The notes beneath the pieces were generated by a model. It worked only from the letters and a program-made list of their open reading frames with translations. It was not told where the DNA came from and did not search any database. A stretch of 64,000 nt of DNA from NCBI RefSeq assembly GCF_019204045.1, contig NZ_JAGSPC010000001.1, positions 930,001 to 994,000 of the forward strand. Reading direction: 5' to 3'. Every line of letters starts with the position of its first letter. Position 1 is the first letter of the stretch. Of the stretch, positions 1 through 64,000 are shown piece by piece. A program made the translations under genes and the position numbers. The DNA comes from Erythrobacter crassostreae. GTDB lineage: Bacteria > Pseudomonadota > Alphaproteobacteria > Sphingomonadales > Sphingomonadaceae.

Positions 1-29
1 AGGGATAACACGTAAATACAACAGCATGC

Positions 30-62
30 AAAAAGGGCCGCCCGGATTGCTCCGCGCGGCCC
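30..62 (-). terminator. Rho-independent terminator after the DUF2282 gene
   Basis: Read on the minus strand, a GGGCCGC arm pairs perfectly with GCGGCCC across a 14-base loop and is followed by five T residues. It lies about 40 bases past the stop codon of the bufferin-like gene and suggests a monocistronic transcript. Confidence 0.8.
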
Positions 63-104
63 ATTTCCTTGCGCAACTGCTGTCACGCTGTTTTGTCGGA
101 CGGC

Positions 105-446
105 TTACGCTTCGACTGGCTCGAGCGTGCCTTTGCCATTTGGCGTTTCAATTTCGAGGCAGGTGCCTGCATCGACGTAAGTCCATGCATTGCCCTGGTA
201 GTCGACCACGCTGGTACCGGCACAGCTGGTGCCAGGACCGGCGGCGCAATCATTTTCGCCAGCTTTGGAAACGCCGTAGCACTTCTCTTTATCGCCAGCG
301 TCATCAGCAGCAGCGATTTCTTGTACGTCGCCGCCTTCGGTTGCGCCCTCTGCTTCAGTCGGTGCATCAGCGCCGCCTGAACATGCCGCGGCGAGGCCGG
401 CTGCTGCTGCGAGTGCGATCGAGCCTTTAAAACGAGTGGTGTTCAT
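105..446 (-). CDS. DUF2282 bufferin-like (BufA1-type) small exported protein
   Basis: A 113-residue protein with an N-terminal hydrophobic export signal, a low-complexity acidic linker (about residues 25-52) and a C-terminal DUF2282 domain. That domain has the four spaced cysteines typical of the family (Cys56, 67, 75, 96, in contexts KCYG, NDCA, TSCA and GTC). DUF2282 proteins (bufferins) are precursors of copper-binding modified peptides in the periplasm, normally processed by a DUF692 MNIO enzyme and its partner. Neither partner is visible here. Cys22 follows AAA after a hydrophobic stretch, so the protein could be lipid-anchored, although the lipobox is not canonical. The start is set by GGAGGA five bases upstream of the ATG; an ATG 18 bases further upstream has no such site. 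Family assignment is firm from the cysteine pattern; metal-buffering function is inferred. Confidence 0.85.
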
Positions 447-502
447 GGTGTTCCTCCAATCCAAGTTTCCGTGATGAGGCCGTTCGCCCCTTCATCGAAC
501 GA

Positions 503-528
503 TTCGTAGTGAAACAACATTTGGTTAC
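503..528 (-). promoter_or_regulatory. ECF SigF-type promoter of the DUF2282 gene
   Basis: On the minus strand, GTAACC is followed after exactly 16 bases by CGAA, about 57 bases upstream of the ATG. From memory, this matches the GTAACC-N16-CGAA promoter described for the Caulobacter ECF factor SigF, which controls bufferin operons under metal stress. The sequence match is direct; the responsible sigma factor is inferred. Confidence 0.7.
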
Positions 529-544
529 GGTGCCAAGCACTAAA

Positions 545-606
545 TTTGCAGAACGTGCGGATAAGGCGCCGACCTGCTTTGAATTTTGCAGAGTGTTTTG
601 CAGAGT
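545..606. repeat. Three copies of TTTGCAGA between the DUF2282 gene and argB
   Basis: TTTGCAGA occurs at 545-552, 585-592 and 597-604. The last two lie within a 12-base tandem unit, TTTTGCAGAGTG, repeated nearly twice. The repeats are in the divergent intergenic region. Their function is unknown; they could be binding sites or a chance short duplication. Confidence 0.5.
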
Positions 607-677
607 TCTGGCAAAGCGGCTAAGCGCCTCGCTGCGAACTAATCACCACCGCCAGCGATGACATAAGGACGGGCGCG

Positions 678-1586
678 ATGACAGATATTGCCGACACAAT
701 GGCTGATGCAGCGGGCCTATCCAAGGTCGAAGTGCTGATTGAGGCGTTGCCCTATTTTCAGCGCTATGCCGGACGCACTTTTGTTGTGAAATATGGCGGC
801 CATGCCATGGGCAACAAACAGGCCGCGCGTGATTTTGCCGAAGATATTGTTCTGCTGAAAGCGGTCGGGATCAATCCGGTCGTGGTCCATGGGGGCGGGC
901 CGCAGATCGGTGACATGCTGTCGCGTCTTGGCGTCGAAAGCACGTTTGTCGACGGCTTGCGTGTTACTGATGAAGCCACAGCGAAGGTGGCCGAGATGGT
1001 GCTTTCGGGCGGGATCAACAAAGAACTGGTCGGTTGGCTTTCCAATGCCGGTGGCAAGGCGCTGGGCCTGTCTGGCAAGGATGGCGGGCTGGTCACGGCG
1101 CGCAAGGTGGAGCGCACGGCGCGCGATCCGGAAAGCTTGATCGAGAGCGTCGTCGACCTCGGGTTTGTTGGTGAGCCTGCGCATGTCGACACCAGCGTAA
1201 TTGACACAGCCGTCGCCGCTGGAATGATCCCGGTGATAGCCCCGATTGCGGGCGGAGAGGACGGCGCAACTTACAACATCAATGCAGACACAATGGCCGG
1301 TGCAGTCGCGGCGGCGCTGGGTGCAGCGCGGCTGTTCCTGCTTACCGACGTTGCGGGCGTGCTCGATGGCAATGGCAATTTGCTGTCAGACTTGAACCCG
1401 CGAGATATTGCCAAATTGCGCGAAGAAGGTGTGATTAAGGGCGGCATGGTGCCCAAACTGGAAACGTGTGTCTCGGCGGTTGAGTCCGGGTGTGAAGCCG
1501 CAGTTGTTTTAGACGGACGCATTCCGCATGCGATGTTGCTCGAATTCTTCACAGCTCGCGGTGCGGGCACACTGGTGCGGGCATAG
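678..1586 (+). CDS. argB: Acetylglutamate kinase
   Basis: Phosphorylates N-acetyl-L-glutamate with ATP, the second step of arginine biosynthesis, in the cytoplasm. The 302 residues fit the family. The N-terminal phosphate-binding segment (KYGGHAMG near residue 38), the substrate loop VVHGGGPQI, the [10 protein letters not shown] segment, NINADTMAG and the C-terminal GGMVPKLE nucleotide-binding segment are all intact. AAGGAC upstream of the ATG supports the start. The N-terminal helix before the kinase fold is the type present in arginine-sensitive, hexameric enzymes, so feedback inhibition by arginine is plausible but not shown. No other arg genes are adjacent; a YggT gene follows. Confidence 0.97.
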
Positions 1587-1715
1587 AGGCGGCACTATAT
1601 CGGATTTCGCAAAAAGGGTAGCGTTAGGCGTATTAGTCGGGTAACACGCCAATAACGGGACCACATACGCGCGCAATACGGGTCGTGCGCCGAAAAAAAG
1701 GCAGTTTGAAACACC

Positions 1716-1988
1716 ATGGATCTTCTCGTCGACGTCGTCGGAATTCTTACCCAAGCATTCGTGATGCTGATTATCATTCAGTTTGTGATCGGCCTACTGT
1801 TTGCGTTCAATGTCGTGAACCCATCGAACCAGTTTCTGATGCAGGTTTACCAATCGATCAATTCTCTGCTTGAACCGATCCTGCGTCCGATCCGCAACAT
1901 CATGCCCAACACCGGCGCGATTGATTTCTCTCCGCTTGTTCTGATTATCGGCCTTCAGATTTTGATGGCGGTTCTCCGAAGCGTTTAA
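1716..1988 (+). CDS. YggT family integral membrane protein
   Basis: A 90-residue protein with two hydrophobic segments (about residues 8-30 and 68-87) separated by a conserved loop with [14 protein letters not shown], the hallmark of YggT proteins. The exact role of the family is not established; members sit in the inner membrane and have been linked to osmotic tolerance and cell division or membrane-protein assembly. It lies 129 bases after argB and 29 bases before folD on the same strand, so it may be cotranscribed with folD. The ribosome binding site is weak. Confidence 0.9.
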
Positions 1989-2017
1989 CTGCCAATCGAC
2001 AGGAAACTGATCCAGAT

Positions 2018-2911
2018 ATGACCGCCACACGGATTGACGGAAAAGCTTTTGCCGCGCGCCTGCGGGAGCGGGTCGGGGATTATGCCGCGACTTTTGCGGA
2101 GGCCGCTGGTCGTAAGGCGGGCCTCGCTGTTGTGCTGGTGGGCGAAGACGCCGCCAGTCAGGTCTATGTCGGTGCCAAGGGGAAAGCGACGCTGGCTGCC
2201 AACATGGCAAGCTTTGAGCATCGCCTGCCGATGGACACGACATCAGAAGATCTGATGGCGCTGGTTGAAAAACTCAACAATGATGACAGCGTGGATGGCA
2301 TTCTTGTGCAATTGCCGTTGCCAGACCATCTCGATGAACAAAGTATCATTGCCGCGATTAGCCCTGACAAGGACGTGGACGGTTTCCATGTCATCAATGC
2401 GGGCCGGTTGAGCGTGGGGCAAACAGGCTTCGTGCCGTGCACACCGCTGGGCTGTATGATGCTTTTGACGGACCGCCTCGGGGACCTATCCGGTCTCGAA
2501 GCGGTAGTGATTGGACGTTCGAACATTGTTGGCAAGCCGATGGCGCAACTGCTGCTGGATGCCAATGCGACCGTCACCATCGCGCATAGCCGGACCAAAG
2601 ACCTCGCCTCGGTCGTGCGCCGCGCAGATATTGTGGTGGCCGCCGTTGGCCGCCCGCAAATGATCGGCAAGGACTGGCTGAAAGACGGTGCGACCGTGAT
2701 TGATGTGGGCATTAACCGCCTACCGCCGGAACCGGGCAAGGAAAAGGGCAAGCTGGTCGGCGACGTCGCATTCGACGAAGCGAGCGAAGTCGCCGGCGCG
2801 ATTACCCCTGTGCCGGGCGGTGTAGGACCGATGACAATTGCAGTTCTGCTGCGCAACACATTGGTCGCTGCTCATCGCAATGCCGGTCTTGAGGCTCCCG
2901 CAGACTTGTGA
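2018..2911 (+). CDS. folD: Bifunctional methylenetetrahydrofolate dehydrogenase / methenyltetrahydrofolate cyclohydrolase
   Basis: Interconverts 5,10-methylene-, 5,10-methenyl- and 10-formyl-tetrahydrofolate using NADP(H), supplying one-carbon units for purines and formyl-methionine. At 297 residues it has the usual length. The catalytic YVGAKGKA motif (Tyr50, Lys54), the [10 protein letters not shown] substrate motif, the DVDGFH segment, the Rossmann signature [18 protein letters not shown] and the C-terminal [10 protein letters not shown] are all present. The stop codon overlaps the GTG start of the following lipoprotein gene, implying translational coupling. Confidence 0.97.
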
Positions 2912-3558
2912 GGGTTGTCGCGGGCCTTGCGCTAACCGCAATGCTGTCGGCTTGCGCCGCGCCAAACAGCGTCAATTCGATCCGCCCGGGCATGCCCGTC
3001 CTCGCTGCCGATCTTGCACAAAACCGACTGGCACAGGATTCAGACGTTATTGCAGCGCTGGGCCAAACTGCAGCCCCTGAGGCTATTCTTTTTGCGCCGG
3101 GACCGGTCGATGCAAAATCATGGCTGAGTGGTCAAGAGCCATTTCCCGATACCGCATGGCAGGGGCATCTGGTCGCTGTTTCGTGTGATGGATTGATGGG
3201 CGCGGTGACAGGTGCGATCACGTGGGAGGACTATCCCGGCTACTACACGACAATCTGGCGGTATGATGCTGACGCAGAGGGTTCTTATGGCCAATGGCGT
3301 TGGACGCTGTCGCATGGAGACGGTCTCGACGAGCCTCGCCCAGCACCGCAAATCCCCCTCAATCTGGTGGCCTCTTGCGAAAACCTGCCAGCAGTCGCCG
3401 AACTGACAGAGCAATTTGGGCAATCACCCGACGGATCGCTGCGCTATCGCTGGAATTATAGCGCAGAAGCGGGCCGCATGCTGACAGTCGAGATATGGGA
3501 CGGTGCCGCGTTTAAGACCGTGATCGAAGATACGGTTCCCACTGGTCAGGCTGAGTAA
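2908..3558 (+). CDS. Putative lipoprotein, first of a tandem paralogous pair
   Basis: A 216-residue protein not assigned to a known family. The N-terminus is a short lipoprotein signal ending in LSAC (Cys16), predicting a membrane-anchored periplasmic protein. It starts at a GTG overlapping the folD stop by three bases. The C-terminal two-thirds share a pattern with the next gene: SCDG, a Tyr-Thr-Thr-x-Trp element, a Trp-rich strand, a second VASC cysteine, and a final SLRYRWNYS followed by a FKTVIED-like ending. The conserved cysteine pair (SCDG and VASC) could form a disulfide. Cotranscription with folD looks positional rather than functional. Confidence 0.75.
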
Positions 3559-3603
3559 ATCAGGCACCGCGCAATTGCGGGTCGACTTAAAATCGGAGAA
3601 TTC

Positions 3604-4365
3604 ATGCAGACCGCAAAGCTTGTCTTGTTCGCCGCCGCTCTCGCAATGACCGTCACAGCCTGCGGAACCCCGCAAAGAGGCCCATCGCAAAAAGTGATAG
3701 CCCGCGCGCTTCAAAGCGCACCTGGTGCCGCCCAGCCGAGCACAATCGTGAAGACCGAGATCGCTTATGCCCGCGCGGCGAAGGAAAGCGGCCAGCACAC
3801 AGCCGCGTTGGAATACGCGGCCAATGGCGCGCGGTTGCATAGACGCAACGGTCTGGTCGGGGCGCTCAACATGTTCGGTCAGGGGAAAGATCCAGAAGCT
3901 GCCGCCGATTGGGCTCCGCGCACTGTCGTGATGAGCTGTGACGGTGAAGTCGCGCTCAGCCTCGGCCGATTTGTGGACCAGGAGGGTTTCGTCGGAAATT
4001 ACGTTACCACGTGGGTGCGCCAGCCGGGTAACAGCTACAAATGGATCTATGATGTGGCAGGGCGCGACAACCCGCAGCCACCGCCCCGCGCCGAGTTTGA
4101 AGATGGCGATATCGTTGTCACTGCGATTGACGCTGTTCAGGGCTTGGTAGCGACATGCCCACGCGGCGGTGAGCAGGTGCCACCGCCTCCTCCGTTGCTG
4201 CTATCGGCAGACATACCGGGAGATGCGACACTTTCGCGGGATGGCACTTTGCGCTGGCGTTGGGAGCACGGCTCCGACGGTACAAAATACATCGCTGCCG
4301 ATTATTACTATAACGGTGAATGGGTTACAGCGATTGATGAAGGGTTCGTATCTCCTGCCGAATAG
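3604..4365 (+). CDS. Putative lipoprotein, second of a tandem paralogous pair
   Basis: A 253-residue protein with a clear lipoprotein signal (hydrophobic stretch ending TVTAC, Cys20) and GGAG upstream of the ATG. Residues from about 100 on mirror the preceding protein: MSCDG, NYVTTWVR, a Trp-Tyr strand, LVATC, then TLRWRWEHG and WVTAIDEGF. It differs by a roughly 60-residue N-terminal insert and a proline run (VPPPPPLL) before the last module. No named domain is recognised. The repeated architecture indicates a gene duplication followed by divergence; the function is unknown. Confidence 0.75.
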   Translation: MQTAKLVLFAAALAMTVTACGTPQRGPSQKVIARALQSAPGAAQPSTIVKTEIAYARAAKESGQHTAALEYAANGARLHRRNGLVGALNMFGQGKDPEAAADWAPRTVVMSCDGEVALSLGRFVDQEGFVGNYVTTWVRQPGNSYKWIYDVAGRDNPQPPPRAEFEDGDIVVTAIDAVQGLVATCPRGGEQVPPPPPLLLSADIPGDATLSRDGTLRWRWEHGSDGTKYIAADYYYNGEWVTAIDEGFVSPAE

Positions 4366-4420
4366 TGTTCTTGGCAAAGGGCGACTATCCTGACAGAAAA
4401 TTTCTGCTAGAGGCCGCCTC

Positions 4421-5047
4421 ATGGTCTTCACCGAGCTTTTCATTTCTGCCTTCATCACGCTGTTCGTCGTGATCGACCCCCCTGGTTGCGCGCCAATTTA
4501 TGCTGGCCTGACAAAGGGGGCCAGCAATGCGCAAGCGCGCAATATGGCGCTTCGTGCCACCGCTATCGCAGCGGTAATCCTTACTATTTTTGCGTTCTTC
4601 GGCGAAGACCTGCTCAACGCACTGCATATCCAGCTCGACAGCTTTCGTATCGCTGGCGGTTTGATGTTGTTCTTTATCGCGTTCGAGATGGTGTTCGAAA
4701 AACGCACCCAGCGCCGCGAAGAACGGGCCGAGAAAGTAACCGCTGCCGAAGTGGAAGATGTTTCCGTCTTCCCGATGGCGATGCCGATGCTGGCGGGGCC
4801 AGGCGCAATTGCGGCGATCATGCTCTTGATGAACGAAGCCGACGGTTTCGAGCAAACAGCAGAGGTGTTTCTTGCCCTTGGCCTAGTCCTGCTCCTGACC
4901 GCAGCAGCGCTGGTCGCAGCCGGACCGCTGATCCGATTGCTTGGTGATAAAGTCGAGGCGGTTATTACTCGACTTCTTGGCGTATTGTTATCTGCACTTG
5001 CGGCACAATACGTGATCGACGGATTGCGCGGCAGCTTTATCACGTAA
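4421..5047 (+). CDS. MarC family integral membrane protein
   Basis: A 208-residue protein with six hydrophobic segments, the N-terminal FVVIDPPGCAPIY motif and the central FPMAMPMLAGPGAIAAIML motif that define MarC/UPF0056 proteins. Despite the name (multiple antibiotic resistance), experiments in E. coli did not support a direct resistance role and the transported substrate is unknown. The length is typical. It follows the lipoprotein pair after 55 bases; a 111-base AT-rich gap separates it from the next unit. Confidence 0.9.
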   Translation: MVFTELFISAFITLFVVIDPPGCAPIYAGLTKGASNAQARNMALRATAIAAVILTIFAFFGEDLLNALHIQLDSFRIAGGLMLFFIAFEMVFEKRTQRREERAEKVTAAEVEDVSVFPMAMPMLAGPGAIAAIMLLMNEADGFEQTAEVFLALGLVLLLTAAALVAAGPLIRLLGDKVEAVITRLLGVLLSALAAQYVIDGLRGSFIT

Positions 5048-5158
5048 AACTACCGAACGTCTTTGTAGTTCGAGAGAGTTATCTCTTGCATTGATCAGTT
5101 TATTGCATAAAACTCACCTTATAAGGGTCGCACAGTACTTCATTTTTCGGAGTTCAGT

Positions 5159-5599
5159 GTGAGGGACGACAAACCAGAAGCTATCATAAGGGCTGCGATT
5201 AAAGAATTGCAGGCCTCGGGCATGGATACCCGTTCTCTTGTCGAGCGGCTTCAGAGCCCCGATATTGCAAACATTGTCGTTGGGCCATGGCCGCCCAGCG
5301 GATTGCAGCCGGAAAAGATGGATGGTCTGATCCAGACGAGAGCGCTCATTTTGGAGACTCTCGATCTGATGCTCGCAAAGAGCCTGCAGCCTGCCAAAAT
5401 TGATCCTTTGAGCGAGAAGGCGGCAGAAGCGTCCGAAGCGTTGAATAAAATCGGCGTGGGCTTTGGCTCGGGAAAGCTTACCGAAACTGTCCACCGATCT
5501 ATCGTGGGCAAATGGCCGCCTGATGGTGCCTCAATTGATCGCCCAGATTTCGAAGGCATAAAGAAGAGCGACATCACCGGAAAATGGCCTCCCAAATAA
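5159..5599 (+). CDS. Hypothetical protein with three Trp-Pro-Pro motifs
   Basis: A 146-residue soluble protein with no signal peptide and no family I recognise. A G-(K/P)-W-P-P motif occurs three times: VVGPWPPSG (Trp44), IVGKWPPDG (Trp119) and TGKWPPK at the extreme C-terminus (Trp143). The intervening part (about residues 55-95) looks helical. It starts at GTG, supported by a CGGAG site upstream. The next gene follows after 20 bases with a strong AAGGAGG site, so the two are probably one operon. The repeated motif suggests a docking peptide; this is inference. Confidence 0.65.
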   Translation: MRDDKPEAIIRAAIKELQASGMDTRSLVERLQSPDIANIVVGPWPPSGLQPEKMDGLIQTRALILETLDLMLAKSLQPAKIDPLSEKAAEASEALNKIGVGFGSGKLTETVHRSIVGKWPPDGASIDRPDFEGIKKSDITGKWPPK

Positions 5600-5619
5600 C
5601 GCGCTAAAGGAGGGTGATG

Positions 5620-6570
5620 ATGCCGGGCAATGATACCAAGACAAAAGAGCAGCCGGTTGCTGACGAGGTAAAACCGGATGCGCCAGCAGGTGCAAAGGTA
5701 GGGGCGTATGGAGTTGCCCCGGCCGATGCCGACGGAGAGCCGATATACGCCGGAGGCAAGGACGGAAAACCTTTGGATGGCCTTGACAAAAGGGTGTTGA
5801 AGTTTGTCGAACCATCCGACCGGAGAGCGGTGAACATCTACTTTGGCCTGCCTGAAAGAGATGAGCCGCCTCCGGCCGATCAATCCGCACTGCACGAGGC
5901 GATCGCAGAAGTTCTCACGACGATCAGAAGGCTCTACATCAGCTCGAATGGCGAAATCGCCGCGCCATTCAGACTTCTCTACCTTCGGTTGTACCGGCTC
6001 GCTCAAGTCGGTTTGACCGGCAAAGCTCAGCCCGAAGTGGCTAAAGCAGCGCTTGAACGAGTAATCGATGATCTCATCAACTCTGAAGGACCTAAGAAAA
6101 AGAATCTGTATCTCAAGCGGCTCTCAGGCGCTGCCGGTCGGCTGATCCTGTTCTTCGTAGCCCTGTATATTTTCATGCGATATGCGGATGGCGATTTCTG
6201 GGGCAAAATTGATGTAAGTACGGCAGCGGCGTCTTCGTTTATGGTCCTCTGGATCGGCACAAGTATCGGTGTCTGTCTCTCCTACGCAATCCGCAAAGCT
6301 GAATTGAAACTGCGCGACCTTACAGTCGCCGAAGATGATTTTCTGGAGCCGACAGCACGTCTTATCTTCGCGGGTGCGTTGGCCAGCGTTCTGGGGCTTC
6401 TATTGAACCTTGGCTTTGTCGAGATAAAGATCGGTGACGTAGCGCTGACGGACTTTGCGAAAAGCCCTCCCCTAGCACTTCTTATGGGTGTGGTTCTGGG
6501 GCTTAACGAACTGCTGTTGCCACAGTCGATTTCTAAGCGGACTGCGGATATCTGGGACAAGATTAAGTAA
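5620..6570 (+). CDS. Hypothetical multi-pass membrane protein, partner of the WPP-motif protein
   Basis: A 316-residue protein with a soluble, proline- and charge-rich N-terminal 165 residues and four likely membrane segments (about 172-188, 202-224, 246-266 and 282-300). The basic PKKKN stretch just before the first segment suggests a cytoplasmic N-terminus. No known family is recognised. Three candidate starts (GTG, ATG, ATG) are in a row; the AGGAGG site lies six bases before the last ATG, which was chosen. It ends eight bases from a convergent MAPEG gene. Confidence 0.65.
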   Translation: MPGNDTKTKEQPVADEVKPDAPAGAKVGAYGVAPADADGEPIYAGGKDGKPLDGLDKRVLKFVEPSDRRAVNIYFGLPERDEPPPADQSALHEAIAEVLTTIRRLYISSNGEIAAPFRLLYLRLYRLAQVGLTGKAQPEVAKAALERVIDDLINSEGPKKKNLYLKRLSGAAGRLILFFVALYIFMRYADGDFWGKIDVSTAAASSFMVLWIGTSIGVCLSYAIRKAELKLRDLTVAEDDFLEPTARLIFAGALASVLGLLLNLGFVEIKIGDVALTDFAKSPPLALLMGVVLGLNELLLPQSISKRTADIWDKIK

Positions 6571-6578
6571 GCTAGAGA

Positions 6579-7004
6579 TCAAGTGATCGTGCTGACAATA
6601 CCGTAGGTTGAGCCAAGCGCGACCAGCAATGTGCCCATCGCTCCCATGGCGCGCATGCCGGCAAAGGCTTTGCGCGTTCCGGTAAGGTCATCGCCGTGCG
6701 AACCGGCGAGTGATGCAAATCCAAGTGCGTGAAGCGAGCGCGCAACGGCAAAGCCGATGCACAAGACCAGTACAAAGGTCGTTTGCCCGACAATAATTTC
6801 AAACAGAGCAATTACCACAAGAAACAGGCCGGAATTCTCGGCCAGATTGCCGTGTCGCCTTACTTTGCGTTCAAGATCGCGATCTCCGCCATCGCCAAGA
6901 AATTGCCCTTTTGACCGGTGAAGACCGACGCTGAGCATCAAGACCACCTGTAGAACAATCAGGAACGCGCCAAGCGCAGCAGCATAAAGAGGAAGGTTGG
7001 TCAC
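6579..7004 (-). CDS. MAPEG family membrane protein
   Basis: A 141-residue protein with four hydrophobic segments and the MAPEG signature: RRHGNLAENSGLFL after the first segment, and the RSLHALGF arginine-histidine motif in the third. MAPEG proteins (membrane-associated proteins in eicosanoid and glutathione metabolism) include microsomal-type glutathione transferases and peroxidases. The bacterial substrate here is unknown. It starts at GTG sharing one base with the stop of the upstream TetR gene, so the regulator and this gene are one transcription unit. Confidence 0.88.
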   Translation of the reverse strand: MTNLPLYAAALGAFLIVLQVVLMLSVGLHRSKGQFLGDGGDRDLERKVRRHGNLAENSGLFLVVIALFEIIVGQTTFVLVLCIGFAVARSLHALGFASLAGSHGDDLTGTRKAFAGMRAMGAMGTLLVALGSTYGIVSTIT

Positions 7005-7645
7005 TATACGCGCTCCTGTTGAATGATCTGAGTGTCCGCAAAGCCGAGAAGCGCAAGCGAAGCGTTTCCGGCGTCTAGGATCCGGGACGGTGCGCCCGCA
7101 AGACGGGCAGAGGCGAATGCTCCATGCAGCAACTGGGTTAGAGTGCGGCCCAGCATTTCGGGGCTCTGATTCAGTCCGTTGTTATCAACTGCGTCGCGAG
7201 CGATGATCGTCAGATAGTTTTCCACCTGATCGAAGATATGCTGCGCTTCTTTGCGAATTTCAGGCATGTCCTGCCCCAACTCAAGAGCGAGTCCGACAAT
7301 CGGGCAGCCGTATATATCGCCGCTCTCCTCAAGCATCGTCTCGTGAGCGCCGTACACAAAGCGGAAAATTGCGGCGAGCCGATCCTGAGGGCTGGAATAG
7401 ATGTCAAAGCTGGATGCGAAGACCGTCTCGATGGTCACGGCCCCGTTAAAGCGGACCACCGCGAGGGCAAGGTCGCCCTTATCGGCAAAGTAGCGATAGA
7501 TTGTGGCCTTGTTCACCTGCGCTGCATCGGCAACCAGATCGACTGAAACACCGTGAAAGCTGCGCCGCCAGAACAGATTTGCCGCCGTCGCTACGATGTG
7601 CGCGCGGGTCCGTTCGCCTTTGGTTGGGAGTGCTGCGAAATCCAT
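7004..7645 (-). CDS. TetR family transcriptional regulator
   Basis: A 213-residue one-component regulator. Residues about 12-58 form the TetR helix-turn-helix domain (TRAHIVATAANLF, then VDLVADAAQVNKATIYRYFADKGDL). The remainder is an all-helical ligand domain with YGCPIVGLALE, resembling regulators of reductase and detoxification genes. A perfect palindrome covers its own start codon, indicating autorepression. It is translationally coupled to the MAPEG gene downstream, which is its likely target. The inducer is unknown. Confidence 0.92.
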   Translation of the reverse strand: MDFAALPTKGERTRAHIVATAANLFWRRSFHGVSVDLVADAAQVNKATIYRYFADKGDLALAVVRFNGAVTIETVFASSFDIYSSPQDRLAAIFRFVYGAHETMLEESGDIYGCPIVGLALELGQDMPEIRKEAQHIFDQVENYLTIIARDAVDNNGLNQSPEMLGRTLTQLLHGAFASARLAGAPSRILDAGNASLALLGFADTQIIQQERV

Positions 7646-7667
7646 ATATAACCGTTTAGTTATATAT
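7644..7667. promoter_or_regulatory. Perfect palindromic operator at the TetR gene start
   Basis: ATATATAAC at 7644-7652 and GTTATATAT at 7659-7667 form a perfect inverted repeat with a six-base spacer. It includes two bases of the TetR start codon, consistent with an autoregulatory operator. Its AT-richness stands out against the GC-rich surroundings. Confidence 0.7.
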
Positions 7668-7719
7668 GAGGGCGGCTCATAGGGCTCTTATGCGATGAAA
7701 TGTCGCAATCCCATCGCTG

Positions 7720-8331
7720 TTATTGGAGGGTCATGATCTCTTCGCCGCCGTCGCTGCGGCCAAAGAACTGCATCAGTTGGACGAGCAATTCGCAGCGCGC
7801 CGAAAGGTTTCCTGCCTCTAGCAAAGCCTGTTTTGATGCCGGATCGAACGGCGCGATCTGCGACACGCCGTTGATCAGCGATTGATCATCCAGCCTTTCA
7901 ACCGAATCCCAATCAACCGAATATCCTTGCCGCTCGGCGAACTTGCGGGCCTCGCTTTCGAAGCCACCGCGCTGGGCGTAGCTAAGGGTTTCATCCTCGT
8001 CGTCCTCGATCACTTCGCCTTCAACCTGGCGGAATGCAGTCACGACGTCGATCTCCCGGATCAATTTGAAACGGCTTTGACCTTCAAGGATCAAATTGTA
8101 GCGTCCGTCCTCCATCGCCTCGATTTCGCCAATGCGCCCGATCGTACCAATCGAGAATAGCGGCGCTCCGTCAACCGGCTGTTGCGGTTGGATCATGGCG
8201 ATTTGGCGGTCCCTCACCAGCGAATCTCCTACGAGCGAACGATAGCGCGGTTCAAAGATGTGCAGCGGGAGCTGTAGACCGGGAAACAGGACCGCACCGG
8301 GAAGGGGAAAGATGGAGAGGCGTTGGGACAA
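7720..8331 (-). CDS. LON N-terminal (substrate-binding) domain protein
   Basis: A 203-residue stand-alone LON substrate-binding domain. The N-terminal LSIFPLPGAVLFPGLQLPLHIFEPRY is characteristic of the PUA-like LON domain, and there is no ATPase or protease domain. Such proteins are thought to bind unfolded polypeptides or modulate proteolysis, but the specific role is not known. It starts at TTG six bases after the stop of the thioredoxin-TPR gene, implying cotranscription. That neighbour is also a protein-quality-control factor, which fits a shared job. Confidence 0.88.
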   Translation of the reverse strand: MSQRLSIFPLPGAVLFPGLQLPLHIFEPRYRSLVGDSLVRDRQIAMIQPQQPVDGAPLFSIGTIGRIGEIEAMEDGRYNLILEGQSRFKLIREIDVVTAFRQVEGEVIEDDEDETLSYAQRGGFESEARKFAERQGYSVDWDSVERLDDQSLINGVSQIAPFDPASKQALLEAGNLSARCELLVQLMQFFGRSDGGEEIMTLQ

Positions 8332-8337
8332 GATCGC

Positions 8338-9285
8338 TTACCCGAACAAAATCTTAGATAGGCGGCGCCGGGTCGCAACGACCCACTCGTCTTGCAAACC
8401 GACGGCATCAAAAATCTGTAGCAGCTTTGCTTTGGCCGCGCCTTCATTCCACTCTCGGTCTTCTGCCACCATGCCGAGCAGCATGTCCGCGGCGGCATCG
8501 CGCTCGCCGACGGCAAAAGTGGCTTCGGCATATGCGAGTTTCGCACCCATACCTGCGCCATCGGCTTCGGCGGCGCTTTTCAGCCCTGCGAGTTCGCTGT
8601 CGTCTACCTGAGTGCCCGCAAGTTCCAGCGCGCTGTTCGCGGCCAAAATCGCAGGCTCGTCCTTGATCTTTTCGTAGACAGGGCTCGACTTGATCGCCTC
8701 CATCATCTTCTCGGCCTCATCGGCCTGACCCATCGCGATCTGCGCGCGGATCATGCCAGCGATCGCACCGGGGTTTTCATTGTCGAACTGGATGACTTGA
8801 GCAAACACGCCAAAGGCTTTTTCGGTGTCACCGGCAGCAAGTGCTTCCTCGCCCACCTTGATGTGCTGGGCCACTTCTTCCGGTGAAGGGCCTTGCGGCG
8901 CAGTATCACCGTCCGCGCCAGCCTGGATCGGTAGCTGCGACAACAACTGGTCGAGCACTTGCTTCAACTGCGATTCGCTGCGCGCGCTGGTTAAGTCGGC
9001 AACTGGCTGCCCCTGGAACATTGCATAGACGGTCGGGATCGATTGAACCTGAAACTGGCTCGCGATGAATTTCTCTTCATCGACATCCAGCTTCGCAAGA
9101 ATTACGCCTTTGTCGGCATATTCCGCAGCAACTTTTTCAAGCATCGGGGCAAGTGCCTTGCACGGCCCGCACCATTCCGCCCAGAAATCGAGGATTACCA
9201 GCTTAGTCTGCGATGGCTCGACAACGCTTTTTTGAAAGCGCTCGACGGCTTTTTGTTCTTCGATGTTAAGACCCATGCTGGCCAA
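8338..9285 (-). CDS. Thioredoxin-TPR co-chaperone (YbbN/CnoX-like)
   Basis: A 315-residue protein with an N-terminal thioredoxin fold containing an intact WCGPC active site (Cys39, Cys42) and a C-terminal tetratricopeptide region (about residues 135-315). CnoX/YbbN proteins hold oxidised or unfolded clients and pass them to GroEL or DnaK. The E. coli protein lacks the CGPC pair, whereas this one keeps it, so it may also reduce mixed disulfides. GGAG lies eight bases before a TTG start; an in-frame ATG nine bases later is less well spaced. It is followed closely by the LON-domain gene. Confidence 0.92.
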   Translation of the reverse strand: MASMGLNIEEQKAVERFQKSVVEPSQTKLVILDFWAEWCGPCKALAPMLEKVAAEYADKGVILAKLDVDEEKFIASQFQVQSIPTVYAMFQGQPVADLTSARSESQLKQVLDQLLSQLPIQAGADGDTAPQGPSPEEVAQHIKVGEEALAAGDTEKAFGVFAQVIQFDNENPGAIAGMIRAQIAMGQADEAEKMMEAIKSSPVYEKIKDEPAILAANSALELAGTQVDDSELAGLKSAAEADGAGMGAKLAYAEATFAVGERDAAADMLLGMVAEDREWNEGAAKAKLLQIFDAVGLQDEWVVATRRRLSKILFG

Positions 9286-9512
9286 GGGAAATGCTCCTGA
9301 AATTCGTTTCGTATTGGTTCACTTCTCATGTGGGGCCTCGCAGCCGGATTTGAAGCGCATATTTCTCCTGTGCGAACTGCTGGAGGGGTATGCGAGCCGG
9401 ATCAAGGCAAATTTGCGCGATTTAACGCTTGCAGGCAGGCCGAGGCGCTGTTAATTGCCCGCCTCCTCAGCAGATAGGGTGGTGTTCCATCGGATCTGTT
9501 TGACGCCAGTGA

Positions 9513-9587
9513 GCGGGCGTAGCTCAGGGGTAGAGCACAACCTTGCCAAGGTTGGGGTCGGGCGTTCGAATCGCCTCGCCCGCTCCA
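9513..9587 (+). tRNA. tRNA-Gly (anticodon GCC)
   Basis: The acceptor stem GCGGGCG pairs with CGCCCGC. The D-arm contains GCTC...GAGC, the anticodon arm is CCTTGCCAAGG with GCC in the loop, and the T-arm has GTTCGAATC. CCA is encoded at the 3' end (9585-9587). All stems are complete. Confidence 0.97.
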
Positions 9588-9750
9588 TTATTTCTCAGGT
9601 CGATCTTCCGTTTTCGTATCAGCAGATGCTGGTCCGATTGCGGATGTGCGCCCAGCTCGTCTCACTTTTTGGCCTGTTGTCGGTAGAATTGTGCGTTTCG
9701 TCGAACTCGGCAAAAAGAGGGTTGCGATCTGCAATGATGTCGTTAGGTGG

Positions 9751-9767
9751 ATGTTACGTTATCACAT
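9751..9767. promoter_or_regulatory. Possible Zur-like operator upstream of the TonB receptor
   Basis: An imperfect palindrome with ATGT-A at one end and T-ACAT at the other, 24 bases before the receptor ATG. It resembles the ATGTTAT...ATAACAT pattern of proteobacterial Zur boxes only at its outer bases, so the assignment is tentative. It gains weight only from the ZnuD-like receptor downstream. Confidence 0.3.
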
Positions 9768-9790
9768 TCTAATGCCGGGAGCTCTCTCCG

Positions 9791-11977
9791 ATGAAACTTA
9801 TCGCATCTCGCATTGCACTGACGGCGGCACTCGCTGTCACTGCATCTCCCTTGCTCGCTGAGAACGAAGCTGGCCCCCAAGACGGACAGTCTGTCGAAGG
9901 CGGCGCGGCTGAAGAGGCGCCAGAAGATGATCTTCACAATCGCCGCGTCGATTATCAGGGTAATATCGTTGTCAGCGCAGCGGGCCTTGAACAGCTCGAT
10001 ATTCTTGCGGGCACTAGCGTTTTCGAAGCTGAACAGATCCAGCGGAACTTGAATGGTCAAATTGGCGAAGTTCTCGCCAAACTCCCCGGTGTATCGGCAA
10101 CCAGCTTTGCTCCAGGCTCCTCGCGTCCGGTTCTACGCGGTTTTCAGGGCGAGCGAGTACGTGTTTTGGTCGATGGTATCGGCACGGCTGATGTTTCGAA
10201 CACATCCGTTGATCACGCGACCTCGATTGACCCGCTTACCGCAGAGCGGATCGAAGTTCTGCGCGGGCCAGCGGTGCTGCTCTACGGTTCGCAAGCCATT
10301 GGCGGCGCGGTCAATGTCATCGACAAGCGTATCCCGACACGGATGCCTGATGAAGGTGTCCATTTCGATGCGTTGATTGCTGGCGATACCGCGAGCGATC
10401 TTCGCACCGGTGGCGCATCGATCGATGTTCCGATTGGAGAGAACTTCGTACTCCATGTGGATGGCAGCTGGCGCGAAACCGATGACCTGGAAATTTCCGG
10501 TTCTCAGGTTGCGCCCGAACTTCGCGCCGAACTGCTTGAAGAAGCTGCCGAAGAAGAAGCCGAAGGCGAGTTTGAGGAAGCAGAGGAATTTCGTGAAGCT
10601 GCCAATCAGGAAGGCTTCATCCCCAATTCGGCCAGCGAAACTTACACAATCAATGGCGGCTTTGGCGTGATCCTTGGCGACAGCACGTTTGGCGCATCGG
10701 TCGGGTATTACGATACGAATTACGGTGTTCCGACACGCCCTGGCTCCGGCCATCACCACGGTGAAGAGGGTGAGGAAGGTGAAGAAGAGGGCGAAGAGGA
10801 AGGCGAGGAGCTCGTCACCATCGCGCTTGAGCAGGTTCGCGCCGATTTCAAAGCTGACATTGCGCTGGGCGATGGTTTCTTCTCCCGTTTGAAACTGCGC
10901 GCGGGCTATTCCGATTACACCCACACCGAATTTGAAGGCGCAGAAGTGGGCACAACCTTCGACAGCGAAAGCATCGAAACGCGCCTTGAACTGACGCAGA
11001 GCGAAACCGGTCCTTCGCGCGGCGGCATTGGCATCCAATATCGCCACCGCGATTTCTTCGCCGAAGGCGCCGAAGCGTATGTTCCGCCTAACATCACCGA
11101 TCAATTCGCCGTGTTTGGCCTGCAGGAATTCGGCAAGGGTCCGTTCCAGCTTGAATTGGCGGCCCGTTACGAAGCGACATCGGTTGATGCGACCACGCTG
11201 GGTATCGAACGCGACTTTGACACATTCTCCGGTGCTGCTGGCTTTATCTACGAAGCCGACGAAGCATTCCGTGCGGGTATTAACCTGTCCCGCGCCGAAC
11301 GCGCACCGAGCGCGGAAGAACTGTTTTCCGACGGTCCGCATATCGCCACGCAGGCTTTCGAGATCGGCGATGTCAATCTTTCGACTGAAAGCGCATGGGG
11401 CGTCGAAGCTTTCGCTCGTGGAACCGTGGGCGGTGTCACATTCAGCGCGGCAGTCTTTAACCAGTGGTTTGACGACTACATCTACCTCACCGAAACCGGT
11501 CTTGAGGAAGATGATCTTCCGGTGTTCGTGTACCTTCAGCAGGACGCCAATTATTTCGGCGTTGAAGGCGAGGTTTCCTTTCCTGTGTTCGACACCGGTA
11601 ATTTCGGCCTGATCGCCGATTTCAACGGTTCATATATCAATGCCGAGCTCGGCGACGGCACCAATGTCCCGCGCATCCCGCCGCTCAGCTTCCTTGCTGG
11701 CCTTGAAGCGCAGACCAGTGCATTCGACGTGCGCGGCGAAGTGCAATGGTTCGCCGAGCAGGATCAGGTTGCCGCATTCGAAACGCCGACATCGGATTTT
11801 GCGCTGGTCAATTTCCTCGTCGCTTGGCGCCCGCTTGCGAACAATGAAAACGTGTTCGTCCAGCTTTCGGCTGACAACGTCTTTGACGTGACGGGCCGCC
11901 GCCATGCAAGCTTTACCAAGGACTTTGTCCCTCTGGCTGGCCGTAACATTCGTGCGAGTGTCCGGCTTAGCTTCTGA
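9791..11977 (+). CDS. TonB-dependent outer membrane receptor, ZnuD-like
   Basis: A 728-residue outer membrane receptor: signal peptide (cleavage probably after ASPLLA near residue 23), plug domain (LAKLPGVS, RPVLRGFQGERVRVLVDG, IEVLRGPAVLLYGS at about residues 85-175) and a 22-strand barrel ending in Phe (VRLSF). Two features suggest a metal substrate: a long Glu-rich insertion near residues 245-275 and a GHHHGEEGEE-type His/Glu loop near residue 318, as in the zinc receptor ZnuD. Uptake would need TonB-ExbB-ExbD, not present here. Zinc as substrate is inferred. A strong terminator follows. Confidence 0.88.
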   Translation: MKLIASRIALTAALAVTASPLLAENEAGPQDGQSVEGGAAEEAPEDDLHNRRVDYQGNIVVSAAGLEQLDILAGTSVFEAEQIQRNLNGQIGEVLAKLPGVSATSFAPGSSRPVLRGFQGERVRVLVDGIGTADVSNTSVDHATSIDPLTAERIEVLRGPAVLLYGSQAIGGAVNVIDKRIPTRMPDEGVHFDALIAGDTASDLRTGGASIDVPIGENFVLHVDGSWRETDDLEISGSQVAPELRAELLEEAAEEEAEGEFEEAEEFREAANQEGFIPNSASETYTINGGFGVILGDSTFGASVGYYDTNYGVPTRPGSGHHHGEEGEEGEEEGEEEGEELVTIALEQVRADFKADIALGDGFFSRLKLRAGYSDYTHTEFEGAEVGTTFDSESIETRLELTQSETGPSRGGIGIQYRHRDFFAEGAEAYVPPNITDQFAVFGLQEFGKGPFQLELAARYEATSVDATTLGIERDFDTFSGAAGFIYEADEAFRAGINLSRAERAPSAEELFSDGPHIATQAFEIGDVNLSTESAWGVEAFARGTVGGVTFSAAVFNQWFDDYIYLTETGLEEDDLPVFVYLQQDANYFGVEGEVSFPVFDTGNFGLIADFNGSYINAELGDGTNVPRIPPLSFLAGLEAQTSAFDVRGEVQWFAEQDQVAAFETPTSDFALVNFLVAWRPLANNENVFVQLSADNVFDVTGRRHASFTKDFVPLAGRNIRASVRLSF

Positions 11978-11994
11978 TCACAGAGTAGGAAAAC

Positions 11995-12035
11995 GAAAGG
12001 GGCGAGCGCTGGCATAACCGGCGCTCGCCCCTTTC
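11995..12035. terminator. Bidirectional terminator between convergent genes
   Basis: A perfect 15-base inverted repeat (GAAAGGGGCGAGCGC and its complement) with an 11-base loop, ending in TTT on the plus strand and the matching AAA lead-in. It lies between the TonB receptor and the convergent oxidoreductase and can serve both. Confidence 0.85.
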
Positions 12036-12056
12036 CATTTGGGCTTTCGCCGCCGC

Positions 12057-13244
12057 CTAATTTTCAGCGGTAAAGGTCAGCTCGGCATGCTCTTCGAGCC
12101 GTTTGACCAATGCTTCGCCCAGGAACGAACCTGGTGTGCCGATCCCGCCCGGTGCGTCGCTTTGCGTTAGCGCAATACCGGTTTCCGACAGCATCCGGCT
12201 CGTGGAGCCATAACCCGGATCGTATTTGCCTTTGACGCTGTAATGCAGGCTTTCACCGTCCGGCATATCGGCGACGAACAGGATGTCGTAAAAGCCGTTC
12301 TCGCGCTCTTCCTTGCTCGGGCCTTCACCTGGCTTTGGCGGTTTCGCACCGAACGGGTTCTTCATCATTTCTGTCGCGGCTTCGGCCATTTTCTTGCCCG
12401 CATCGCCGGGGCTGGTCAGCATCATCTCGTCATACTTGAAGTCTTCGCCGTATGGGTGGCCCAGAAGGAAGTTCGTGCGGTGCACGTTCTTTGTGTTGAT
12501 CGGGGCCATCACAAACGGGGCGGCCCATTTGTCGAGATCCTTCTCGTATGACGGGATCATTCCCGAAGGCTGGCTTGGCCCTTCAAAACCCGGTGTCAGG
12601 GCAAACGGGCTGCGCATGACGTTGATCAGTTTCGGGTTCTTCGCCATCGCCTTCATCGTCGCGCCCAAGCTGGCTGCGGTGCCGCCGGAGAATGTGCCCG
12701 CCATCGCGCGCACGCGGCCACGGATTGACGGAGCAGGCTTGCCCCAGCGTTTCGTCGCCTCTTTCTGAGCCATCAACACGCCGAGATCGAACGGGATCGA
12801 ATCGAACCCGCTGGAGAAACAGATGCGCGCGCCAGATTTCTTGGCGTCGGCTTCGTGCTGTTCAATCTTTTCGGCCATCCACGCGGGCTCACCGGAAAGA
12901 TCGGCATAATCGGTGCCGGTCTTCACGCAGGCCGCGACGAGGTTGTCTCCGTAAAGCTGATACGGGCCAACGGTCGTCAGCACGACTTTGGTGCGGTGGC
13001 ACATCGCCTCAAGGCTGGCCATGTCATCGGCATCGGCAACCACCAGCGGCGTATCGGCAGGCGCGCCGATTTCATCGCGCACAGCCTCCAGCTTGTCCTG
13101 AGACCGGCCCGCCATGGCCCATTTCGGCCCGTCATCACGGCCGGAATAATGCTTATCGAGATATTCCGCGACGAGGCGTCCGGTGTAACCGGTCGAACCG
13201 TAAATGATGATATCAAATTCTGTCTTTGCCTTGGGGGTAGCCAT
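12057..13244 (-). CDS. Saccharopine dehydrogenase-like NAD(P)-binding oxidoreductase
   Basis: A 395-residue cytoplasmic protein whose N-terminus has a Rossmann fold (DIIIYGSTGYTGRLVAEYL, Gly-rich at residues 15-22), followed by ADADDMASL, TTVGPYQLYGDNLV and DLSGEPAWM. This is the pattern of the saccharopine dehydrogenase-like family that includes mycobacterial trans-acting enoyl reductases. The GFDSIPFDLG motif is also typical. True lysine-pathway activity is unlikely at this branch; a role in lipid or polyketide reduction is possible. AAGGAG before the ATG supports the start. Confidence 0.85.
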   Translation of the reverse strand: MATPKAKTEFDIIIYGSTGYTGRLVAEYLDKHYSGRDDGPKWAMAGRSQDKLEAVRDEIGAPADTPLVVADADDMASLEAMCHRTKVVLTTVGPYQLYGDNLVAACVKTGTDYADLSGEPAWMAEKIEQHEADAKKSGARICFSSGFDSIPFDLGVLMAQKEATKRWGKPAPSIRGRVRAMAGTFSGGTAASLGATMKAMAKNPKLINVMRSPFALTPGFEGPSQPSGMIPSYEKDLDKWAAPFVMAPINTKNVHRTNFLLGHPYGEDFKYDEMMLTSPGDAGKKMAEAATEMMKNPFGAKPPKPGEGPSKEERENGFYDILFVADMPDGESLHYSVKGKYDPGYGSTSRMLSETGIALTQSDAPGGIGTPGSFLGEALVKRLEEHAELTFTAEN

Positions 13245-13585
13245 TCAAACTGTCTCCTTTGTCCCGGCAGCAATGCGCGTGAGGGATATAAGAGTCAAAG
13301 TCGCGGGAGGACTGCTTTGTTCCTGTGTAGGACACACATGACAGATCGGGGCAGGTGTCATGCGTGTCATACAAGGGTATCCTGTTTAATCGCAGTGGCT
13401 TGCTGATGTTGGACATGGGTGACACTTGTCCAACTTTCGACGCCCTGATGAATTCGGCCAACGTAACGGGCGCAGCCAACCTAGCGAGGCGTGAGCGAGT
13501 AGGAAAATGGGGATGACCGATTGTGTGGGGAGGGAGCAGGCACGCGCCGTAAAACCTTCAGGGGAAAACGATCATGGCGACGTGC
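13245..13585. other. 341-base gene-free region with several short inverted and direct repeats
   Basis: No credible coding sequence is seen. It contains a cluster of TGTCAT/ATGACA elements between about 13330 and 13370, including two direct GTGTCAT copies two bases apart, and a perfect inverted repeat at 13408-13434. The ribosome binding site of the oxidoreductase lies at its left edge. The right part abuts the low-GC orphan gene. Confidence 0.6.
13408..13434. repeat. Inverted repeat GTTGGACA-N11-TGTCCAAC
   Basis: Two perfect 8-base arms (13408-13415 and 13427-13434) separated by 11 bases. No T-tract follows, so a terminator is unlikely. An operator for a dimeric regulator of the oxidoreductase gene, about 165 bases away, is possible. 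Confidence 0.5.
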
Positions 13586-14428
13586 TCATCGCTCTCGTTG
13601 AATATCAGCAGATTTTGATACGCCACCGCGGCTAATTCCGGCCTTCACAACCTTTGACCGGCTGGACTGCAGTGTCTCTAGTATATCCTGTCCCCAATTC
13701 GCATAATCTTCCAAGGCTTCAGTGAAGCCTTTCATTGTATATACCAAAACACTATTACTAATTTTGCCATAGTGAGGAGATATATAGTTCTGTTGGTATA
13801 CTAGGGAGTGGACCTGTTTCGTCTGTAAGTGGGGACTTCCTGTCTCGAAGTAGCATTCGAAAAGGTCACCATCGACGACAACGATCGGGAGGAAGAAGCA
13901 TATATCGCGCGACCCATCTGACCACCGCTCATCACACTCTTCGGTGTAGTGGATAGCAGCCTTCACCGCCGATAAAATGCCACTCCGTATTTGCTGCGTT
14001 TTTCCGTCCTTGAATGCTGCATATGAGCGGGCAAGCCGATCTGGAGAACTCAGTGGTTTTTCTCGTTCAATATCTTTGTAGCCTAAGGCGGCACTATCGA
14101 CGTTGTGGCTCCACCTAAACATGGACCACCCCTTGCCGCCCTCATGACTTCTTGCCTTACTCGAGAAAAAGACGAATGGGTCCTGGGTTTTTTTAACTTC
14201 TATACAGAAATTAATTAAGCAATGGACCTCAGGTTTCTCTGAGATGTCATTATCGATACGGTAAGCATATAAGTCTAGTTCGCGACCGACGCCTTCATCT
14301 TTATCGATGTAATATACGCTTTGATCGACACCCCACCCTGCGGCAGACAGCATTGAAGCGACTTTAAGTTCGGATGCAAAGCCGCTCCTTTCTGCTAGGT
14401 CAATGATCTTTTCGGCAGGGACGGGCAT
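13586..14428 (-). CDS. Hypothetical protein with PD-(D/E)XK nuclease-like motifs
   Basis: A 280-residue protein not assigned to a known family. The N-terminal half carries a pattern typical of the PD-(D/E)XK nuclease fold: a helix with Glu20 (ASELKVASML), GRELDLYAY (Glu50, Asp52) and CIEVKK (Glu77, Lys79). This suggests a metal-dependent nuclease of the restriction-endonuclease superfamily. The C-terminal half (ICFFLPIVVVDGDLFE onward) has no recognised domain. Base composition is clearly more AT-rich than the neighbours (about 42% GC in one 60-base stretch counted), suggesting horizontal acquisition. No methyltransferase or partner gene is adjacent, so a standard restriction system is not supported. 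A defence or DNA-repair role is conjecture. Confidence 0.6.
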   Translation of the reverse strand: MPVPAEKIIDLAERSGFASELKVASMLSAAGWGVDQSVYYIDKDEGVGRELDLYAYRIDNDISEKPEVHCLINFCIEVKKTQDPFVFFSSKARSHEGGKGWSMFRWSHNVDSAALGYKDIEREKPLSSPDRLARSYAAFKDGKTQQIRSGILSAVKAAIHYTEECDERWSDGSRDICFFLPIVVVDGDLFECYFETGSPHLQTKQVHSLVYQQNYISPHYGKISNSVLVYTMKGFTEALEDYANWGQDILETLQSSRSKVVKAGISRGGVSKSADIQRER

Positions 14429-14519
14429 TTGCGTTTCCGATCTTTTTGATGCGATCTGTTAGTCGATCATGACATCGTTGGTTGCCGGACAAAACGCTTC
14501 CAAGACAGCTTAATCGAAC

Positions 14520-14543
14520 GTCCGCTATTGGGTCGTAGCGGAC
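14520..14543. repeat. Hairpin GTCCGCTA-N8-TAGCGGAC, REP-like
   Basis: Perfect 8-base arms with an 8-base loop (TTGGGTCG) lie just past the dcd stop. It has no U-tract on either strand. It resembles short palindromic GTCCGCT...AGCGGAC elements that I recall as dispersed in related genomes, which would need a genome count to confirm. Confidence 0.5.
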
Positions 14544-14559
14544 CTTCGGCGCTTACCCT

Positions 14560-15114
14560 CTACAACCGAGGCAACGTCACTCCGCGCTGGCCCATATATT
14601 TGCCGGCGCGGTCTTTGTAGCTTGTTTCGCAGCGTTCGTTCCCTTTCAGGAACAGAAACTGGCAAGCGCCTTCATTGGCGTAGATTTTGGCGGGCAGCGG
14701 GGTAGTGTTGGAAAATTCCAGCGTCACATGGCCTTCCCAACCCGGCTCAAGCGGGGTGACATTCACGATAATGCCGCAGCGCGCATAGGTGCTTTTGCCA
14801 AGGCAAATTACCAGCACGTCTTCAGGCACGCGGAAATATTCGACTGTGCGGGCGAGTGCGAAGGAGTTGGGCGGGATGATGCAGACATCGGTTTCGCGGT
14901 CGACAAGGCTGTTTGCGTCGAATTTCTTCGGATCGACCGTGGCCGAGTTCACATTGGTGAAAATCTTGAATTCCGGCGCGACGCGCGCGTCATACCCGTA
15001 AGAGCTGAGCCCGTAAGAGATCACACCATCGCGGCGCTGCGCTTCCTCGAACGGCTCGATCATGCCATTGGTTTGCGCCTGCTCACGAATCCATTTGTCT
15101 GAAAGAATAGCCAT
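14560..15114 (-). CDS. dcd: dCTP deaminase
   Basis: Deaminates dCTP to dUTP, feeding thymidylate synthesis. At 184 residues it is full-length. It shows the trimeric dUTPase/Dcd fold markers: an N-terminal [64 protein letters not shown] containing the catalytic glutamate, and a C-terminal QRGVTLPRL. The Ser-Thr-Tyr-Ala-Arg segment is the nucleotide-binding motif. It stands between the low-GC orphan gene and the HxlR regulator. Confidence 0.96.
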
Positions 15115-15180
15115 GGATCAGTGATTCCCGATGGGCGCGGGCGGAGCAAGCGTGGGCGCAGTTTTATCTGGGGAGCGTGT

Positions 15181-15513
15181 CTATTGTTCGGGCTTCGCGC
15201 CTTCAAACAGCCATTTATCACCCCATTCGCGCATCGCGCCCATGACGGGGGCAAGCTCGCGTCCGGCGTCTGTCAGTTTGTATTCGGCGCGGCGTCCTTC
15301 GGGAGGGTCGCGTTCCAGAATTCCATGCTCGACCAGAGCGGTAAGGCGCGATGTCAGCGCCGCACGATTGATGCCGGTGTTGGGCAGAAATTCCTCAAAC
15401 CGCGTCGCCCCCAAAAATGCCTCGCGCAGGATCAGAATAACCCAGCGGTCGCCGAGAATACGCGATGCCCGGCCAACGGGGCAGGGCGAGGTGGAAAGCT
15501 TGAGCTGGTTCAT
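15181..15513 (-). CDS. HxlR family transcriptional regulator
   Basis: A 110-residue winged-helix regulator starting at MNQLKLS, with the HxlR core: CPVGRASRILGDRWVILILREAFLG, GINRAALTSRLTALVEHGILER and the YKLTDAGREL wing. A conserved N-terminal cysteine (CPVG) could sense redox or electrophiles, as in some relatives. It is divergent from a thioesterase gene. Both are separated by only 80 bases that contain two GTCT-N7-AGAC sites, the likely operators. An upstream ATG in frame would cover one of these sites and is less likely to be the start. Confidence 0.9.
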   Translation of the reverse strand: MNQLKLSTSPCPVGRASRILGDRWVILILREAFLGATRFEEFLPNTGINRAALTSRLTALVEHGILERDPPEGRRAEYKLTDAGRELAPVMGAMREWGDKWLFEGAKPEQ

Positions 15514-15515
15514 AG

Positions 15516-15530
15516 GTCTGCATTTTAGAC
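15516..15530. promoter_or_regulatory. Putative HxlR operator 1 (GTCT-N7-AGAC)
   Basis: GTCT at 15516-15519 and AGAC at 15527-15530 with a 7-base spacer, immediately upstream of the HxlR start codon. It has the same geometry as a second site 49 bases away (centre to centre), pointing to autoregulation. Confidence 0.6.
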
Positions 15531-15560
15531 TTGACCGGAGCAAGTGCAAGCGCGACTGAT

Positions 15561-15583
15561 TTAAGTCTTATTTCCAGACTTAA
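15561..15583. promoter_or_regulatory. Putative HxlR operator 2 (TTAAGTCT-N7-AGACTTAA)
   Basis: A perfect inverted repeat with 8-base arms and a 7-base spacer, ending 10 bases before the thioesterase ATG. It shares the GTCT-N7-AGAC core with operator 1. Its position would block thioesterase transcription or initiation when bound. Confidence 0.7.
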
Positions 15584-15593
15584 GGATTCGATC

Positions 15594-16049
15594 ATGTCCA
15601 GACCCGGTTTTGAAAACGAACAGCAAGTGCTCGATTATATGAAAAGGATCGCGGTCGGCCGATCCGGGTTCAGTAGCTTTCTCCAATTAGAGCCGGTTCG
15701 CTGCTGGGAGGGGGAGGCCGAGATCGAGATGGAAGTGCGGCCTGAAATGACCCAGCATCATGGCTTTGCCCACGGCGCGATTGTTGGATTGATGGCTGAC
15801 AATGCCTGCGCATGGGCAGCGAGTTCCGCCGTCGGCGATGTGGTCACGGGCAATTACACAATCAACTTTCTTGCCCCTGCCAAGGGCGCAAAACTTCGTT
15901 CAAAAGGCAGCGTTGTGAAAGCAGGGAAGCGGCAGGTCGTGGTCCGCGCGGATGTGTGGTCAGAGGACGAAGGCAGCGATCCGGTGCTTGTCGCGGTGGC
16001 TCAGGCGACCATCGTCCCGACAGGGATTGCGACCTCGAAAGCGAGCTGA
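15594..16049 (+). CDS. PaaI-type hotdog-fold thioesterase
   Basis: A 151-residue protein with the hotdog thioesterase pattern: MTQHHGFAHGAIVGLMADNACAWAA (the HGF-x-HG catalytic segment), TGNYTINFLAPAKG, and a late strand RVV-type segment with VVRADVW. Such enzymes hydrolyse acyl- or aryl-CoA thioesters. The start chosen (MSRPGFENEQQ) lies just past operator 2; an upstream in-frame ATG would run through the operator. It is divergent from and probably controlled by the HxlR regulator. Confidence 0.88.
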   Translation: MSRPGFENEQQVLDYMKRIAVGRSGFSSFLQLEPVRCWEGEAEIEMEVRPEMTQHHGFAHGAIVGLMADNACAWAASSAVGDVVTGNYTINFLAPAKGAKLRSKGSVVKAGKRQVVVRADVWSEDEGSDPVLVAVAQATIVPTGIATSKAS

Positions 16050-16060
16050 ATGTCTGGCGC

Positions 16061-16588
16061 TTAAAGCTGCTTCGCACCCAATTGCGGATTGAGCGAAGTG
16101 ACGTGGTTCAGCCACTTTTTCGGGCGGCGCAGCATGTCTTCGGGATATTCGACCTTTAGGCCCAAAATCTTCGCCATTGTGCCGACAAAGTGGATGCAAT
16201 TGCGCGTGTCGAGGCTGTAATATTTGCCCGGCGCGTTTTGCCATTTGTCCTTCTCGGCGATGATCCGGTAATATTGCTCATCCGTGATCGTCATTGTGAA
16301 ATGGCGGTTGGTCTTCTTGATAAACTTCGGCTTTTCGGCGAGCACCATATGCTCGACCGGCCCGCGCAGCACCGCCGTGGTCGCCTTGCGTGCGGAAAAG
16401 CCGTAATTCTCATTCACAGCTTTGCCGGTCGATTCCAGCGTCCCTTCAAGCACAAAGAATGTGTGCGGGTACCGCCCGAACAAAACCGATCCGTTCACGC
16501 TGTGAAAATGGATCTGCACATCGGCGAGCGCAGGACCGCTCCAGACGAGCGCGAGCAGGGCGAAAAGGTGAATCAGAAACTTGGGCAT
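16061..16588 (-). CDS. Secreted protein of unknown function with a possible Cys-His catalytic pattern
   Basis: A 175-residue exported protein: a signal peptide with hydrophobic residues 5-17 and a likely cleavage after GPALA (about residue 22). The mature part includes FGRYPHTFFVLEG, ENYGFSA and RNCIHFVGTMAKILGL. A histidine in the first half and Cys-x-His in the second half are reminiscent of permuted papain-like (NlpC/P60-type) hydrolases, but I cannot name the family with certainty. It converges on the thioesterase gene with an 11-base gap. Confidence 0.65.
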   Translation of the reverse strand: MPKFLIHLFALLALVWSGPALADVQIHFHSVNGSVLFGRYPHTFFVLEGTLESTGKAVNENYGFSARKATTAVLRGPVEHMVLAEKPKFIKKTNRHFTMTITDEQYYRIIAEKDKWQNAPGKYYSLDTRNCIHFVGTMAKILGLKVEYPEDMLRRPKKWLNHVTSLNPQLGAKQL

Positions 16589-16634
16589 GAAGCGCTTTTA
16601 TCGCGCAACCCCGCGTGCCCGCAAGTAAACCTTT

Positions 16635-19600
16635 TTAACTCGCCAGCAGAGTGGCGTTTCCGCCTGCCGCCGTAGTGTCGATACAGGTCACGCGTTCGGT
16701 TGCGAAACGGGCGAGATAGTTGGGCCCGCCCGCTTTCGGACCGGTGCCGGACAACCCTTCGCCGCCGAAGGGTTGGCTTTCCACGATGGCACCGATCTGG
16801 TTGCGGTTGACGTAGAAATTGCCGACTTTCGCGCGGGCCTGAACATAGCGGCGCGTGGCTGCGATGCGGCTGTGCAGGCCGAGGGTGAGGCCGTATCCGG
16901 TGGCGTTGATATCTGCGACAACCTGCCCGAGGTCTTCGGATTTGAACCGCGCGACATGCAGAACGGGACCGAAGTTTTCACGGTTGAGATCGAGGATTGA
17001 ATCCACTTCGATAATCGTTGGAGCGACGTAGCATCCTTTGTCGGTGCCCTCCGGCATGAAGCAGCGCGCTACGTTGCGTTCAGAAGCGATGCTGCGGGCG
17101 ACGTGGCGTTCGAGAGCGGCCTGCGCATCGGGATCGATTACAGGGCCGACATCGGTGGCAAGGTCAGCCGGGTCGCCGACATGCAAGGCTTCAAATCCGC
17201 CGCGGATCATCGCCAGCATGTCGTCCGCCACATCGTCTTGCAGATAGAGAACGCGCAGTGCCGAGCAGCGCTGGCCCGCCGATTGGAATGCGCTCGCCAG
17301 CACATCGCGCACGACCTGCTCAGGCAAAGCGCTGGAATCGACGATCATTGCATTTTGGCCGCCAGTTTCGGCGATCAATGTCGCAATCGGTCCATCGCGT
17401 CCGGCGAGCGATTGGTTGATCAGCCGCGCGGTCTCGGTCGATCCGGTAAAAGCCACACCGGCGACGCGTGGATCGGATGTGATGAGCTGACCTACTTCGC
17501 CTGCACCGGGGAGCAATTGTAGAACCTCTGGCGGGATCCCGGCGTGGTGCATCAGTTTGACGGCAAGCGCGGCAGTGAGCGGGGTTTGCTCGGCCGGCTT
17601 GGTTATCACGGCATTGCCTGCTGCGAGCGCAGCCGATGCCATGCCGATGAAGATCGCGAGCGGGAAATTCCACGGGCTGATCGTGGCGAAGACACCGCGC
17701 CCATGCATGCGGAGGGTGTTTTCCTCACCCGTCGGGCCGGGCAGATAGAGCGGCTCGTCAAACTGGCGGCGCGCCTCGGCAGCGTAATAGCGCAGGAAAT
17801 CGACCGCTTCGCGCAGTTCGGCCACGCCGTCTAGCAATGTCTTTCCCGCCTCGCGTTGACACAGCGACAGGAACTCGTCGGTGTGCGCTTCAAACTGGTT
17901 GGCGGCTTCTTCGAGCAGGAGCGCGCGTCGATCTCCGCCTAACGCGTCCCAGCCCGGCTGGATCGCTTCGGCGCGGGCGTAGGCGGCGTCCACTTCCTCT
18001 GCGGTCGCATCGCGGCGGGTGCCGACTTCGACTGTAAGATCATGCGGCATTGTGATCGGAGCAATCTCGCCGGGTTCTTCGGCGGGGAAAGTCGGTTCAG
18101 CGCGCCATTGAATGCTCTCAAGGCGCTTCAAGCGCTCCTGAAGCGGCCCAAGAACCAGCGGATCTGACAAATCGACACCGGCGCTGTTCACCCGCTCCCC
18201 CAGAATATCGCGCGGCAGCGGGATTGCGGTGTTGCGGCGCGGGGACATCGCAGCGAGCTCTTCCACTGGATCGCCGACCAATTCGCTGGCCGGAATATCG
18301 GCATCGCCCATCCGGTTTACAAAGCTGGTGTTGGCCCCGTTTTCAAGCAAGCGGCGCACGAGATAAGCGAGCAATTCCTTGTGCCCGCCAACCGGCGCGT
18401 AAATGCGAACAGGCGTGCGATCATTGCCCTCGATCTTGCCCAGAGCATCGAACACTTCTTCGCCCATGCCGTGGAGGCGTTGGAATTCAAATGCGCGTCC
18501 GGCGCTCATCTCTTTAACGGCAGCCACGGTGTAAGCGTTGTGGGTCGCAAAGGCGGGACGGATCACGTCGTCATGTTCGAACAGGCGCGACGCGCAGGCG
18601 AGGTAGGATACGTCGGTCGCCAGCTTGCGCGTGAAGACCGGATAGTCGGTGTATCCGCCCACTTGGCTGACTTTGATCTCGCTGTCCCAATATGCCCCTT
18701 TCACAAGCCGGACGAACAGTTTGCGGCCATGCCGCCGAGCCAGCTTCGCGGTCCAATCGCACAGCGGCAGACCGCGCTTCTGATAGGCCTGGATAGCAAG
18801 ACCAAACCCGTCCCAACGCGATCCGTCTTCGCGGGTAAACAGCTCATCATCGCTAACCAGCGTCTCGATAATGTCCATCGACACTTCGAGCCGTTCGGCT
18901 TCCTCAGCATCAAGAGTGAAATGGATGTCCGCATCGCGCGCTTTCATCGCGAGGCGTTTGACGATTGGCACAATATCCAGCCGCGCTTCTTTGGCGTGCA
19001 AGTATCCGTATTTCGGATGCAGCGCCGACAATTTGACTGAGATACCCGGCGAGGGGCCAACCCCACCTTTTGCTTCGGATGCCAGACGATCAATCGCGCC
19101 CTCGTAGGACGCGGCATAACGCGCGGCATCGGCGAATGTCATCGCCGCTTCGCCCAGCATATCGAACGAATGGGTGAGGCCCTTGGCCCGTTCCGGCTTG
19201 GCGCGTTTCAATGCCTCTCCGATTGTGCGTCCATAAACAAATTGCCCACCCAAAATGCGCATCGCCTGCAAAGTGGCCTTGCGGATCACCGGCTCGCCCA
19301 GACGGTTCATCGTGCCTTTCAGCACGCGGCCCATGCCTTTCTGGTGCTCTTCGGGGCGCTCCAGCACTTCGCCAGTCAGCATCAGGGAGAACGTCGCCGC
19401 GTTCACAAATGTCGATGAGCTTTCGCCCAGATGATCGCCCCATTCGATCTCGCCGATCTTGTCACGGATCAGCGCGTCGGCGGTTTCTTCGTCCGGCACC
19501 CTAAGCAGCGCCTCGGCAAGGCACATCAGCGCGATGCCTTCTTCCGTGTCGAGGCCGTATTGCTGCAGGAATGCATCCACGCCGCTCGCCTTTTGCGCGC

Positions 19601-19823
19601 GGGCGCCTTCGATCAGATCAATCGCCAGATCGGCCGCAGCCGCGCTCACTTTGCGAGCGGGCGCAGCCTGTTCGATGCGATGCGCGATGCACGCTTCCTC
19701 TTCGGCGCGGTATGCGCGGCGCAATTCTGCGCGGTCGAGGAAATGGGCGGTGTTGTCTGGCAAAGCGTTCGTGGTCACGTCGTGATGTTCTCTTTTCCCT
19801 GTAGCATCTCCGCCGCTGCCCAT
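16635..19823 (-). CDS. putA: Bifunctional proline dehydrogenase / L-glutamate gamma-semialdehyde dehydrogenase
   Basis: Oxidises proline to glutamate in two steps, with FAD and NAD. The 1062 residues contain a PutA N-terminal helical region, the TIM-barrel proline dehydrogenase (PGISVKLSALHPKY, then LFVRLVKGAYWDSEI at about residues 250-480) and an aldehyde dehydrogenase domain (SPWNFPLAIF; AETGGQNAMIVD; catalytic Cys853 in SAGQRCSALR). There is no N-terminal ribbon-helix-helix DNA-binding domain, so it is not an autoregulatory PutA. The start is uncertain: an ATG (MGSGGD) or a GTG about 15 codons later (VTTNALP) are both possible. No putP transporter is adjacent. Confidence 0.95.
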   Translation of the reverse strand: MGSGGDATGKREHHDVTTNALPDNTAHFLDRAELRRAYRAEEEACIAHRIEQAAPARKVSAAAADLAIDLIEGARAQKASGVDAFLQQYGLDTEEGIALMCLAEALLRVPDEETADALIRDKIGEIEWGDHLGESSSTFVNAATFSLMLTGEVLERPEEHQKGMGRVLKGTMNRLGEPVIRKATLQAMRILGGQFVYGRTIGEALKRAKPERAKGLTHSFDMLGEAAMTFADAARYAASYEGAIDRLASEAKGGVGPSPGISVKLSALHPKYGYLHAKEARLDIVPIVKRLAMKARDADIHFTLDAEEAERLEVSMDIIETLVSDDELFTREDGSRWDGFGLAIQAYQKRGLPLCDWTAKLARRHGRKLFVRLVKGAYWDSEIKVSQVGGYTDYPVFTRKLATDVSYLACASRLFEHDDVIRPAFATHNAYTVAAVKEMSAGRAFEFQRLHGMGEEVFDALGKIEGNDRTPVRIYAPVGGHKELLAYLVRRLLENGANTSFVNRMGDADIPASELVGDPVEELAAMSPRRNTAIPLPRDILGERVNSAGVDLSDPLVLGPLQERLKRLESIQWRAEPTFPAEEPGEIAPITMPHDLTVEVGTRRDATAEEVDAAYARAEAIQPGWDALGGDRRALLLEEAANQFEAHTDEFLSLCQREAGKTLLDGVAELREAVDFLRYYAAEARRQFDEPLYLPGPTGEENTLRMHGRGVFATISPWNFPLAIFIGMASAALAAGNAVITKPAEQTPLTAALAVKLMHHAGIPPEVLQLLPGAGEVGQLITSDPRVAGVAFTGSTETARLINQSLAGRDGPIATLIAETGGQNAMIVDSSALPEQVVRDVLASAFQSAGQRCSALRVLYLQDDVADDMLAMIRGGFEALHVGDPADLATDVGPVIDPDAQAALERHVARSIASERNVARCFMPEGTDKGCYVAPTIIEVDSILDLNRENFGPVLHVARFKSEDLGQVVADINATGYGLTLGLHSRIAATRRYVQARAKVGNFYVNRNQIGAIVESQPFGGEGLSGTGPKAGGPNYLARFATERVTCIDTTAAGGNATLLAS

Positions 19824-19958
19824 GATGTCTGGGCGGCGCGACTCGGACTTCTGCGCCCGATTTGCACCCGCAAAGCCGCGACATCAAGCAAAGTCGAATG
19901 CAGCTGGCCGTATGTCTTGCTGCTTGATCGGGCGCGGCGGGCTGGGTACGATCACCGA

Positions 19959-20252
19959 ATGGCCAAATTCTGCTTCTACTGCCGCGATGGTGAAAACTCT
20001 GAGACGCTGCGCGCGGTGCATCTTGAGGCCCAGCGGGAATGGATGGCCAAGCATGACGAGAACTATCTCGCCGCCGGGCCGCTCACGAACAAGAATGGCG
20101 ATTTTGTCGGTTCGCTGCTGATCATCGAAGCCGAAGACGAGGCAGCAGCGCGTGCCACCGTGAATGATGATCCCTATCTGGTCGGCGGCGTGTGGCAATC
20201 GATCCGCGTCGACAAGTTCGAGCCAATCAAAGGGCGCTGGAAAGAGGAATAG
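19959..20252 (+). CDS. YciI-like protein
   Basis: A 97-residue protein with the ferredoxin-like YciI pattern: RAVHLEAQREWMAKHDENYLAAGPL (the conserved His and Asp), a GSLLIIEAEDEAAARATVNDDPY strand-helix and a terminal VWQSIRVDKFEPI. Family members are small dimeric enzymes or ligand-binding proteins; the substrate is unknown. The reading frame is open far upstream, but homology begins at this ATG (MAKFCFYC). It is convergent with mtnP. Confidence 0.85.
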   Translation: MAKFCFYCRDGENSETLRAVHLEAQREWMAKHDENYLAAGPLTNKNGDFVGSLLIIEAEDEAAARATVNDDPYLVGGVWQSIRVDKFEPIKGRWKEE

Positions 20253-20278
20253 GTTCCGCTTTCAGCGATCGCTTGGGG

Positions 20279-21145
20279 TTAGCCCAACAAGCGCCCCGCC
20301 ACAGCATCCAGTTTCGCTAGCATTGCAGGTTCGTGTTCATCCGGTGCGGTGATGACGGCATCATCCAGCGCGGTATCGATGGGTGAAGCGGCGCGTTTCT
20401 TCGGCAGATTTTCAATGAACTTCACAATTGTATCGCGTGCAAGCTCGCCATTGGACTGCATCTGCGCGACGACCTGCGCGACATCGACCTGTTCGCCTTC
20501 ACGCCAGCAATCATAGTCCGTTGCCATCCCGACCAATGCGTATGGCAGCTCCGCCTCGCGGGCGAGCTTTGCCTCCGGCATGGCTGTCATGCCAATCACA
20601 TCTGCGCCCCATTGGCGGTACATCAGGCTTTCTGCGCGGGTTGAAAATTGCGGCCCTTCCATTGCGAGGTAAGTCGCGCCGACGGCGACTTTGCCTTTGC
20701 AGGCCGCGATGGCTTTTCCAGCCATTTCAGACAGGCGCGGGCAGACAGGGTCGGCCATGGAGACGTGGGTGACAAAGCCGGTGCCGAAGAATGTGCTTTC
20801 GCGGCTTACGGTGCGGTCGATGAATTGCTCGACCACGACAAAGCGGCCCGGCTCGATCTGTTCGCGTAGTGATCCGATGGCAGAAATTGCGAGAATATCC
20901 GTGCAGCCTGCGCGTTTCAGCGCGTCGATATTGGCACGGCTGTTCAGCTCGCCTGGCGAGACGGGATGCCCGCGGCCATGGCGCGGCAGAAACCGCACTT
21001 TTACATCGCCAATGCGCCCGCACAGCACTTCGTCCGACGGTTCGCCCCAAGGGGTTTCAATCGCGATCCACTGCTCGTCTTCAAGGCCCTCTATATCATA
21101 GAGGCCCGAACCGCCGATGATCCCGATGCACCATTCGCTCGCCAT
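20279..21145 (-). CDS. mtnP: S-methyl-5'-thioadenosine phosphorylase
   Basis: Phosphorolyses 5'-methylthioadenosine to adenine and methylthioribose-1-phosphate in the methionine salvage pathway. The 288 residues have the purine nucleoside phosphorylase fold: IGIIGGSGLYDI at the N-terminus, RHGRGHPVSPGELNSRANIDALK (phosphate site), GATYLAMEGPQFSTRAES (the conserved E-x-P-x-FSTRAE motif), and VIGMTAMPEAKLAREAELPY (substrate Met and Asp region). SDYDCW-like TDYDCWREG favours methylthioadenosine over plain purine nucleosides. Confidence 0.95.
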   Translation of the reverse strand: MASEWCIGIIGGSGLYDIEGLEDEQWIAIETPWGEPSDEVLCGRIGDVKVRFLPRHGRGHPVSPGELNSRANIDALKRAGCTDILAISAIGSLREQIEPGRFVVVEQFIDRTVSRESTFFGTGFVTHVSMADPVCPRLSEMAGKAIAACKGKVAVGATYLAMEGPQFSTRAESLMYRQWGADVIGMTAMPEAKLAREAELPYALVGMATDYDCWREGEQVDVAQVVAQMQSNGELARDTIVKFIENLPKKRAASPIDTALDDAVITAPDEHEPAMLAKLDAVAGRLLG

Positions 21146-21186
21146 TTTTGCGCGTCCCGCTTCTGCTTGGTTTGACGAGTGGAGCC

Positions 21187-21891
21187 TTAGGTCAGGTCAA
21201 ACAGGTCGGGCAAGGTTTTACGAATGAAGCCGTTAGCTTTTGCGAAAGGTCCTGCGATTGATGGCCGCGCAGAAACGCGGTCATAATGAGCAGCCAGCGC
21301 CGGATAATTATCCAGCGGCATGTTGGCGACCAATGCGATCTGCATGAGCGTTGCCGTTACCGATATATCGGCAATCGACAAAGTGTCGCCGGCGTAGAAA
21401 TCGCTCTCTCCAAGCGCATCGTTTAGGAAGCTGAGAATTGCAGGCATTTCACCTGACCAAGTCGCTTTCGCTTTGTCGAGATCGGGTTCTTTGCCTTGCA
21501 TTGCGTTGAAGAAAATGGGTCTGAAAATGCCGAGGCCGCCAGTCGCTGCCAGATGTGTGTCGGCATATTCTTCGATGAAAAGCGCGCGGCCATAGGCAAA
21601 CGGTTCGGCGGGGTAGAGCGCCGGGGCAGGGTACTTTTTCTCGATATATCCGCAGATTGCCGAACTGTCCGCAATGGTGCCTGTCACGCCTTCTGCGGCG
21701 ATGGATCGATCGCGCAGGACAGGTATGCGTTTCAGCGGTGAAATGTCGCGGAACCATTGCGGCGGATTGAAGACGTCAACCGCTTCGATTTCAAATGGAA
21801 CGTCTTTTTCGATGCAGAGCGCGGCGGCCTTGCGCACGAATGGCGACACGGGGCTGCCGTACATGACCAGATCGGGGGCAGTATCACTCAT
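21187..21891 (-). CDS. Glutathione S-transferase family protein
   Basis: A 234-residue protein with an N-terminal thioredoxin-like domain (LVMYGSPVSPFVRKAAALC, then IPVLRDRS and ADSSAICGYIEKKYP, the glutathione-binding segment) and a C-terminal helical domain ending near FDLT. The GST substrate is unknown. AGAGGAGA lies upstream of the ATG; a longer N-terminal version would include non-homologous residues and was rejected. It is divergent from an aldehyde dehydrogenase, sharing a 174-base promoter region. Confidence 0.92.
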   Translation of the reverse strand: MSDTAPDLVMYGSPVSPFVRKAAALCIEKDVPFEIEAVDVFNPPQWFRDISPLKRIPVLRDRSIAAEGVTGTIADSSAICGYIEKKYPAPALYPAEPFAYGRALFIEEYADTHLAATGGLGIFRPIFFNAMQGKEPDLDKAKATWSGEMPAILSFLNDALGESDFYAGDTLSIADISVTATLMQIALVANMPLDNYPALAAHYDRVSARPSIAGPFAKANGFIRKTLPDLFDLT

Positions 21892-21971
21892 CTCAGTCTC
21901 CTCTTTCCAGTTTGCATAAAGCGCCCGTTGCAAAGCGCAACTGATTGGCGCTACGCTCCACCGCACGACGG

Positions 21972-21987
21972 ATGCCGGACACGGCAT
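21972..21987. repeat. Palindrome ATGCCG-N4-CGGCAT in the GST/aldehyde dehydrogenase divergent region
   Basis: A perfect 6-base inverted repeat with a 4-base spacer lies 78 bases before the aldehyde dehydrogenase start. A second short repeat, GTTGC-N5-GCAAC, lies at 21927-21941. Either could bind a dimeric regulator of the divergent pair, but no regulator gene is nearby. Confidence 0.4.
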
Positions 21988-22065
21988 TCGTGATTGATTT
22001 TTGCGCGCGAAGGTCCACCTTTTAATGCAAGAGAGATTTCAAAGAGATTCGAGAGAGGAACAATC

Positions 22066-23493
22066 ATGGTCACGCAATATAAGAACCTCATCAACGGCGA
22101 GATGGTCGACAACGGCCAATGGCTAGATGTCGTAAATCCCGCGACCGAGGAAGTCATTGGTCAGGTGCCGTCGGCTGGCGCTGGTGAGTTGGACAACGCT
22201 GTTGCCGCGGCGCGCGCCGCTTTCAAGACATGGAAGAAAGCCACGTTTGAAGAGCGTCAGGCCGTTTGCATGGCGATCTCCGGCGTGATCAAGGAAAACG
22301 CCGACGAGCTGTTCCGCCTGCTGACGTCCGAGCAGGGCAAACCGCATGCACAAGCCAAAGGCGAGATTTTCGGCGCTGCTGGTCTGGCCGCTGCGCAATC
22401 GACGCTGCAACTTGAAGAAGAGATCATTCAGGACGACGACACCCGTCTGCACCGCCACCGCCGCGTGCCAGTGGGCGTGGTTGGCGGCATTGTGCCGTGG
22501 AATTTCCCGATCATGATGGCGATCCAGAAAATTGTCCCTGCTTTGATGGCGGGTTGCACCATTGTGCTGAAACCATCGCCGTTCACACCGCTTACGACTT
22601 TGCGCATTGCCGAGCTGATTGCGGACAAGGTTCCAGCGGGCACCGTCAACATCATCACCGGTGAAGATGTGCTCGGCCCGATGATCACATCGCATGCCGA
22701 TATCGACAAGATCACTTTCACCGGATCGACCGCGACGGGTAAGAAAATCATGGAAGGCGCCAGCGCCGATCTCAAACGGATCACGCTGGAACTGGGCGGC
22801 AACGATGCCTCCATCGTGATGCCCGATGCCGATCCCAAGAAGGTTGCCGAGCAATTGTTCTGGGCGAGTTTCCAAAACGCTGGCCAAGTCTGCATCGCGG
22901 CCAAGCGTGTCTACATCCACGAAGACATCTATGACGAGCTATCTCAAGCGATCGCCGATTTTGCCAAAACCGTGGTTGTTGGTGACGGCAGCGAGCAGGG
23001 CACAGGTGTCGGCCCGATCCAGAACAAGAAACAATATGACCGCGTTCTTGAACTGATCGAAGACGCCAAGGACAACGGTTACAAATTCCTGACCGGCGGC
23101 GACAAAGACCCGTCTGGCACAGGCTATTTCGTGCCGCTGACTATTCTCGACAATCCGCCTGAAGACGCGCGGATCGTGGCCGAGGAACAGTTTGGTCCGG
23201 TTATGCCGCTGATGAAATTTTCGACGGAAGAAGAAGTCATCGCACGCGCCAACGCGTCCGAATATGGTCTGGCGGGTGCCGTGTGGACCGCTGATACTGA
23301 AAAAGGTCAGGAGATCGCAGAGCAGCTGGAAACCGGCACAGTCTGGATCAACGAATTTATGCACCTTTCGCCGTTTGCCCCGTTTGGCGGCCACAAACAG
23401 TCAGGCTTCGGCGCGGAGTACGGCAAAGAAGGCTTAAAAGAATTTACCTATCCGCAGGTAATTACTGTTAAGAAGGACAATGTAGTAGCTTGA
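22066..23493 (+). CDS. NAD(P)-dependent aldehyde dehydrogenase
   Basis: A 475-residue enzyme of the aldehyde dehydrogenase superfamily, oxidising an aldehyde to a carboxylic acid. Catalytic residues are intact: Asn146 in VPWNFPI, Glu242 in LELGG and the nucleophile Cys276 in NAGQVCIAAK. The nucleotide-binding FTGSTATGKKIM and C-terminal PFGGHKQSG are present. The substrate is not evident from the sequence. GAGAGGAAC upstream of the ATG supports this start over an in-frame upstream one. Confidence 0.94.
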   Translation: MVTQYKNLINGEMVDNGQWLDVVNPATEEVIGQVPSAGAGELDNAVAAARAAFKTWKKATFEERQAVCMAISGVIKENADELFRLLTSEQGKPHAQAKGEIFGAAGLAAAQSTLQLEEEIIQDDDTRLHRHRRVPVGVVGGIVPWNFPIMMAIQKIVPALMAGCTIVLKPSPFTPLTTLRIAELIADKVPAGTVNIITGEDVLGPMITSHADIDKITFTGSTATGKKIMEGASADLKRITLELGGNDASIVMPDADPKKVAEQLFWASFQNAGQVCIAAKRVYIHEDIYDELSQAIADFAKTVVVGDGSEQGTGVGPIQNKKQYDRVLELIEDAKDNGYKFLTGGDKDPSGTGYFVPLTILDNPPEDARIVAEEQFGPVMPLMKFSTEEEVIARANASEYGLAGAVWTADTEKGQEIAEQLETGTVWINEFMHLSPFAPFGGHKQSGFGAEYGKEGLKEFTYPQVITVKKDNVVA

Positions 23494-23522
23494 TCTAGCA
23501 ATCTTTTTCGGGGGATTTTATT

Positions 23523-24287
23523 ATGTTGAAGAACTTACGAAACGCATCTGCAGCAATGGCGGGCGTAGCCGCTGTGTTGGCAGTTGCCGCCGTTCCGGCA
23601 CATTCGCAAAGCCTTGGCGGCATTCTTGGTTCGGCCAAAAAGGTGGCCGAAGCAGCAAGTGTTTCGGATGAGGAAATCGTCGCATATTTCGGGCAAATGT
23701 CCGAGAAAATGGACGCGGATAATCCGGTCGCGACGCTCGACGATCCTTATGGCGCACGTCTGGCTGCTCTTACCAAGGGTCTAGACAGCTATGACGGGCT
23801 TAATCTCGACATCAAAGCCTACCTTGTGAAAGACGTGAACGCGTTCGCCATGGGCGATGGCACCGTACGGATCATGGCTGGCCTTATGGACGAGTTTAAC
23901 GATGATGAAGTGCGCTGCGTGATTGGCCACGAAATCGGTCATGTTAAACTTGAGCACGGTCAGAAACGCTTGAAGCGGGCTCTTCAACAAGATGCCGCAC
24001 TGAGCGTTGCCGGCACCGCGAGCAATGATGTGAAGCGGATTGCGAATTCTGAACTGGGCGGTCTGATTCAGGACGTTATGTACGCCCAGCATTCGCAAAA
24101 GGCGGAGCGTAGCTCTGATGATTATGCACTCGAGTTCATGGCCGCCAATGGCTACGATCAGGAAGGGTGCGCGACTGCGATGGACAAGCTTGCCGCGAAA
24201 AGCGCCAGTGTGGGCGGCATTGAGCTGCTTAAAACCCATCCAAGTCCAGCGAAACGCGCCAAGCGTATGCGTAAGAAAATGAAATAA
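23523..24287 (+). CDS. M48 family zinc metalloprotease
   Basis: A 254-residue exported protease. The signal peptide ends near AHSQS (about residue 30). The zinc motif HEIGH is at residues 136-140, with a third glutamate ligand probably in the KAERSSDDYALEFM segment. M48 peptidases such as BepA and LoiP degrade or help assemble outer-membrane proteins. It lies 29 bases downstream of the aldehyde dehydrogenase on the same strand, so cotranscription is possible, and a strong terminator follows. Confidence 0.92.
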   Translation: MLKNLRNASAAMAGVAAVLAVAAVPAHSQSLGGILGSAKKVAEAASVSDEEIVAYFGQMSEKMDADNPVATLDDPYGARLAALTKGLDSYDGLNLDIKAYLVKDVNAFAMGDGTVRIMAGLMDEFNDDEVRCVIGHEIGHVKLEHGQKRLKRALQQDAALSVAGTASNDVKRIANSELGGLIQDVMYAQHSQKAERSSDDYALEFMAANGYDQEGCATAMDKLAAKSASVGGIELLKTHPSPAKRAKRMRKKMK

Positions 24288-24320
24288 GCGGCGCGCCAAA
24301 AGGCGGGCCAGCAATAAAAG

Positions 24321-24359
24321 AAAGAGGCCCTGCGGAGACGATCCGCGGGGCCTCTTTTT
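24321..24359. terminator. Strong bidirectional terminator after the M48 protease gene
   Basis: AAAGAGGCCCTGCGGA pairs with TCCGCGGGGCCTCTTT with a five-base loop and one mismatch, followed by TTTTTG. It separates the protease from the convergent hydrolase and can act in both directions. Confidence 0.9.
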
Positions 24360-24370
24360 GTATGTCGTCG

Positions 24371-25711
24371 CTATTTGCCCGCCGGTTTTTGCAGCATGTC
24401 GAGCCCGACAGCCCAGCGACGTTGAAACCCGCGCCAGTGGCCCGTCTCGCTGTCGCCCGCCAGTTTGCCGTTGAGCTGCTCTCCAGTGGAGGTTTCCCAC
24501 GTGCTGTCATTGGCGTTTGGTACCGGCACATTGAGATAGGCTGCCTTGTCCGCGTCGCCCTTCAAATGCAGATCGAGAAACGCAGCGACGAAATGCTGAT
24601 TGATCCCGTTGATCCGGTCCTGCCGCCACACAGGTTCTTTCAAAAATTCCATCGCGCGGAACGGTGCGCCTTCTGGCAAGTCAAAGTCATTGCCGACAAT
24701 GTTGTGCCGCGCCTCTCGGAAGACGAGCATATGCGCGTCCGCTCCGCTGAGTGAATTGAAAATCCAGCTGATGCCGTCTTCGTAATTGGAAACGTCATCC
24801 TGATTGCCCGCTACGATTAAGACGGGCGCGGTGATTTTGCCGAGCGTCTCCTCGCTCCACACGCGGTTGTCTGACTGGCCGCCCCATGGTGCAAATGCGA
24901 CAACAGCGTCGATACCCGAATCTTCGGATGCTGCTGCGCGAACAGGGTCGAGAGCTTCGGCCGGGACGGCGCCAAATGTGCCGCTTTCATAATCATAATC
25001 GCCGCCGGCTGTTGCCAGCGCTCCGTAACCGCCCATCGAATATCCGATCACGGCGACCTGTTCGGGATCAACGGCACCGAAAATGCCGCCATCCTCGCTG
25101 CCGCCTCGCTCCAGTATCTGCGCTAGCACTTGCCGCTGATCGAGCGAACGGCTGGCCAGCACCTGCGCGAAGGAATGCAGGAAGTCCGTCAATCCCTCCA
25201 GTTTCATGTCGGCGTGATCAATCGAGGCGACGACATATCCGCGCGAAGCGATGTGCTCGGCCAGATCGCTGAACTGCGTGCTCCAACCGTTGAAGCCGTG
25301 GCTCATGATAACGAGCGGGTATTGTGTACCGTCCGCCAGCGCGGGCGCGCCTTCAAATGCGCGGCCCTCATAGTCCAGCGTCACAGGTTCCATGTCAGGC
25401 GGCGCCATTGTGTGGCTGTAGTTGACAGGGTCCTGCCCGTTGGGCGTAGCCGGGTAATACATCCGCACTTTCAGAGCGCGTTCTGTCGGCTCAACTCCGC
25501 CTGTGACCATTGCCGATTTCGAAAATGTCACGCGGTCCGGCAGCGCCATCGTGATTTCCTGCGTGCCTACAGTGAAATCACCATAGCGGCCCAGTTCGGG
25601 CATTTCGCCCGGTGCGCCCTCGTGTACCGTGGGCGCGGCGATAATGGCAGCGCTGCCTGCTCCTACCCCAATCAGGGCAACAGCTGCGAGGGCGATGTGA
25701 CGTTTCTTCAT
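24371..25711 (-). CDS. Alpha/beta hydrolase with signal-like N-terminus
   Basis: A 446-residue hydrolase with a hydrophobic N-terminal helix (residues 6-26) suggesting export. The core has VIMSHGF (oxyanion segment, about residues 135-140), the nucleophile elbow GYSMGG with Ser225, and IVAGNQDD (acid residue). This matches platelet-activating-factor acetylhydrolase or dienelactone-hydrolase-like enzymes. The substrate is unknown. It is divergent from the kinase/acyl-CoA dehydrogenase operon, with a 68-base shared promoter region. Confidence 0.88.
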   Translation of the reverse strand: MKKRHIALAAVALIGVGAGSAAIIAAPTVHEGAPGEMPELGRYGDFTVGTQEITMALPDRVTFSKSAMVTGGVEPTERALKVRMYYPATPNGQDPVNYSHTMAPPDMEPVTLDYEGRAFEGAPALADGTQYPLVIMSHGFNGWSTQFSDLAEHIASRGYVVASIDHADMKLEGLTDFLHSFAQVLASRSLDQRQVLAQILERGGSEDGGIFGAVDPEQVAVIGYSMGGYGALATAGGDYDYESGTFGAVPAEALDPVRAAASEDSGIDAVVAFAPWGGQSDNRVWSEETLGKITAPVLIVAGNQDDVSNYEDGISWIFNSLSGADAHMLVFREARHNIVGNDFDLPEGAPFRAMEFLKEPVWRQDRINGINQHFVAAFLDLHLKGDADKAAYLNVPVPNANDSTWETSTGEQLNGKLAGDSETGHWRGFQRRWAVGLDMLQKPAGK

Positions 25712-25779
25712 TGCGACCTATTCCGTTTGTGGCATGTTTGCGCGGCACTCATCGCAGCGAATGGGGAATAGGGGAAGAG

Positions 25780-27159
25780 ATGTCGATTGCGCCGGACGAA
25801 TTGCTTGCTGGTCTTGCCCGCGCAATGGCGCGAGCGGGACTGAGCGCTCCCAGCAATCTCGAACGCCTGACAGGCGGTGCGACCATGGAAAGCTGGCGGT
25901 TTGAGGCGACCGGCGCCGCGCCGCTTTCAATTCCCTCTGCGCGGATCGAGAACACATATGTGCTTCGCCGCGCCCCCAGCCTTGAATTCATGAAGGACCG
26001 TCCGTTTGGCCATGATGTCGAAGCCGCCATAATCCGCGCTGCAAAAGCCGCAGGTGTCGCGGCTCCGGTGGTGGTTGCGGAGTTGGAGCCAGAGGACGGG
26101 ATCGGATCGGGGTTCATTATGGAAGCCCTTTGCGGGACGCCCAATCCAAAGGAAATCCTCGCTACAGATAAGGCAGATCGTCTGGTGAGCGAATGCGCAG
26201 CTAACCTTGCCAGCATTCACACTTTGACGCCCGGCGATGTGCCGGATGCCGTGCCGGTGATGGATTACCGCGCGGCTATCGCGGACCTCAAACAGCAATT
26301 CGAGGATGCGGGCGGCGACCGTCCGATCATCGCGCTTGGCCTGAAATGGATGGAGAACAATTGTCCCGAGCCGGTCGATCCGGTTTTGCTTCACGGCGAT
26401 TACCGCATGGGCAATCTGTTGGTGCAGGATGGCTGGCTAACCGGAGTGCTGGATTGGGAGTTGGCGCATTTCGGCGACTACCATGAGGATCTGGCGTTCG
26501 GTTGCATGGCCGTGTGGCGGTTCCACCGGTATGATCGGCCTGCGCTGGGGCTGAGTGATCTGGAGCACTATTTCGAAGCCTATGAGGCGAATGGCGGGCG
26601 CAAAGTTAATCCTGCGCGCTTCCGATATTGGCTGATCCACCGCACAGTGTGGTGGGCGCTCGGCTGCCTGAAAATGGCAGCGGTGTGGCGCAGCGGAGAG
26701 GATCGGATGCTGGAGCGTGTGGTGATCTCGCGAAGAACGAGCGAGCAGGAACTCGATTTGCTTATGCTGCTTGAGGAGGAAGCGCCCGAGCAAGAACAGA
26801 GCCGCCTTGTCCAGTTGCCGAGCGCGGCCGCGCAAGTTGGCGAAGCGACCGATGGCGAACTTGCTATCGCCATTCACGAATGGCTTGGCACGGTCAAAGA
26901 CCGTTTTGAGGGCCACGACCGTTTCCAATACGCCGTTGCCCGAAATGCGCTGGGTATGATCTCGCGCTATGATGCAGCTGCGATCCCGGCATTTGAAAAT
27001 GCACCTTTGGCGAGACAAATTTTTTCCGGCGAAGCGACCTTGGCCGATACAGGTTTGCTCGCTCAACTGCGTGAGGCAATCCTTGCTACGATCATGCAGG
27101 ACGTCCCCAAGTACCCCGCGCTCGCCGTCGCCCGTAAAAAGTGGACTGGAGAAGACTAA
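25780..27159 (+). CDS. Phosphotransferase (APH-fold) paired with an acyl-CoA dehydrogenase
   Basis: A 459-residue protein with an aminoglycoside-phosphotransferase-type kinase fold: a Gly-rich start (LTGGATMESWRF), VLLHGDYRMGNLLV (catalytic Asp) and VLDWELAHFGDYHEDLAF (Mg-binding DW motif). The kinase part spans about residues 1-330, then a helical C-terminal region of unclear role. Proteins of this type beside acyl-CoA dehydrogenases correspond to the two halves of the fused ACAD10/ACAD11, where the kinase phosphorylates 4-hydroxyacyl-CoA. The start is chosen by AGGGGAAGAG before the ATG. Confidence 0.88.
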   Translation: MSIAPDELLAGLARAMARAGLSAPSNLERLTGGATMESWRFEATGAAPLSIPSARIENTYVLRRAPSLEFMKDRPFGHDVEAAIIRAAKAAGVAAPVVVAELEPEDGIGSGFIMEALCGTPNPKEILATDKADRLVSECAANLASIHTLTPGDVPDAVPVMDYRAAIADLKQQFEDAGGDRPIIALGLKWMENNCPEPVDPVLLHGDYRMGNLLVQDGWLTGVLDWELAHFGDYHEDLAFGCMAVWRFHRYDRPALGLSDLEHYFEAYEANGGRKVNPARFRYWLIHRTVWWALGCLKMAAVWRSGEDRMLERVVISRRTSEQELDLLMLLEEEAPEQEQSRLVQLPSAAAQVGEATDGELAIAIHEWLGTVKDRFEGHDRFQYAVARNALGMISRYDAAAIPAFENAPLARQIFSGEATLADTGLLAQLREAILATIMQDVPKYPALAVARKKWTGED

Positions 27160-28446
27160 ATGGACTTCGCAATTCAAGCCGACCTTCAGGCGTATCTCGA
27201 TGAACTCGACGCCTTTATCGAGGCCGAGATCAAGCCGCTTGAGCAGCAAGACGACAATATCCGTTTCTTCGATCACCGCCGCGAATACGCGCGGACTGAT
27301 TTTGAAGCGGGCGGATTGCCGCGTGAAGATTGGGAGGCGCTGCTGCGCGAGGCCACGGCGCGTGCGGACAAAGCGGGCCATTGGCGCTTTTCCGCGCCGA
27401 AACAATATGGCGGCAAGGATGGCAGCAACCTCTGGATGGCGGTGATCCGCGAGCATTTCGCGAGGCGGGGATTGGGCCTGCACAACGACCTGCAAAACGA
27501 GCACTCCATCGTAGGCAATTTCCCCTTCGTCGCGATGTTCGATCAATGGGGCACTGATGCTCAAAAGGCGGAATTCATCACGGGCGGGTTCGAGCGGGAG
27601 CGCCGCGTAGCCTTTGGCCTGACCGAGCCCGATCATGGTTCCGACGCGACCCATATGGAAACGACCGCGGTGCGCGAGACCCGCGACGGCGTGGACGGCT
27701 GGCGGATCGACGGAGAGAAAATGTGGATCACCGGCATGCATGTCGCCACCCACTGCGCGATGTTTGCCCGCACATCGGGCGAGGCAGGGCAGGCAAGCGG
27801 CATCACCTGCTTCCTTGTGCCGAACCCCACAGAAGGCCTCAAAATCGAGGAATGGATGTGGACGTTCAACATGCCCACCGACCATCCGCGTCTGTCTGTC
27901 ACCGACGTCTGGGTGCCGGATGACGCGATCCTCGGTGTGGAAGGGCGCGGCCTCGCGCTTGCGCAAAGCTTCGTCCATCAGAACCGTATTCGGCAGGCAG
28001 CCTCAAGCTGCGGCGCAGCGATGTTCTGCATTGATGAAAGCGTGAAATACGCGCGGGAACGCAAACCGTTTGGTGAGCCGCTTTCCAAAAATCAGGGCAT
28101 CCAGTTTCCGCTGGTGGAGCTGGCGACGCAGGCCGAGATGCTGCGGCTGCTAATTTTCAAAACGGCGTGGGAAATGGATAATATGCCGCATGAGGAGATT
28201 GAACGGACGATCTCTGACAAGGTATCCATGTGCAATTATTGGGCGAACAGGCTCGTCTGCGAAGCCGCCGACCGCGCGATGCAGGTGCATGGCGGCATTG
28301 GCTATTCGCGGCATAAACCGTTCGAACATATCTACCGCCACCACCGCCGATACCGCATTACCGAAGGCAGCGAAGAGATCCAGATGCGCAAAGTGGGCGC
28401 TTATCTGTTTGGCTATCTGGGTCCGAAGAAGGGGACTATGGGGTGA
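27160..28446 (+). CDS. Acyl-CoA dehydrogenase
   Basis: A 428-residue flavin enzyme beginning directly after the upstream stop codon. The FAD and substrate segments are intact: RVAFGLTEPDHGSDATHMET, MWITGMHVATHCAMFAR, LAQSFVHQNRIRQAASSCGAAM and the C-terminal MQVHGGIGYSRHKPFEHIYRHHRRYRITEGSEE. The association with the kinase gene suggests a role in 4-hydroxyacyl-CoA (or other hydroxy-acid) degradation as seen with LvaA/LvaC and ACAD11, rather than plain beta-oxidation. Its stop overlaps the next start by four bases. Confidence 0.93.
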   Translation: MDFAIQADLQAYLDELDAFIEAEIKPLEQQDDNIRFFDHRREYARTDFEAGGLPREDWEALLREATARADKAGHWRFSAPKQYGGKDGSNLWMAVIREHFARRGLGLHNDLQNEHSIVGNFPFVAMFDQWGTDAQKAEFITGGFERERRVAFGLTEPDHGSDATHMETTAVRETRDGVDGWRIDGEKMWITGMHVATHCAMFARTSGEAGQASGITCFLVPNPTEGLKIEEWMWTFNMPTDHPRLSVTDVWVPDDAILGVEGRGLALAQSFVHQNRIRQAASSCGAAMFCIDESVKYARERKPFGEPLSKNQGIQFPLVELATQAEMLRLLIFKTAWEMDNMPHEEIERTISDKVSMCNYWANRLVCEAADRAMQVHGGIGYSRHKPFEHIYRHHRRYRITEGSEEIQMRKVGAYLFGYLGPKKGTMG

Positions 28447-28790
28447 AGAGCATCATGACACTCGCGATCCTCAGTGGGCTGCTTTCTTCGTGTGTCGATG
28501 GCCGCACTGAGATCGCGCCGGATGTAAACGTGGTCGAGTTGTCTGGATCGAACGACGCGGTTGTTGATGGTGTTGGCGACTTCCTCGTTTATCCGAATGT
28601 CGTTGAATATGAGGTGGTTGATCATTGGTTGGTCGGTAAGCGCGAACAGGCAAATGACAATTCTGACGGCTCAGAACCGTTCACCTCAGGCCTCGGATAC
28701 TTTAAGCTGAACTTGTCGGACGGCTCGCTTACGCAAGGTCTATCAATCGAGGAGTGTGAGGCCGATCCCGTCTGCGCAGAAATGCTGTGA
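28443..28790 (+). CDS. Small putative lipoprotein
   Basis: A 115-residue protein with a lipoprotein signal (hydrophobic stretch to LLSSC, Cys17). It starts at GTG overlapping the acyl-CoA dehydrogenase stop by four bases. The mature part contains two closely spaced cysteines near the C-terminus (ECEADPVC). No family is recognised. Translational coupling to the dehydrogenase suggests coexpression, but a functional link is not evident. Confidence 0.65.
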   Translation: MKSIMTLAILSGLLSSCVDGRTEIAPDVNVVELSGSNDAVVDGVGDFLVYPNVVEYEVVDHWLVGKREQANDNSDGSEPFTSGLGYFKLNLSDGSLTQGLSIEECEADPVCAEML

Positions 28791-28889
28791 TCTGTCTAAT
28801 GCAGAGCCAATTCGACTAACGACTTGTGTCTGCCCCTAGCAATATCCTTTCGTCTCGCTAGGCTCCTCCTCAACACGGGGAGATTTCAA

Positions 28890-31800
28890 ATGCGCCAGTT
28901 TACCGCCACCCTTCTTGCAGGTTCTATGCTTGCAATGCCTTCAATCGCATCCGCGCAGGACGACGAGGACAAAGGCTGGGACATCACCGCGCCTAAAGGT
29001 GCCACCATCGAGCAGGTGCCGATTGAGACGGATGAAGGCACATGGATGGATGTCGATGTTGCGCCAGATGGCCGCAGCCTCGCTTTCACAATGCTCGGCG
29101 ATATCTACACCATGCCGATTGGCGGCGGCACGCCGACGCGCATTGCGGACGGGCTTGCTTGGGAAGTGCAGCCGCGTTTTTCTCCTGATGGATCGCGTAT
29201 TGCCTTCACCTCGGATCGCGGCGGCGGCGACAATATCTGGGTGATGAACCGCGACGGCTCTGACAAGAAGCAGGTGACGAAGGAAGATTTTCGTCTGCTC
29301 AATCAGCCGACATGGTCTCCCGATGGCGAATTTATCGCGGCGAAGAAGCATTTTACGACGCAGCGCTCGGCCGGTACCGGCGAGATTTGGATGTACCATG
29401 TCTCCGGCGGCGGCGGCGTGCAAGTGGTCAAACGCGCCAATGAATCGCTACAAAAAGAGCTGGGCGAGCCGATCTTCGCGCCCGATGGCAAAGCGATTTA
29501 TTACACCCGCAACACAACTCCGGGTAACACGTTCATCTATGCGCAGGATTCCCAAACCGGCATCTTCGCGATTGAGAAACACGATCTGGACACGGGCGAA
29601 GTTTCGACTGCTGTCGATGGCTATGGCGGCGCGGTCCGTCCCGCCCCTTCACCCGATGGCAAAGAGATCGCTTTCGTCCGCCGGGACAAGGACCAGAGCA
29701 AGCTTTGGGTGAAAGAGATTGCGACCGGCAAAGAGCGCATGATTTACGACGCGCTCGATCTGGATTTGCAAGAGACCTGGGCGGTTTACGGCGTCTATCC
29801 CAATATGGATTGGCTGCCGGATAGCAGCGCAATCGTGTTCTGGGCGGGCGGTAAGCTGAACCGGATCAACCGCGATGGCTCAGGCTTCGCGACGATCCCG
29901 TTTAGCATTTCCGACACGCGCGGTATCGCCGATGCACCGCATCCCGAAATTGACGTCGCACCAGACCGGTTCACGACCAACATGGCGAAGTTCGGCACGC
30001 TTGCACCGGATAGCAGCCGTGTTGTGTTCGAAAGCCTCGGGAAACTCTACACCAAATCCGCTCGCGGTAGGGACGCGCCGCGTCCGCTCACGGGTGATAG
30101 CAGCGATGCAGTGGAGGCGTTTCCCTCGTTCAGCCGCGACGGATCCCAGATCACCTTCATCAAATGGACCGACAGCGGTCTGGGCCAGATCATGGTCGCC
30201 AGCGCGAATGGCCAAAATGCCCGCGCGATCACGGCGATGCCCGGACATTATGCCAATCCGGTGTTCTCGCCTGACGGCCGTACTATTGCCTATGAAAAGC
30301 GATCTGGCGGGTATCTGACTGCCCCCGAATATTCGGAGAATACGGGCATTTATGTGATGTCTGCGGGTGGCGGGGAAGCCACGCGGGTGAGCAGCAGCGG
30401 CAGAGCACCGCAATTCGCCGCAGCCAGCGACCGCATTTTCATGAACGCCTTTGCCGGTGGCAAACTGTCACTGGTTTCCGCCGATCTCGATGGAGAAAAA
30501 CAGCGCACCCACGCACGCGGCGATCTGGCCAATGATTTCCGCATCGCACCCGATGGGAAGACCATCGCGTTTCGCCAGAATTACGGCGTGTTTGCATTGC
30601 CGGTTATCCCCGGCGGCAAACCCGTGGATGTCAGCGAGAAAGGCGGCGCGCTACCCGTAACCAAAGTCAGTTCGGGCGGTGCCGATTACATCGGCTGGGC
30701 CAATGGCGGGCAGACTTTGTTCTGGTCAATCGGCCCGCAATTGCAGCGCGCGACCGTGTCCGATTTCTTCCGCAATGCGCCAAAGGGTGATGAGGAAGAA
30801 CAGGGCTATACGCCGCCTGAAACGGGCATTTCGATGGCGGTTACCGTCAACGCAGACAAGGCGACACAAACCGTCGCCATTACGGGCGCGAAAGTGCTCA
30901 CCATGGCCGCCGGTCTGGATGCGCAGGATGCAGGTGTCATCGGAAACGGCGTGATCGTCATCGAAGGTGACCGGATCAAAGCCATCGGCCCCGCGGGCGA
31001 GGTTGATGTGCCGAGCGGCGCTGTGATCGTCGATGCTGGCGGAAAAGTGATCATGCCCGGCTTTGTCGATGCGCACCATCACGGTCCGCATGGCACCGGC
31101 GATATGATCCCGCAGCAAAACTGGCGGCTGGTGCAGGACTTGGCACTGGGAACCACCACACTCCATGATCCGTCGAGCGATGCGAGCCAGATTTTTGCGG
31201 CGGCAGAGCGTCAGCAGGCAGGTAAGCTGCTGGCACCGCGTATCTTCTCAACTGGAGAGATCATTTACGGCGCGAAAGCACCCAGTGTTTACGCACGGAT
31301 TGACAGTTATGAAGACGCGCTCGCCCATGTCCGCCGGATCAAGGCGCAGGGCGGTATCTCGGTTAAAAACTACAACCAGCCGCGGCGCGAGCAGCGCCAG
31401 ATGGTCGCCCGCGCCGCAGCAGAGGAAAACATGCTGGTCGTGGCTGAGGGTGGTTCGCTGTTCGGCATGGATATGAACTTGATTGCGGATGGCAATTCCA
31501 CCCTTGAACACAACGTTCCCGGCGATGTGTTGTATGAGGATGTGCTGCAATTTTTCGGTCAATCTAACACCAATTACACGCCGACATTGAATGTCACCTA
31601 TGGCGGACTGGCGGGTGATCCGTATTGGCGTCAGGCGACCGATGTGTTTGACCATCCTTTGATGATCCACACCCCGCCAAAGATCCTTCTGGCTGGTTCG
31701 GGCAGGCGCACGAAAGCGCCGGATTGGGCATTCGTCGATGACAATGCCGCACGCGAGGCCCGCAAGGTCGCGCAGCGCGGTGTGAAGGTTTCGATCGGCG

Positions 31801-32204
31801 CGCATGGTCAGCAGGCGGGCATCGGTGCGCATTGGGAAATCTGGACCTTTGCGCGCGGCGGGATGTCACCAGTTGAGGCTTTGAAAGCAGCCACCATTGC
31901 CCCTGCAGAGTCGCTGGGCATGGACAAAGACGTCGGCAGTCTGGAGGTTGGCAAGCTTGCCGATCTGCTGGTGCTTACTGCCGATCCAACCGCCAATATC
32001 CGCGATTCCGACAAGATCGAAAGCGTGATGATCGGTGGGCGGATGTACGATTCCAAGACGATGAACGAAGTCGCCACGGGAACGGCGAAACGCCGCGTCT
32101 ATTGGTGGGAAGGCGGTCAGGGAGGCAGTGCCGGTGGTTCCGGAGCGGCGACTCACGCTGGTGGTGGTCACAACCACGGCGACGGAGATGGCGGGTCCAA
32201 CTAA
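28890..32204 (+). CDS. TolB-like beta-propeller / amidohydrolase fusion protein
   Basis: A 1104-residue exported protein. The signal peptide ends near ASA (about residue 21). Residues about 40-630 hold repeated WD40-like PD40 blades (PDGRSLAF, SPDGSRIAFTSDRGGGDNIWV, SPDGKEIAFVRRDK). A C-terminal amidohydrolase begins at about residue 670 (ITGAKVLTM; FVDAHHHGPHGTGDM; STLEHNVPGD; SIGAHGQQAGIGAHWE; GKLADLLVL). It ends in a His/Gly-rich tail (THAGGGHNHGDGDGG). Metal-dependent hydrolysis of an amide or cyclic substrate in the periplasm is expected. GGGGAG upstream of the ATG fixes the start. It overlaps convergent fliA by four bases. Confidence 0.88.
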   Translation: MRQFTATLLAGSMLAMPSIASAQDDEDKGWDITAPKGATIEQVPIETDEGTWMDVDVAPDGRSLAFTMLGDIYTMPIGGGTPTRIADGLAWEVQPRFSPDGSRIAFTSDRGGGDNIWVMNRDGSDKKQVTKEDFRLLNQPTWSPDGEFIAAKKHFTTQRSAGTGEIWMYHVSGGGGVQVVKRANESLQKELGEPIFAPDGKAIYYTRNTTPGNTFIYAQDSQTGIFAIEKHDLDTGEVSTAVDGYGGAVRPAPSPDGKEIAFVRRDKDQSKLWVKEIATGKERMIYDALDLDLQETWAVYGVYPNMDWLPDSSAIVFWAGGKLNRINRDGSGFATIPFSISDTRGIADAPHPEIDVAPDRFTTNMAKFGTLAPDSSRVVFESLGKLYTKSARGRDAPRPLTGDSSDAVEAFPSFSRDGSQITFIKWTDSGLGQIMVASANGQNARAITAMPGHYANPVFSPDGRTIAYEKRSGGYLTAPEYSENTGIYVMSAGGGEATRVSSSGRAPQFAAASDRIFMNAFAGGKLSLVSADLDGEKQRTHARGDLANDFRIAPDGKTIAFRQNYGVFALPVIPGGKPVDVSEKGGALPVTKVSSGGADYIGWANGGQTLFWSIGPQLQRATVSDFFRNAPKGDEEEQGYTPPETGISMAVTVNADKATQTVAITGAKVLTMAAGLDAQDAGVIGNGVIVIEGDRIKAIGPAGEVDVPSGAVIVDAGGKVIMPGFVDAHHHGPHGTGDMIPQQNWRLVQDLALGTTTLHDPSSDASQIFAAAERQQAGKLLAPRIFSTGEIIYGAKAPSVYARIDSYEDALAHVRRIKAQGGISVKNYNQPRREQRQMVARAAAEENMLVVAEGGSLFGMDMNLIADGNSTLEHNVPGDVLYEDVLQFFGQSNTNYTPTLNVTYGGLAGDPYWRQATDVFDHPLMIHTPPKILLAGSGRRTKAPDWAFVDDNAAREARKVAQRGVKVSIGAHGQQAGIGAHWEIWTFARGGMSPVEALKAATIAPAESLGMDKDVGSLEVGKLADLLVLTADPTANIRDSDKIESVMIGGRMYDSKTMNEVATGTAKRRVYWWEGGQGGSAGGSGAATHAGGGHNHGDGDGGSN

Positions 32205-32941
32205 GCCTCGATTTCCTGCTCCATCAGCGCGCGCAAATCCTTCAAAGCTTTTGCGCGCAGCTGATGGACGCGGGGAACCGACACTTCGAGCACCTCAGCG
32301 ATCTCTGTCAGGTTCATTTCCTCGACAAAGAACAGTTGCAGGACCAGCTTTGCCCGGTCGGGTAGCTGGACCATTGCGGTAACTAAGCGTTCTCGATCTT
32401 CCACTTCGCATAGTTTTTCAAAAGGGTCGGGATCATCGCTGGCAAAGGCGGTGCTGGTCTCATCATATTCATCGCTGATAGAAGAGACCGTGACGGCGGA
32501 TGCTTCGATTTCGAGCAGCTCCCCGTCGCTGATCTGCATTGCACTGGAAATTTCCGATCGGCTTGGGTCGCGCAGCAATTCACCGCGCAATTGTTCGACC
32601 GTTCGGTCATAGGTTGAGCGTTTTTTGCGGGCGGTCCGGCTGCCGTGCATCAGCTTGCGAATGCAATCGAGCATCGCTCCTCGCACACGGATCTTGGCAT
32701 AGGCGGCAAATCCGTCTTCGCCCGGTCCGCTGTGCCGCTGTGCGCATTCGGTCAAAGCAAGGATGCCGACCTGAATCAGGTCTTCGATCTCAAGCCCTTC
32801 ACGGCCCGAGCCATAAATGTGCCACGCCGCGCGGTGAACCAAGGGCAGGAACCGCCGCACGCGGTCTTCCACCTGGGCGCGCGATGCGTTGCCATATGTG
32901 CCTTGAGCAGGCGGGCGCAGTCCGGTTTGGTCGTGTTTCAT
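32201..32941 (-). CDS. fliA: Flagellar sigma factor FliA (sigma-28)
   Basis: A 246-residue sigma-70-family factor with region 2 (VHRAAWHIYGSGREGLEIEDLIQVGILALTECAQRH area, then AYAKIRVRGAMLDCIRKL), region 3 and a region 4 helix-turn-helix (LTEIAEVLEVSVPRVHQLRAKAL). The linker RTARKKRSTYDRTVEQLR is typical of FliA. It directs late flagellar genes. Its ATG overlaps the flhA stop by one base, and it lies last in the transglycosylase-flhA-fliA operon under a sigma-54 promoter. Confidence 0.93.
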   Translation of the reverse strand: MKHDQTGLRPPAQGTYGNASRAQVEDRVRRFLPLVHRAAWHIYGSGREGLEIEDLIQVGILALTECAQRHSGPGEDGFAAYAKIRVRGAMLDCIRKLMHGSRTARKKRSTYDRTVEQLRGELLRDPSRSEISSAMQISDGELLEIEASAVTVSSISDEYDETSTAFASDDPDPFEKLCEVEDRERLVTAMVQLPDRAKLVLQLFFVEEMNLTEIAEVLEVSVPRVHQLRAKALKDLRALMEQEIEA

Positions 32942-35094
32942 CAGCCGGTCTCCTGTGCGAATTCAGTTTGCCCGTTGTTGTTTGCGACTGCCGGAGCAGG
33001 ATCGGTTTCGGTTTCACCGATCACGCCGATCACCTCGACGCCTTGTGTGGCAGGCAATTCATGGATGGATAAAACTTGGCAGCTGCGCGCACGCTGCCGC
33101 AGCAATGTCGCGAGCGATCGGCGCGCTGGCGGCTGCACGATCAGAGCAATCGGCCCGCCGGCCTCGTCAATCATTTCATTGATCCGGCGCACGATCATAG
33201 CACCGCAATCGGGCTCGATCAGTGGGTGGCCGGTCGCAGGATCGGGCATTCCTCCCAGTATCGCCGCTTCGAGCCCGGCATCCAGTGTCGCGACTTTGAG
33301 TGATGAACCGGGCTCGCAAATGCGCGCCACAAGCCTTGCTCCGAGATCGCTTCGGACAGCATCGATCAGCGCTTCGAAATCCTGATTGGTCTGCAATGCC
33401 AGCGCCAAACTGGTAAAGATCGGCTGCGGATGGGACAGGCCGATGCCGTCAGCAATCAGAGCGCGCATCATGCGGGTCATCGCCGCCAGAGAAAGCGGCT
33501 CAGGATGGACTGCATCGACCAGAGCGGGCGCGCGTTCCTTCAAATCGTCGAGCAATTCGCGCACCTCGACCGGGCCGAGCAATTCATGCGCCTGCGCCAG
33601 CAATACCTGATTGGTGTGGGTGGCGATCACGGTGCTTGGATCGACTGTCAGGAACCCTTCGGCAACTGCATGGTCGTGCAGCGAAGGATCGACCCACAGG
33701 GCCGGACAATCGAAGCTGGGGTCGCGCGTTGCCTCGCCCGTCAGGCCGTGTCCGCTGCGCACATCGCCGGTGTCTATCGCGAGCAGTTTGGCCGGTTTGA
33801 CGCTGCCCATGGCAACACAGACACCGCCGACGGTGACCGAGTAATCCTGAGAGCCGATGTCCAAAGAATCGCGGATGCGGAATTGCGGCAAGACAAACCC
33901 AAGATCGCGGCTTAGCTGTTTGCGGATGCCGGTAATGCGAGTGAGCAATGGCGCATCTTTGGCCTTGTCCACCAGATGCACCAGACCGTAACCCAGCTCG
34001 ATCGTAACCAGCGTTTGGTCGCTGACATCGGACAGTTCGATCCGGTCAGGCGGCACTTCTTCGGCGGCCGGTTCCTCCTCTGCCGGCTCTAAAGCACGCT
34101 GGCGGGTTCTCCACCAGATCGCCCCGGCGATGGCAGCGGCGGGGAAGAAAATCATCTGCGGCATCGCAGGCACCATGCCGATTGCGAGCAGGATCAATGC
34201 AACCGCGATCCAACCGCGTGGATCGGAAAACTGTCCGCTAATCTGTCCTGCCAGATCGCGGGTGTCCGAAACGCGGGTTACGATGGCGGCAGCGGCAATC
34301 GACAGCAGCAGCGCGGGCACCTGTGCGACCAAAGCATCACCGACCGCGAGGGTGATATACAACTCTGCCGCCTCGCCTGCAGATAAGCCATGTGTCGCCA
34401 TGCCCAGCGCGAAGCCGGCGATGATATTCACGCCCAGGATCAAAAGCGCGGCAATTGCATCGCCTTTCACGAATTTGGACGCACCATCCATCGAACCGTA
34501 GAAATCGGCCTCGACGGTGACTTGTGATCGGCGCGCGCGTGCCTCATCGGCGGTGATCAATCCGGCTGCGATATCGGCGTCGATTGCCATCTGTTTGCCT
34601 GGCAAAGCATCCAGCACAAATCGGGCGGAAACCTCCGACACGCGCCCGGCGCCTTTCGTGATCACGATCATGTTGATGATGAGTAGGATCGTGAACACGA
34701 ACAGTCCGACAGCGAAGTTGCCACCGACCAGAAACTGGCCAAAGCTTTCAATAATCTCGCCTGCTGCCGCGCCGCCTTCGTGTCCGTTGACCAGAACGAT
34801 CCGAGTGGATGCAACGTTCAGGGCAAGGCGAAGCAAGGTCGCGAACAACAGGACCGAGGGGAAAGACGAGAAATCGAGCGGTTCGCGCGCATTCAAGGCG
34901 ACCATAAGTACCGCGACCGTGATCGCGATGTTCAGGACAAAGAATATGTCCAGCATCGTTGTCGGGATGGGCAGCACCATCAGTACGAACAGCGCAAAGA
35001 TACCCACGGGCAGCGCCATGGCTGCCGGCGCCTTTTTCAGGCGATCGAGCCATGACATGGCGCCGCTCCCTGTTGGGTTTGCAGAAGCGCTCAC
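32941..35094 (-). CDS. flhA: Flagellar type III export gate protein FlhA
   Basis: A 717-residue inner membrane protein of the flagellar export apparatus. The N-terminal half has eight hydrophobic segments including PLDFSSFPSVLLFATLLRLALNVASTRIVL and the FHIPEP-type signature region (GRVSEVSARFVLDALPGKQMAIDADI). The C-terminal cytoplasmic half (from about residue 340) is the substrate- and chaperone-docking domain. Length matches the family. It overlaps the transglycosylase gene by four bases upstream and fliA by one base downstream. Confidence 0.96.
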   Translation of the reverse strand: MSASANPTGSGAMSWLDRLKKAPAAMALPVGIFALFVLMVLPIPTTMLDIFFVLNIAITVAVLMVALNAREPLDFSSFPSVLLFATLLRLALNVASTRIVLVNGHEGGAAAGEIIESFGQFLVGGNFAVGLFVFTILLIINMIVITKGAGRVSEVSARFVLDALPGKQMAIDADIAAGLITADEARARRSQVTVEADFYGSMDGASKFVKGDAIAALLILGVNIIAGFALGMATHGLSAGEAAELYITLAVGDALVAQVPALLLSIAAAAIVTRVSDTRDLAGQISGQFSDPRGWIAVALILLAIGMVPAMPQMIFFPAAAIAGAIWWRTRQRALEPAEEEPAAEEVPPDRIELSDVSDQTLVTIELGYGLVHLVDKAKDAPLLTRITGIRKQLSRDLGFVLPQFRIRDSLDIGSQDYSVTVGGVCVAMGSVKPAKLLAIDTGDVRSGHGLTGEATRDPSFDCPALWVDPSLHDHAVAEGFLTVDPSTVIATHTNQVLLAQAHELLGPVEVRELLDDLKERAPALVDAVHPEPLSLAAMTRMMRALIADGIGLSHPQPIFTSLALALQTNQDFEALIDAVRSDLGARLVARICEPGSSLKVATLDAGLEAAILGGMPDPATGHPLIEPDCGAMIVRRINEMIDEAGGPIALIVQPPARRSLATLLRQRARSCQVLSIHELPATQGVEVIGVIGETETDPAPAVANNNGQTEFAQETG

Positions 35095-36104
35095 AGACCG
35101 AACGCCTTCAATTGGTTGTAAGCACGTTCAATACGCTGTGCTGCCTCTGGTGTGGGGCTGGCCAATCCGCCCATTTGCCCGAATGTCGCATTCAGCATCG
35201 CCGACATTGGCGGTCTGGTTTGCGCTGTCCTTTGCTCGGTCGGGGCAGGCAAACCGCCAGTGATGGCAGTCGGGTTGGCAGGGGCAAACACAGCTTCATT
35301 CGCGATCGGATAGAGCGGGCGCTGCGCTGATAGAGCTGCAACGGCATAGTCTGGCCGCAACGCTGCGCCGGACGGAAGCGAAGGCGCCATCGCGAGCGCG
35401 CGATCGAGCTTTGATGACAGGAAATCCATCACCCCGGCGAGGCTGCGCGGAGAGCCGCTGGGCTCATAAAAAACTGGGCGATTTGCCGAGGCGGGGCGAG
35501 GGAATATCGCGGCAGCGCTTTGATTGGGATTTTGGGCCAATGCCGTCAAAAACCGGCTTGCACCCCCTGCGCCAAGAAAGTGCGCGAGGTACAGTTCATT
35601 GCTCTCCGGCTCGCGGCCGACGATAGGCATGAGCTTCGCACGGTTATCCTCGGCAAGACCGGCGGCCATGAATGACGCAATTTGCGGGTCGTTGCGCATT
35701 TCCAGGATCGCGCTGCGTTGCCCGCGATCTGGAACATAAGCCGCGCCGCTTGCGGATGTGCTGATTTGATCTGCGATGTTTCCAAGGCCGAACCGGGCTC
35801 CGTGCCGTTTCATCGTGCCGAGCCATGTGCTCTCGATAAATTGGTAGAGCCCTGTCGCGGATGATGTGCTGGCCTTCGCAGTGGGATCCATCGACGACTC
35901 AACTTGAGCCTGCGCGAGCAGAAAATCGAAATCGACACTGGTCTTGCGTGCAGCCGTGGCAATCGCATGTTCGACAGGAGAGGCCGATTGCTTCGTGGCA
36001 ATTGACCGAGCGGCAGGGTTTGGAGACGGGGCCTCACGATGGGCGCGGGCAGCGCTTTCAAAATCGCGCCGTAAGCTGGCGACTTGTGTAGCGGGTTGGC
36101 TCAT
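35091..36104 (-). CDS. SLT-type lytic transglycosylase of the flagellar locus
   Basis: A 337-residue protein with a goose-lysozyme-like SLT domain: FLLAQAQVESSMDP (catalytic Glu69) and SATGLYQFIESTWL, followed by AHFLGAGGASRFL. A low-complexity Pro/Ala region comes after residue 200. It opens the operon with flhA and fliA and is downstream of a sigma-54 promoter, so it probably clears peptidoglycan for rod assembly. This replaces the muramidase domain missing from FlgJ in this genome. No obvious cleavable signal is seen; it may be exported with the flagellar system. Confidence 0.85.
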   Translation of the reverse strand: MSQPATQVASLRRDFESAARAHREAPSPNPAARSIATKQSASPVEHAIATAARKTSVDFDFLLAQAQVESSMDPTAKASTSSATGLYQFIESTWLGTMKRHGARFGLGNIADQISTSASGAAYVPDRGQRSAILEMRNDPQIASFMAAGLAEDNRAKLMPIVGREPESNELYLAHFLGAGGASRFLTALAQNPNQSAAAIFPRPASANRPVFYEPSGSPRSLAGVMDFLSSKLDRALAMAPSLPSGAALRPDYAVAALSAQRPLYPIANEAVFAPANPTAITGGLPAPTEQRTAQTRPPMSAMLNATFGQMGGLASPTPEAAQRIERAYNQLKAFGL

Positions 36105-36162
36105 CGGTAGTTTGCTTTCACTGGCGCGCGCTGATCATCCGGCGCAATCTATCCAGAGCAAA

Positions 36163-36178
36163 GCAACAGCCGTGCCAG
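36163..36178 (-). promoter_or_regulatory. Sigma-54 promoter of the transglycosylase-flhA-fliA operon
   Basis: On the minus strand the site reads CTGGCACGGCTGTTGC, matching the TGGCACG-N4-TTGC consensus exactly, with GG and GC separated by ten bases. It lies about 60 bases upstream of the transglycosylase start. Confidence 0.85.
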
Positions 36179-36195
36179 TTAAGGTTAACTGCCCG

Positions 36196-36513
36196 TCAGG
36201 CGTGGGCAAAGCTGGCTTGACGATGATGACCGGCGGCACCGCTCAATGCGTCGATCCGCGCAGCGATATTGGCCGCTAGCAGGTTGCGGACGCGGCGGTT
36301 TACTTCGTTGAGCTGCCGCGCCGTTTCGGCGAGGCCCCGCGTTTCGCTGTCGAGCGTATCCGGCGTTATCGGCGATAGGATGTCGCACAGGCTTTCTTTG
36401 TCACGTGTCGAACAAATCAGCTCATCGGCATCAAGAGAGGCAAGCGCTTGCCGCTCGCGTTCCAAAACGGCAATCATCTGCCGCAGATTGCCGGTCAAAT
36501 CGTTCGCCATCAT
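36196..36513 (-). CDS. flgN: FlgN-like flagellar chaperone
   Basis: A 105-residue, mostly helical protein in the position of the FlgK/FlgL export chaperone. It has the FlgN-like N-terminal helix (LRQMIAVLERERQALASLDADELI) and the C-terminal helix (LNEVNRRVRNLLAANIAARIDAL). Similarity is mainly in helical pattern and position, so the symbol is probable rather than certain. GGAG is five bases before the ATG, which overlaps the flgM stop by four bases. Confidence 0.75.
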   Translation of the reverse strand: MMANDLTGNLRQMIAVLERERQALASLDADELICSTRDKESLCDILSPITPDTLDSETRGLAETARQLNEVNRRVRNLLAANIAARIDALSGAAGHHRQASFAHA

Positions 36514-36809
36514 GCGATCTCCAGGCTGATCCGCGCAGCGATCATCGCATCTGCGATCTCGGTCGGGACTAGCGGATAGCTGCCTTGCTTCAACGCCGTG
36601 CGGATTTCCGCAATGCGTTCGTTGTTAACAGGGGGCTCGCTCGCTTCTACAGCGGTGCCAACCTCCAGTTTGATACCAGCCTCTGCGCTGTTTGGCGCAG
36701 CAGGGCGCGCTTGCGAGGCGCGTGCATCGATCTGCGGGCGGTCGCTGCCGGACAGTGCGCGGGGTGCTCCTACGCCTTGCAATTTGCTCAGTTCGATTGA
36801 CGACATCAT
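36510..36809 (-). CDS. flgM: Anti-sigma-28 factor FlgM
   Basis: A 99-residue protein whose C-terminal half carries the FlgM pattern: NNERIAEIRTALKQGSYPLVPTEIADAMIAARISLE. The N-terminal half is disordered-looking. FlgM holds FliA inactive until it is exported through the completed hook-basal body. It lies between flgA and flgN on the same strand, as in many flagellar clusters. Confidence 0.9.
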   Translation of the reverse strand: MMSSIELSKLQGVGAPRALSGSDRPQIDARASQARPAAPNSAEAGIKLEVGTAVEASEPPVNNERIAEIRTALKQGSYPLVPTEIADAMIAARISLEIA

Positions 36810-36877
36810 CAGTCTCCAAATGGAATTCTAATCACAAGAACGGCGCTGTGGGCCGGTGTTTAAGAGGTGGCGGCAAA

Positions 36878-37411
36878 TTAATTTGCAGGGATGATGGCGA
36901 GGCCGGGGCGTTCGATCCGTGCCTGTACCGGTGCTGCCTTGCGTGCGGTGCGCACGCCAATCCATTCTCCGACCGCTCCGCTCTCCATCGCTTCGCCGGT
37001 TTGCTGGACAGTAAAGCCGCGCCCACGCACCAATACGGTCATGGGGTCACCGCGCTTCACGATCCGGGTTTTTGCCGCCGCAGCGGGTTGTGACCGGGTG
37101 GCGATGAACACCTGCCAGCCGTCCTGATCGGGGCACGCGACCTTGACCGTGTTTTGGCCTCTACCATGCCAGTTGGCAAACAGCGGCGCGCTGCACTGGG
37201 TCAGCCGTAGCCGCCGGTCCGCAGGCGAGCGGGCGCCGCCTATCTCGCCGATTTCTGCACCGGTAAACGTCGATACAGCGCGGTCTATTTCTGCCGGGTT
37301 GGTAAATCTTGGCGGGTTGTTGCCGTCGGCGCCGAAGGCAGGTGCCCAAAGCGGCAACAGCATTATGCCGGCAAGCGGCGCAAAGCCGAGTGTGTTGATC
37401 GAGAAACGCAT
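36878..37411 (-). CDS. flgA: Flagellar basal body P-ring assembly protein FlgA
   Basis: A 177-residue periplasmic chaperone for the P-ring protein FlgI. A signal peptide ends near AFGADG (about residue 27). The C-terminal SAF-like domain has RIVKRGDPMTVLVRGRGFTVQQTGEAMESGAVGEWIGVR, the conserved FlgA segment. AGGAG lies six bases before this ATG; an open upstream extension has no signal peptide at its end and was rejected. It is 66 bases downstream of the -12 element of a sigma-54 promoter and precedes flgM and flgN. Confidence 0.92.
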   Translation of the reverse strand: MRFSINTLGFAPLAGIMLLPLWAPAFGADGNNPPRFTNPAEIDRAVSTFTGAEIGEIGGARSPADRRLRLTQCSAPLFANWHGRGQNTVKVACPDQDGWQVFIATRSQPAAAAKTRIVKRGDPMTVLVRGRGFTVQQTGEAMESGAVGEWIGVRTARKAAPVQARIERPGLAIIPAN

Positions 37412-37476
37412 ATCTAACTCCTGTTCTGAAACGAATGCCCGTTCGCACAGGCGGTTCATTCGATGGGACGTTAACA

Positions 37477-37492
37477 GCAAGCCTCGTGCCAA
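37477..37492 (-). promoter_or_regulatory. Sigma-54 promoter of flgA-flgM-flgN
   Basis: On the minus strand the site reads TTGGCACGAGGCTTGC, a perfect TTGGCACG-N4-TTGC match with GG and GC ten bases apart. It lies about 66 bases upstream of the flgA start. Confidence 0.88.
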
Positions 37493-37607
37493 GTGCGGCC
37501 CGCGCCGGACTACGGGACAATCCTGAAACGCGATCAGGACAGGCTTAAGCCGGGGAGGGTAGCGGGGACCGCAAACTATAGAGATCGCAAAGAGGATGCA
37601 TCTTGAG

Positions 37608-38681
37608 ATGAACATGCAATCGAAACTCGAAAAGGTGGAAGGGGCGGCGGAAAACGCACATCCAGCCACCCGCCAACGTCAGGCACGGCTTGATTTGCTG
37701 GAGCGAATTTCAAGTTTCGCAGTCCGATATGATTTCGAGATTACCGGTGTAAATCTGGCGGTGATTTGCAGCGCTCTCTCTGGATCGAATGGTGAACTGG
37801 CGAAAGCTTTCGCAACTCGTGAAATGTCCGGGCAACCAATCGATCAACGCTGGCTTGATACCGTCATGCGCCTTGATCCAGAAACGGACGCGCGCATCGC
37901 CGAGCTTGAAAAGCTGCTCGATCAAATGGAGTATTCGCTGATGCGTTTCGCGCAGACAGCGAAATCGGCTCAGGACGAGACAAGCGGGCATCGTGAAGCA
38001 TTGGATGTTCAAATCGAAGCGATTGAGCAAGCAGACAGCGGTGAAGGCAGCCAAGCCGAAGTAGACCGCATCATCTCGCTTTCACGCTCAATGCTGGAAC
38101 GGATCGCGCAGGCCGAAACGGCGATGGCGCGCAGTCAGGCGGAATCAGATCGTCTAAGGCAGAACCTGGCACAGGCGCGCATGGAGGCGGACATTGATCA
38201 CCTGACAAGGCTGCCCAACCGCCGCGCGTTTGAGCGCCGCTTCAAATCGGCTGCGGACGAAGCCCGAAGCAAGGGAGAGCCGCTCTGCGTCGCATTCTGC
38301 GATGTCGACAAATTCAAGTCAGTGAATGACAAACACGGCCATGAGGCTGGTGACAGGATCCTCTGCGCGATCGCTCAAACATTGAGTGAGAGCGCCAATG
38401 AGGACTGTTTTGTTTCGCGCCATGGCGGTGAGGAATTTGTGATGCTGTTGTTCGGCTGCGACAAAGAGGCAGCATGGCGCAAGCTTGACGGTATCCGCCG
38501 CACCCAAGCCGACAAAACACTGATGAACCGCGATACCGGCAAATCATTCGGCAAGATCACATTCTCCGGCGGAGTGGCTGAAGTGACAGAGGATGTCGAT
38601 CCGCGCAGCGCGCTGATCCGCGCGGACAGCGCGTTGTATCAGGCAAAAGAACAGGGCCGTAACCGGATCGTAGCGATTTAA
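37608..38681 (+). CDS. Diguanylate cyclase (GGDEF domain)
   Basis: A 357-residue protein. The N-terminal 195 residues are mostly helical with no named sensor domain. Residues about 196-357 form a GGDEF domain with LTRLPNRRAFERRF, DVDKFKSVNDKHGHEAGDRIL and an active-site GGEEF at residues 273-277. The inhibitory I-site RxxD is absent (NEDC at the equivalent position), so product feedback at that site is unlikely. It sits between flgA and the MotA/TolQ-like pair, suggesting c-di-GMP control of motility. The exact start is uncertain: the next upstream ATG lies directly against its SD-like sequence. Confidence 0.88.
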   Translation: MNMQSKLEKVEGAAENAHPATRQRQARLDLLERISSFAVRYDFEITGVNLAVICSALSGSNGELAKAFATREMSGQPIDQRWLDTVMRLDPETDARIAELEKLLDQMEYSLMRFAQTAKSAQDETSGHREALDVQIEAIEQADSGEGSQAEVDRIISLSRSMLERIAQAETAMARSQAESDRLRQNLAQARMEADIDHLTRLPNRRAFERRFKSAADEARSKGEPLCVAFCDVDKFKSVNDKHGHEAGDRILCAIAQTLSESANEDCFVSRHGGEEFVMLLFGCDKEAAWRKLDGIRRTQADKTLMNRDTGKSFGKITFSGGVAEVTEDVDPRSALIRADSALYQAKEQGRNRIVAI

Positions 38682-39100
38682 TTCGCGTCATCTCCGGCGG
38701 TTTCATCCGCAGGCGCGTCATAGCCAATACTAGCATACAGATCGGCGGAATTGCTTTGAGTGATGACCAGTCGCACCGGCCAGTCGAGATCTCTCGCCTG
38801 CTTTGATAGAGCCTGCGCATTTGCCCACGCGGCATCGCTGTCCCCCTCGCGATAACGCGCATGGATGGTCAGCGTCGCGCGAGGATCGCGCACCTGACCG
38901 CGCAGCCACTCATCGAGCCCTGGACCATCTGTGTCAGGGCGGAACAGCGCCTGCGACGGCGCAAATTCCGCCCGCTGCGCCGGCGGATCATCAGCTTTGT
39001 TGGCGGATGCTCCAGGCACCGCCAGTAGCGTTAGCAAAAACAGGATCAGCGCAAGATCGGCGAGAATGATCTGCCATGTGCCATCGCTTCTTAGGCTCAT
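38678..39100 (-). CDS. Single-span protein, likely MotB/ExbD-like partner
   Basis: A 140-residue protein with one membrane segment near residues 9-30. Asp15 near its start (IILADLALILFLLTLL) resembles the proton-carrying Asp of MotB and ExbD. The C-terminal half (LTIHARYREGD, then LSKQARDLDWPVRLVITQS) could be a shortened periplasmic domain, but the OmpA/MotB peptidoglycan-binding motif is not recognisable. It overlaps the TolQ/MotA-like gene upstream by four bases, marking a two-subunit proton-channel unit, and converges on the diguanylate cyclase gene. Confidence 0.65.
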   Translation of the reverse strand: MSLRSDGTWQIILADLALILFLLTLLAVPGASANKADDPPAQRAEFAPSQALFRPDTDGPGLDEWLRGQVRDPRATLTIHARYREGDSDAAWANAQALSKQARDLDWPVRLVITQSNSADLYASIGYDAPADETAGDDAN

Positions 39101-39780
39101 GCCACTTTCCCAATGCGCGCAGGGGGCGGATGATCTGGTCTGATCTGATCGTCGAACCATTCGAACAAAGTGTCGCGTTCGGCTTGCTCCCGCTCGCTGC
39201 GACGCTCGATCGCCTTGCCAAGCGGTATGCAAGCCAGATGTGCCGTCAGAACACCATAAAGCGAGGAAAGGACTGCGGTCGCGATGGCACCCATTGTTGC
39301 ATCGGTCACATTCGCGCCTTCAGGTGGAGCGATCTGGGTGATGGCAAACAAGGTGCCTACCAGCCCGAAAACGGGGGCGAGCTCTCCGGCATATTCAAAT
39401 GTGCGCACGGCCTGAGCGCGGCGCACCTCGCGCGCCGTCCGCGCCGCGCGCCGCGCCTGGTGCAGGGCATCGCGTGATCCGCTGCGCAGATAAGCATCCA
39501 CGATGGCCGCAATCGCGGGGTCAGGCGGAAGGTCGACTTCGGCGACAAGCGGACCGCTACGATCAATATGCTGGAGACAGCGGGCGAGTGTGGAGCGGTT
39601 GGCGGTTTCATCAAATTTCGGCCGCCAAAGTCCGACCAGCGCCTTCGCCGCTGCGAGCAGGTCCGACCAGCCGCACCGCGCCAGCGTCGCCAAAGCGGTG
39701 CCAGTCAGCACAATCGTGAGTGCGCCCCAATCCAGCAATTGTACGATCTCGAAAGACACGCCTTTGACCTTTCCTGGCAA
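39097..39780 (-). CDS. MotA/TolQ/ExbB family proton channel protein
   Basis: A 227-residue membrane protein. One hydrophobic segment lies at about residues 18-40, and a conserved two-segment core is visible: YAGELAPVFGLVGTLFAI and MGAIATAVLSSLYGVLTAHLACIPL, the MotA/TolQ/ExbB channel signature. It is divergent in sequence and position from the MotA encoded further on (48102-48965). Its partner is the overlapping single-span gene. It lies at the head of the flagellar cluster, divergent from flgB across a 253-base region. Confidence 0.85.
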   Translation of the reverse strand: MPGKVKGVSFEIVQLLDWGALTIVLTGTALATLARCGWSDLLAAAKALVGLWRPKFDETANRSTLARCLQHIDRSGPLVAEVDLPPDPAIAAIVDAYLRSGSRDALHQARRAARTAREVRRAQAVRTFEYAGELAPVFGLVGTLFAITQIAPPEGANVTDATMGAIATAVLSSLYGVLTAHLACIPLGKAIERRSEREQAERDTLFEWFDDQIRPDHPPPARIGKVA

Positions 39781-39956
39781 TGAGTCCCGTGATCAAGAAC
39801 GGCACGGCGCGGCGCGGATTAACCCATTGCCGGGCGGCAATTGCGTTTTTGCAACCGGGCAGTGTGTTGCCGGAAGGCGGCACGGCCTTGCCGCATTGCC
39901 CTGCTGAACCGCCATTTCGCCTTGGAAAGCCTCCTGCGGAGGCCGGTTTTCGGCAT

Positions 39957-39974
39957 TTGGCACGGCTCCTGCAA
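39957..39974 (+). promoter_or_regulatory. Sigma-54 promoter of the flgB operon
   Basis: TTGGCACG-GCTCC-TGCAA has GG at 39959-39960 and GC at 39971-39972, ten bases apart as sigma-54 requires. It is 60 bases upstream of flgB and faces the hook-basal-body operon. Confidence 0.85.
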
Positions 39975-40033
39975 TCTGTCTGGGCAAATCCGTTTGGCAA
40001 TTGCTGTCACCGGTCTGTGAAGGAGGTTCGATC

Positions 40034-40390
40034 ATGAGCGAGCAGATATTCGGCATCCACGGCGCCGCGCTTGAACTGCGTTCAAAGCGCATGGGCGTGC
40101 TTGCCTCGAACATCGCGAACGCCGCGACACCCGGATACAAAGCGCGCGACATCGATTTTGCTGCTGCGCTTAACGCGCGTCTATCAGACGGCGAAGACGG
40201 TCCTGCCGGGTCAGGCGGCAGAGACCATATGGTCTACAAGGTGCCGACTATGGCCACGCTTGACGGCAATACGGTTGAGCTTGGCCGCGAACAGGTCGCC
40301 TTTGCTGAAAATGCGATGGCGTATTCTGCCACGCTCAGTTTTGTGCAGGGCAAGGTCAACACCCTCACCCGCGCGCTGAAGGGTGAATGA
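40034..40390 (+). CDS. flgB: Flagellar rod protein FlgB
   Basis: A 118-residue proximal rod protein. The N-terminal motif LASNIANAATPGYKARDIDF is the shared rod/hook signature and the C-terminal AYSATLSFVQGKVNTLTRALKG helix completes it. AGGAGG upstream of the ATG sets the start, and an upstream in-frame start is not supported. It heads the flgBCDEFGHIJKL operon. Confidence 0.95.
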   Translation: MSEQIFGIHGAALELRSKRMGVLASNIANAATPGYKARDIDFAAALNARLSDGEDGPAGSGGRDHMVYKVPTMATLDGNTVELGREQVAFAENAMAYSATLSFVQGKVNTLTRALKGE

Positions 40391-40803
40391 CGATGTCCGA
40401 TAGCAACCCGATGACACTATTTTCGATGACGGAACGGGCCATGTCGGCCCAGATGGTCCGGATGAATGCCGCCACGTCGAACCTTGCTAATGCAGGATCG
40501 GTCGCGAGCAGCGAGGCGGAGGCTTATCGCCCTATCCGCGTACGTTTTGCCAGCGAGCTTGATCAGGCGACAGGTCTGTCCGGCGTGCGCAGCGACGGGA
40601 TCGTCCGCAGCGAAACCGCTCCGGTCAAACGATACGAACCGAGCAATCCTCTTGCCGATGCCGAAGGGCATGTGTGGGAGGCCCCCGTCGATGAAAGCGC
40701 CGAGATGATCGAGATCATGGAAAGCGCGCGTCAGTACCAGAATCTGGTTCAGGCGCTGACGACAGCCAAACAGCTGATGCTGGAAACTCTCAGGAGCAAT
40801 TGA
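40387..40803 (+). CDS. flgC: Flagellar rod protein FlgC
   Basis: A 138-residue rod protein with the RMNAATSNLANAGSV N-terminal motif and a C-terminal helix ending LVQALTTAKQLMLETL. It overlaps the flgB stop by four bases, and two closely spaced ATGs are possible starts. Confidence 0.95.
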   Translation: MTMSDSNPMTLFSMTERAMSAQMVRMNAATSNLANAGSVASSEAEAYRPIRVRFASELDQATGLSGVRSDGIVRSETAPVKRYEPSNPLADAEGHVWEAPVDESAEMIEIMESARQYQNLVQALTTAKQLMLETLRSN

Positions 40804-40805
40804 TC

Positions 40806-41201
40806 ATGAATATCACCCCTTCGGCCCCCGCAACCGCCGATATTCAATCGACGCTGGACCGGATCAACACCTCGTCTGCGCCATCATCCAGCAATGGATT
40901 GGGATCGCTGGATCAATCCGATTTTCTGCGTCTTTTGACCACTCAATTGACGCTTCAGGACCCGCTAGAACCAGCCAATAACGAAGAGATGCTTGCCCAA
41001 ATGGCGCAGTTTTCCTCGCTTGCTGCTTCAACTGATTCGAGCGAAACTTTGAACGAGATTTCCGGCAAGCTTGATAATCTAATCGCCGCCCAAAACGCCG
41101 CTGCCGAAGCAAGCCGTGCTGCAATCGAAGCTGCTGCCGAAGCTGCTCGTGCAGCAGCGACCGGCTCCGTTTCCGACGGCTCTCTTCCGACTGCAATTTA
41201 A
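40806..41201 (+). CDS. flgD: Flagellar hook assembly protein FlgD, short form
   Basis: A 131-residue protein with the FlgD N-terminal region: LGSLDQSDFLRLLTTQLTLQDPLEPANNEEMLAQMAQFSSLAASTD. FlgD normally has about 220 residues or more, with C-terminal tudor-like and fibronectin-like domains. Those are missing here and the tail is an Ala-rich helix. It caps the growing hook and may work with the shortened FlgE. AGGAG nine bases upstream supports the ATG. Confidence 0.88.
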   Translation: MNITPSAPATADIQSTLDRINTSSAPSSSNGLGSLDQSDFLRLLTTQLTLQDPLEPANNEEMLAQMAQFSSLAASTDSSETLNEISGKLDNLIAAQNAAAEASRAAIEAAAEAARAAATGSVSDGSLPTAI

Positions 41202-41234
41202 TCCCTACTAGACCCTAACAAGGAACCCCCGACC

Positions 41235-42047
41235 ATGTCCTTTTTCACCTCTCTTGGCGGCATGAAGAATGCCGAAACCGATTTGCGGGTCATCTCGCAC
41301 AACATCGCCAATGCCGAGACGGCAGGCTTTAAGAAAAGCAACGCACAGTTCAGCGATCTTGTCGCCAATGGCTCTGCAAACGATCCGCGCCGCACGCCGG
41401 GCATTGGCGCTGCAGTGTCATCGATCAATCAGGATTTCTCGCTCGGCCCAATCGAACAAACGGGTCGCAGTCTAGACGTCTCGATCAATGGCGGCGGTTT
41501 TTTTGCGACCGCCAATCCGATCTCCGGCGATCTGGCTTTTACTCGCAACGGCAATTTTAAGATTGATGCAGGCGGGGCGCTGCAAGACGCCAATGGCGAT
41601 CTGGTTCAGGCCTTTCCTGTTGACGCGACCGGCGCTGTTACATCGACAACACCGGCCAACGCCGTAATCCCGACAACCAACGGCGCTGGCGCGACGCTTT
41701 CGAGCGTCTCGATTGATCGCAATGGTTTGATCACCGCTGCGTATAGCGACGGAACGACAGAACCGGTTTCTGCTGTTGCCTTGGCGACATTCCCGGCGAC
41801 CAACGGCCTGCGCTCAATTGGCCAGACGAAATGGGAAGCTACCGGCGATTCCGGAACGGCTGTGTATGGTGCACCGGGTATAGGCAATGTTGGCGATCTG
41901 CTTTCGGGTACGCTCGAACGTTCGAATGTCGATCTGGCTGAAGAAATGGTCTCTCTGCTTACCGCGCAGCGCAATTTTCAGGCCAATGCCCGCGCCATCG
42001 ATACCGCCACTGCCATCTCCCAGACAGTTCTGAACCTGCAGCGGTAG
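41235..42047 (+). CDS. flgE: Flagellar hook protein FlgE, short form
   Basis: A 270-residue protein with the hook/rod N-terminus (RVISHNIANAETAGFKKSNAQFSDL), a central GGGFFATANP segment and a C-terminal LLTAQRNFQANARAIDTATAISQTVLNLQR helix. The usual FlgE of about 400 residues has extra outer domains, so this one is among the shortest. The position between flgD and flgF supports the name. The length suggests a thinner or less decorated hook. Confidence 0.88.
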   Translation: MSFFTSLGGMKNAETDLRVISHNIANAETAGFKKSNAQFSDLVANGSANDPRRTPGIGAAVSSINQDFSLGPIEQTGRSLDVSINGGGFFATANPISGDLAFTRNGNFKIDAGGALQDANGDLVQAFPVDATGAVTSTTPANAVIPTTNGAGATLSSVSIDRNGLITAAYSDGTTEPVSAVALATFPATNGLRSIGQTKWEATGDSGTAVYGAPGIGNVGDLLSGTLERSNVDLAEEMVSLLTAQRNFQANARAIDTATAISQTVLNLQR

Positions 42048-42057
42048 GGGCTGATCC

Positions 42058-42798
42058 GTGGACCGTCTTATCTACACAGCGCTAGCGGCGATGAACGCCG
42101 CAATGGACCGGCAAAGGACCGTTGCGAACAATCTCGCCAACGCCACAACACCCGGATTTCGCGGAGAAATATTCTCTGTGAAAGCGGCCACAGTGCGCGA
42201 TGGTTCGCCAGAGGCGCGCTCCATGGCGCGCGGCAGTGTGCGCGGCGCAGATATGACTCAAGGCCGCGTTACGCCCACCGGTCAGCCGATGGATATCGCC
42301 GTCAACGGGAAGGCTCTGATCGCGTATCAGGCCCCCGATGGCGGAGAAATTTATTCGCGCCGCGGAGACTTGCGCGTCGCACCGTCTGGCTTGATCGAAA
42401 ACGGCGAAAGACTGCCCGTGATGGGCGAAAACGGTCCGATCACCGTTCCTGCAGGTTTCACCATCAGCATTGCGCAAGACGGCACAGTCTTGGGCGCCGA
42501 TCCGGCCGCGCCAGAGAATCCTGCAGAGCCACTGGGCCGGATCAAGCTGGCATCGCCCGATGGCAGTGCGCTCGCAAAAGGGATCGACAGTTTTCTGAAA
42601 GTGGTGGGTGGCGGCGTGCTGCCCGCTGATCCAACTGCCCAGGTAACCACCGGCGCGCTGGAGCAATCCAACGTCGAAACCGCCGATACTTTGGTTGCCA
42701 TGATCGAGGCCCAGCGTGCGTTCGAGCAGCGCGCGAAAATCATCAGCACCGCAGGCGAGCTTGATGAAGCAGGCAGCCGCTTGATGTCGATGAGCTGA
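42058..42798 (+). CDS. flgF: Flagellar rod protein FlgF
   Basis: A 246-residue proximal rod protein starting at GTG. It has the QRTVANNLANATTPGFRGEIF N-terminus and the MIEAQRAFEQRAKIISTAGELDEAGSRLMS C-terminus of the rod family. It lies 10 bases past flgE. Confidence 0.94.
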   Translation: MDRLIYTALAAMNAAMDRQRTVANNLANATTPGFRGEIFSVKAATVRDGSPEARSMARGSVRGADMTQGRVTPTGQPMDIAVNGKALIAYQAPDGGEIYSRRGDLRVAPSGLIENGERLPVMGENGPITVPAGFTISIAQDGTVLGADPAAPENPAEPLGRIKLASPDGSALAKGIDSFLKVVGGGVLPADPTAQVTTGALEQSNVETADTLVAMIEAQRAFEQRAKIISTAGELDEAGSRLMSMS

Positions 42799-42843
42799 CG
42801 CTGATCACAAATACGCAATTTTCTGAATTCGAAGGGATTTCTA

Positions 42844-43635
42844 ATGCCAAATTCAGCTCTACACGTCGCCCGAACGGGGCTTGAAGCGCAAGATGCGCGG
42901 ATGCGTGTTATCGCGAACAATCTCGCGAATATCGGCACCACTGGTTTTAAGCGCGACCGCGCGGATTTCGCGACGCTTGCGTATCAGGATCAACGCGTCG
43001 CCGGACAGCAATCGACTGGACAAACTGCATACGCGGTGGGTCTGAACCTTGGCACCGGCGTGCAGGTGATGGGCACTAGCCGGATTGACAGTCAGGGGAC
43101 GCTCAACACAACCGGCAACACTCTGGATGTTGCTCTGGATGGCCCCGGTTTCTTTCAGGTTGAACTGCCGGGAGGCGGCGAGCTTGCCTATACCAGAGCA
43201 GGCAATTTCACGCTCTCGCCGGAGGGCCAGTTGATCACATCGCAAGGCTATACCGTGACGCCGGCGATCCAGATCCCGCAAGGGGTAGAATCGATCACAA
43301 TTGCACCAGATGGCACTGTCAGCGCGACGCAGCCGGGCACCGCTGCTCCGGTTCAACTTGGGCAGCTGACCGTTGCAAATTTCGTCAATCCGGCGGGCCT
43401 GCGTGCAATTGGCGACAACTTCCTCGTTGAAACAGGTGCGAGCGGGCAGGCGGAAATTGGACCCGCAGGCCAGAATGGTCGCGGCAATGTGCGTCAGGGA
43501 ATGCTGGAAGCCTCCAACGTCAATGTTGTCGAGGAGCTGGTCGAAATGATCGAGGCTCAGCGCGCCTACGAGATCAATTCAAAGATGGTCAGCGCGGTTG
43601 ATGAAATGCTCCGCAACGCGAATCAGACGCTTTGA
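42844..43635 (+). CDS. flgG: Flagellar distal rod protein FlgG
   Basis: A 263-residue distal rod protein with RVIANNLANIGTTGFKRDRADF near the N-terminus, the DVALDGPGFFQVELPGG core and the EMIEAQRAYEINSKMVSAVDEMLRNANQTL C-terminus. Its length matches the family. An AAGGGA site precedes the ATG. Confidence 0.96.
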   Translation: MPNSALHVARTGLEAQDARMRVIANNLANIGTTGFKRDRADFATLAYQDQRVAGQQSTGQTAYAVGLNLGTGVQVMGTSRIDSQGTLNTTGNTLDVALDGPGFFQVELPGGGELAYTRAGNFTLSPEGQLITSQGYTVTPAIQIPQGVESITIAPDGTVSATQPGTAAPVQLGQLTVANFVNPAGLRAIGDNFLVETGASGQAEIGPAGQNGRGNVRQGMLEASNVNVVEELVEMIEAQRAYEINSKMVSAVDEMLRNANQTL

Positions 43636-43649
43636 TGGGAGCTATGAAC

Positions 43650-44354
43650 ATGCGCACTCGCACACTCACAATATCAATGGCCGCGTTGGCGACTTCTGCC
43701 TGTATGGGCATGGGCGGAGGGGGGCCGAAAGCAGGTTTCACTGCGCCCCCGCCTCCGTCATCACCGTTAGCCGCTGCCACTGCTCAAAGCACTCAGACGG
43801 TGCCCTCGCTGGACGAAAATCGTGGTTCAATTTTTCAAGTCGGACAAGGTTATGCCGGATTGCACGTTGGCACCCGCGCCCGCGCGCTGGGCGATATGGT
43901 CACCATTGTTCTGGTTGAAAATACCTCGACATCCAAGAGCACAACCGGCCAGACGAACCGCGATGGCGGGTTTTCTATAACTCCGCCTACCGCCGGTCCG
44001 CTCAGTTTTCTCAACCCCAACGCTCTTAATCCTTCGGCGCAAGGTTCGTTCTCAGGCGGAGGCAATGCTGCACAGCAAAGCCAGCTTACCGGAACGGTCG
44101 CGGTTACGATTGCTGCGATTTATCCCAATGGCACCGCAGAGGTAGTCGGAGAAAAGCAGATGTCGCTGAGTCAGGGTAAGGAGTGGGTCCAGTTCGCCGG
44201 ACGAATTCGCCTGATCGACATTAGCGCCGATAACCGTCTGCCATCCTCTCAGGTGGCCAATGCGCGGATCATCTATTCCGGTAAAGGGGCAGTGCAGCAA
44301 GCGAGCCGTCCCGGCTGGCTGTCGCGTTTCTTCAACTTCATCTCGCCGTTTTGA
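43650..44354 (+). CDS. flgH: Flagellar L-ring lipoprotein FlgH
   Basis: A 234-residue L-ring protein anchored in the outer membrane. The lipoprotein signal ends at TSAC (Cys18), and the body has the FlgH pattern (GDMVTIVLVENTSTSKSTT; GEKQMSLSQGKEWVQFAGRIR; VANARIIYSGKG). GGGAG lies eight bases before this ATG; earlier in-frame starts overlap flgG and are less well spaced. Confidence 0.95.
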   Translation: MRTRTLTISMAALATSACMGMGGGGPKAGFTAPPPPSSPLAAATAQSTQTVPSLDENRGSIFQVGQGYAGLHVGTRARALGDMVTIVLVENTSTSKSTTGQTNRDGGFSITPPTAGPLSFLNPNALNPSAQGSFSGGGNAAQQSQLTGTVAVTIAAIYPNGTAEVVGEKQMSLSQGKEWVQFAGRIRLIDISADNRLPSSQVANARIIYSGKGAVQQASRPGWLSRFFNFISPF

Positions 44355-44382
44355 GCGGCCCTGAAACGCAAGGAACCGTGAC

Positions 44383-45489
44383 ATGACAAAGTTTTCCAAA
44401 CTGATCGGCCTGATTATCGCTTTGTTTGCGGTGATGACGCCTGTCGGCGTCTCCGCCGAACGTATTCGTGACCTGGGCGAGTTTGAGGGCCTAAGGACCA
44501 ACCAGCTCACCGGTTATGGCGTGGTGGTTGGTCTGCAGGGCACGGGCGATGACAATCTTCAATATGTGACCGAAGCGATGAAGGGCGTGTCTGGCCGGTT
44601 GGGCCTGCAATTGCCGCCCGGTGTCAGCCCCAATCTGCGCAATGCGGCAGCGGTGATCATTACCGCTGAACTGCCAGCCTTTGCTAAACCAGGCCAGCGG
44701 ATCGACATTACCGTGTCCACGCTGGGTCAGGCGAAAAGCCTTCGCGGCGGCGCACTCGTTTTGGCCCCTCTTTACGGTGCTGACGGCCTGATTTATGCGA
44801 TGGCGCAGGGTAATATTGCGGTTGGTGGCCTCGGCGTATCAGGCCGCGACGGATCCCAATTGACCGTCAATGTCACAACCGTTGGCCGCATCGCAGATGG
44901 CGCCTCTGTCGAACGGGCGGTCGCCACCGGTTTCGACCGCGAAGGTACGTTGAGCTTCAACTTGCACCGCGCCGATTTCCTAACCGCATCACGTGTGCGC
45001 GACGCCATCAACACGCTGTACCCAGGTATGGCGCGCATTTCAGATGGTGTGAGCATCGAGCTTACTCTGCCATTCGGCAATGACATCCGCGCCGCCAAGC
45101 TGGCCGAGATCGAGATGCTGGCGGTCACGCCCGCGCCGGTTGCAGCCAGAGTTATCGTCAACAGCCGCACGGGCACAGTCGTGATCAACCAATCGGTGCG
45201 CCTGTCGCCCGCAGCGATCAGCCACGGCAAGCTTGTTATCCGGATCGACGAATCCCCGCGCGTTGTTCAGCCGGAGCCATTCACCGATGGCGAAACCGCA
45301 CTTGAAGAGGCCAGCGAAATCACTGTTACCGAGCGGTCTGACCGGGTCGCATTGATGCCAGGCGCGGCCTCTCTCAGCGAGATTGTCGATGCGCTTAACC
45401 TCCTCGGCGTTGGCGCTTCCGATTTGGTGGTGATCCTCGAGAGCCTGAAACAGGCGGGCGCTTTGCAAGCCGAAATGGTCGTGCTGTGA
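44383..45489 (+). CDS. flgI: Flagellar P-ring protein FlgI
   Basis: A 368-residue periplasmic P-ring subunit. It has a signal peptide (hydrophobic residues 8-22, cleavage near GVSA), then RIRDLGEFEGLRTNQLTGYGVVVGLQGTGDD and the conserved repeats through ASLSEIVDALNLLGVGASDLVVILESLKQAGAL. It is the partner of the FlgA chaperone encoded upstream on the other strand. Confidence 0.97.
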   Translation: MTKFSKLIGLIIALFAVMTPVGVSAERIRDLGEFEGLRTNQLTGYGVVVGLQGTGDDNLQYVTEAMKGVSGRLGLQLPPGVSPNLRNAAAVIITAELPAFAKPGQRIDITVSTLGQAKSLRGGALVLAPLYGADGLIYAMAQGNIAVGGLGVSGRDGSQLTVNVTTVGRIADGASVERAVATGFDREGTLSFNLHRADFLTASRVRDAINTLYPGMARISDGVSIELTLPFGNDIRAAKLAEIEMLAVTPAPVAARVIVNSRTGTVVINQSVRLSPAAISHGKLVIRIDESPRVVQPEPFTDGETALEEASEITVTERSDRVALMPGAASLSEIVDALNLLGVGASDLVVILESLKQAGALQAEMVVL

Positions 45490-45788
45490 TTACCGCGCCA
45501 TCCTCTGCTTCGCCCGGTGCGACGCCTGAAACACTCTCCCCAGAGCGGAGCGAGCTGCGCGAAGCTGCGCAGGGTTTTGAAGCGATCATTATCCGCCGGA
45601 TGCTCGAATCCGCGCGCGCTTCAAGCTTTGCCGAAGACACGCCGTTAACCGGTGGCGGTCTTCAGCAGTTCGAAAAAATGCGTGATGAACACTTTGCAGA
45701 TGTTGCGGCAGAAACGGGCTCCTTCGGGTTTGCACAGAGTATCGAGGAACAGCTTGCTCAATACGTTGATGGGCATGGAGGTATGTAA
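45486..45788 (+). CDS. flgJ: Rod-binding protein FlgJ, N-terminal domain only
   Basis: A 100-residue protein matching only the rod-scaffold part of FlgJ: EAAQGFEAIIIRRMLESAR and GGLQQFEKMRDEHFADVAAETGSFGFAQSIEEQL. The C-terminal muramidase domain is absent; a separate lytic transglycosylase is encoded with flhA. It starts at GTG overlapping the flgI stop by four bases. Confidence 0.9.
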   Translation: MITAPSSASPGATPETLSPERSELREAAQGFEAIIIRRMLESARASSFAEDTPLTGGGLQQFEKMRDEHFADVAAETGSFGFAQSIEEQLAQYVDGHGGM

Positions 45789-47128
45789 TGCCTACCGCTC
45801 TTATCTCTATCGGCCGCAGCGGCGCTGCGGCGGCCCGCGCCAGCCTTGAGCTGACAGCGCAGAATATCGCCAACGCGTCCAATCCGGATTACGCGCGGCG
45901 TACGCTCGACCAAAGCGAAGTGGTGGGCAGCGCGACAATCGGGCTGAACTCCGCCAATTCTTATGGCGGGGTCCGGATCGGAACGGTTGCGAGGGCCGAG
46001 AGTGAGCTGGTCCAGATCCAATTTCGCAGCGCGACCGCCGATTTGGCGCGAACCGACGCCGAAATGAACGGTTTGCGCGGCGCAGAAACCGCGATTGAAC
46101 AATCACGACTGTTTGAAAGCCTTGTCGATTTCGAAGCCGAGCTTGTCCGGTTGGAAAGTGACCCGCTTGACCCGGTCCTGCGGACATCGACGTTGGAGAC
46201 AGCGCGGCAACTGACCAATACGTTCCAACTGGCGAACGGTTCACTCGCAAAGAACCGCGATCTGTTGCAATCGGAAATCACTGCGAGCATGCAGAATGCT
46301 CAAGGGATTGCTGATGAGCTTGCCCGCACCAATGCTGAATTGGTGAAGGTTCGCGACGGGACCGCTGCCAAAGCGGCCCTGCTGGATGCGCGCGATGCCA
46401 GCTTGCGCGATCTTTCCCAGCAGTTCGGGATTGAAGTCCAGTTCGATGATTTCGGCACCGCGAATGTGAGCCTTGCCGGCACGCCGCAGGTTACCTTGGT
46501 AAGCGGCGCGAACGCAGCGACGCTTGGCTTTGCGGCAGATCCGGAAGGACGCGTGGAATTCAACGTTGACGGACAGGCTTTTACCCCTTCGAGTGGTGCG
46601 CTGTCCGGCAGGCAATCCGCGCTGGATGAAATGGCCGCCATGCAGGTCGATCTGGATGCCATTGCGAGCCAGATCATCACATCTGCCAATGCTGCTCAGG
46701 CCGGCGGTTCGACCAGCTCTGGCGGCGCAGCGCCCGCATTCTTCACTGGCAATTCGGCAAGCAATATCGAAGTCGCTTTGGCATCCGGATCAGACATTGC
46801 CACCGCCCCTGCGGGTGCGCCTGTTGGTAGCCGAGACGTTTCCAACCTGCGCGGCCTGATTGGCGCGCTCAGCGCAGACAACGGCCCGGCCGCTGCAACA
46901 GATACATTGTTATTGGGCGTTTCGAGCCGGATTTCCGGCCTCGACACAAGGCGCGATGGCTTGTCGATCATCGCCCAGAGCGCCGAAACCGCGCTGCTGA
47001 CGGCGACTGGTGTCGATCTGGACGCGGAAGCCGCTGCATTGGTTCGACTGCAACAAGCATTCGAAGCCAATAGCCGGATCATTCAGGTCGCAGCCGACCT
47101 TTTCGACACCATTCTGGCCCTCAGATAG
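45788..47128 (+). CDS. flgK: Flagellar hook-associated protein FlgK (HAP1)
   Basis: A 446-residue hook-filament junction protein with the LTAQNIANASNPDYARRTLDQSE N-terminus and a C-terminal LVRLQQAFEANSRIIQVAADLFDTILALR helix. The length is short for FlgK. Its ATG shares one base with the flgJ stop. Confidence 0.95.
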   Translation: MPTALISIGRSGAAAARASLELTAQNIANASNPDYARRTLDQSEVVGSATIGLNSANSYGGVRIGTVARAESELVQIQFRSATADLARTDAEMNGLRGAETAIEQSRLFESLVDFEAELVRLESDPLDPVLRTSTLETARQLTNTFQLANGSLAKNRDLLQSEITASMQNAQGIADELARTNAELVKVRDGTAAKAALLDARDASLRDLSQQFGIEVQFDDFGTANVSLAGTPQVTLVSGANAATLGFAADPEGRVEFNVDGQAFTPSSGALSGRQSALDEMAAMQVDLDAIASQIITSANAAQAGGSTSSGGAAPAFFTGNSASNIEVALASGSDIATAPAGAPVGSRDVSNLRGLIGALSADNGPAAATDTLLLGVSSRISGLDTRRDGLSIIAQSAETALLTATGVDLDAEAAALVRLQQAFEANSRIIQVAADLFDTILALR

Positions 47129-47146
47129 CGCGAAAGGAAACGGCAC

Positions 47147-48064
47147 ATGACCACACTCGGCAATCCCACTGCGGCCTATTTCAATCGTTCACTTGACCAG
47201 ATGGCCAATCTGCGCGGCTCGATCGAGCGTTTGCAAACGCAGGTTGCGACCGGTCAACGGATTGAGCGTGCTTCGGATGATCCAACCGGAGCGGCGCGTT
47301 TGCGCGCGCTTGACCGGCTCGACCGGCTTGGCGCTGTCGAACAGGACAATGCGGCCAAGCTCGCACAGGACTTAACCTTTGCCGCCGATCAGATGGGCGG
47401 GGTTGCGAACCTGATTATCAGAACGCGCGAGCTCGCACTTTCTGCGGCGAGCGATACATTGCCGGATGAAGCGAAGGCGGCCATCGCTGAAGAGCTGGAA
47501 CAGTTGGGCGAGGAATTGTTCGACCGCGCCAATGGCACCACCCTGACCGGAGAGCCTTTGTTCGCGGGCACCGCCGCTGGTCCGGCATTCACCCGCGATG
47601 CTGCGGGAAATGTGACCTATGCAGGCAACAATGAAATTGGCGCGGTCACCGTTGCTCGCGGGACAGAGATAGAACGCGGGGTTGCTGGCAATGATGTCTT
47701 TGAATTCCCTGTTAGCGGCACACCAACCAGCACATTTGCGCTGATCAATGGCCTTGCCGACGCTTTGCGCGGTGCATCTGCGGACCCGACCGCTGCGGCC
47801 CAGGCTGCTTTGGAAGGGTTGGACATCGCGCTGGAATCGACGACCCGAAATCAGGCGGTGCTGGGCACGCGGCTCGCCTGGGTTGAGGTAATCCAACAAA
47901 ATCAGGCCGACGAAAAGATTTCCATTGCGGAGCAACGATCAGACGTTGGCGATACCGATATCGCCAGCGCAATCGCGCAATTGCAGCAAACTCTAACCGC
48001 GCTTGAAGCCAGTCAGGCTAGCTTTGCGCGTGTCAGCTCGCTGTCCCTTTTTCGCGCGCTCTAA
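47147..48064 (+). CDS. flgL: Flagellar hook-associated protein FlgL (HAP3)
   Basis: A 305-residue protein with flagellin-like N- and C-termini (LQTQVATGQRIERASDDPTGAARL; SDVGDTDIASAIAQLQQTLTALEASQASFARVSSLSLFRAL). It completes the hook-filament junction with FlgK and lies 18 bases downstream of flgK. Confidence 0.94.
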   Translation: MTTLGNPTAAYFNRSLDQMANLRGSIERLQTQVATGQRIERASDDPTGAARLRALDRLDRLGAVEQDNAAKLAQDLTFAADQMGGVANLIIRTRELALSAASDTLPDEAKAAIAEELEQLGEELFDRANGTTLTGEPLFAGTAAGPAFTRDAAGNVTYAGNNEIGAVTVARGTEIERGVAGNDVFEFPVSGTPTSTFALINGLADALRGASADPTAAAQAALEGLDIALESTTRNQAVLGTRLAWVEVIQQNQADEKISIAEQRSDVGDTDIASAIAQLQQTLTALEASQASFARVSSLSLFRAL

Positions 48065-48101
48065 CGCGCGGCCTAGCCCAACTTAACAGGAGTCCACGGA
48101 C

Positions 48102-48965
48102 ATGCTTGCCGTAGTCGGTATCATTGTTTTGATCGTTATGGTGTTTGGCGGGTTTACGCTTGCAGGGGGCTCTATGGGTCCGATCCTTGCAGCGTTGCCG
48201 CTAGAGATGATGATGATCGGCGGGGCTGCTATTGGCGCTGTCCTGATCGGTAACTCGATGCACGAGGTCAAGCTGCTCGGCGGCGGGTTTGCTAAGGTCT
48301 TTAGGGGGCCCAAATACTCCGACGATGATCATATCGATGCGATTGCGCTCTGCAGTCAGTTGATGAAACTGCTCAGATCCGAAGGTGCGGTTGCGTTGGA
48401 AAGCCACGTCACCGACCCCGAAAATTCGACCATATTCAGCGAATATCCCAAGCTGCAGAATGATCCGGCGGTGCGCGATATGATCTGCGATCCGCTAACT
48501 CTGATGGTGGTTTCAAGCGGTACGTTGGATACCCATGCGGTCGAAGATGTGATCGACAATGCGATCAAGACCCAGCTGCATGAGATGGAAGAGCCTGCCC
48601 ATGCGATCCAATCCATGGCAGATGCTTTCCCGGCGCTGGGCATCGTTGCTGCGGTTCTGGGTGTTATCAAGACGATGGGATCGATCAACGAACCACCTGA
48701 AATCCTTGGTAAAATGATTGGCGGCGCGCTTGTTGGAACGTTCCTCGGCGTGCTGCTCGCCTATGGTTTTGCAGGGCCAATGGCGAGCCGCCTGAAACAG
48801 GTGAACACTCACGACCAGCAGATTTATCACTCGATTAAGCAGGTGATTATTGCCAGCCTGCATGGTTATCCGCAGCCATTGGTATTGGAAGCAGCGCGGT
48901 CAGGTTTGCCTCCGGCGCATCGCCCGAAATTGACCGAACTGCTCGACCTGATGCGTGGCCGATAG
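48102..48965 (+). CDS. motA: Flagellar motor stator protein MotA
   Basis: A 287-residue proton-channel subunit with four membrane segments (residues 2-23, 28-50, about 178-197 and 205-230). The conserved ALGIVAAVLGVIKTMGSI and GALVGTFLGVLLAYGFAGP segments and the DTHAVEDVIDNAIK cytoplasmic region are present. It forms the motor stator with the MotB encoded next. Confidence 0.95.
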   Translation: MLAVVGIIVLIVMVFGGFTLAGGSMGPILAALPLEMMMIGGAAIGAVLIGNSMHEVKLLGGGFAKVFRGPKYSDDDHIDAIALCSQLMKLLRSEGAVALESHVTDPENSTIFSEYPKLQNDPAVRDMICDPLTLMVVSSGTLDTHAVEDVIDNAIKTQLHEMEEPAHAIQSMADAFPALGIVAAVLGVIKTMGSINEPPEILGKMIGGALVGTFLGVLLAYGFAGPMASRLKQVNTHDQQIYHSIKQVIIASLHGYPQPLVLEAARSGLPPAHRPKLTELLDLMRGR

Positions 48966-48966
48966 G

Positions 48967-49902
48967 ATGGCAGAGGAAACCGAAGCGCCGCCCGCGCCCA
49001 TTATCGTCAAAAAGATCACAATCGCAGCGGCTGACGGCCATCATGGCGGCGCCTGGAAGGTTGCCTATGCCGATTTTGTGACTGCGATGATGGCGTTCTT
49101 TCTTTTGCTTTGGTTGCTCGGCGCAACAGAGGAAAACCAGCGTAAGGGCCTGGCCGACTATTTCTCCCCGACGCTCGTCAAAATGCGGCAGGAAGGCGCC
49201 GGCGCGGACGGCATGCTTGGCGGTAGCTCGATCACAGACCCAGACAATTATCCCAACGCTCAGGGGCAGACCGGCACTCAGTCGATCACCATCCCGCGCG
49301 GCGCAACCGGCGGTCCGGTTGAAGGCGGCGGGCGCGGAGAATCAGATGCCGAACGTGTCAAAGAGCTACGCGAGAAAATCGCCGGGGAACTGGCGAAAAA
49401 GCAGCAGTTGCGCAAGTTGGCGAAACAGGTGCGCGTTATGCGTGCGCCGGAAGGCATCAGGATCGATCTTGTCGATGATGCTGATTTTTCGATGTTCGCG
49501 CTTGGAACAACGATCCTGACCAGCGAAGCACGGGAAATTCTTGATATCATTGCTGGGACTATCGAGGGAGAGAATGTGCCCTTGATCCTGCGCGGTCATA
49601 CAGATTCGCTTCCATGGCGATCAGACGTGGTGGCGAACAACTGGTCTTTATCGACTGGGCGCGCCGAGGCGACGCGACAGGCGCTCATATTGAACGGTAT
49701 GAACCCAGAGCGCTTTGCCCGCATCGAAGGGGTGGCCGATCGTGAGCCGTTGATTGCGGAAGACCCCACAGACCCGCGCAATCGGCGCATATCACTGCTT
49801 CTGCTGAAGCAAGGAGGCGAGGCCGCCCGTGCCCGCCCGCGTGTCGCAGTAAGTAGCTCTGCGGAGGCAGACGCATCAGAACCGTCAACCATGTCTAACT
49901 AG
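48967..49902 (+). CDS. motB: Flagellar motor stator protein MotB
   Basis: A 311-residue stator subunit. One membrane segment carries the proton-carrying Asp36 (YADFVTAMMAFFLLLWLL), and a C-terminal OmpA-like peptidoglycan-binding domain has LILRGHTDSLPWRSD and NWSLSTGRAEATRQAL. The chosen ATG directly follows the motA stop; a GTG twelve bases earlier is also possible and would overlap motA. A HAD-family gene follows. Confidence 0.95.
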   Translation: MAEETEAPPAPIIVKKITIAAADGHHGGAWKVAYADFVTAMMAFFLLLWLLGATEENQRKGLADYFSPTLVKMRQEGAGADGMLGGSSITDPDNYPNAQGQTGTQSITIPRGATGGPVEGGGRGESDAERVKELREKIAGELAKKQQLRKLAKQVRVMRAPEGIRIDLVDDADFSMFALGTTILTSEAREILDIIAGTIEGENVPLILRGHTDSLPWRSDVVANNWSLSTGRAEATRQALILNGMNPERFARIEGVADREPLIAEDPTDPRNRRISLLLLKQGGEAARARPRVAVSSSAEADASEPSTMSN

Positions 49903-49954
49903 CTCTCTCGCCAGACGGCGGCGCGGTGCCGCTGCCACGCAACGGAGCGAGAAA

Positions 49955-52390
49955 ATGACAGAAACAATCCTGCCGCATGAATTGCCGCATGCGCTTAACC
50001 GCGCACCCGCTGGCGTAAAGCTGCTTTCGCTCGATTGTTTTGACACGCTGTTATGGCGCGATCGCCATGCGCCGACCGATGTCTTTTCCGAATTGCAGGG
50101 CGTTTTGCCTGGTCAACGCATCGTTGGTGAGGCGAATGCACGGAAAATCCGCCGGACGCTTCGGCGCAGCAATGAAGTCGGGCTTGGCGAAATATACGAG
50201 CAAGTGATGCCGAACGCTTCGACGGATGCGCGAAGGCAAGCGATCGCGGAAGAACTCGCTGCTGAGGCGCGGAGCTGTTTTGCCTTTGAACCGACGGTTG
50301 AATTGATGCGCGCCGCCAAGGCGGAAGGCTTGGCGGTCATCATCGTTTCCGACACATATCTGGATGTCACGCAGCTGGAACAGTTGATCCGGGCTGCCGC
50401 TGGAGATGAAGTCGCAGACCTGATTGACCGCGTTTTTGCCTCTTCACAGGCCGGAATATCCAAAGGCGAAGGCCTGCTCGCTAAAGCATTGAAAACGATG
50501 AAATGCCGCCCGCATGAGGCGCTGCATCTGGGGGACAACAAGGCGGCAGATTTTGAAGCGTCACGTGCGCTCGGCGTGCCCGCGCTGCACCTGAAACAAT
50601 TTGGCACAGCTGCGCTGCAACGTCTGCGATTTGAGCGCGCTTTTGGACAGCTTATCGGTGAAACTAGCGACGGTGTTCGCGGTCTCCAAACGCACCGCGC
50701 GCTGATTTCAAGAGATGAGACGTCAGACCGCGATCCGGTCAAAGGCCTTGGTTATTCGGTGTTGGGTCCGGTTTTCGCCGCGTTTGACCAGTGGTTGCAT
50801 GCGCAAGCAAAAGCGCTCGCCAATTCGAATGGCGGAAAGGTCCATTGGCTTTTCATGCTGCGCGACGGTCACCTGCCTTGGCTTGTGCATGAAGCGGGCA
50901 ATCCGGTTGGAGAGACAGCGAGGGTCGAGATCAGCCGGTTCGCCGCGACCGCCGCATCGCTGACCACGCGTGATGCCTATGAACACCATCTGGCGATGGA
51001 GCACGGGCTAAATCCCTCTACGCTCGCGCGGCAGATGCTGCTCAATGAAGACGAGATTGCGCGAATTATCGGATCGCCTGAAAGCGATGAAGAGAAAACC
51101 GAAGCAAGCGCCAAGCTGCTTACGGAACTGCGCAAAGGACAACGCCAGAAGACGACGATCCGGCGCGCTCGCGCATTTGCCGATCGGTTGACATCGCATG
51201 TGCGCCAAGCAGCCAATCCGCAGCCAGGCGATACGCTGATGCTGGTTGATCTTGGATACAATGGATCTGCGCAAAATTGCGTTGACGCGCTGCTGCGAGA
51301 GACTTTTGATGTGCATGTCGCAGGCCGGTATCTGCTGCTGCGCGAAATGCAGACGACCGGTCTGGACAAGAGCGGTTTGATCGATGCGCGCAATTTCGAT
51401 CCTGAGTTTCTCGAAGCTTTGTGCGGCAATGTTGCTGTGATCGAACAGTTGGCGACATGCGAACTCGGATCGGTGGTAGATTACACACAAACCGGCGATC
51501 CGATCCGCAAAGATAGCGCTGTCAAAGGCAAGCAAAGCGAAGTGCGCGATGCAGTGCAGCGCGGGGTTGTGTCCTTTGCAAAGGCATCCGCCAATCCGCC
51601 GGTGATCCGCCAGCAAGATAGTCATGCAGAGCGGGCATGGCGTGACGGCGCGGCGGCAGCCCTTGGCCGGTTTATGTTCCTGCCACTGCCGCATGAATTG
51701 GATGTCGTCAGCCGGTTTGAGCACGACGTGAACATGGGCAGCGAGCGCATGGTGGCCTTATTCGACGCTGACCATGCGCGCGAAGGAATGCGACGCCGCG
51801 GGCTCTTTTACATGAAGGGTTCGGCGCGGATGTTCCTACCAGCCGAACTGGCGCATGAAGACATGAGCACCCGACTGGCATTGATCGCCCAAAAACGGTT
51901 CGGGCTTGGCCTTAACTATACCGATTATGCGCCGACCGTGCAGAAATTACCGGTGTTCTACGTCAATGAAAACGACACAGCGGTGTCATCGGTCGAAGCC
52001 CGCGCCACGCATGACGGGTACTTTTCCGCCAGGGTTCCATTGGGTGAACGTGGCTACGGCGCGGCCTTACAATTGGGCGCGGCATATGAATGGATCGAGC
52101 TTGCCTCGATCACTTGCGCTCCCGTCAGCGCCCTTACCGGAAGCACCGCGAACGATGCAAAGCCGGTGCCGGTCACTTCGCAATTTGATGGGCTTGAAGA
52201 GCGCGCCCCCGGATTGTTCGAATGCACTTCGGAACATGCAGTCGCGCTCGTCCCGCCGGATGGAGTGCCCGCATCCGATGAACCGCTGATGTTAGAATTT
52301 GTATTCCGTCCTCTGAGGAAACGCGGGGAGAGCGCCATCCCTTTTGCTGCACGTGCAGCGTCCATTTCGGCAAAGGAGAAAGCCGCATGA
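49955..52390 (+). CDS. COG5610-like HAD-superfamily protein next to flagellin
   Basis: An 811-residue protein. The N-terminal HAD domain (about residues 20-220) has SLDCFDTLLW (nucleophile Asp27), IIVSDTYL, SKGEGLLAKAL and HLGDNKAADFEAS. The middle and C-terminal regions (FMLRDGHLPWLVHEAG and onwards) match the extended architecture of COG5610 proteins that accompany glycan synthesis genes. No glycosyltransferase signature is clear. It overlaps the following methyltransferase gene by four bases, and both lie between the motor genes and flagellin. A role in flagellin modification is therefore plausible but inferred from position. Confidence 0.75.
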   Translation: MTETILPHELPHALNRAPAGVKLLSLDCFDTLLWRDRHAPTDVFSELQGVLPGQRIVGEANARKIRRTLRRSNEVGLGEIYEQVMPNASTDARRQAIAEELAAEARSCFAFEPTVELMRAAKAEGLAVIIVSDTYLDVTQLEQLIRAAAGDEVADLIDRVFASSQAGISKGEGLLAKALKTMKCRPHEALHLGDNKAADFEASRALGVPALHLKQFGTAALQRLRFERAFGQLIGETSDGVRGLQTHRALISRDETSDRDPVKGLGYSVLGPVFAAFDQWLHAQAKALANSNGGKVHWLFMLRDGHLPWLVHEAGNPVGETARVEISRFAATAASLTTRDAYEHHLAMEHGLNPSTLARQMLLNEDEIARIIGSPESDEEKTEASAKLLTELRKGQRQKTTIRRARAFADRLTSHVRQAANPQPGDTLMLVDLGYNGSAQNCVDALLRETFDVHVAGRYLLLREMQTTGLDKSGLIDARNFDPEFLEALCGNVAVIEQLATCELGSVVDYTQTGDPIRKDSAVKGKQSEVRDAVQRGVVSFAKASANPPVIRQQDSHAERAWRDGAAAALGRFMFLPLPHELDVVSRFEHDVNMGSERMVALFDADHAREGMRRRGLFYMKGSARMFLPAELAHEDMSTRLALIAQKRFGLGLNYTDYAPTVQKLPVFYVNENDTAVSSVEARATHDGYFSARVPLGERGYGAALQLGAAYEWIELASITCAPVSALTGSTANDAKPVPVTSQFDGLEERAPGLFECTSEHAVALVPPDGVPASDEPLMLEFVFRPLRKRGESAIPFAARAASISAKEKAA

Positions 52391-53208
52391 CCAATCTATT
52401 GATCCATTCGATGTCTGAATTTTCCGGGATTATCATGCCCTGTCTGGTGGAAGCCAAAGTCGCCAATATCACCGAGATTGGCAGTGAATTTGGCGGCATG
52501 TCCAGAGTGCTGGCCGATCATTGTGAGGGGCAGGGAGGAACCCTGACCTGCTTCGATCCCGAACCGGATCCCAGTTTTTCAGAATGGGCAGAAGAACACG
52601 CCGCTGTTTGCCATGTGAAACAGCCCAGTCTGGATGCGCTGGAGACCGCAGGCCCTGCTGATGCGTGGTTTGTTGATGGCGATCATAACTATTTTACGGT
52701 TTTCAATGAGCTCGTGCATGTTGACCGGATATGCCGCGAAGCAGATCGGCCTCTGCTGGCGTTCTTGCACGATGTCTCATGGCCGTGCGCGCGGCGCGAT
52801 TTTTACTACGCGCCATCTCGGGTTCCGGACGATTGGCGTCACCCGCATAGTTACGACCATGGTGTCGTCCTCGACGATGACGGTGCTCTGAAGGATCGCG
52901 GCTTTCGCGGCGGCGGCAGCTTTGCTGTCGCCTTGGAAGCAGGTGGTCCGCATAACGGCGTGCTGACCGCTGTCGAGGATTTCATCGCCCAGACCGACAC
53001 CGAAGAACGCCCGCTCTACTATGTCCATGTGCCAGCGGTTTTCGGGCTCGGCATTGTGTTTGATGCCAGCGCGCCTTGGGCAGAAACGCTTGGCAAGTTC
53101 CTGTTACCGTACCACGAAAACTCCCTAATCGCGCGGCTCGAAGAAAACCGGCTGCGCAACTATCTCGAAGTGATCGATTGGCAGGATCGCAAGTCTTCTA
53201 CGGCTTAG
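52387..53208 (+). CDS. SAM-dependent methyltransferase-like protein next to flagellin
   Basis: A 273-residue protein with a Rossmann methyltransferase pattern: ITEIGSEFGGMSRVLADHC (SAM motif I), GTLTCFDPEPD (acidic loop), and DAWFVDGDHNYFTVFNEL, typical of the Methyltransf_24 / cephalosporin-hydroxylase-like group. It overlaps the HAD-protein stop by four bases. Position next to flagellin suggests methylation of a flagellin glycan or of flagellin itself, but the target is not shown. A bidirectional terminator separates it from fliC. Confidence 0.78.
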   Translation: MTNLLIHSMSEFSGIIMPCLVEAKVANITEIGSEFGGMSRVLADHCEGQGGTLTCFDPEPDPSFSEWAEEHAAVCHVKQPSLDALETAGPADAWFVDGDHNYFTVFNELVHVDRICREADRPLLAFLHDVSWPCARRDFYYAPSRVPDDWRHPHSYDHGVVLDDDGALKDRGFRGGGSFAVALEAGGPHNGVLTAVEDFIAQTDTEERPLYYVHVPAVFGLGIVFDASAPWAETLGKFLLPYHENSLIARLEENRLRNYLEVIDWQDRKSSTA

Positions 53209-53242
53209 TTTGAAACCATTCCTTTCCCAATTACCCAAGCAA

Positions 53243-53273
53243 AAAGCCCGGAACCATTGCGGTTCCGGGCTTT
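53243..53273. terminator. Bidirectional terminator between the methyltransferase and flagellin genes
   Basis: AAAGCCCGGAACC pairs with GGTTCCGGGCTTT over a 5-base loop, flanked by A and T runs so it can end transcription from both sides. The two genes converge on it. Confidence 0.9.
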
Positions 53274-53309
53274 CGCTTTGCCCCCATCGGGAGCGCTGGA
53301 GAATGTGGT

Positions 53310-54128
53310 TTATCGCAGGAGCGACAACACGTTTTGTTGCGACTGGTTGGCCTGAGCCAGCATTGCAGTTGATGCTTGGTTGAGGATTTGAGCCTTTGCC
53401 AGAGCGGTCGTTTCGGCCGAGAAGTCAGTGTCTTCAATCCGCGAACGAGCATCGGACAGGTTGGCTGATGTCGTCGTCAGGTTGTTGATTGCCGATTCAA
53501 GCCGGTTTTGTCCCGCACCAAGCGATGAACGCGCGGTGTTCACACTACTCAATGCTGAGTCGACGTTTGTAATTGCAGTTGCCGCGTTGGTGGCCGAGCT
53601 TACATCAAGCGCAGCAGCGGTGATTGCAGTGCCGTCAATTCCGGTGCTGGTCAGCGTAACGTTGCGGCCCGCATCGATTGCGATGTCGACTGTTACGTCG
53701 GTGCCGCTGGTGGTGCTGAAGAGCGAGACGCCGTTGAATTCTGTGTTGGCGAGAATGTCGTCAATCTGGCCCGCGAGCTCGGTAACTTCTGTGTCGAGGA
53801 AACCGCGATCTTCTGCATCCAACGTACCGTTGCTGGACTGGATCGCAAGCTCACGAACGCGCTGAAGCATGTTCGACACTTCACCCAGTGCACCTTCGGC
53901 GGTCTGTGCCAAAGCGATACCGTCATTGGCGTTGCGGATACCTTGGTTGAGGCCGCGAATTTCCGATGTGAAACCCGTTGCGATGGAAAGGCCCGCTGCG
54001 TCATCGGCTGCGCTGTTGATCCGGCGGCCGGTTGAAAGGCGCTCCATAGCAGTGTCGAGCATGCGGTTTGCTTGCATGCCTGAATTGGCGGCGCGCAGAG
54101 CAGAGGTGTTGGTGTTAATTACGGACAT
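53310..54128 (-). CDS. fliC: Flagellin
   Basis: A 272-residue filament subunit with the conserved D0/D1 ends: N-terminal [18 protein letters not shown] and [20 protein letters not shown]-terminal [45 protein letters not shown]. The central variable region is short (about residues 140-190), giving a small flagellin. It is the only flagellin in the window. The promoter is not certain: a TGGCAG-N10-type sequence at 54238-54253 on the minus strand has a mismatch at the -12 position. Confidence 0.96.
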
Positions 54129-54235
54129 TGGTCAAACTCCCGATAGTCTTCATACAGCGAGAGGGGCTCGCCGCTGGTGACCATTAGAGCGACCGTCTGC
54201 CGCGATGTTTAAGGACCTGTGTCGTTTTTCATTTT

Positions 54236-54267
54236 TTGACAGGGTCGCTGCCAGCCTCGCGTATAAT
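54236..54267 (+). promoter_or_regulatory. Sigma-70-like promoter upstream of the sigma-54 activator gene
   Basis: TTGACA at 54236-54241 and TATAAT at 54262-54267 are both perfect consensus hexamers, but the spacer is 20 bases, longer than the preferred 17. It points toward the activator gene, with a leader of about 125 bases. It overlaps the weak sigma-54-like site facing flagellin. Confidence 0.5.
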
Positions 54268-54398
54268 CAACAGCGTAAAAGCAGCGAATAGGTGGTCCTA
54301 CGAGGGCTTAAATTACCTCTATTTTGTCCGGCAAGGCGGCAAATCCTTTCCGACGCACGAAAACAGTCGTGAAAATAACGAGGCCAATTGGTTCTGCT

Positions 54399-55736
54399 AT
54401 GCTGAATTCATCTTTCGACGCCCAAACATCAGTCCCCTTTGACGAGGATATGGCTCTTGCCAATCCAGCAGAGGCGGACAGTCTGGAAGCCCGCCACCGT
54501 GCCTTGCTCGGCACAACTCTGCCGCTTTTGGCAAAGGATTGGCAGCGCAGCCGGCTGGATATCGGAGAGGGCGGGAAATTTGCCTGCCCGGCAGGTGGGC
54601 GAAAGACTGACCGGATAGAGATCGACTTGACGAGAGCTGATAAGCCGTCGCTAAGCTGGCGCGCTGATCATCGCGTAGCTTTGGAATACAAAGACAGCAC
54701 ACTGGACGCGGCGCGCGCTGCCTTTATCGCGGTGGCCGCGCAAGGTGGTTGGCCGATTGCAGCAGATGATCACAGCCTTGCACTGCTTACCCTGGCTCAG
54801 CGGATCGCACGCAGCGAAATCCCAGTCCTTCTCGAGGGGCCAACCGGCACGGGTAAAGAAGTGCTCGCACGGTTCGTTCACCGGCTATCTTCCCGCAACA
54901 GCGGTCCGTTTGTAGCCGTCAATTGCGCTGCCATGCCCGAAGCAATGCTGGAAGGATTGCTGTTCGGTCACCGCAAAGGGGCATTTACTGGCGCAGCTGA
55001 GGCCCGTGACGGGCTTTTCCGCGCAGCCCATGGCGGCACGCTGCTGCTTGATGAGATTGGCGAGCTTCCGCTTGCCTTGCAGTCCAAGCTGCTGCGCGCT
55101 CTGCAAGAAGGCGAGGTGTTGCCCCTTGGCGCGACCAAACCGGTAAAGGTCAATGTTCGCGTTGTAGCATGCACAAACCGCACGCTTAGCGCAGAAGTCG
55201 AAGCGGGTCGTTTTCGCGAAGACCTGCTTTACCGTTTGAACGTTTTCCCCCTTGAGCTCGCCGCATTGCACGACCGGCGCGGCGATATTGCGCCGCTCGC
55301 CTTCGGAATGCTTCTGCGTCACGCATGCCGCGATGATATGCCGGGCTGGATTTCCGGTCAGGCTCTCGCCCTTTTGCAGACGCATATCTGGCCCGGAAAT
55401 GTCCGCGAGTTGGAAAATGTGATCCGCCGCGCGATCCTGCTTGCAAGTGATGCCGATCAGATCGGTTCGGAACATATTGTCTTTGATCAACCGGTTCGTT
55501 CGGCAGCCGAGCCCGGTCATGAAAGCCTTCCCGCGCCATCGATGCCGCGCGCGGGTGGGAAATTGTCCGACGTTGCGTTTCAATCAGAGGCGCAGGCGAT
55601 CCTGACAGCGTTGGAAAGCCATGGCGGACACCGCGCAAAAACCGCGCTCAGTCTCGGCATTTCCGAACGCACATTGCGTTATCGTCTCGCATCAATGCGC
55701 GAGTCCGGCCTGATGGCTGCTGGCGGTGACGCATGA
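54399..55736 (+). CDS. NtrC-family sigma-54-dependent activator (flagellar master regulator candidate)
   Basis: A 445-residue protein: an N-terminal region of about 120 residues without a recognisable receiver domain, then an AAA+ core with Walker A GPTGTGKE (residues 147-154), GAFTGA (194-199, contacts sigma-54), Walker B LLLDEIGEL (215-223) and the sensor RFREDLLYRLNVFPLELAAL, and a Fis-type helix-turn-helix at the C-terminus (HRAKTALSLGISERTLRYRLASMRESGL). It lacks the phosphorylation site of two-component regulators, like the master regulators FleQ and FlbD-type variants. The start is uncertain (other in-frame starts lie 75 bases upstream and 51 downstream). It overlaps fliE by four bases. 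Confidence 0.9.
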   Translation: MLNSSFDAQTSVPFDEDMALANPAEADSLEARHRALLGTTLPLLAKDWQRSRLDIGEGGKFACPAGGRKTDRIEIDLTRADKPSLSWRADHRVALEYKDSTLDAARAAFIAVAAQGGWPIAADDHSLALLTLAQRIARSEIPVLLEGPTGTGKEVLARFVHRLSSRNSGPFVAVNCAAMPEAMLEGLLFGHRKGAFTGAAEARDGLFRAAHGGTLLLDEIGELPLALQSKLLRALQEGEVLPLGATKPVKVNVRVVACTNRTLSAEVEAGRFREDLLYRLNVFPLELAALHDRRGDIAPLAFGMLLRHACRDDMPGWISGQALALLQTHIWPGNVRELENVIRRAILLASDADQIGSEHIVFDQPVRSAAEPGHESLPAPSMPRAGGKLSDVAFQSEAQAILTALESHGGHRAKTALSLGISERTLRYRLASMRESGLMAAGGDA

Positions 55737-56098
55737 ACGGTGTCCGTCCGACCTCAGGTGTGCAGGATGTGCTGGCTCTGCGTCAGGAAGTGCTGACCCG
55801 CAGCAAAGCTCTGCAAGATGTGCGAGCAGCCACAGCCCCTGCCGCGCCAGCCGATGGCGGCGTTAAAGCGCCCGCTGGCGCCGATTTTGCCGATACGCTT
55901 GGCGATGCCTTGCAGCAGGTGAGTGCGGTTCAAAAGCGGTCTGGCGATATGCAGGCCGCTTATGAGCGCGGCGAAGTAACCGACATTGCGAAGGTAATGC
56001 TGGCACGGCAGGAGGCAGGCGTCGCGTTCGAAGCCACGCTTCAGGTGCGCAATAAGCTGCTGTCTGCCTATCAAAGCATCATGCGGATGGGGAGCTGA
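55733..56098 (+). CDS. fliE: Flagellar hook-basal body complex protein FliE
   Basis: A 121-residue protein linking the MS-ring to the rod. The C-terminal half has GADFADTLGDALQQVSAVQKRSGDMQAAYERGEVTDIAKVMLARQEAGVAFEATLQVRNKLLSAYQSIMRM in the canonical spacing, quoted here only as its extent (about residues 49-119). It overlaps the activator gene stop by four bases and starts the fliEFGHIJKL run. Confidence 0.93.
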   Translation: MNGVRPTSGVQDVLALRQEVLTRSKALQDVRAATAPAAPADGGVKAPAGADFADTLGDALQQVSAVQKRSGDMQAAYERGEVTDIAKVMLARQEAGVAFEATLQVRNKLLSAYQSIMRMGS

Positions 56099-56101
56099 TA
56101 G

Positions 56102-57742
56102 ATGGCTGAGACAACGATGCCGGTCCCCACTGGCGGTGCTGCGATCCCTGTAACGGATGGCTCTACGCTGCCTGCGCACCAATCTGGCGATTGGCGCGCT
56201 CAATTGAGCGCTTTTACAAATCAGCCCGCCATTCGCCGCGCTTTGCCGGCACTGGCTGGCCTTGGCGTGATGGCAATCATCGCCGCGCTCTATTTGGGCA
56301 TTTCCCAAGGGCCACAGCGGATTCTTTACTCCAGCCTTAGCGACGGTGAACGCGCAAAGGTGGTTGATACATTGGAGCAAAGCGGGATCGGCTATTCGAT
56401 CGACACCGGCACAGGTGTTGTAACCGTCGGTGAGGATGATCTTTACCGTGCGCGCATGGCCGTTGCGAGCGACGCAGGTCTTGCGGCTCCCGAAGGGGCA
56501 AGCGAAATGCTGGATGCGATCCCGCTCGGTTCCAGCCGGACATTGGAAGGCGAACGCCTGCGGCTCGCGCGCGAGCGTGAATTGATGCTCACCATTCGAG
56601 AGATAGACGGAATCGAAGCGGTGCGGGTTCACCTCGCCACGCCCGAACGGTCTGTTTTCGTGCGGGAAAGCAACGCGCCCACTGCCTCGGTGATGGTTCG
56701 CCTCGTCAGTGGCCGATCGCTGGGTCAGGATCAGGTCGAAGCTATCGTCAATCTCGTTTCCGGATCGGTGCCCGGGATGACCGCGGAATCGGTTCGTGTC
56801 GTCGATCAGAACGGACGACTTCTGTCTTCTGCACGCGATCCTTCGATGGACGGGTTGGTTCTGCAACGCGAGTTTGAAAGCAAACTGCAGCAACAGATAA
56901 GCAGCCTGCTCATGCCGCTTTTGGGTGACAGCAATTTTTCCAGTCAGGTCCAAGTCGAACTCGACCAAAGTGAAGTCACAGCCGCCCGCGAAAGCTATGA
57001 TCAAGACGGCGTTGTTCGCAGCGAAAGCGAACGCAGCGCTACGCGCTCTGCTGGTGCGCAAGCTGGCGGTGTTCCCGGCGTTACCGCCAATACGCCGCCG
57101 CCAGATGCAGAATTGGTTGATGAAGCGCCGCAAGCCACAGATGTTGCAGAAGCCGGTGAAAATGCACAGGTCCCCGGTGACAGTGAAACAGCGATACGCC
57201 GCGATTATGAGCTTGGCCGTGAAGTCGCGGTGACAAGCACACGGCCCGGCGGTCTGGTCAAACTGTCCGTCGCGGTGGCCGTAAGTGACGAAGCGCTTAC
57301 GGCGGCGGCTCCTTTGACAGCCGAACAGCTTCAAGCGCTGGTCAGCGCGGCCGTCGGCGCGGACGAAGCACGCGGTGATCAGGTCGAAATCGCAATCAGC
57401 GCATTTGAGACGACCGAAATCATCCCGCCAGCGTTTTATGAGCAGCCGTGGTTCGCGGCGGCGCTGCGATACGGCACCGCCTTGCTGGCCGTGCTGCTGG
57501 TTCTTCTGATGGTTGTGCGGCCTTTGATGAAGAGGTTGCGGAGCGACAGCGAGAGTGAAGCTGTTGATGATGATGAAGCCGATGTGTTGATCAAGGCGGG
57601 TTCAATTCAAAGCTCGGGGACCTCCGCAGACCTACCGCGTCAGGTTGAACTCGCTCGTCAGCTTGCAACGGCGCAGCCCGACCGTGCGGTCGAAGCGCTG
57701 CAGCGAATGCTTGAGCCACCGGCGGACAAGGCGGCGACATAA
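56102..57742 (+). CDS. fliF: Flagellar MS-ring protein FliF
   Basis: A 546-residue protein with two membrane segments (about residues 55-75 and 456-476), a large periplasmic part (RILYSSLSDGERAKVVDTLEQ; RVHLATPERSVFVRESNAPTASVMVRL) and a C-terminal tail that binds FliG. It forms the MS ring. It starts three bases after the fliE stop, and its own stop codon shares its last base with the fliG ATG. Confidence 0.96.
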   Translation: MAETTMPVPTGGAAIPVTDGSTLPAHQSGDWRAQLSAFTNQPAIRRALPALAGLGVMAIIAALYLGISQGPQRILYSSLSDGERAKVVDTLEQSGIGYSIDTGTGVVTVGEDDLYRARMAVASDAGLAAPEGASEMLDAIPLGSSRTLEGERLRLARERELMLTIREIDGIEAVRVHLATPERSVFVRESNAPTASVMVRLVSGRSLGQDQVEAIVNLVSGSVPGMTAESVRVVDQNGRLLSSARDPSMDGLVLQREFESKLQQQISSLLMPLLGDSNFSSQVQVELDQSEVTAARESYDQDGVVRSESERSATRSAGAQAGGVPGVTANTPPPDAELVDEAPQATDVAEAGENAQVPGDSETAIRRDYELGREVAVTSTRPGGLVKLSVAVAVSDEALTAAAPLTAEQLQALVSAAVGADEARGDQVEIAISAFETTEIIPPAFYEQPWFAAALRYGTALLAVLLVLLMVVRPLMKRLRSDSESEAVDDDEADVLIKAGSIQSSGTSADLPRQVELARQLATAQPDRAVEALQRMLEPPADKAAT

Positions 57743-58788
57743 TGAGCGCGATGAAACCACTGGAAGCCTCCGATGGGGCAGCCGAAAGCGCGCTTCCGGC
57801 GATGAGCCGGACACAGAGGGCCGCCGTATTCCTTACTTTGTTGGCAGAGGAAGAAGCGACATCTCTGTTGTCGCGGCTTGGCCCGGGAGAGCTGGAACGA
57901 CTTGGAGTGGCCATGTGTGCGCTAGGCGAAATCAACCAGACGGGCATTGCCGAGGCAATCGGTGATTTCGTGACCGAGGCAGATCGCGAGATTCTTCCCG
58001 CTCGCGATCGTTCTCAAGAGGTCCGTTCTTTGCTGACACAGGCGCTGGGCGAAACCAAAGCGGAAAGCATGATGCAGCGAATTGAGCCGGAAAGCCGCCC
58101 GCGTTCGATTGAAATGGCGCGCTGGCTTGCACCCAATGTGCTTGTGAAACTGGTCGATGGCGAACATCCGCAAGTGATTGCCGCTCTGCTTTTGATGCTT
58201 GAGGCGGACTCCGCGGCAGAAGTGCTCTCCGGCATTCCCGAGATGGCGCAATCTGCGGTTGTAGAGCGGATCGCGCGCATCGGCCCGATCTCAACACAGG
58301 CGGTCGATATGATCGACAATCTGCTGTCGCAGCGGATTGGTGCCAACTTCGGGGCAAGCGCTTTGATGCTCGGCGGTCCGCGCGAAGCGGCTGATCTGAT
58401 CAATCGCGCGGCAGGTGAGGTTCGCACCAATGTCTTGCCAGTCATCGCACAGATTGATCCGAGCCTCGCAGAGGCGATCGAAGAACAGATGTTCACCTTC
58501 GAAATGCTGCTGGACCTTGATGCTCAAGCAATGGGCAGATTGCTGCGCGATGTTGACAATGAAGCGCTTGTTGATGCCCTTAAGGGGCTGAAAGACGATG
58601 AGCGCACGCCATTCTTTGCGGCTATGTCGAGCCGTGCTGCTGACGGTATTCGCGATGAAATCGAGCTGCGCGGAAAGCTCGCGAAAAGTGACGTTGAAGC
58701 AGCGCAAAGGAATATCGTCGAAACAGCCCGCAACCTTGCGGATCAGGGTGAAATTTCGATTGGAGCCGATGATGGCGAGTTCGTCTGA
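57742..58788 (+). CDS. fliG: Flagellar motor switch protein FliG
   Basis: A 348-residue rotor protein. The N-terminal part has RTQRAAVFLTLLAEEEATSLLSRLGP, the middle contains RPRSIEMARWLAP and HPQVIAALLLMLE, and the C-terminal torque helix region has FEMLLDLDAQAMGRLLRDVDNEALVDALKG. It transmits torque from the stator to the MS ring. It overlaps the fliH start by 17 bases. Confidence 0.95.
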   Translation: MSAMKPLEASDGAAESALPAMSRTQRAAVFLTLLAEEEATSLLSRLGPGELERLGVAMCALGEINQTGIAEAIGDFVTEADREILPARDRSQEVRSLLTQALGETKAESMMQRIEPESRPRSIEMARWLAPNVLVKLVDGEHPQVIAALLLMLEADSAAEVLSGIPEMAQSAVVERIARIGPISTQAVDMIDNLLSQRIGANFGASALMLGGPREAADLINRAAGEVRTNVLPVIAQIDPSLAEAIEEQMFTFEMLLDLDAQAMGRLLRDVDNEALVDALKGLKDDERTPFFAAMSSRAADGIRDEIELRGKLAKSDVEAAQRNIVETARNLADQGEISIGADDGEFV

Positions 58789-59425
58789 TTGGATCGCCGC
58801 ACTGGCTGGCGCTCCGCAAGAAGATGCAGCTGAGATGCCCGGTTGGATTGCAGCGCTTGGCGAAAGTCGGGGCTTTCAAGAAGGAATGGCATTCCGCGCG
58901 CCCTCGGCAACATCCGCGCCGCAGCATGCAGTCGGTGAGAACACCAACGCCGAACCAGTGACCGAAGAGATTGACGCTTTAGAGCAGGCATTCGCCGACG
59001 GCGAAGCAGCTGGGCGTGCGGCTGCGCAGGCAGAGATCGAAGCGACTGCATCACGGCAACGCGATGTGCGGCTGGCGTTCCGTGCTCTTGATCAGGCCGC
59101 TATGGACGCATTTGCAGAAAGCCTGTCTGAAACGGTGATTTCGCTTTGCGAGCAGGTGCTGGATGCGAGCGCGATCAACAAACATGGCCTATCGGGGCGA
59201 GTGCAGGAGGCTGCTAAAGCGCTGGGCGCAGCCCCGGAGCATTGCGCGCTGCATCTCAACCCTGCTGATATTGAAATGCTTGGCACTGCCGCGCCGCAAG
59301 GCTGGGTGCTCAATCCCGCTGAAGACGTGCCGCGCGGATCGCTCCGCCTTGAGAGCGGGGACGGCCTTGTTCATGACGGACCGGACCAATGGCGACGCGC
59401 GATTGCAGAGGCGCTGCGCGGATGA
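58772..59425 (+). CDS. fliH: Flagellar assembly protein FliH
   Basis: A 217-residue regulator of the export ATPase FliI. The centre has the small-residue-rich EALEQAFADGEAAGRAAAQAEIEATA-type helix (about residues 60-95) and the C-terminal part has SETVISLCEQVLDAS and the late VPRGSLRLESGDGLV region. GGAG six bases before this ATG (with another ATG three bases earlier) sets the start. The N-terminus lies inside the end of fliG. Confidence 0.85.
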   Translation: MASSSDWIAALAGAPQEDAAEMPGWIAALGESRGFQEGMAFRAPSATSAPQHAVGENTNAEPVTEEIDALEQAFADGEAAGRAAAQAEIEATASRQRDVRLAFRALDQAAMDAFAESLSETVISLCEQVLDASAINKHGLSGRVQEAAKALGAAPEHCALHLNPADIEMLGTAAPQGWVLNPAEDVPRGSLRLESGDGLVHDGPDQWRRAIAEALRG

Positions 59426-60762
59426 TCGCCGAATTGCAGCTTGAACTGGCGCGGATGCGCAGCCTGAATATCAATGCCGGACCTGTACTGACAGGTAAGG
59501 TCGCCGCGTGCGATGGCGGCCTTGTCGAGGTGGCGGGCCTTCCGCTGCCGATCGGTTCGCTTGGCGCAATAGAGAACGATGATGGTGAGGTTTCGCTCGC
59601 CGAAGTGATCGGTTTCCGCAGCGGGCATTCGTTGATGATGTTGCTGGGTGATACGGTGCTTTTGCGGCCGAATGCGCCGGTCAGGGCACTGGGCAATCCC
59701 GGTGCTGTGCCATTGGGTGAGGTCTTATTGGGCCGCGCGGTAGACGGGCTTGGCAAACCCATTGATGGCGGCCCGCCGCTCGCCTTTGACCAGACATGGC
59801 CGCTCGCCGGGCACCGCGAAGGGGCGCTGGAACGTGCGCCCGTAGCCGTGCCTATTGATTGCGGGGTGCGCGCCATCAATGCCTTGGCGACGATGGGCGT
59901 AGGGCAGCGTTTGGGCGTTATCGCAGGCTCAGGCGTCGGAAAATCCGTGCTGATCGACACGATTGCCGGACATGCAGAGGCGGATGTAATTGTGGTCGCG
60001 CTGATTGGCGAACGCGCACGCGAAGTTTCGGATTTCGTCAATCGCCACATGCAAGGCGCACGTCGAGGCCGGATGGTGGTTGTCGCAGTGCCAGCCGACC
60101 ATGCACCCAATCTGCGACTGCGCGCGGCGCAATATGCCAGCGCGATTGCTGAATATTTCCGGGCTCAGGGGAAACGGGCTCTGTTGATCCTGGATAGCCT
60201 TACGCGCGTGGCCCATGCGGCTCGCGAATTGGCACTTCTGCTTGGCGAGCCGGGCGCCGCGCGCGGGTATCCGCCCTCGGCCCTAGCTGCAGTCACAAAG
60301 CTGGTCGAGCGGGCGGGCAATTCGGCGCGCACAGGCGGATCGGTGACAGGCCTCTATACCGTTCTTGCCGATGGCGATGATGCTCAGGACCCGGTGGTCG
60401 ATACAGCGCGAGCTATCCTCGACGGGCATATCCTGTTGTCACGCGATCTTGCGCAGCGTGGCCATTATCCGGCCATAGACATTCCCGCTTCGCTAAGCCG
60501 CGTGATGGACGATCTGGTTAATGAGCCTGTGATTGAGGCCGCCCGGCAATTGCGTTCGCTTATTTCTGCGCGGGACGAAAACCGCGATTTGGTGTTGATG
60601 GGTGCGTATCGTGCGGGCGCAGACCGGGTTTTGGATGCCGCTTTGGAGCATAGCGCCGCAATCGATGCGTTTTTGAAACAGGCCCGCGGTGAAGCCGTAA
60701 ACCTACCGGATAGTTTGGCGCAAATGCAGGATGTCGCAGGCCTAACGGTTCAAAATGCGTGA
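59422..60762 (+). CDS. fliI: Flagellum-specific ATPase FliI
   Basis: A 446-residue type III secretion ATPase. The P-loop GSGVGKS is at residues 169-175, with LIGERAREV, RALLILDSLTRVAHAARE (Walker B region), GGSVTGLYTVL and DLAQRGHYPAIDI also present. It energises export of flagellar substrates. Its ATG overlaps the fliH stop by four bases. Confidence 0.96.
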   Translation: MIAELQLELARMRSLNINAGPVLTGKVAACDGGLVEVAGLPLPIGSLGAIENDDGEVSLAEVIGFRSGHSLMMLLGDTVLLRPNAPVRALGNPGAVPLGEVLLGRAVDGLGKPIDGGPPLAFDQTWPLAGHREGALERAPVAVPIDCGVRAINALATMGVGQRLGVIAGSGVGKSVLIDTIAGHAEADVIVVALIGERAREVSDFVNRHMQGARRGRMVVVAVPADHAPNLRLRAAQYASAIAEYFRAQGKRALLILDSLTRVAHAARELALLLGEPGAARGYPPSALAAVTKLVERAGNSARTGGSVTGLYTVLADGDDAQDPVVDTARAILDGHILLSRDLAQRGHYPAIDIPASLSRVMDDLVNEPVIEAARQLRSLISARDENRDLVLMGAYRAGADRVLDAALEHSAAIDAFLKQARGEAVNLPDSLAQMQDVAGLTVQNA

Positions 60763-61210
60763 AAAGCGCCAGCTTGCGCTTCTGCGCCGTCAGCAAATGC
60801 TTGCCACCATTGCGCGGCGTGAAGCGATGCGTTCGCTTGCCGATGCGGTGGGCGAAGAGAGCAGGAGCGCAGGGCTCGCAAATCGTAGCCGTGAACTCGC
60901 CGCCACTTATCAATCACGCATCGGTGCCACGAATGGCGAAACGGTTCGCCTTTCGGGACAGTTTGCCGGATCGCTCGCGGCGCTGGCACATTACGCGGAC
61001 CAATCACGCGGTCAGGCAGTGGAGCAGATCGAAAGCGGGCAGGAGGTGTTGGCGGCTGCCGATAATCGCATGCGCCGTTTGAGCGAAAAGGCGCAGCGCG
61101 CGCAGCAGGACCTGGAGGCCCGTAAGGAAGGTCGCAATGCCGAGTTTGGCGTGCGGCTGGCACGCAAGTTGCAGAACGACGGGGACGGCCAATTGAGGAG
61201 CCCCCGATGA
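60755..61210 (+). CDS. fliJ: Flagellar export protein FliJ
   Basis: A 151-residue, strongly helical coiled-coil-type protein in the fixed position between fliI and fliK. Sequence similarity within FliJ is low; the assignment rests on length, helicity (Arg/Glu/Gln-rich heptads) and gene order. It overlaps the fliI stop by eight bases. Confidence 0.85.
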   Translation: MREKRQLALLRRQQMLATIARREAMRSLADAVGEESRSAGLANRSRELAATYQSRIGATNGETVRLSGQFAGSLAALAHYADQSRGQAVEQIESGQEVLAAADNRMRRLSEKAQRAQQDLEARKEGRNAEFGVRLARKLQNDGDGQLRSPR

Positions 61211-62718
61211 ATTTGAATGCGCTTGATTTCCACTCGCTGCTTCCCGTTCCGAAAGCTGGACTGAAACTGCCCGATGGAATCGAAACTAGTCTTGAACCGG
61301 TGCCGGGGGATGTGGGTCCTGCCCTTTTGGAAAGCCCGGATGTTCCGCTGAAACCGTCCTTTGCGGGCATCCTTGATGCCAAGGCAGAAGCGCGGCTGGA
61401 CGTGAAACCGGAATTGGCGAAGGCCGGGTCAATTGATGCGGCCGCAACGCCGAGTGCTGAAGCGGTTGGCCGCCCGGCGAGTCCATTGCCGCCCGGCAGT
61501 TTGATGCCGCAATCCGGAAACAGCTTGCCGGTCAGCACGACTGCGGCAATCGCGCCCGCACAATCGGACCTCGGCAACGTCCAAGTGACGTCGGAGCCTT
61601 TGCGAGATGTCAAAGAGACGCCTTTGAAGGGCGGCGAGCCTCCGCTCAACCAGACAGCATTGTCGCAAGACGGCAACAGAATTGCGGCCCCGGCGGCTAA
61701 GACTGCTGCTTTGGAGCAAACGCCAGAGGCACGAGTTGACGATGTCAAATTTTCACAGCGAGTTGCGGTGACGGACCGCACGCCGGCATCCCTAACTGAT
61801 GTTGCGGCTGGCAAGCAGGTTCAGCCGGCGAGCAGCGTTGCGGCTGTTCAGGCGGCTATACCTGCTGCAATTCGGCAAATCCTTTCAGGCCGATCACAGG
61901 ATGTCCGACAGCGGCTAGAAGGGCAGGCGTGGATAGATCGGTCCACTCCTGCTCAACCCACTGCCAGCCAAAATGTCTCTCCGGCGATGCTGGAGGATGA
62001 GGTAACGGCGAAAGCGGACCCCAAAGGTGCTGTGGATGCCACCAAACGGCAGACTACCGGTTCGGAACAGTCCCTGACCGACCGCACCATTTTGAAGCTC
62101 GACCAATCGTCTCAGCAAGTGGCCCCTTCACCGACCTCTAACGGCACGCCTATGCCGGTGTTGGCTCCTGCCACTGCGTTTCAAGCGCCTTTTCAATCGC
62201 TAACTTCTCCGCCAATCGCAACAACCGCTCCCGCTGAAACTCGCGTTGCCGCTAGTATCGAGAACGCCGTTAGCCAATTGACCGAGGCGCGCGAAAGCGG
62301 CCGCAATATCCGCCCTGAGCTTGCGTTGAAGCACGCGGAGTTTGGCGCGGTTAATATGCGGCTGGAGAATGTTGCGGGTGATTTGCGCGCAACGCTTAGC
62401 AGCCGCGACCCGGGCTTTGTTCCCGCTGTTCAGGCGGCAATGCCGGAACGTGCTGTAGCCTTCAATACGGATCAGGGTTCAACTGCATCGCAGCGCGGCA
62501 ATGAAGGGATTGGAACGGGGCAATCGGGTAGCGGTAACACGGCGGGCCACGGCGGCAGCCTTCACGGCGGTGCAAACCAAAACTCCGATCCCCGCTACGG
62601 GTCTTCCACAGGGTCAGGTCAAGCATCGTCTCAACCATATTCAGCGCATCAAGCATCCGAAGAGCGAAACTTCGCAGCAAGCGAGCATGACAGGACCGAT
62701 AGCGGCCTGTTCGCCTGA
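61207..62718 (+). CDS. fliK: Flagellar hook-length control protein FliK
   Basis: A 503-residue protein with a long Pro/Ala/Ser-rich N-terminal part (about 360 residues, poorly conserved) and a C-terminal hook-length domain (IRPELALKHAEFGAVNMRLENVAGDLRATLSSRDPGFVPAVQA region at about residues 365-410). It ends with a Ser/Gly/His-rich tail. It measures the hook and switches export specificity; its match with the short FlgE and FlgD is of interest. It overlaps fliJ by four bases. Confidence 0.9.
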   Translation: MNLNALDFHSLLPVPKAGLKLPDGIETSLEPVPGDVGPALLESPDVPLKPSFAGILDAKAEARLDVKPELAKAGSIDAAATPSAEAVGRPASPLPPGSLMPQSGNSLPVSTTAAIAPAQSDLGNVQVTSEPLRDVKETPLKGGEPPLNQTALSQDGNRIAAPAAKTAALEQTPEARVDDVKFSQRVAVTDRTPASLTDVAAGKQVQPASSVAAVQAAIPAAIRQILSGRSQDVRQRLEGQAWIDRSTPAQPTASQNVSPAMLEDEVTAKADPKGAVDATKRQTTGSEQSLTDRTILKLDQSSQQVAPSPTSNGTPMPVLAPATAFQAPFQSLTSPPIATTAPAETRVAASIENAVSQLTEARESGRNIRPELALKHAEFGAVNMRLENVAGDLRATLSSRDPGFVPAVQAAMPERAVAFNTDQGSTASQRGNEGIGTGQSGSGNTAGHGGSLHGGANQNSDPRYGSSTGSGQASSQPYSAHQASEERNFAASEHDRTDSGLFA

Positions 62719-62751
62719 CTGCGGGACACCGCACCAAGGAGCTGAAGCGCA

Positions 62752-63333
62752 ATGGCAAAAGATAAAAGCGATAAAAAGGAAGAGCCTGAAAAAGCCAAGG
62801 GCGGGATGATGAAGATCATCATCATTGCCGTGGCTATGCTCGGGGTCGGTGCTGGCGGTGCCTATGGAGCATTTGCCGCAGGGCTGCTCGGTGGCGAAGT
62901 GGAAGCGGGGCCGGACCTGCCGCAAATGGTGCGTAAGGGTGAAAGCGATCCCTATGCTCTTCCTGACAGTGACAAGGATGGCGGCGAGATTGTCTATGGC
63001 GATGGCGGCAGCGAATATCGCACCGTTTATTACGGGTTCGAAGACAGTTTTACGTCCAACCTTTCGGATTCGCCCGGCCTCATTCAGGTTGAATTGGCGG
63101 TGTCGACACGGCGCGATGGACGTGTTCTCCAATGGGTAAAGAACCACGAGCTCGCCATCCGTTCCGCTATTCTGGCGCAACTCGCCGCTACACCGGAGGC
63201 GGATGTCTATTCTGTTGATGGCAAGCAAAGCCTTTCCGACCGCCTAACCAAAGCGATCAACGAAGTTCTTGAAGAGAATGAGGGCTTTGGCGGGATCGAA
63301 GCGGTGCATTTCAAGGGGTTCTTGGTCCAATGA
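62752..63333 (+). CDS. fliL: Flagellar basal body-associated protein FliL
   Basis: A 193-residue protein with a charged N-terminus, a single membrane segment (about residues 24-44) and a periplasmic domain containing SNLSDSPGLIQVELAVSTRRD and the C-terminal IEAVHFKGFLVQ. It supports stator function near the motor. It overlaps fliM by four bases. Confidence 0.93.
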   Translation: MAKDKSDKKEEPEKAKGGMMKIIIIAVAMLGVGAGGAYGAFAAGLLGGEVEAGPDLPQMVRKGESDPYALPDSDKDGGEIVYGDGGSEYRTVYYGFEDSFTSNLSDSPGLIQVELAVSTRRDGRVLQWVKNHELAIRSAILAQLAATPEADVYSVDGKQSLSDRLTKAINEVLEENEGFGGIEAVHFKGFLVQ

Positions 63334-64000
63334 GTATGGAGCTTCCCACCGAAACGGTTTTGGCCGGCGCGCGTCCATTGGCGCAGCATTGTGAACAACT
63401 CGCAGCGCGCGGTCCGCGCCCCGAAGAGCGCGCAGAAGCGCTAACGCTTTGGCGGCGTGAATTCACGCGCGCATTGTCGCAGGACCTTGAAGGGCTTCTT
63501 GCCGGGGATCGCCCGGGAGTGACCATCGACGAACCCGAAATGATTAGCGGGTCAGAGGTGTTTTCCCGCATCGGACCCGTGGCCGCCAACAGCCTGCTGC
63601 GTTGCGGAATTGATGAGCGCACTGTTCTGTTCTCAATCGACTGGCCAACAGCCATCGCACTGACAGATCGATCGTTTGGCGGCGAAGGCGTTCCTGGCAA
63701 AGAACCGCCCGAACAACTGCCGCGTTCTGCGGCGCTCTTGGTCGATCAGTTATCGGCCAGCATTGCTCAGGCGATTACGCGTGCTGGCATAGGCGAGGCG
63801 GGCGATCTTGAAGCCACGACCCTCACAGGTGATGTTATCGTGCGCAGTGAAAGCGCGAGCCGCCTCAAGCCGTTCGGGCCTGACTGCAATTGCCAGCTTT
63901 TCTCGCTGCGCATTCTGGCGGGTAAGGACAAACATTGGGATGCTTTAATTGCCGTTCCAGACGAAACGCTGGATGCGCTTTTGCCCGGAGCCAAAACGGT
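63330..64000 (+). CDS. fliM: Flagellar motor switch protein FliM, 5' part (runs off the window)
   Basis: The first 223 residues are visible. The CheC-like domain has a DRSFGGEG motif (residues 113-120), equivalent to the D-x-x-FGG(D/E)G signature of FliM. The extreme N-terminus reads MSMELPTETVLAGARP and lacks the usual LSQxEIDALL motif that binds phosphorylated CheY. The C-terminal SpoA domain is outside the window. The ATG overlaps the fliL stop by four bases. Confidence 0.85.
   Translation, partial: MSMELPTETVLAGARPLAQHCEQLAARGPRPEERAEALTLWRREFTRALSQDLEGLLAGDRPGVTIDEPEMISGSEVFSRIGPVAANSLLRCGIDERTVLFSIDWPTAIALTDRSFGGEGVPGKEPPEQLPRSAALLVDQLSASIAQAITRAGIGEAGDLEATTLTGDVIVRSESASRLKPFGPDCNCQLFSLRILAGKDKHWDALIAVPDETLDALLPGAKT

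Follow-up and report, generated by a model that had tools for sequence, protein, structure and literature searches.

The genes flgD and flgE of Erythrobacter crassostreae very probably encode a working flagellar hook that is reduced to its core and built under a cap made of the stalk only. Both lie in a stretch of 64,000 nucleotides (hereafter the window) of a genome of 2.59 Mb that is 84% complete. They sit between flgC and flgF in a flagellar region with the order flgB, C, D, E, F, G, H, I, J (the rod-binding part), K, L, motA and motB, which continues, after motB and some intervening frames, with flagellin, a sigma-54 activator, fliE, F, G, H and I, two frames and fliL; flhA is found upstream and FliD just beyond the edge of the 64-kb window. 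The domain content, conservation, selection and distribution of the pair were established directly. The relevant features are the following.

40387..40803, + strand: flgC, rod gene and upstream neighbour (Pfam and NCBIfam profile matches)
40806..41201, + strand: flgD, 131 aa, N-terminal stalk region with a short Ala-rich tail
41235..42047, + strand: flgE, 270 aa, hook protein with D0, Dc and D1
41313..41468, + strand: Dc region of FlgE, about residues 27-78 (counted by eye on alignments)
41610..41657, + strand: triangular loop of FlgE D1, residues 126-141 (alignment against the Salmonella limits in PMC5288503)
41673..41693, + strand: site in FlgE, about residues 147-153, where other hook proteins carry D2 (alignments)
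42058..42798, + strand: flgF, rod gene and downstream neighbour
42844..43635, + strand: flgG, distal rod protein, Dc segment of 27 residues
45788..47128, + strand: flgK, 446 aa, among the shortest class in the family comparison
47147..48064, + strand: flgL, 305 aa
53310..54128, - strand: flagellin, 272 aa, N- and C-terminal helical regions only
61207..62718, + strand: presumed fliK, 503 aa, named by its position before FliL

The flgE frame (41235-42047, 270 aa) ends in a stop codon and matches three Pfam families over their cut-offs, namely PF00460 (Flg_bb_rod), PF22692 (FlgE/F/G D1) and PF06429 (Flg_bbr_C), and the Pfam scan of this protein gave no match to PF07559 (FlgE_D2). The outer domain D2 is usual in Proteobacteria but does not define a hook protein, as the FlgE of Bacillus subtilis is without it. 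When FlgE is aligned with the full proteins of the family (Sphingomonadaceae as drawn by GTDB), one large block is missing at about residues 147-153, and the other gaps comprise only a few residues. This block corresponds to domain D2 of Salmonella FlgE (T141-G286; PMC5288503), roughly 146 residues; in the alignments the deletion ends at the limits of this domain and leaves D1 and D0 intact on either side. Pfam scans of family members gave the same picture: PF07559 was matched in all three long FlgE (L095, L133 and L093) and in neither of two short ones (L116 and L096).

The open frame of flgD (40800-41201) likewise ends in a stop codon and yields 133 aa from a TTG start or 131 aa from the ATG at 40806. 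PF03963 (N-terminal region) is the one family matched, over residues 23-85 of the 133-aa frame and with 64 bits against a cut-off of 27; the Pfam scan of this FlgD found neither PF13860 nor PF13861. The C-terminal Ig-like/tudor domain that forms the petals, which is usual but not universal in FlgD, is therefore absent, and the PF03963 region upstream of flgE is present. Among family members, PF13860 (Ig-like) was matched in both full FlgD (L095 and L116) and in none of three short FlgD (L133, L093 and L096). From this presence and absence pattern in both proteins, it follows that the shortening is a loss of defined domains. The 139-aa FlgD of L093 apparently retains some of the tudor stretch but nothing of the Ig-like part (alignment by eye; no Pfam match) and seems to be an intermediate kind. 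The preliminary description of this DNA, made from the letters alone, had claimed that FlgD stops after its N-terminal part and that FlgE, at 270 residues, lacks its outer domain, and both claims agree with the Pfam and alignment results, which leave PF03963 alone in FlgD and D0, Dc and D1 in FlgE.

Hook protein FlgE and rod protein FlgG are told apart by three features, the length of Dc, the triangular loop of D1, and D2, and in the first two the window FlgE has the hook form. By eye on alignments, its Dc segment from F39 to G56 counts 16 residues, and the same landmarks enclose 27 in FlgG (of the window and of Salmonella), 9 in Salmonella FlgE and 16 in the polar-flagellum FlgE of PDB 8z5u; in the family, 71 of the 73 short FlgE and 31 of the 50 long ones have the 16-residue segment too, and the 18-residue Dc insertion of the FlgG type is absent from the window FlgE. 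Its triangular loop (residues 126-141) aligns with Salmonella G117-A134, 16 residues against 18, when the Salmonella limits are taken from PMC5288503. An AlphaFold model of FlgE (50 sequences, mean pLDDT 70), which is good only in D1 and falls under 50 in parts of D0 and Dc, was compared through its D1 with Pseudomonas FlgE D1 (Z 22.7, 148 residues, 1.9 A), the Salmonella FlgE fragment 1wlg (Z 20.6, 147 residues, 2.0 A) and the FlgG D1 fragment 6jf2 (Z 17.5, 126 residues, 1.5 A), so that about 20 more residues superpose on the D1 of FlgE than on that of FlgG. The top NCBIfam score of the protein is also for FlgE, with 259 bits against a cut-off of 400. Four other short FlgE reach 258-285 bits, and the D2-bearing L095 itself, with 387, stays under 400; thus the cut-off does not discriminate in Sphingomonadaceae, and the idea that the missing D2 explains the low score was dropped. 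As judged from alignments, profiles and model, the window FlgE is a hook protein and not a second rod protein.

We surveyed the distribution of both proteins, calling FlgE short below 320 aa and FlgD short below 160 aa. Among 95 readable family loci, 32 are short in both, 14 in FlgE only, 15 in FlgD only and 34 in neither; these derive from 100 loci hand-picked, with different genera favoured, from about 150 FlgD places among the matches listed, and as these places were ordered by score with the weakest matches missing, the proportions are not those of a random sample. Left out were L135, L168 and L190 (no FlgE found beside FlgD), L191 (FlgE cut by a contig end) and L160, in which two overlapping frames of 257 and 228 aa make up flgE, read here as a frameshift or a sequencing error in a full-length gene. 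Of the 298 family genomes, 200 have FlgD and 108 any FlgE_D2, some of the latter away from the main flgDE locus. In the class, FlgD was found in 133 of 241 genomes, and among the matches listed open frames under 180 aa belong only to the window genome, one genus relative and one family relative, the open frames being upper limits behind which some short FlgD may hide. Of 20 class loci, 7 were set aside for having no complete FlgE beside FlgD; the other 13 gave lengths for both proteins, and every one of these pairs is long. The NCBIfam FlgD model PRK06009 (108 positions) gave matches in 132 of the 241 class genomes and none over its cut-off, so no further group of short FlgD was revealed. Two gammaproteobacterial metagenome bins (L286 and L290) have FlgD called at 85-90 aa beside full FlgE of 454-516 aa, and by this token short FlgD may also occur outside Sphingomonadaceae. 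Named loci that are short in both proteins come from Erythrobacter, Porphyrobacter, Novosphingobium, Croceicoccus, Qipengyuania, Alteraurantiacibacter and Sphingopyxis, and those with short FlgE and full FlgD from Sphingobium and Blastomonas sp. AAP53; as the query that retrieved the 80 named loci was mostly short FlgE, short FlgE is over-represented among them.

Besides a core-only hook, three other readings have to be weighed. The short FlgE resembles FlgG in length and domain layout, the NCBIfam FlgG model PRK12636 covers nearly the whole of it (172 bits), and its score falls under every FlgE equivalog cut-off, as would be expected of an extra FlgG-like rod protein with the true hook protein encoded elsewhere. 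We consider this very improbable, since a FlgG over its own cut-off is already present at 42844-43635, the hook-type Dc, the triangular loop, the D1 superposition and the highest NCBIfam score all point to FlgE, and the genome matches are limited to FlgE, FlgF and FlgG. A hidden full-length FlgE was rejected on the same grounds, as no FlgE_D2 match occurs elsewhere in the 84% complete genome, nor in six other genomes of the genus sampled, one of which likewise has no FlgD. That the two proteins are truncated remains of a flagellum in the course of being lost is more improbable still, to the point of being hardly credible. Flagellum loss does occur in the genus, where 12 of 36 other genomes gave no FlgE/F/G-like match, so that flagella are not universal there. 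However, D2 is excised at its borders, a large flagellar gene set remains (FlgB, FlgH and FlgI; FlhA, FliE, FliF, FliG, FliH, FliI and FliL; MotA, MotB; flagellin; FliD), and the same short pair recurs in the relatives: FlgE is present in 24 of the 36 (once as a fragment), both genes are readable in 22 of these 24 loci (L009 and L027 gave no FlgD), and in 22 of 22 both are short, with FlgE of 269-279 and FlgD of 101-136 aa. The dN/dS values against the nearest relative, 0.037 for flgE and 0.065 for flgD, resemble those of flgC (0.040) and flgF (0.049), although these are rough, as dS is high (0.77-1.68). A pseudogene reading is ruled out by the alignments, the dN/dS values and the genus loci, and on this comparative evidence flgD and flgE are under purifying selection, with the short pair fixed in the genus and the losses old rather than a decay. 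Relatives with normal FlgD and FlgE, which the preliminary description had named as the observation that would speak against it, were thus not what the genus offered. Its view of the genes as adaptive rather than broken holds for their being intact and conserved, and for "adaptive" as far as purifying selection goes; its simplified hook agrees with the core-only domain content, but relatives of this strain share the shortening.

The third reading takes the two losses as one co-adapted change in which the petals match D2 and losing one forces the loss of the other, and the preliminary description had treated the two truncations together. Both-short is indeed the commonest state among the short-FlgE loci of the family (32 of 46) and is found in every row of the Erythrobacter/Novosphingobium clade (42 rows). 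Yet 14 family loci combine short FlgE with full FlgD and 15 the reverse, so that all four combinations of length occur and the losses are separable; an obligatory coupling is ruled out by these loci, and we regard a single co-adapted change as unlikely. The history of the genes was followed on two trees. Of 138 chosen rows, 9 in which FlgC, FlgF or FlgG was absent, short or out of order and 5 duplicates were excluded, and the remaining 124 gave a locus tree of FlgC, FlgF and FlgG; several of its deep branches are weak. On it the FlgE state changes at least four times and the FlgD state at least three times, and the independent events are too few for a correlation test. A tree of the FlgE core, with the D2 and junction columns removed (123 rows, L160 being out), places the short FlgE in two clades of 42 and 31 rows (support 100/100 and 99.5/100), that is, with two changes. 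A single clade of all short FlgE has a log-likelihood lower by 18.7 and is not rejected (p-AU 0.12; 52 rows), and two independent losses of D2 are the favoured scenario by these trees. The disagreement between the two trees suggests that flgE was exchanged between loci in the second, 31-row clade.

The junction and filament proteins were compared as well. FlgK has 442-446 aa in 13 of 13 short-FlgE loci, and in eight full-FlgE loci 448, 452, 532, 536 and, in four of them, 617-625 aa. The flagellin of the window has 272 aa, and the flagellin-family open frames of 12 short-FlgE genomes have 271-375 aa, which are upper limits. Four genomes with full FlgE and full FlgD have flagellins of 270, 272, 276 and 539 aa (best match, from the start codon). 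In four with full FlgE and short FlgD, FlgK (617-625 aa) and flagellin (723, 728, 730 and at least 709 aa, the last at a contig end) are both very large. Small filaments thus also occur beside full hooks, and the largest ones beside short FlgD. That short hooks accompany small junction and filament proteins is a lead suggested by these lengths, with few independent events behind it.

From these sequences we infer the assembly, diameter, shape, flexibility and motility of the hook as follows. FlgE retains the domains that polymerise and bend, namely D0, a hook-type Dc and D1 with its triangular loop, and is without the surface domain D2. In FlgD the C-terminal petals have been lost, and what remains is the N-terminal stalk, the part that forms a pentamer at the tip of the growing hook. 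The triangular loop is reportedly essential for hook assembly. That it persists after the loss of the D2 domain that is its partner in the adjacent subunit accords with a part of the loop in assembly as such. The hook would have roughly the diameter of the rod, some 13 nm instead of 18 nm, the difference between rod and hook being D2 (PMC5288503). It should stay flexible because the rigidifying FlgG stretch is absent, the insertion of which makes the Salmonella hook straight and rigid (PMC5399456, PMC5288503). A straight or weakly curved form would be expected, since the Salmonella hook is supercoiled by contacts between D2 domains, which are lacking here; Salmonella FlgE without D2 is reported to form a straight hook that can still bend, the packing of D2 being seen as the cause of supercoiling (PMC6874566). 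In Salmonella the N-terminal domain of FlgD is the essential part of the cap and by itself complements weakly, the C-terminal part raising efficiency (PMC8595650), so a stalk-only cap would need some compensation. Such a thin hook would sit in a flagellum with small junction and filament proteins.

A hook without D2 is not new in principle, as B. subtilis FlgE consists of D0, Dc and D1 only (PMC7595845), like that of the window, and our control genome of B. subtilis matched FlgD and not FlgE_D2. The B. subtilis protein has a GSS-like Dc stretch one residue shorter than that of FlgG (PMC7595845), whereas the window FlgE has no insertion but an ordinary hook Dc and a triangular loop, and belongs to a Gram-negative bacterium with P- and L-ring genes and D2-bearing relatives in its family. 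The engineered D2-deleted FlgE of Salmonella is equal to it in domain content (D0, Dc and D1; PMC6874566), the D2-less state being engineered there and natural and long fixed here; compared with Salmonella FlgE, the triangular loop of the window protein is two residues shorter and the Dc segment seven residues longer. In the Salmonella cap (PDB 7bhq; PMC8595650), the N-terminal stalk region aligns with the window FlgD, which is missing the tudor/fibronectin petal domain. Literature searches, with most subscription papers outside their scope, gave no title on a D2-less hook for Sphingomonadales or Sphingomonas FlgE and hooks, and for FlgE lacking D2 only Salmonella hooks and general motility.

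More tentatively, and with the chances slightly against it, the flagellum of Sphingomonadaceae may have been stripped to its core piecewise, perhaps more than once, with D2, the petals and the outer junction and filament parts varying separately. If so, natural hooks free of both D2 and the GSS stretch exist beside close relatives with full hooks, wild flagella can do without both D2 supercoiling and the FlgD petals, and flagella with thin filaments tend to shed the outer layer of the hook. The family offers natural versions of the engineered D2-less hook, with D2-bearing sister lineages and all four FlgD/FlgE combinations. Cultured strains could therefore be used to ask if hooks in nature need D2 for their curvature, and what the FlgD petals do. 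For annotation, a flagellar protein of this kind with 270 residues is to be called a hook protein, neither a truncated gene nor a rod protein.

Several further observations concern the surroundings of these genes. The two frames at the places of fliJ and fliK have no family match, and the 503-aa FliK candidate matched nothing in Pfam (E 0.01) or NCBIfam (E 0.001); a frame of the length that the preliminary description gave for a FliK of normal size is present, and its identity is given by position. The FlgJ-like protein (45486-45788) consists of the rod-binding part only, 100 aa, and a separate transglycosylase (SLT) gene at 35091-36104 adjoins flhA. Between motB and the flagellin gene (49955-53208) lie a methyltransferase and a protein of 811 aa that has a HAD-like hydrolase region; the two possibly have a role in flagellin modification. 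In ten family genomes (G305, G390, G392, G383, G541, G448, G459, G500, G452 and G590), FlgE_D2 matches, some of them weak, lie apart from the flgD place, which suggests that these genomes have, in addition to the slim flagellum, a flagellar system of a different type. Relatives of the short FlgE are also encoded on plasmid-listed replicons, one of 270 kb in Qipengyuania citrea (NZ_CP098495.1, 56% identical) and one of 850 kb in Sphingomonas paeninsulae (NZ_CP032828.1, 42% identical), and the flagellar cluster can thus sit on a secondary replicon.
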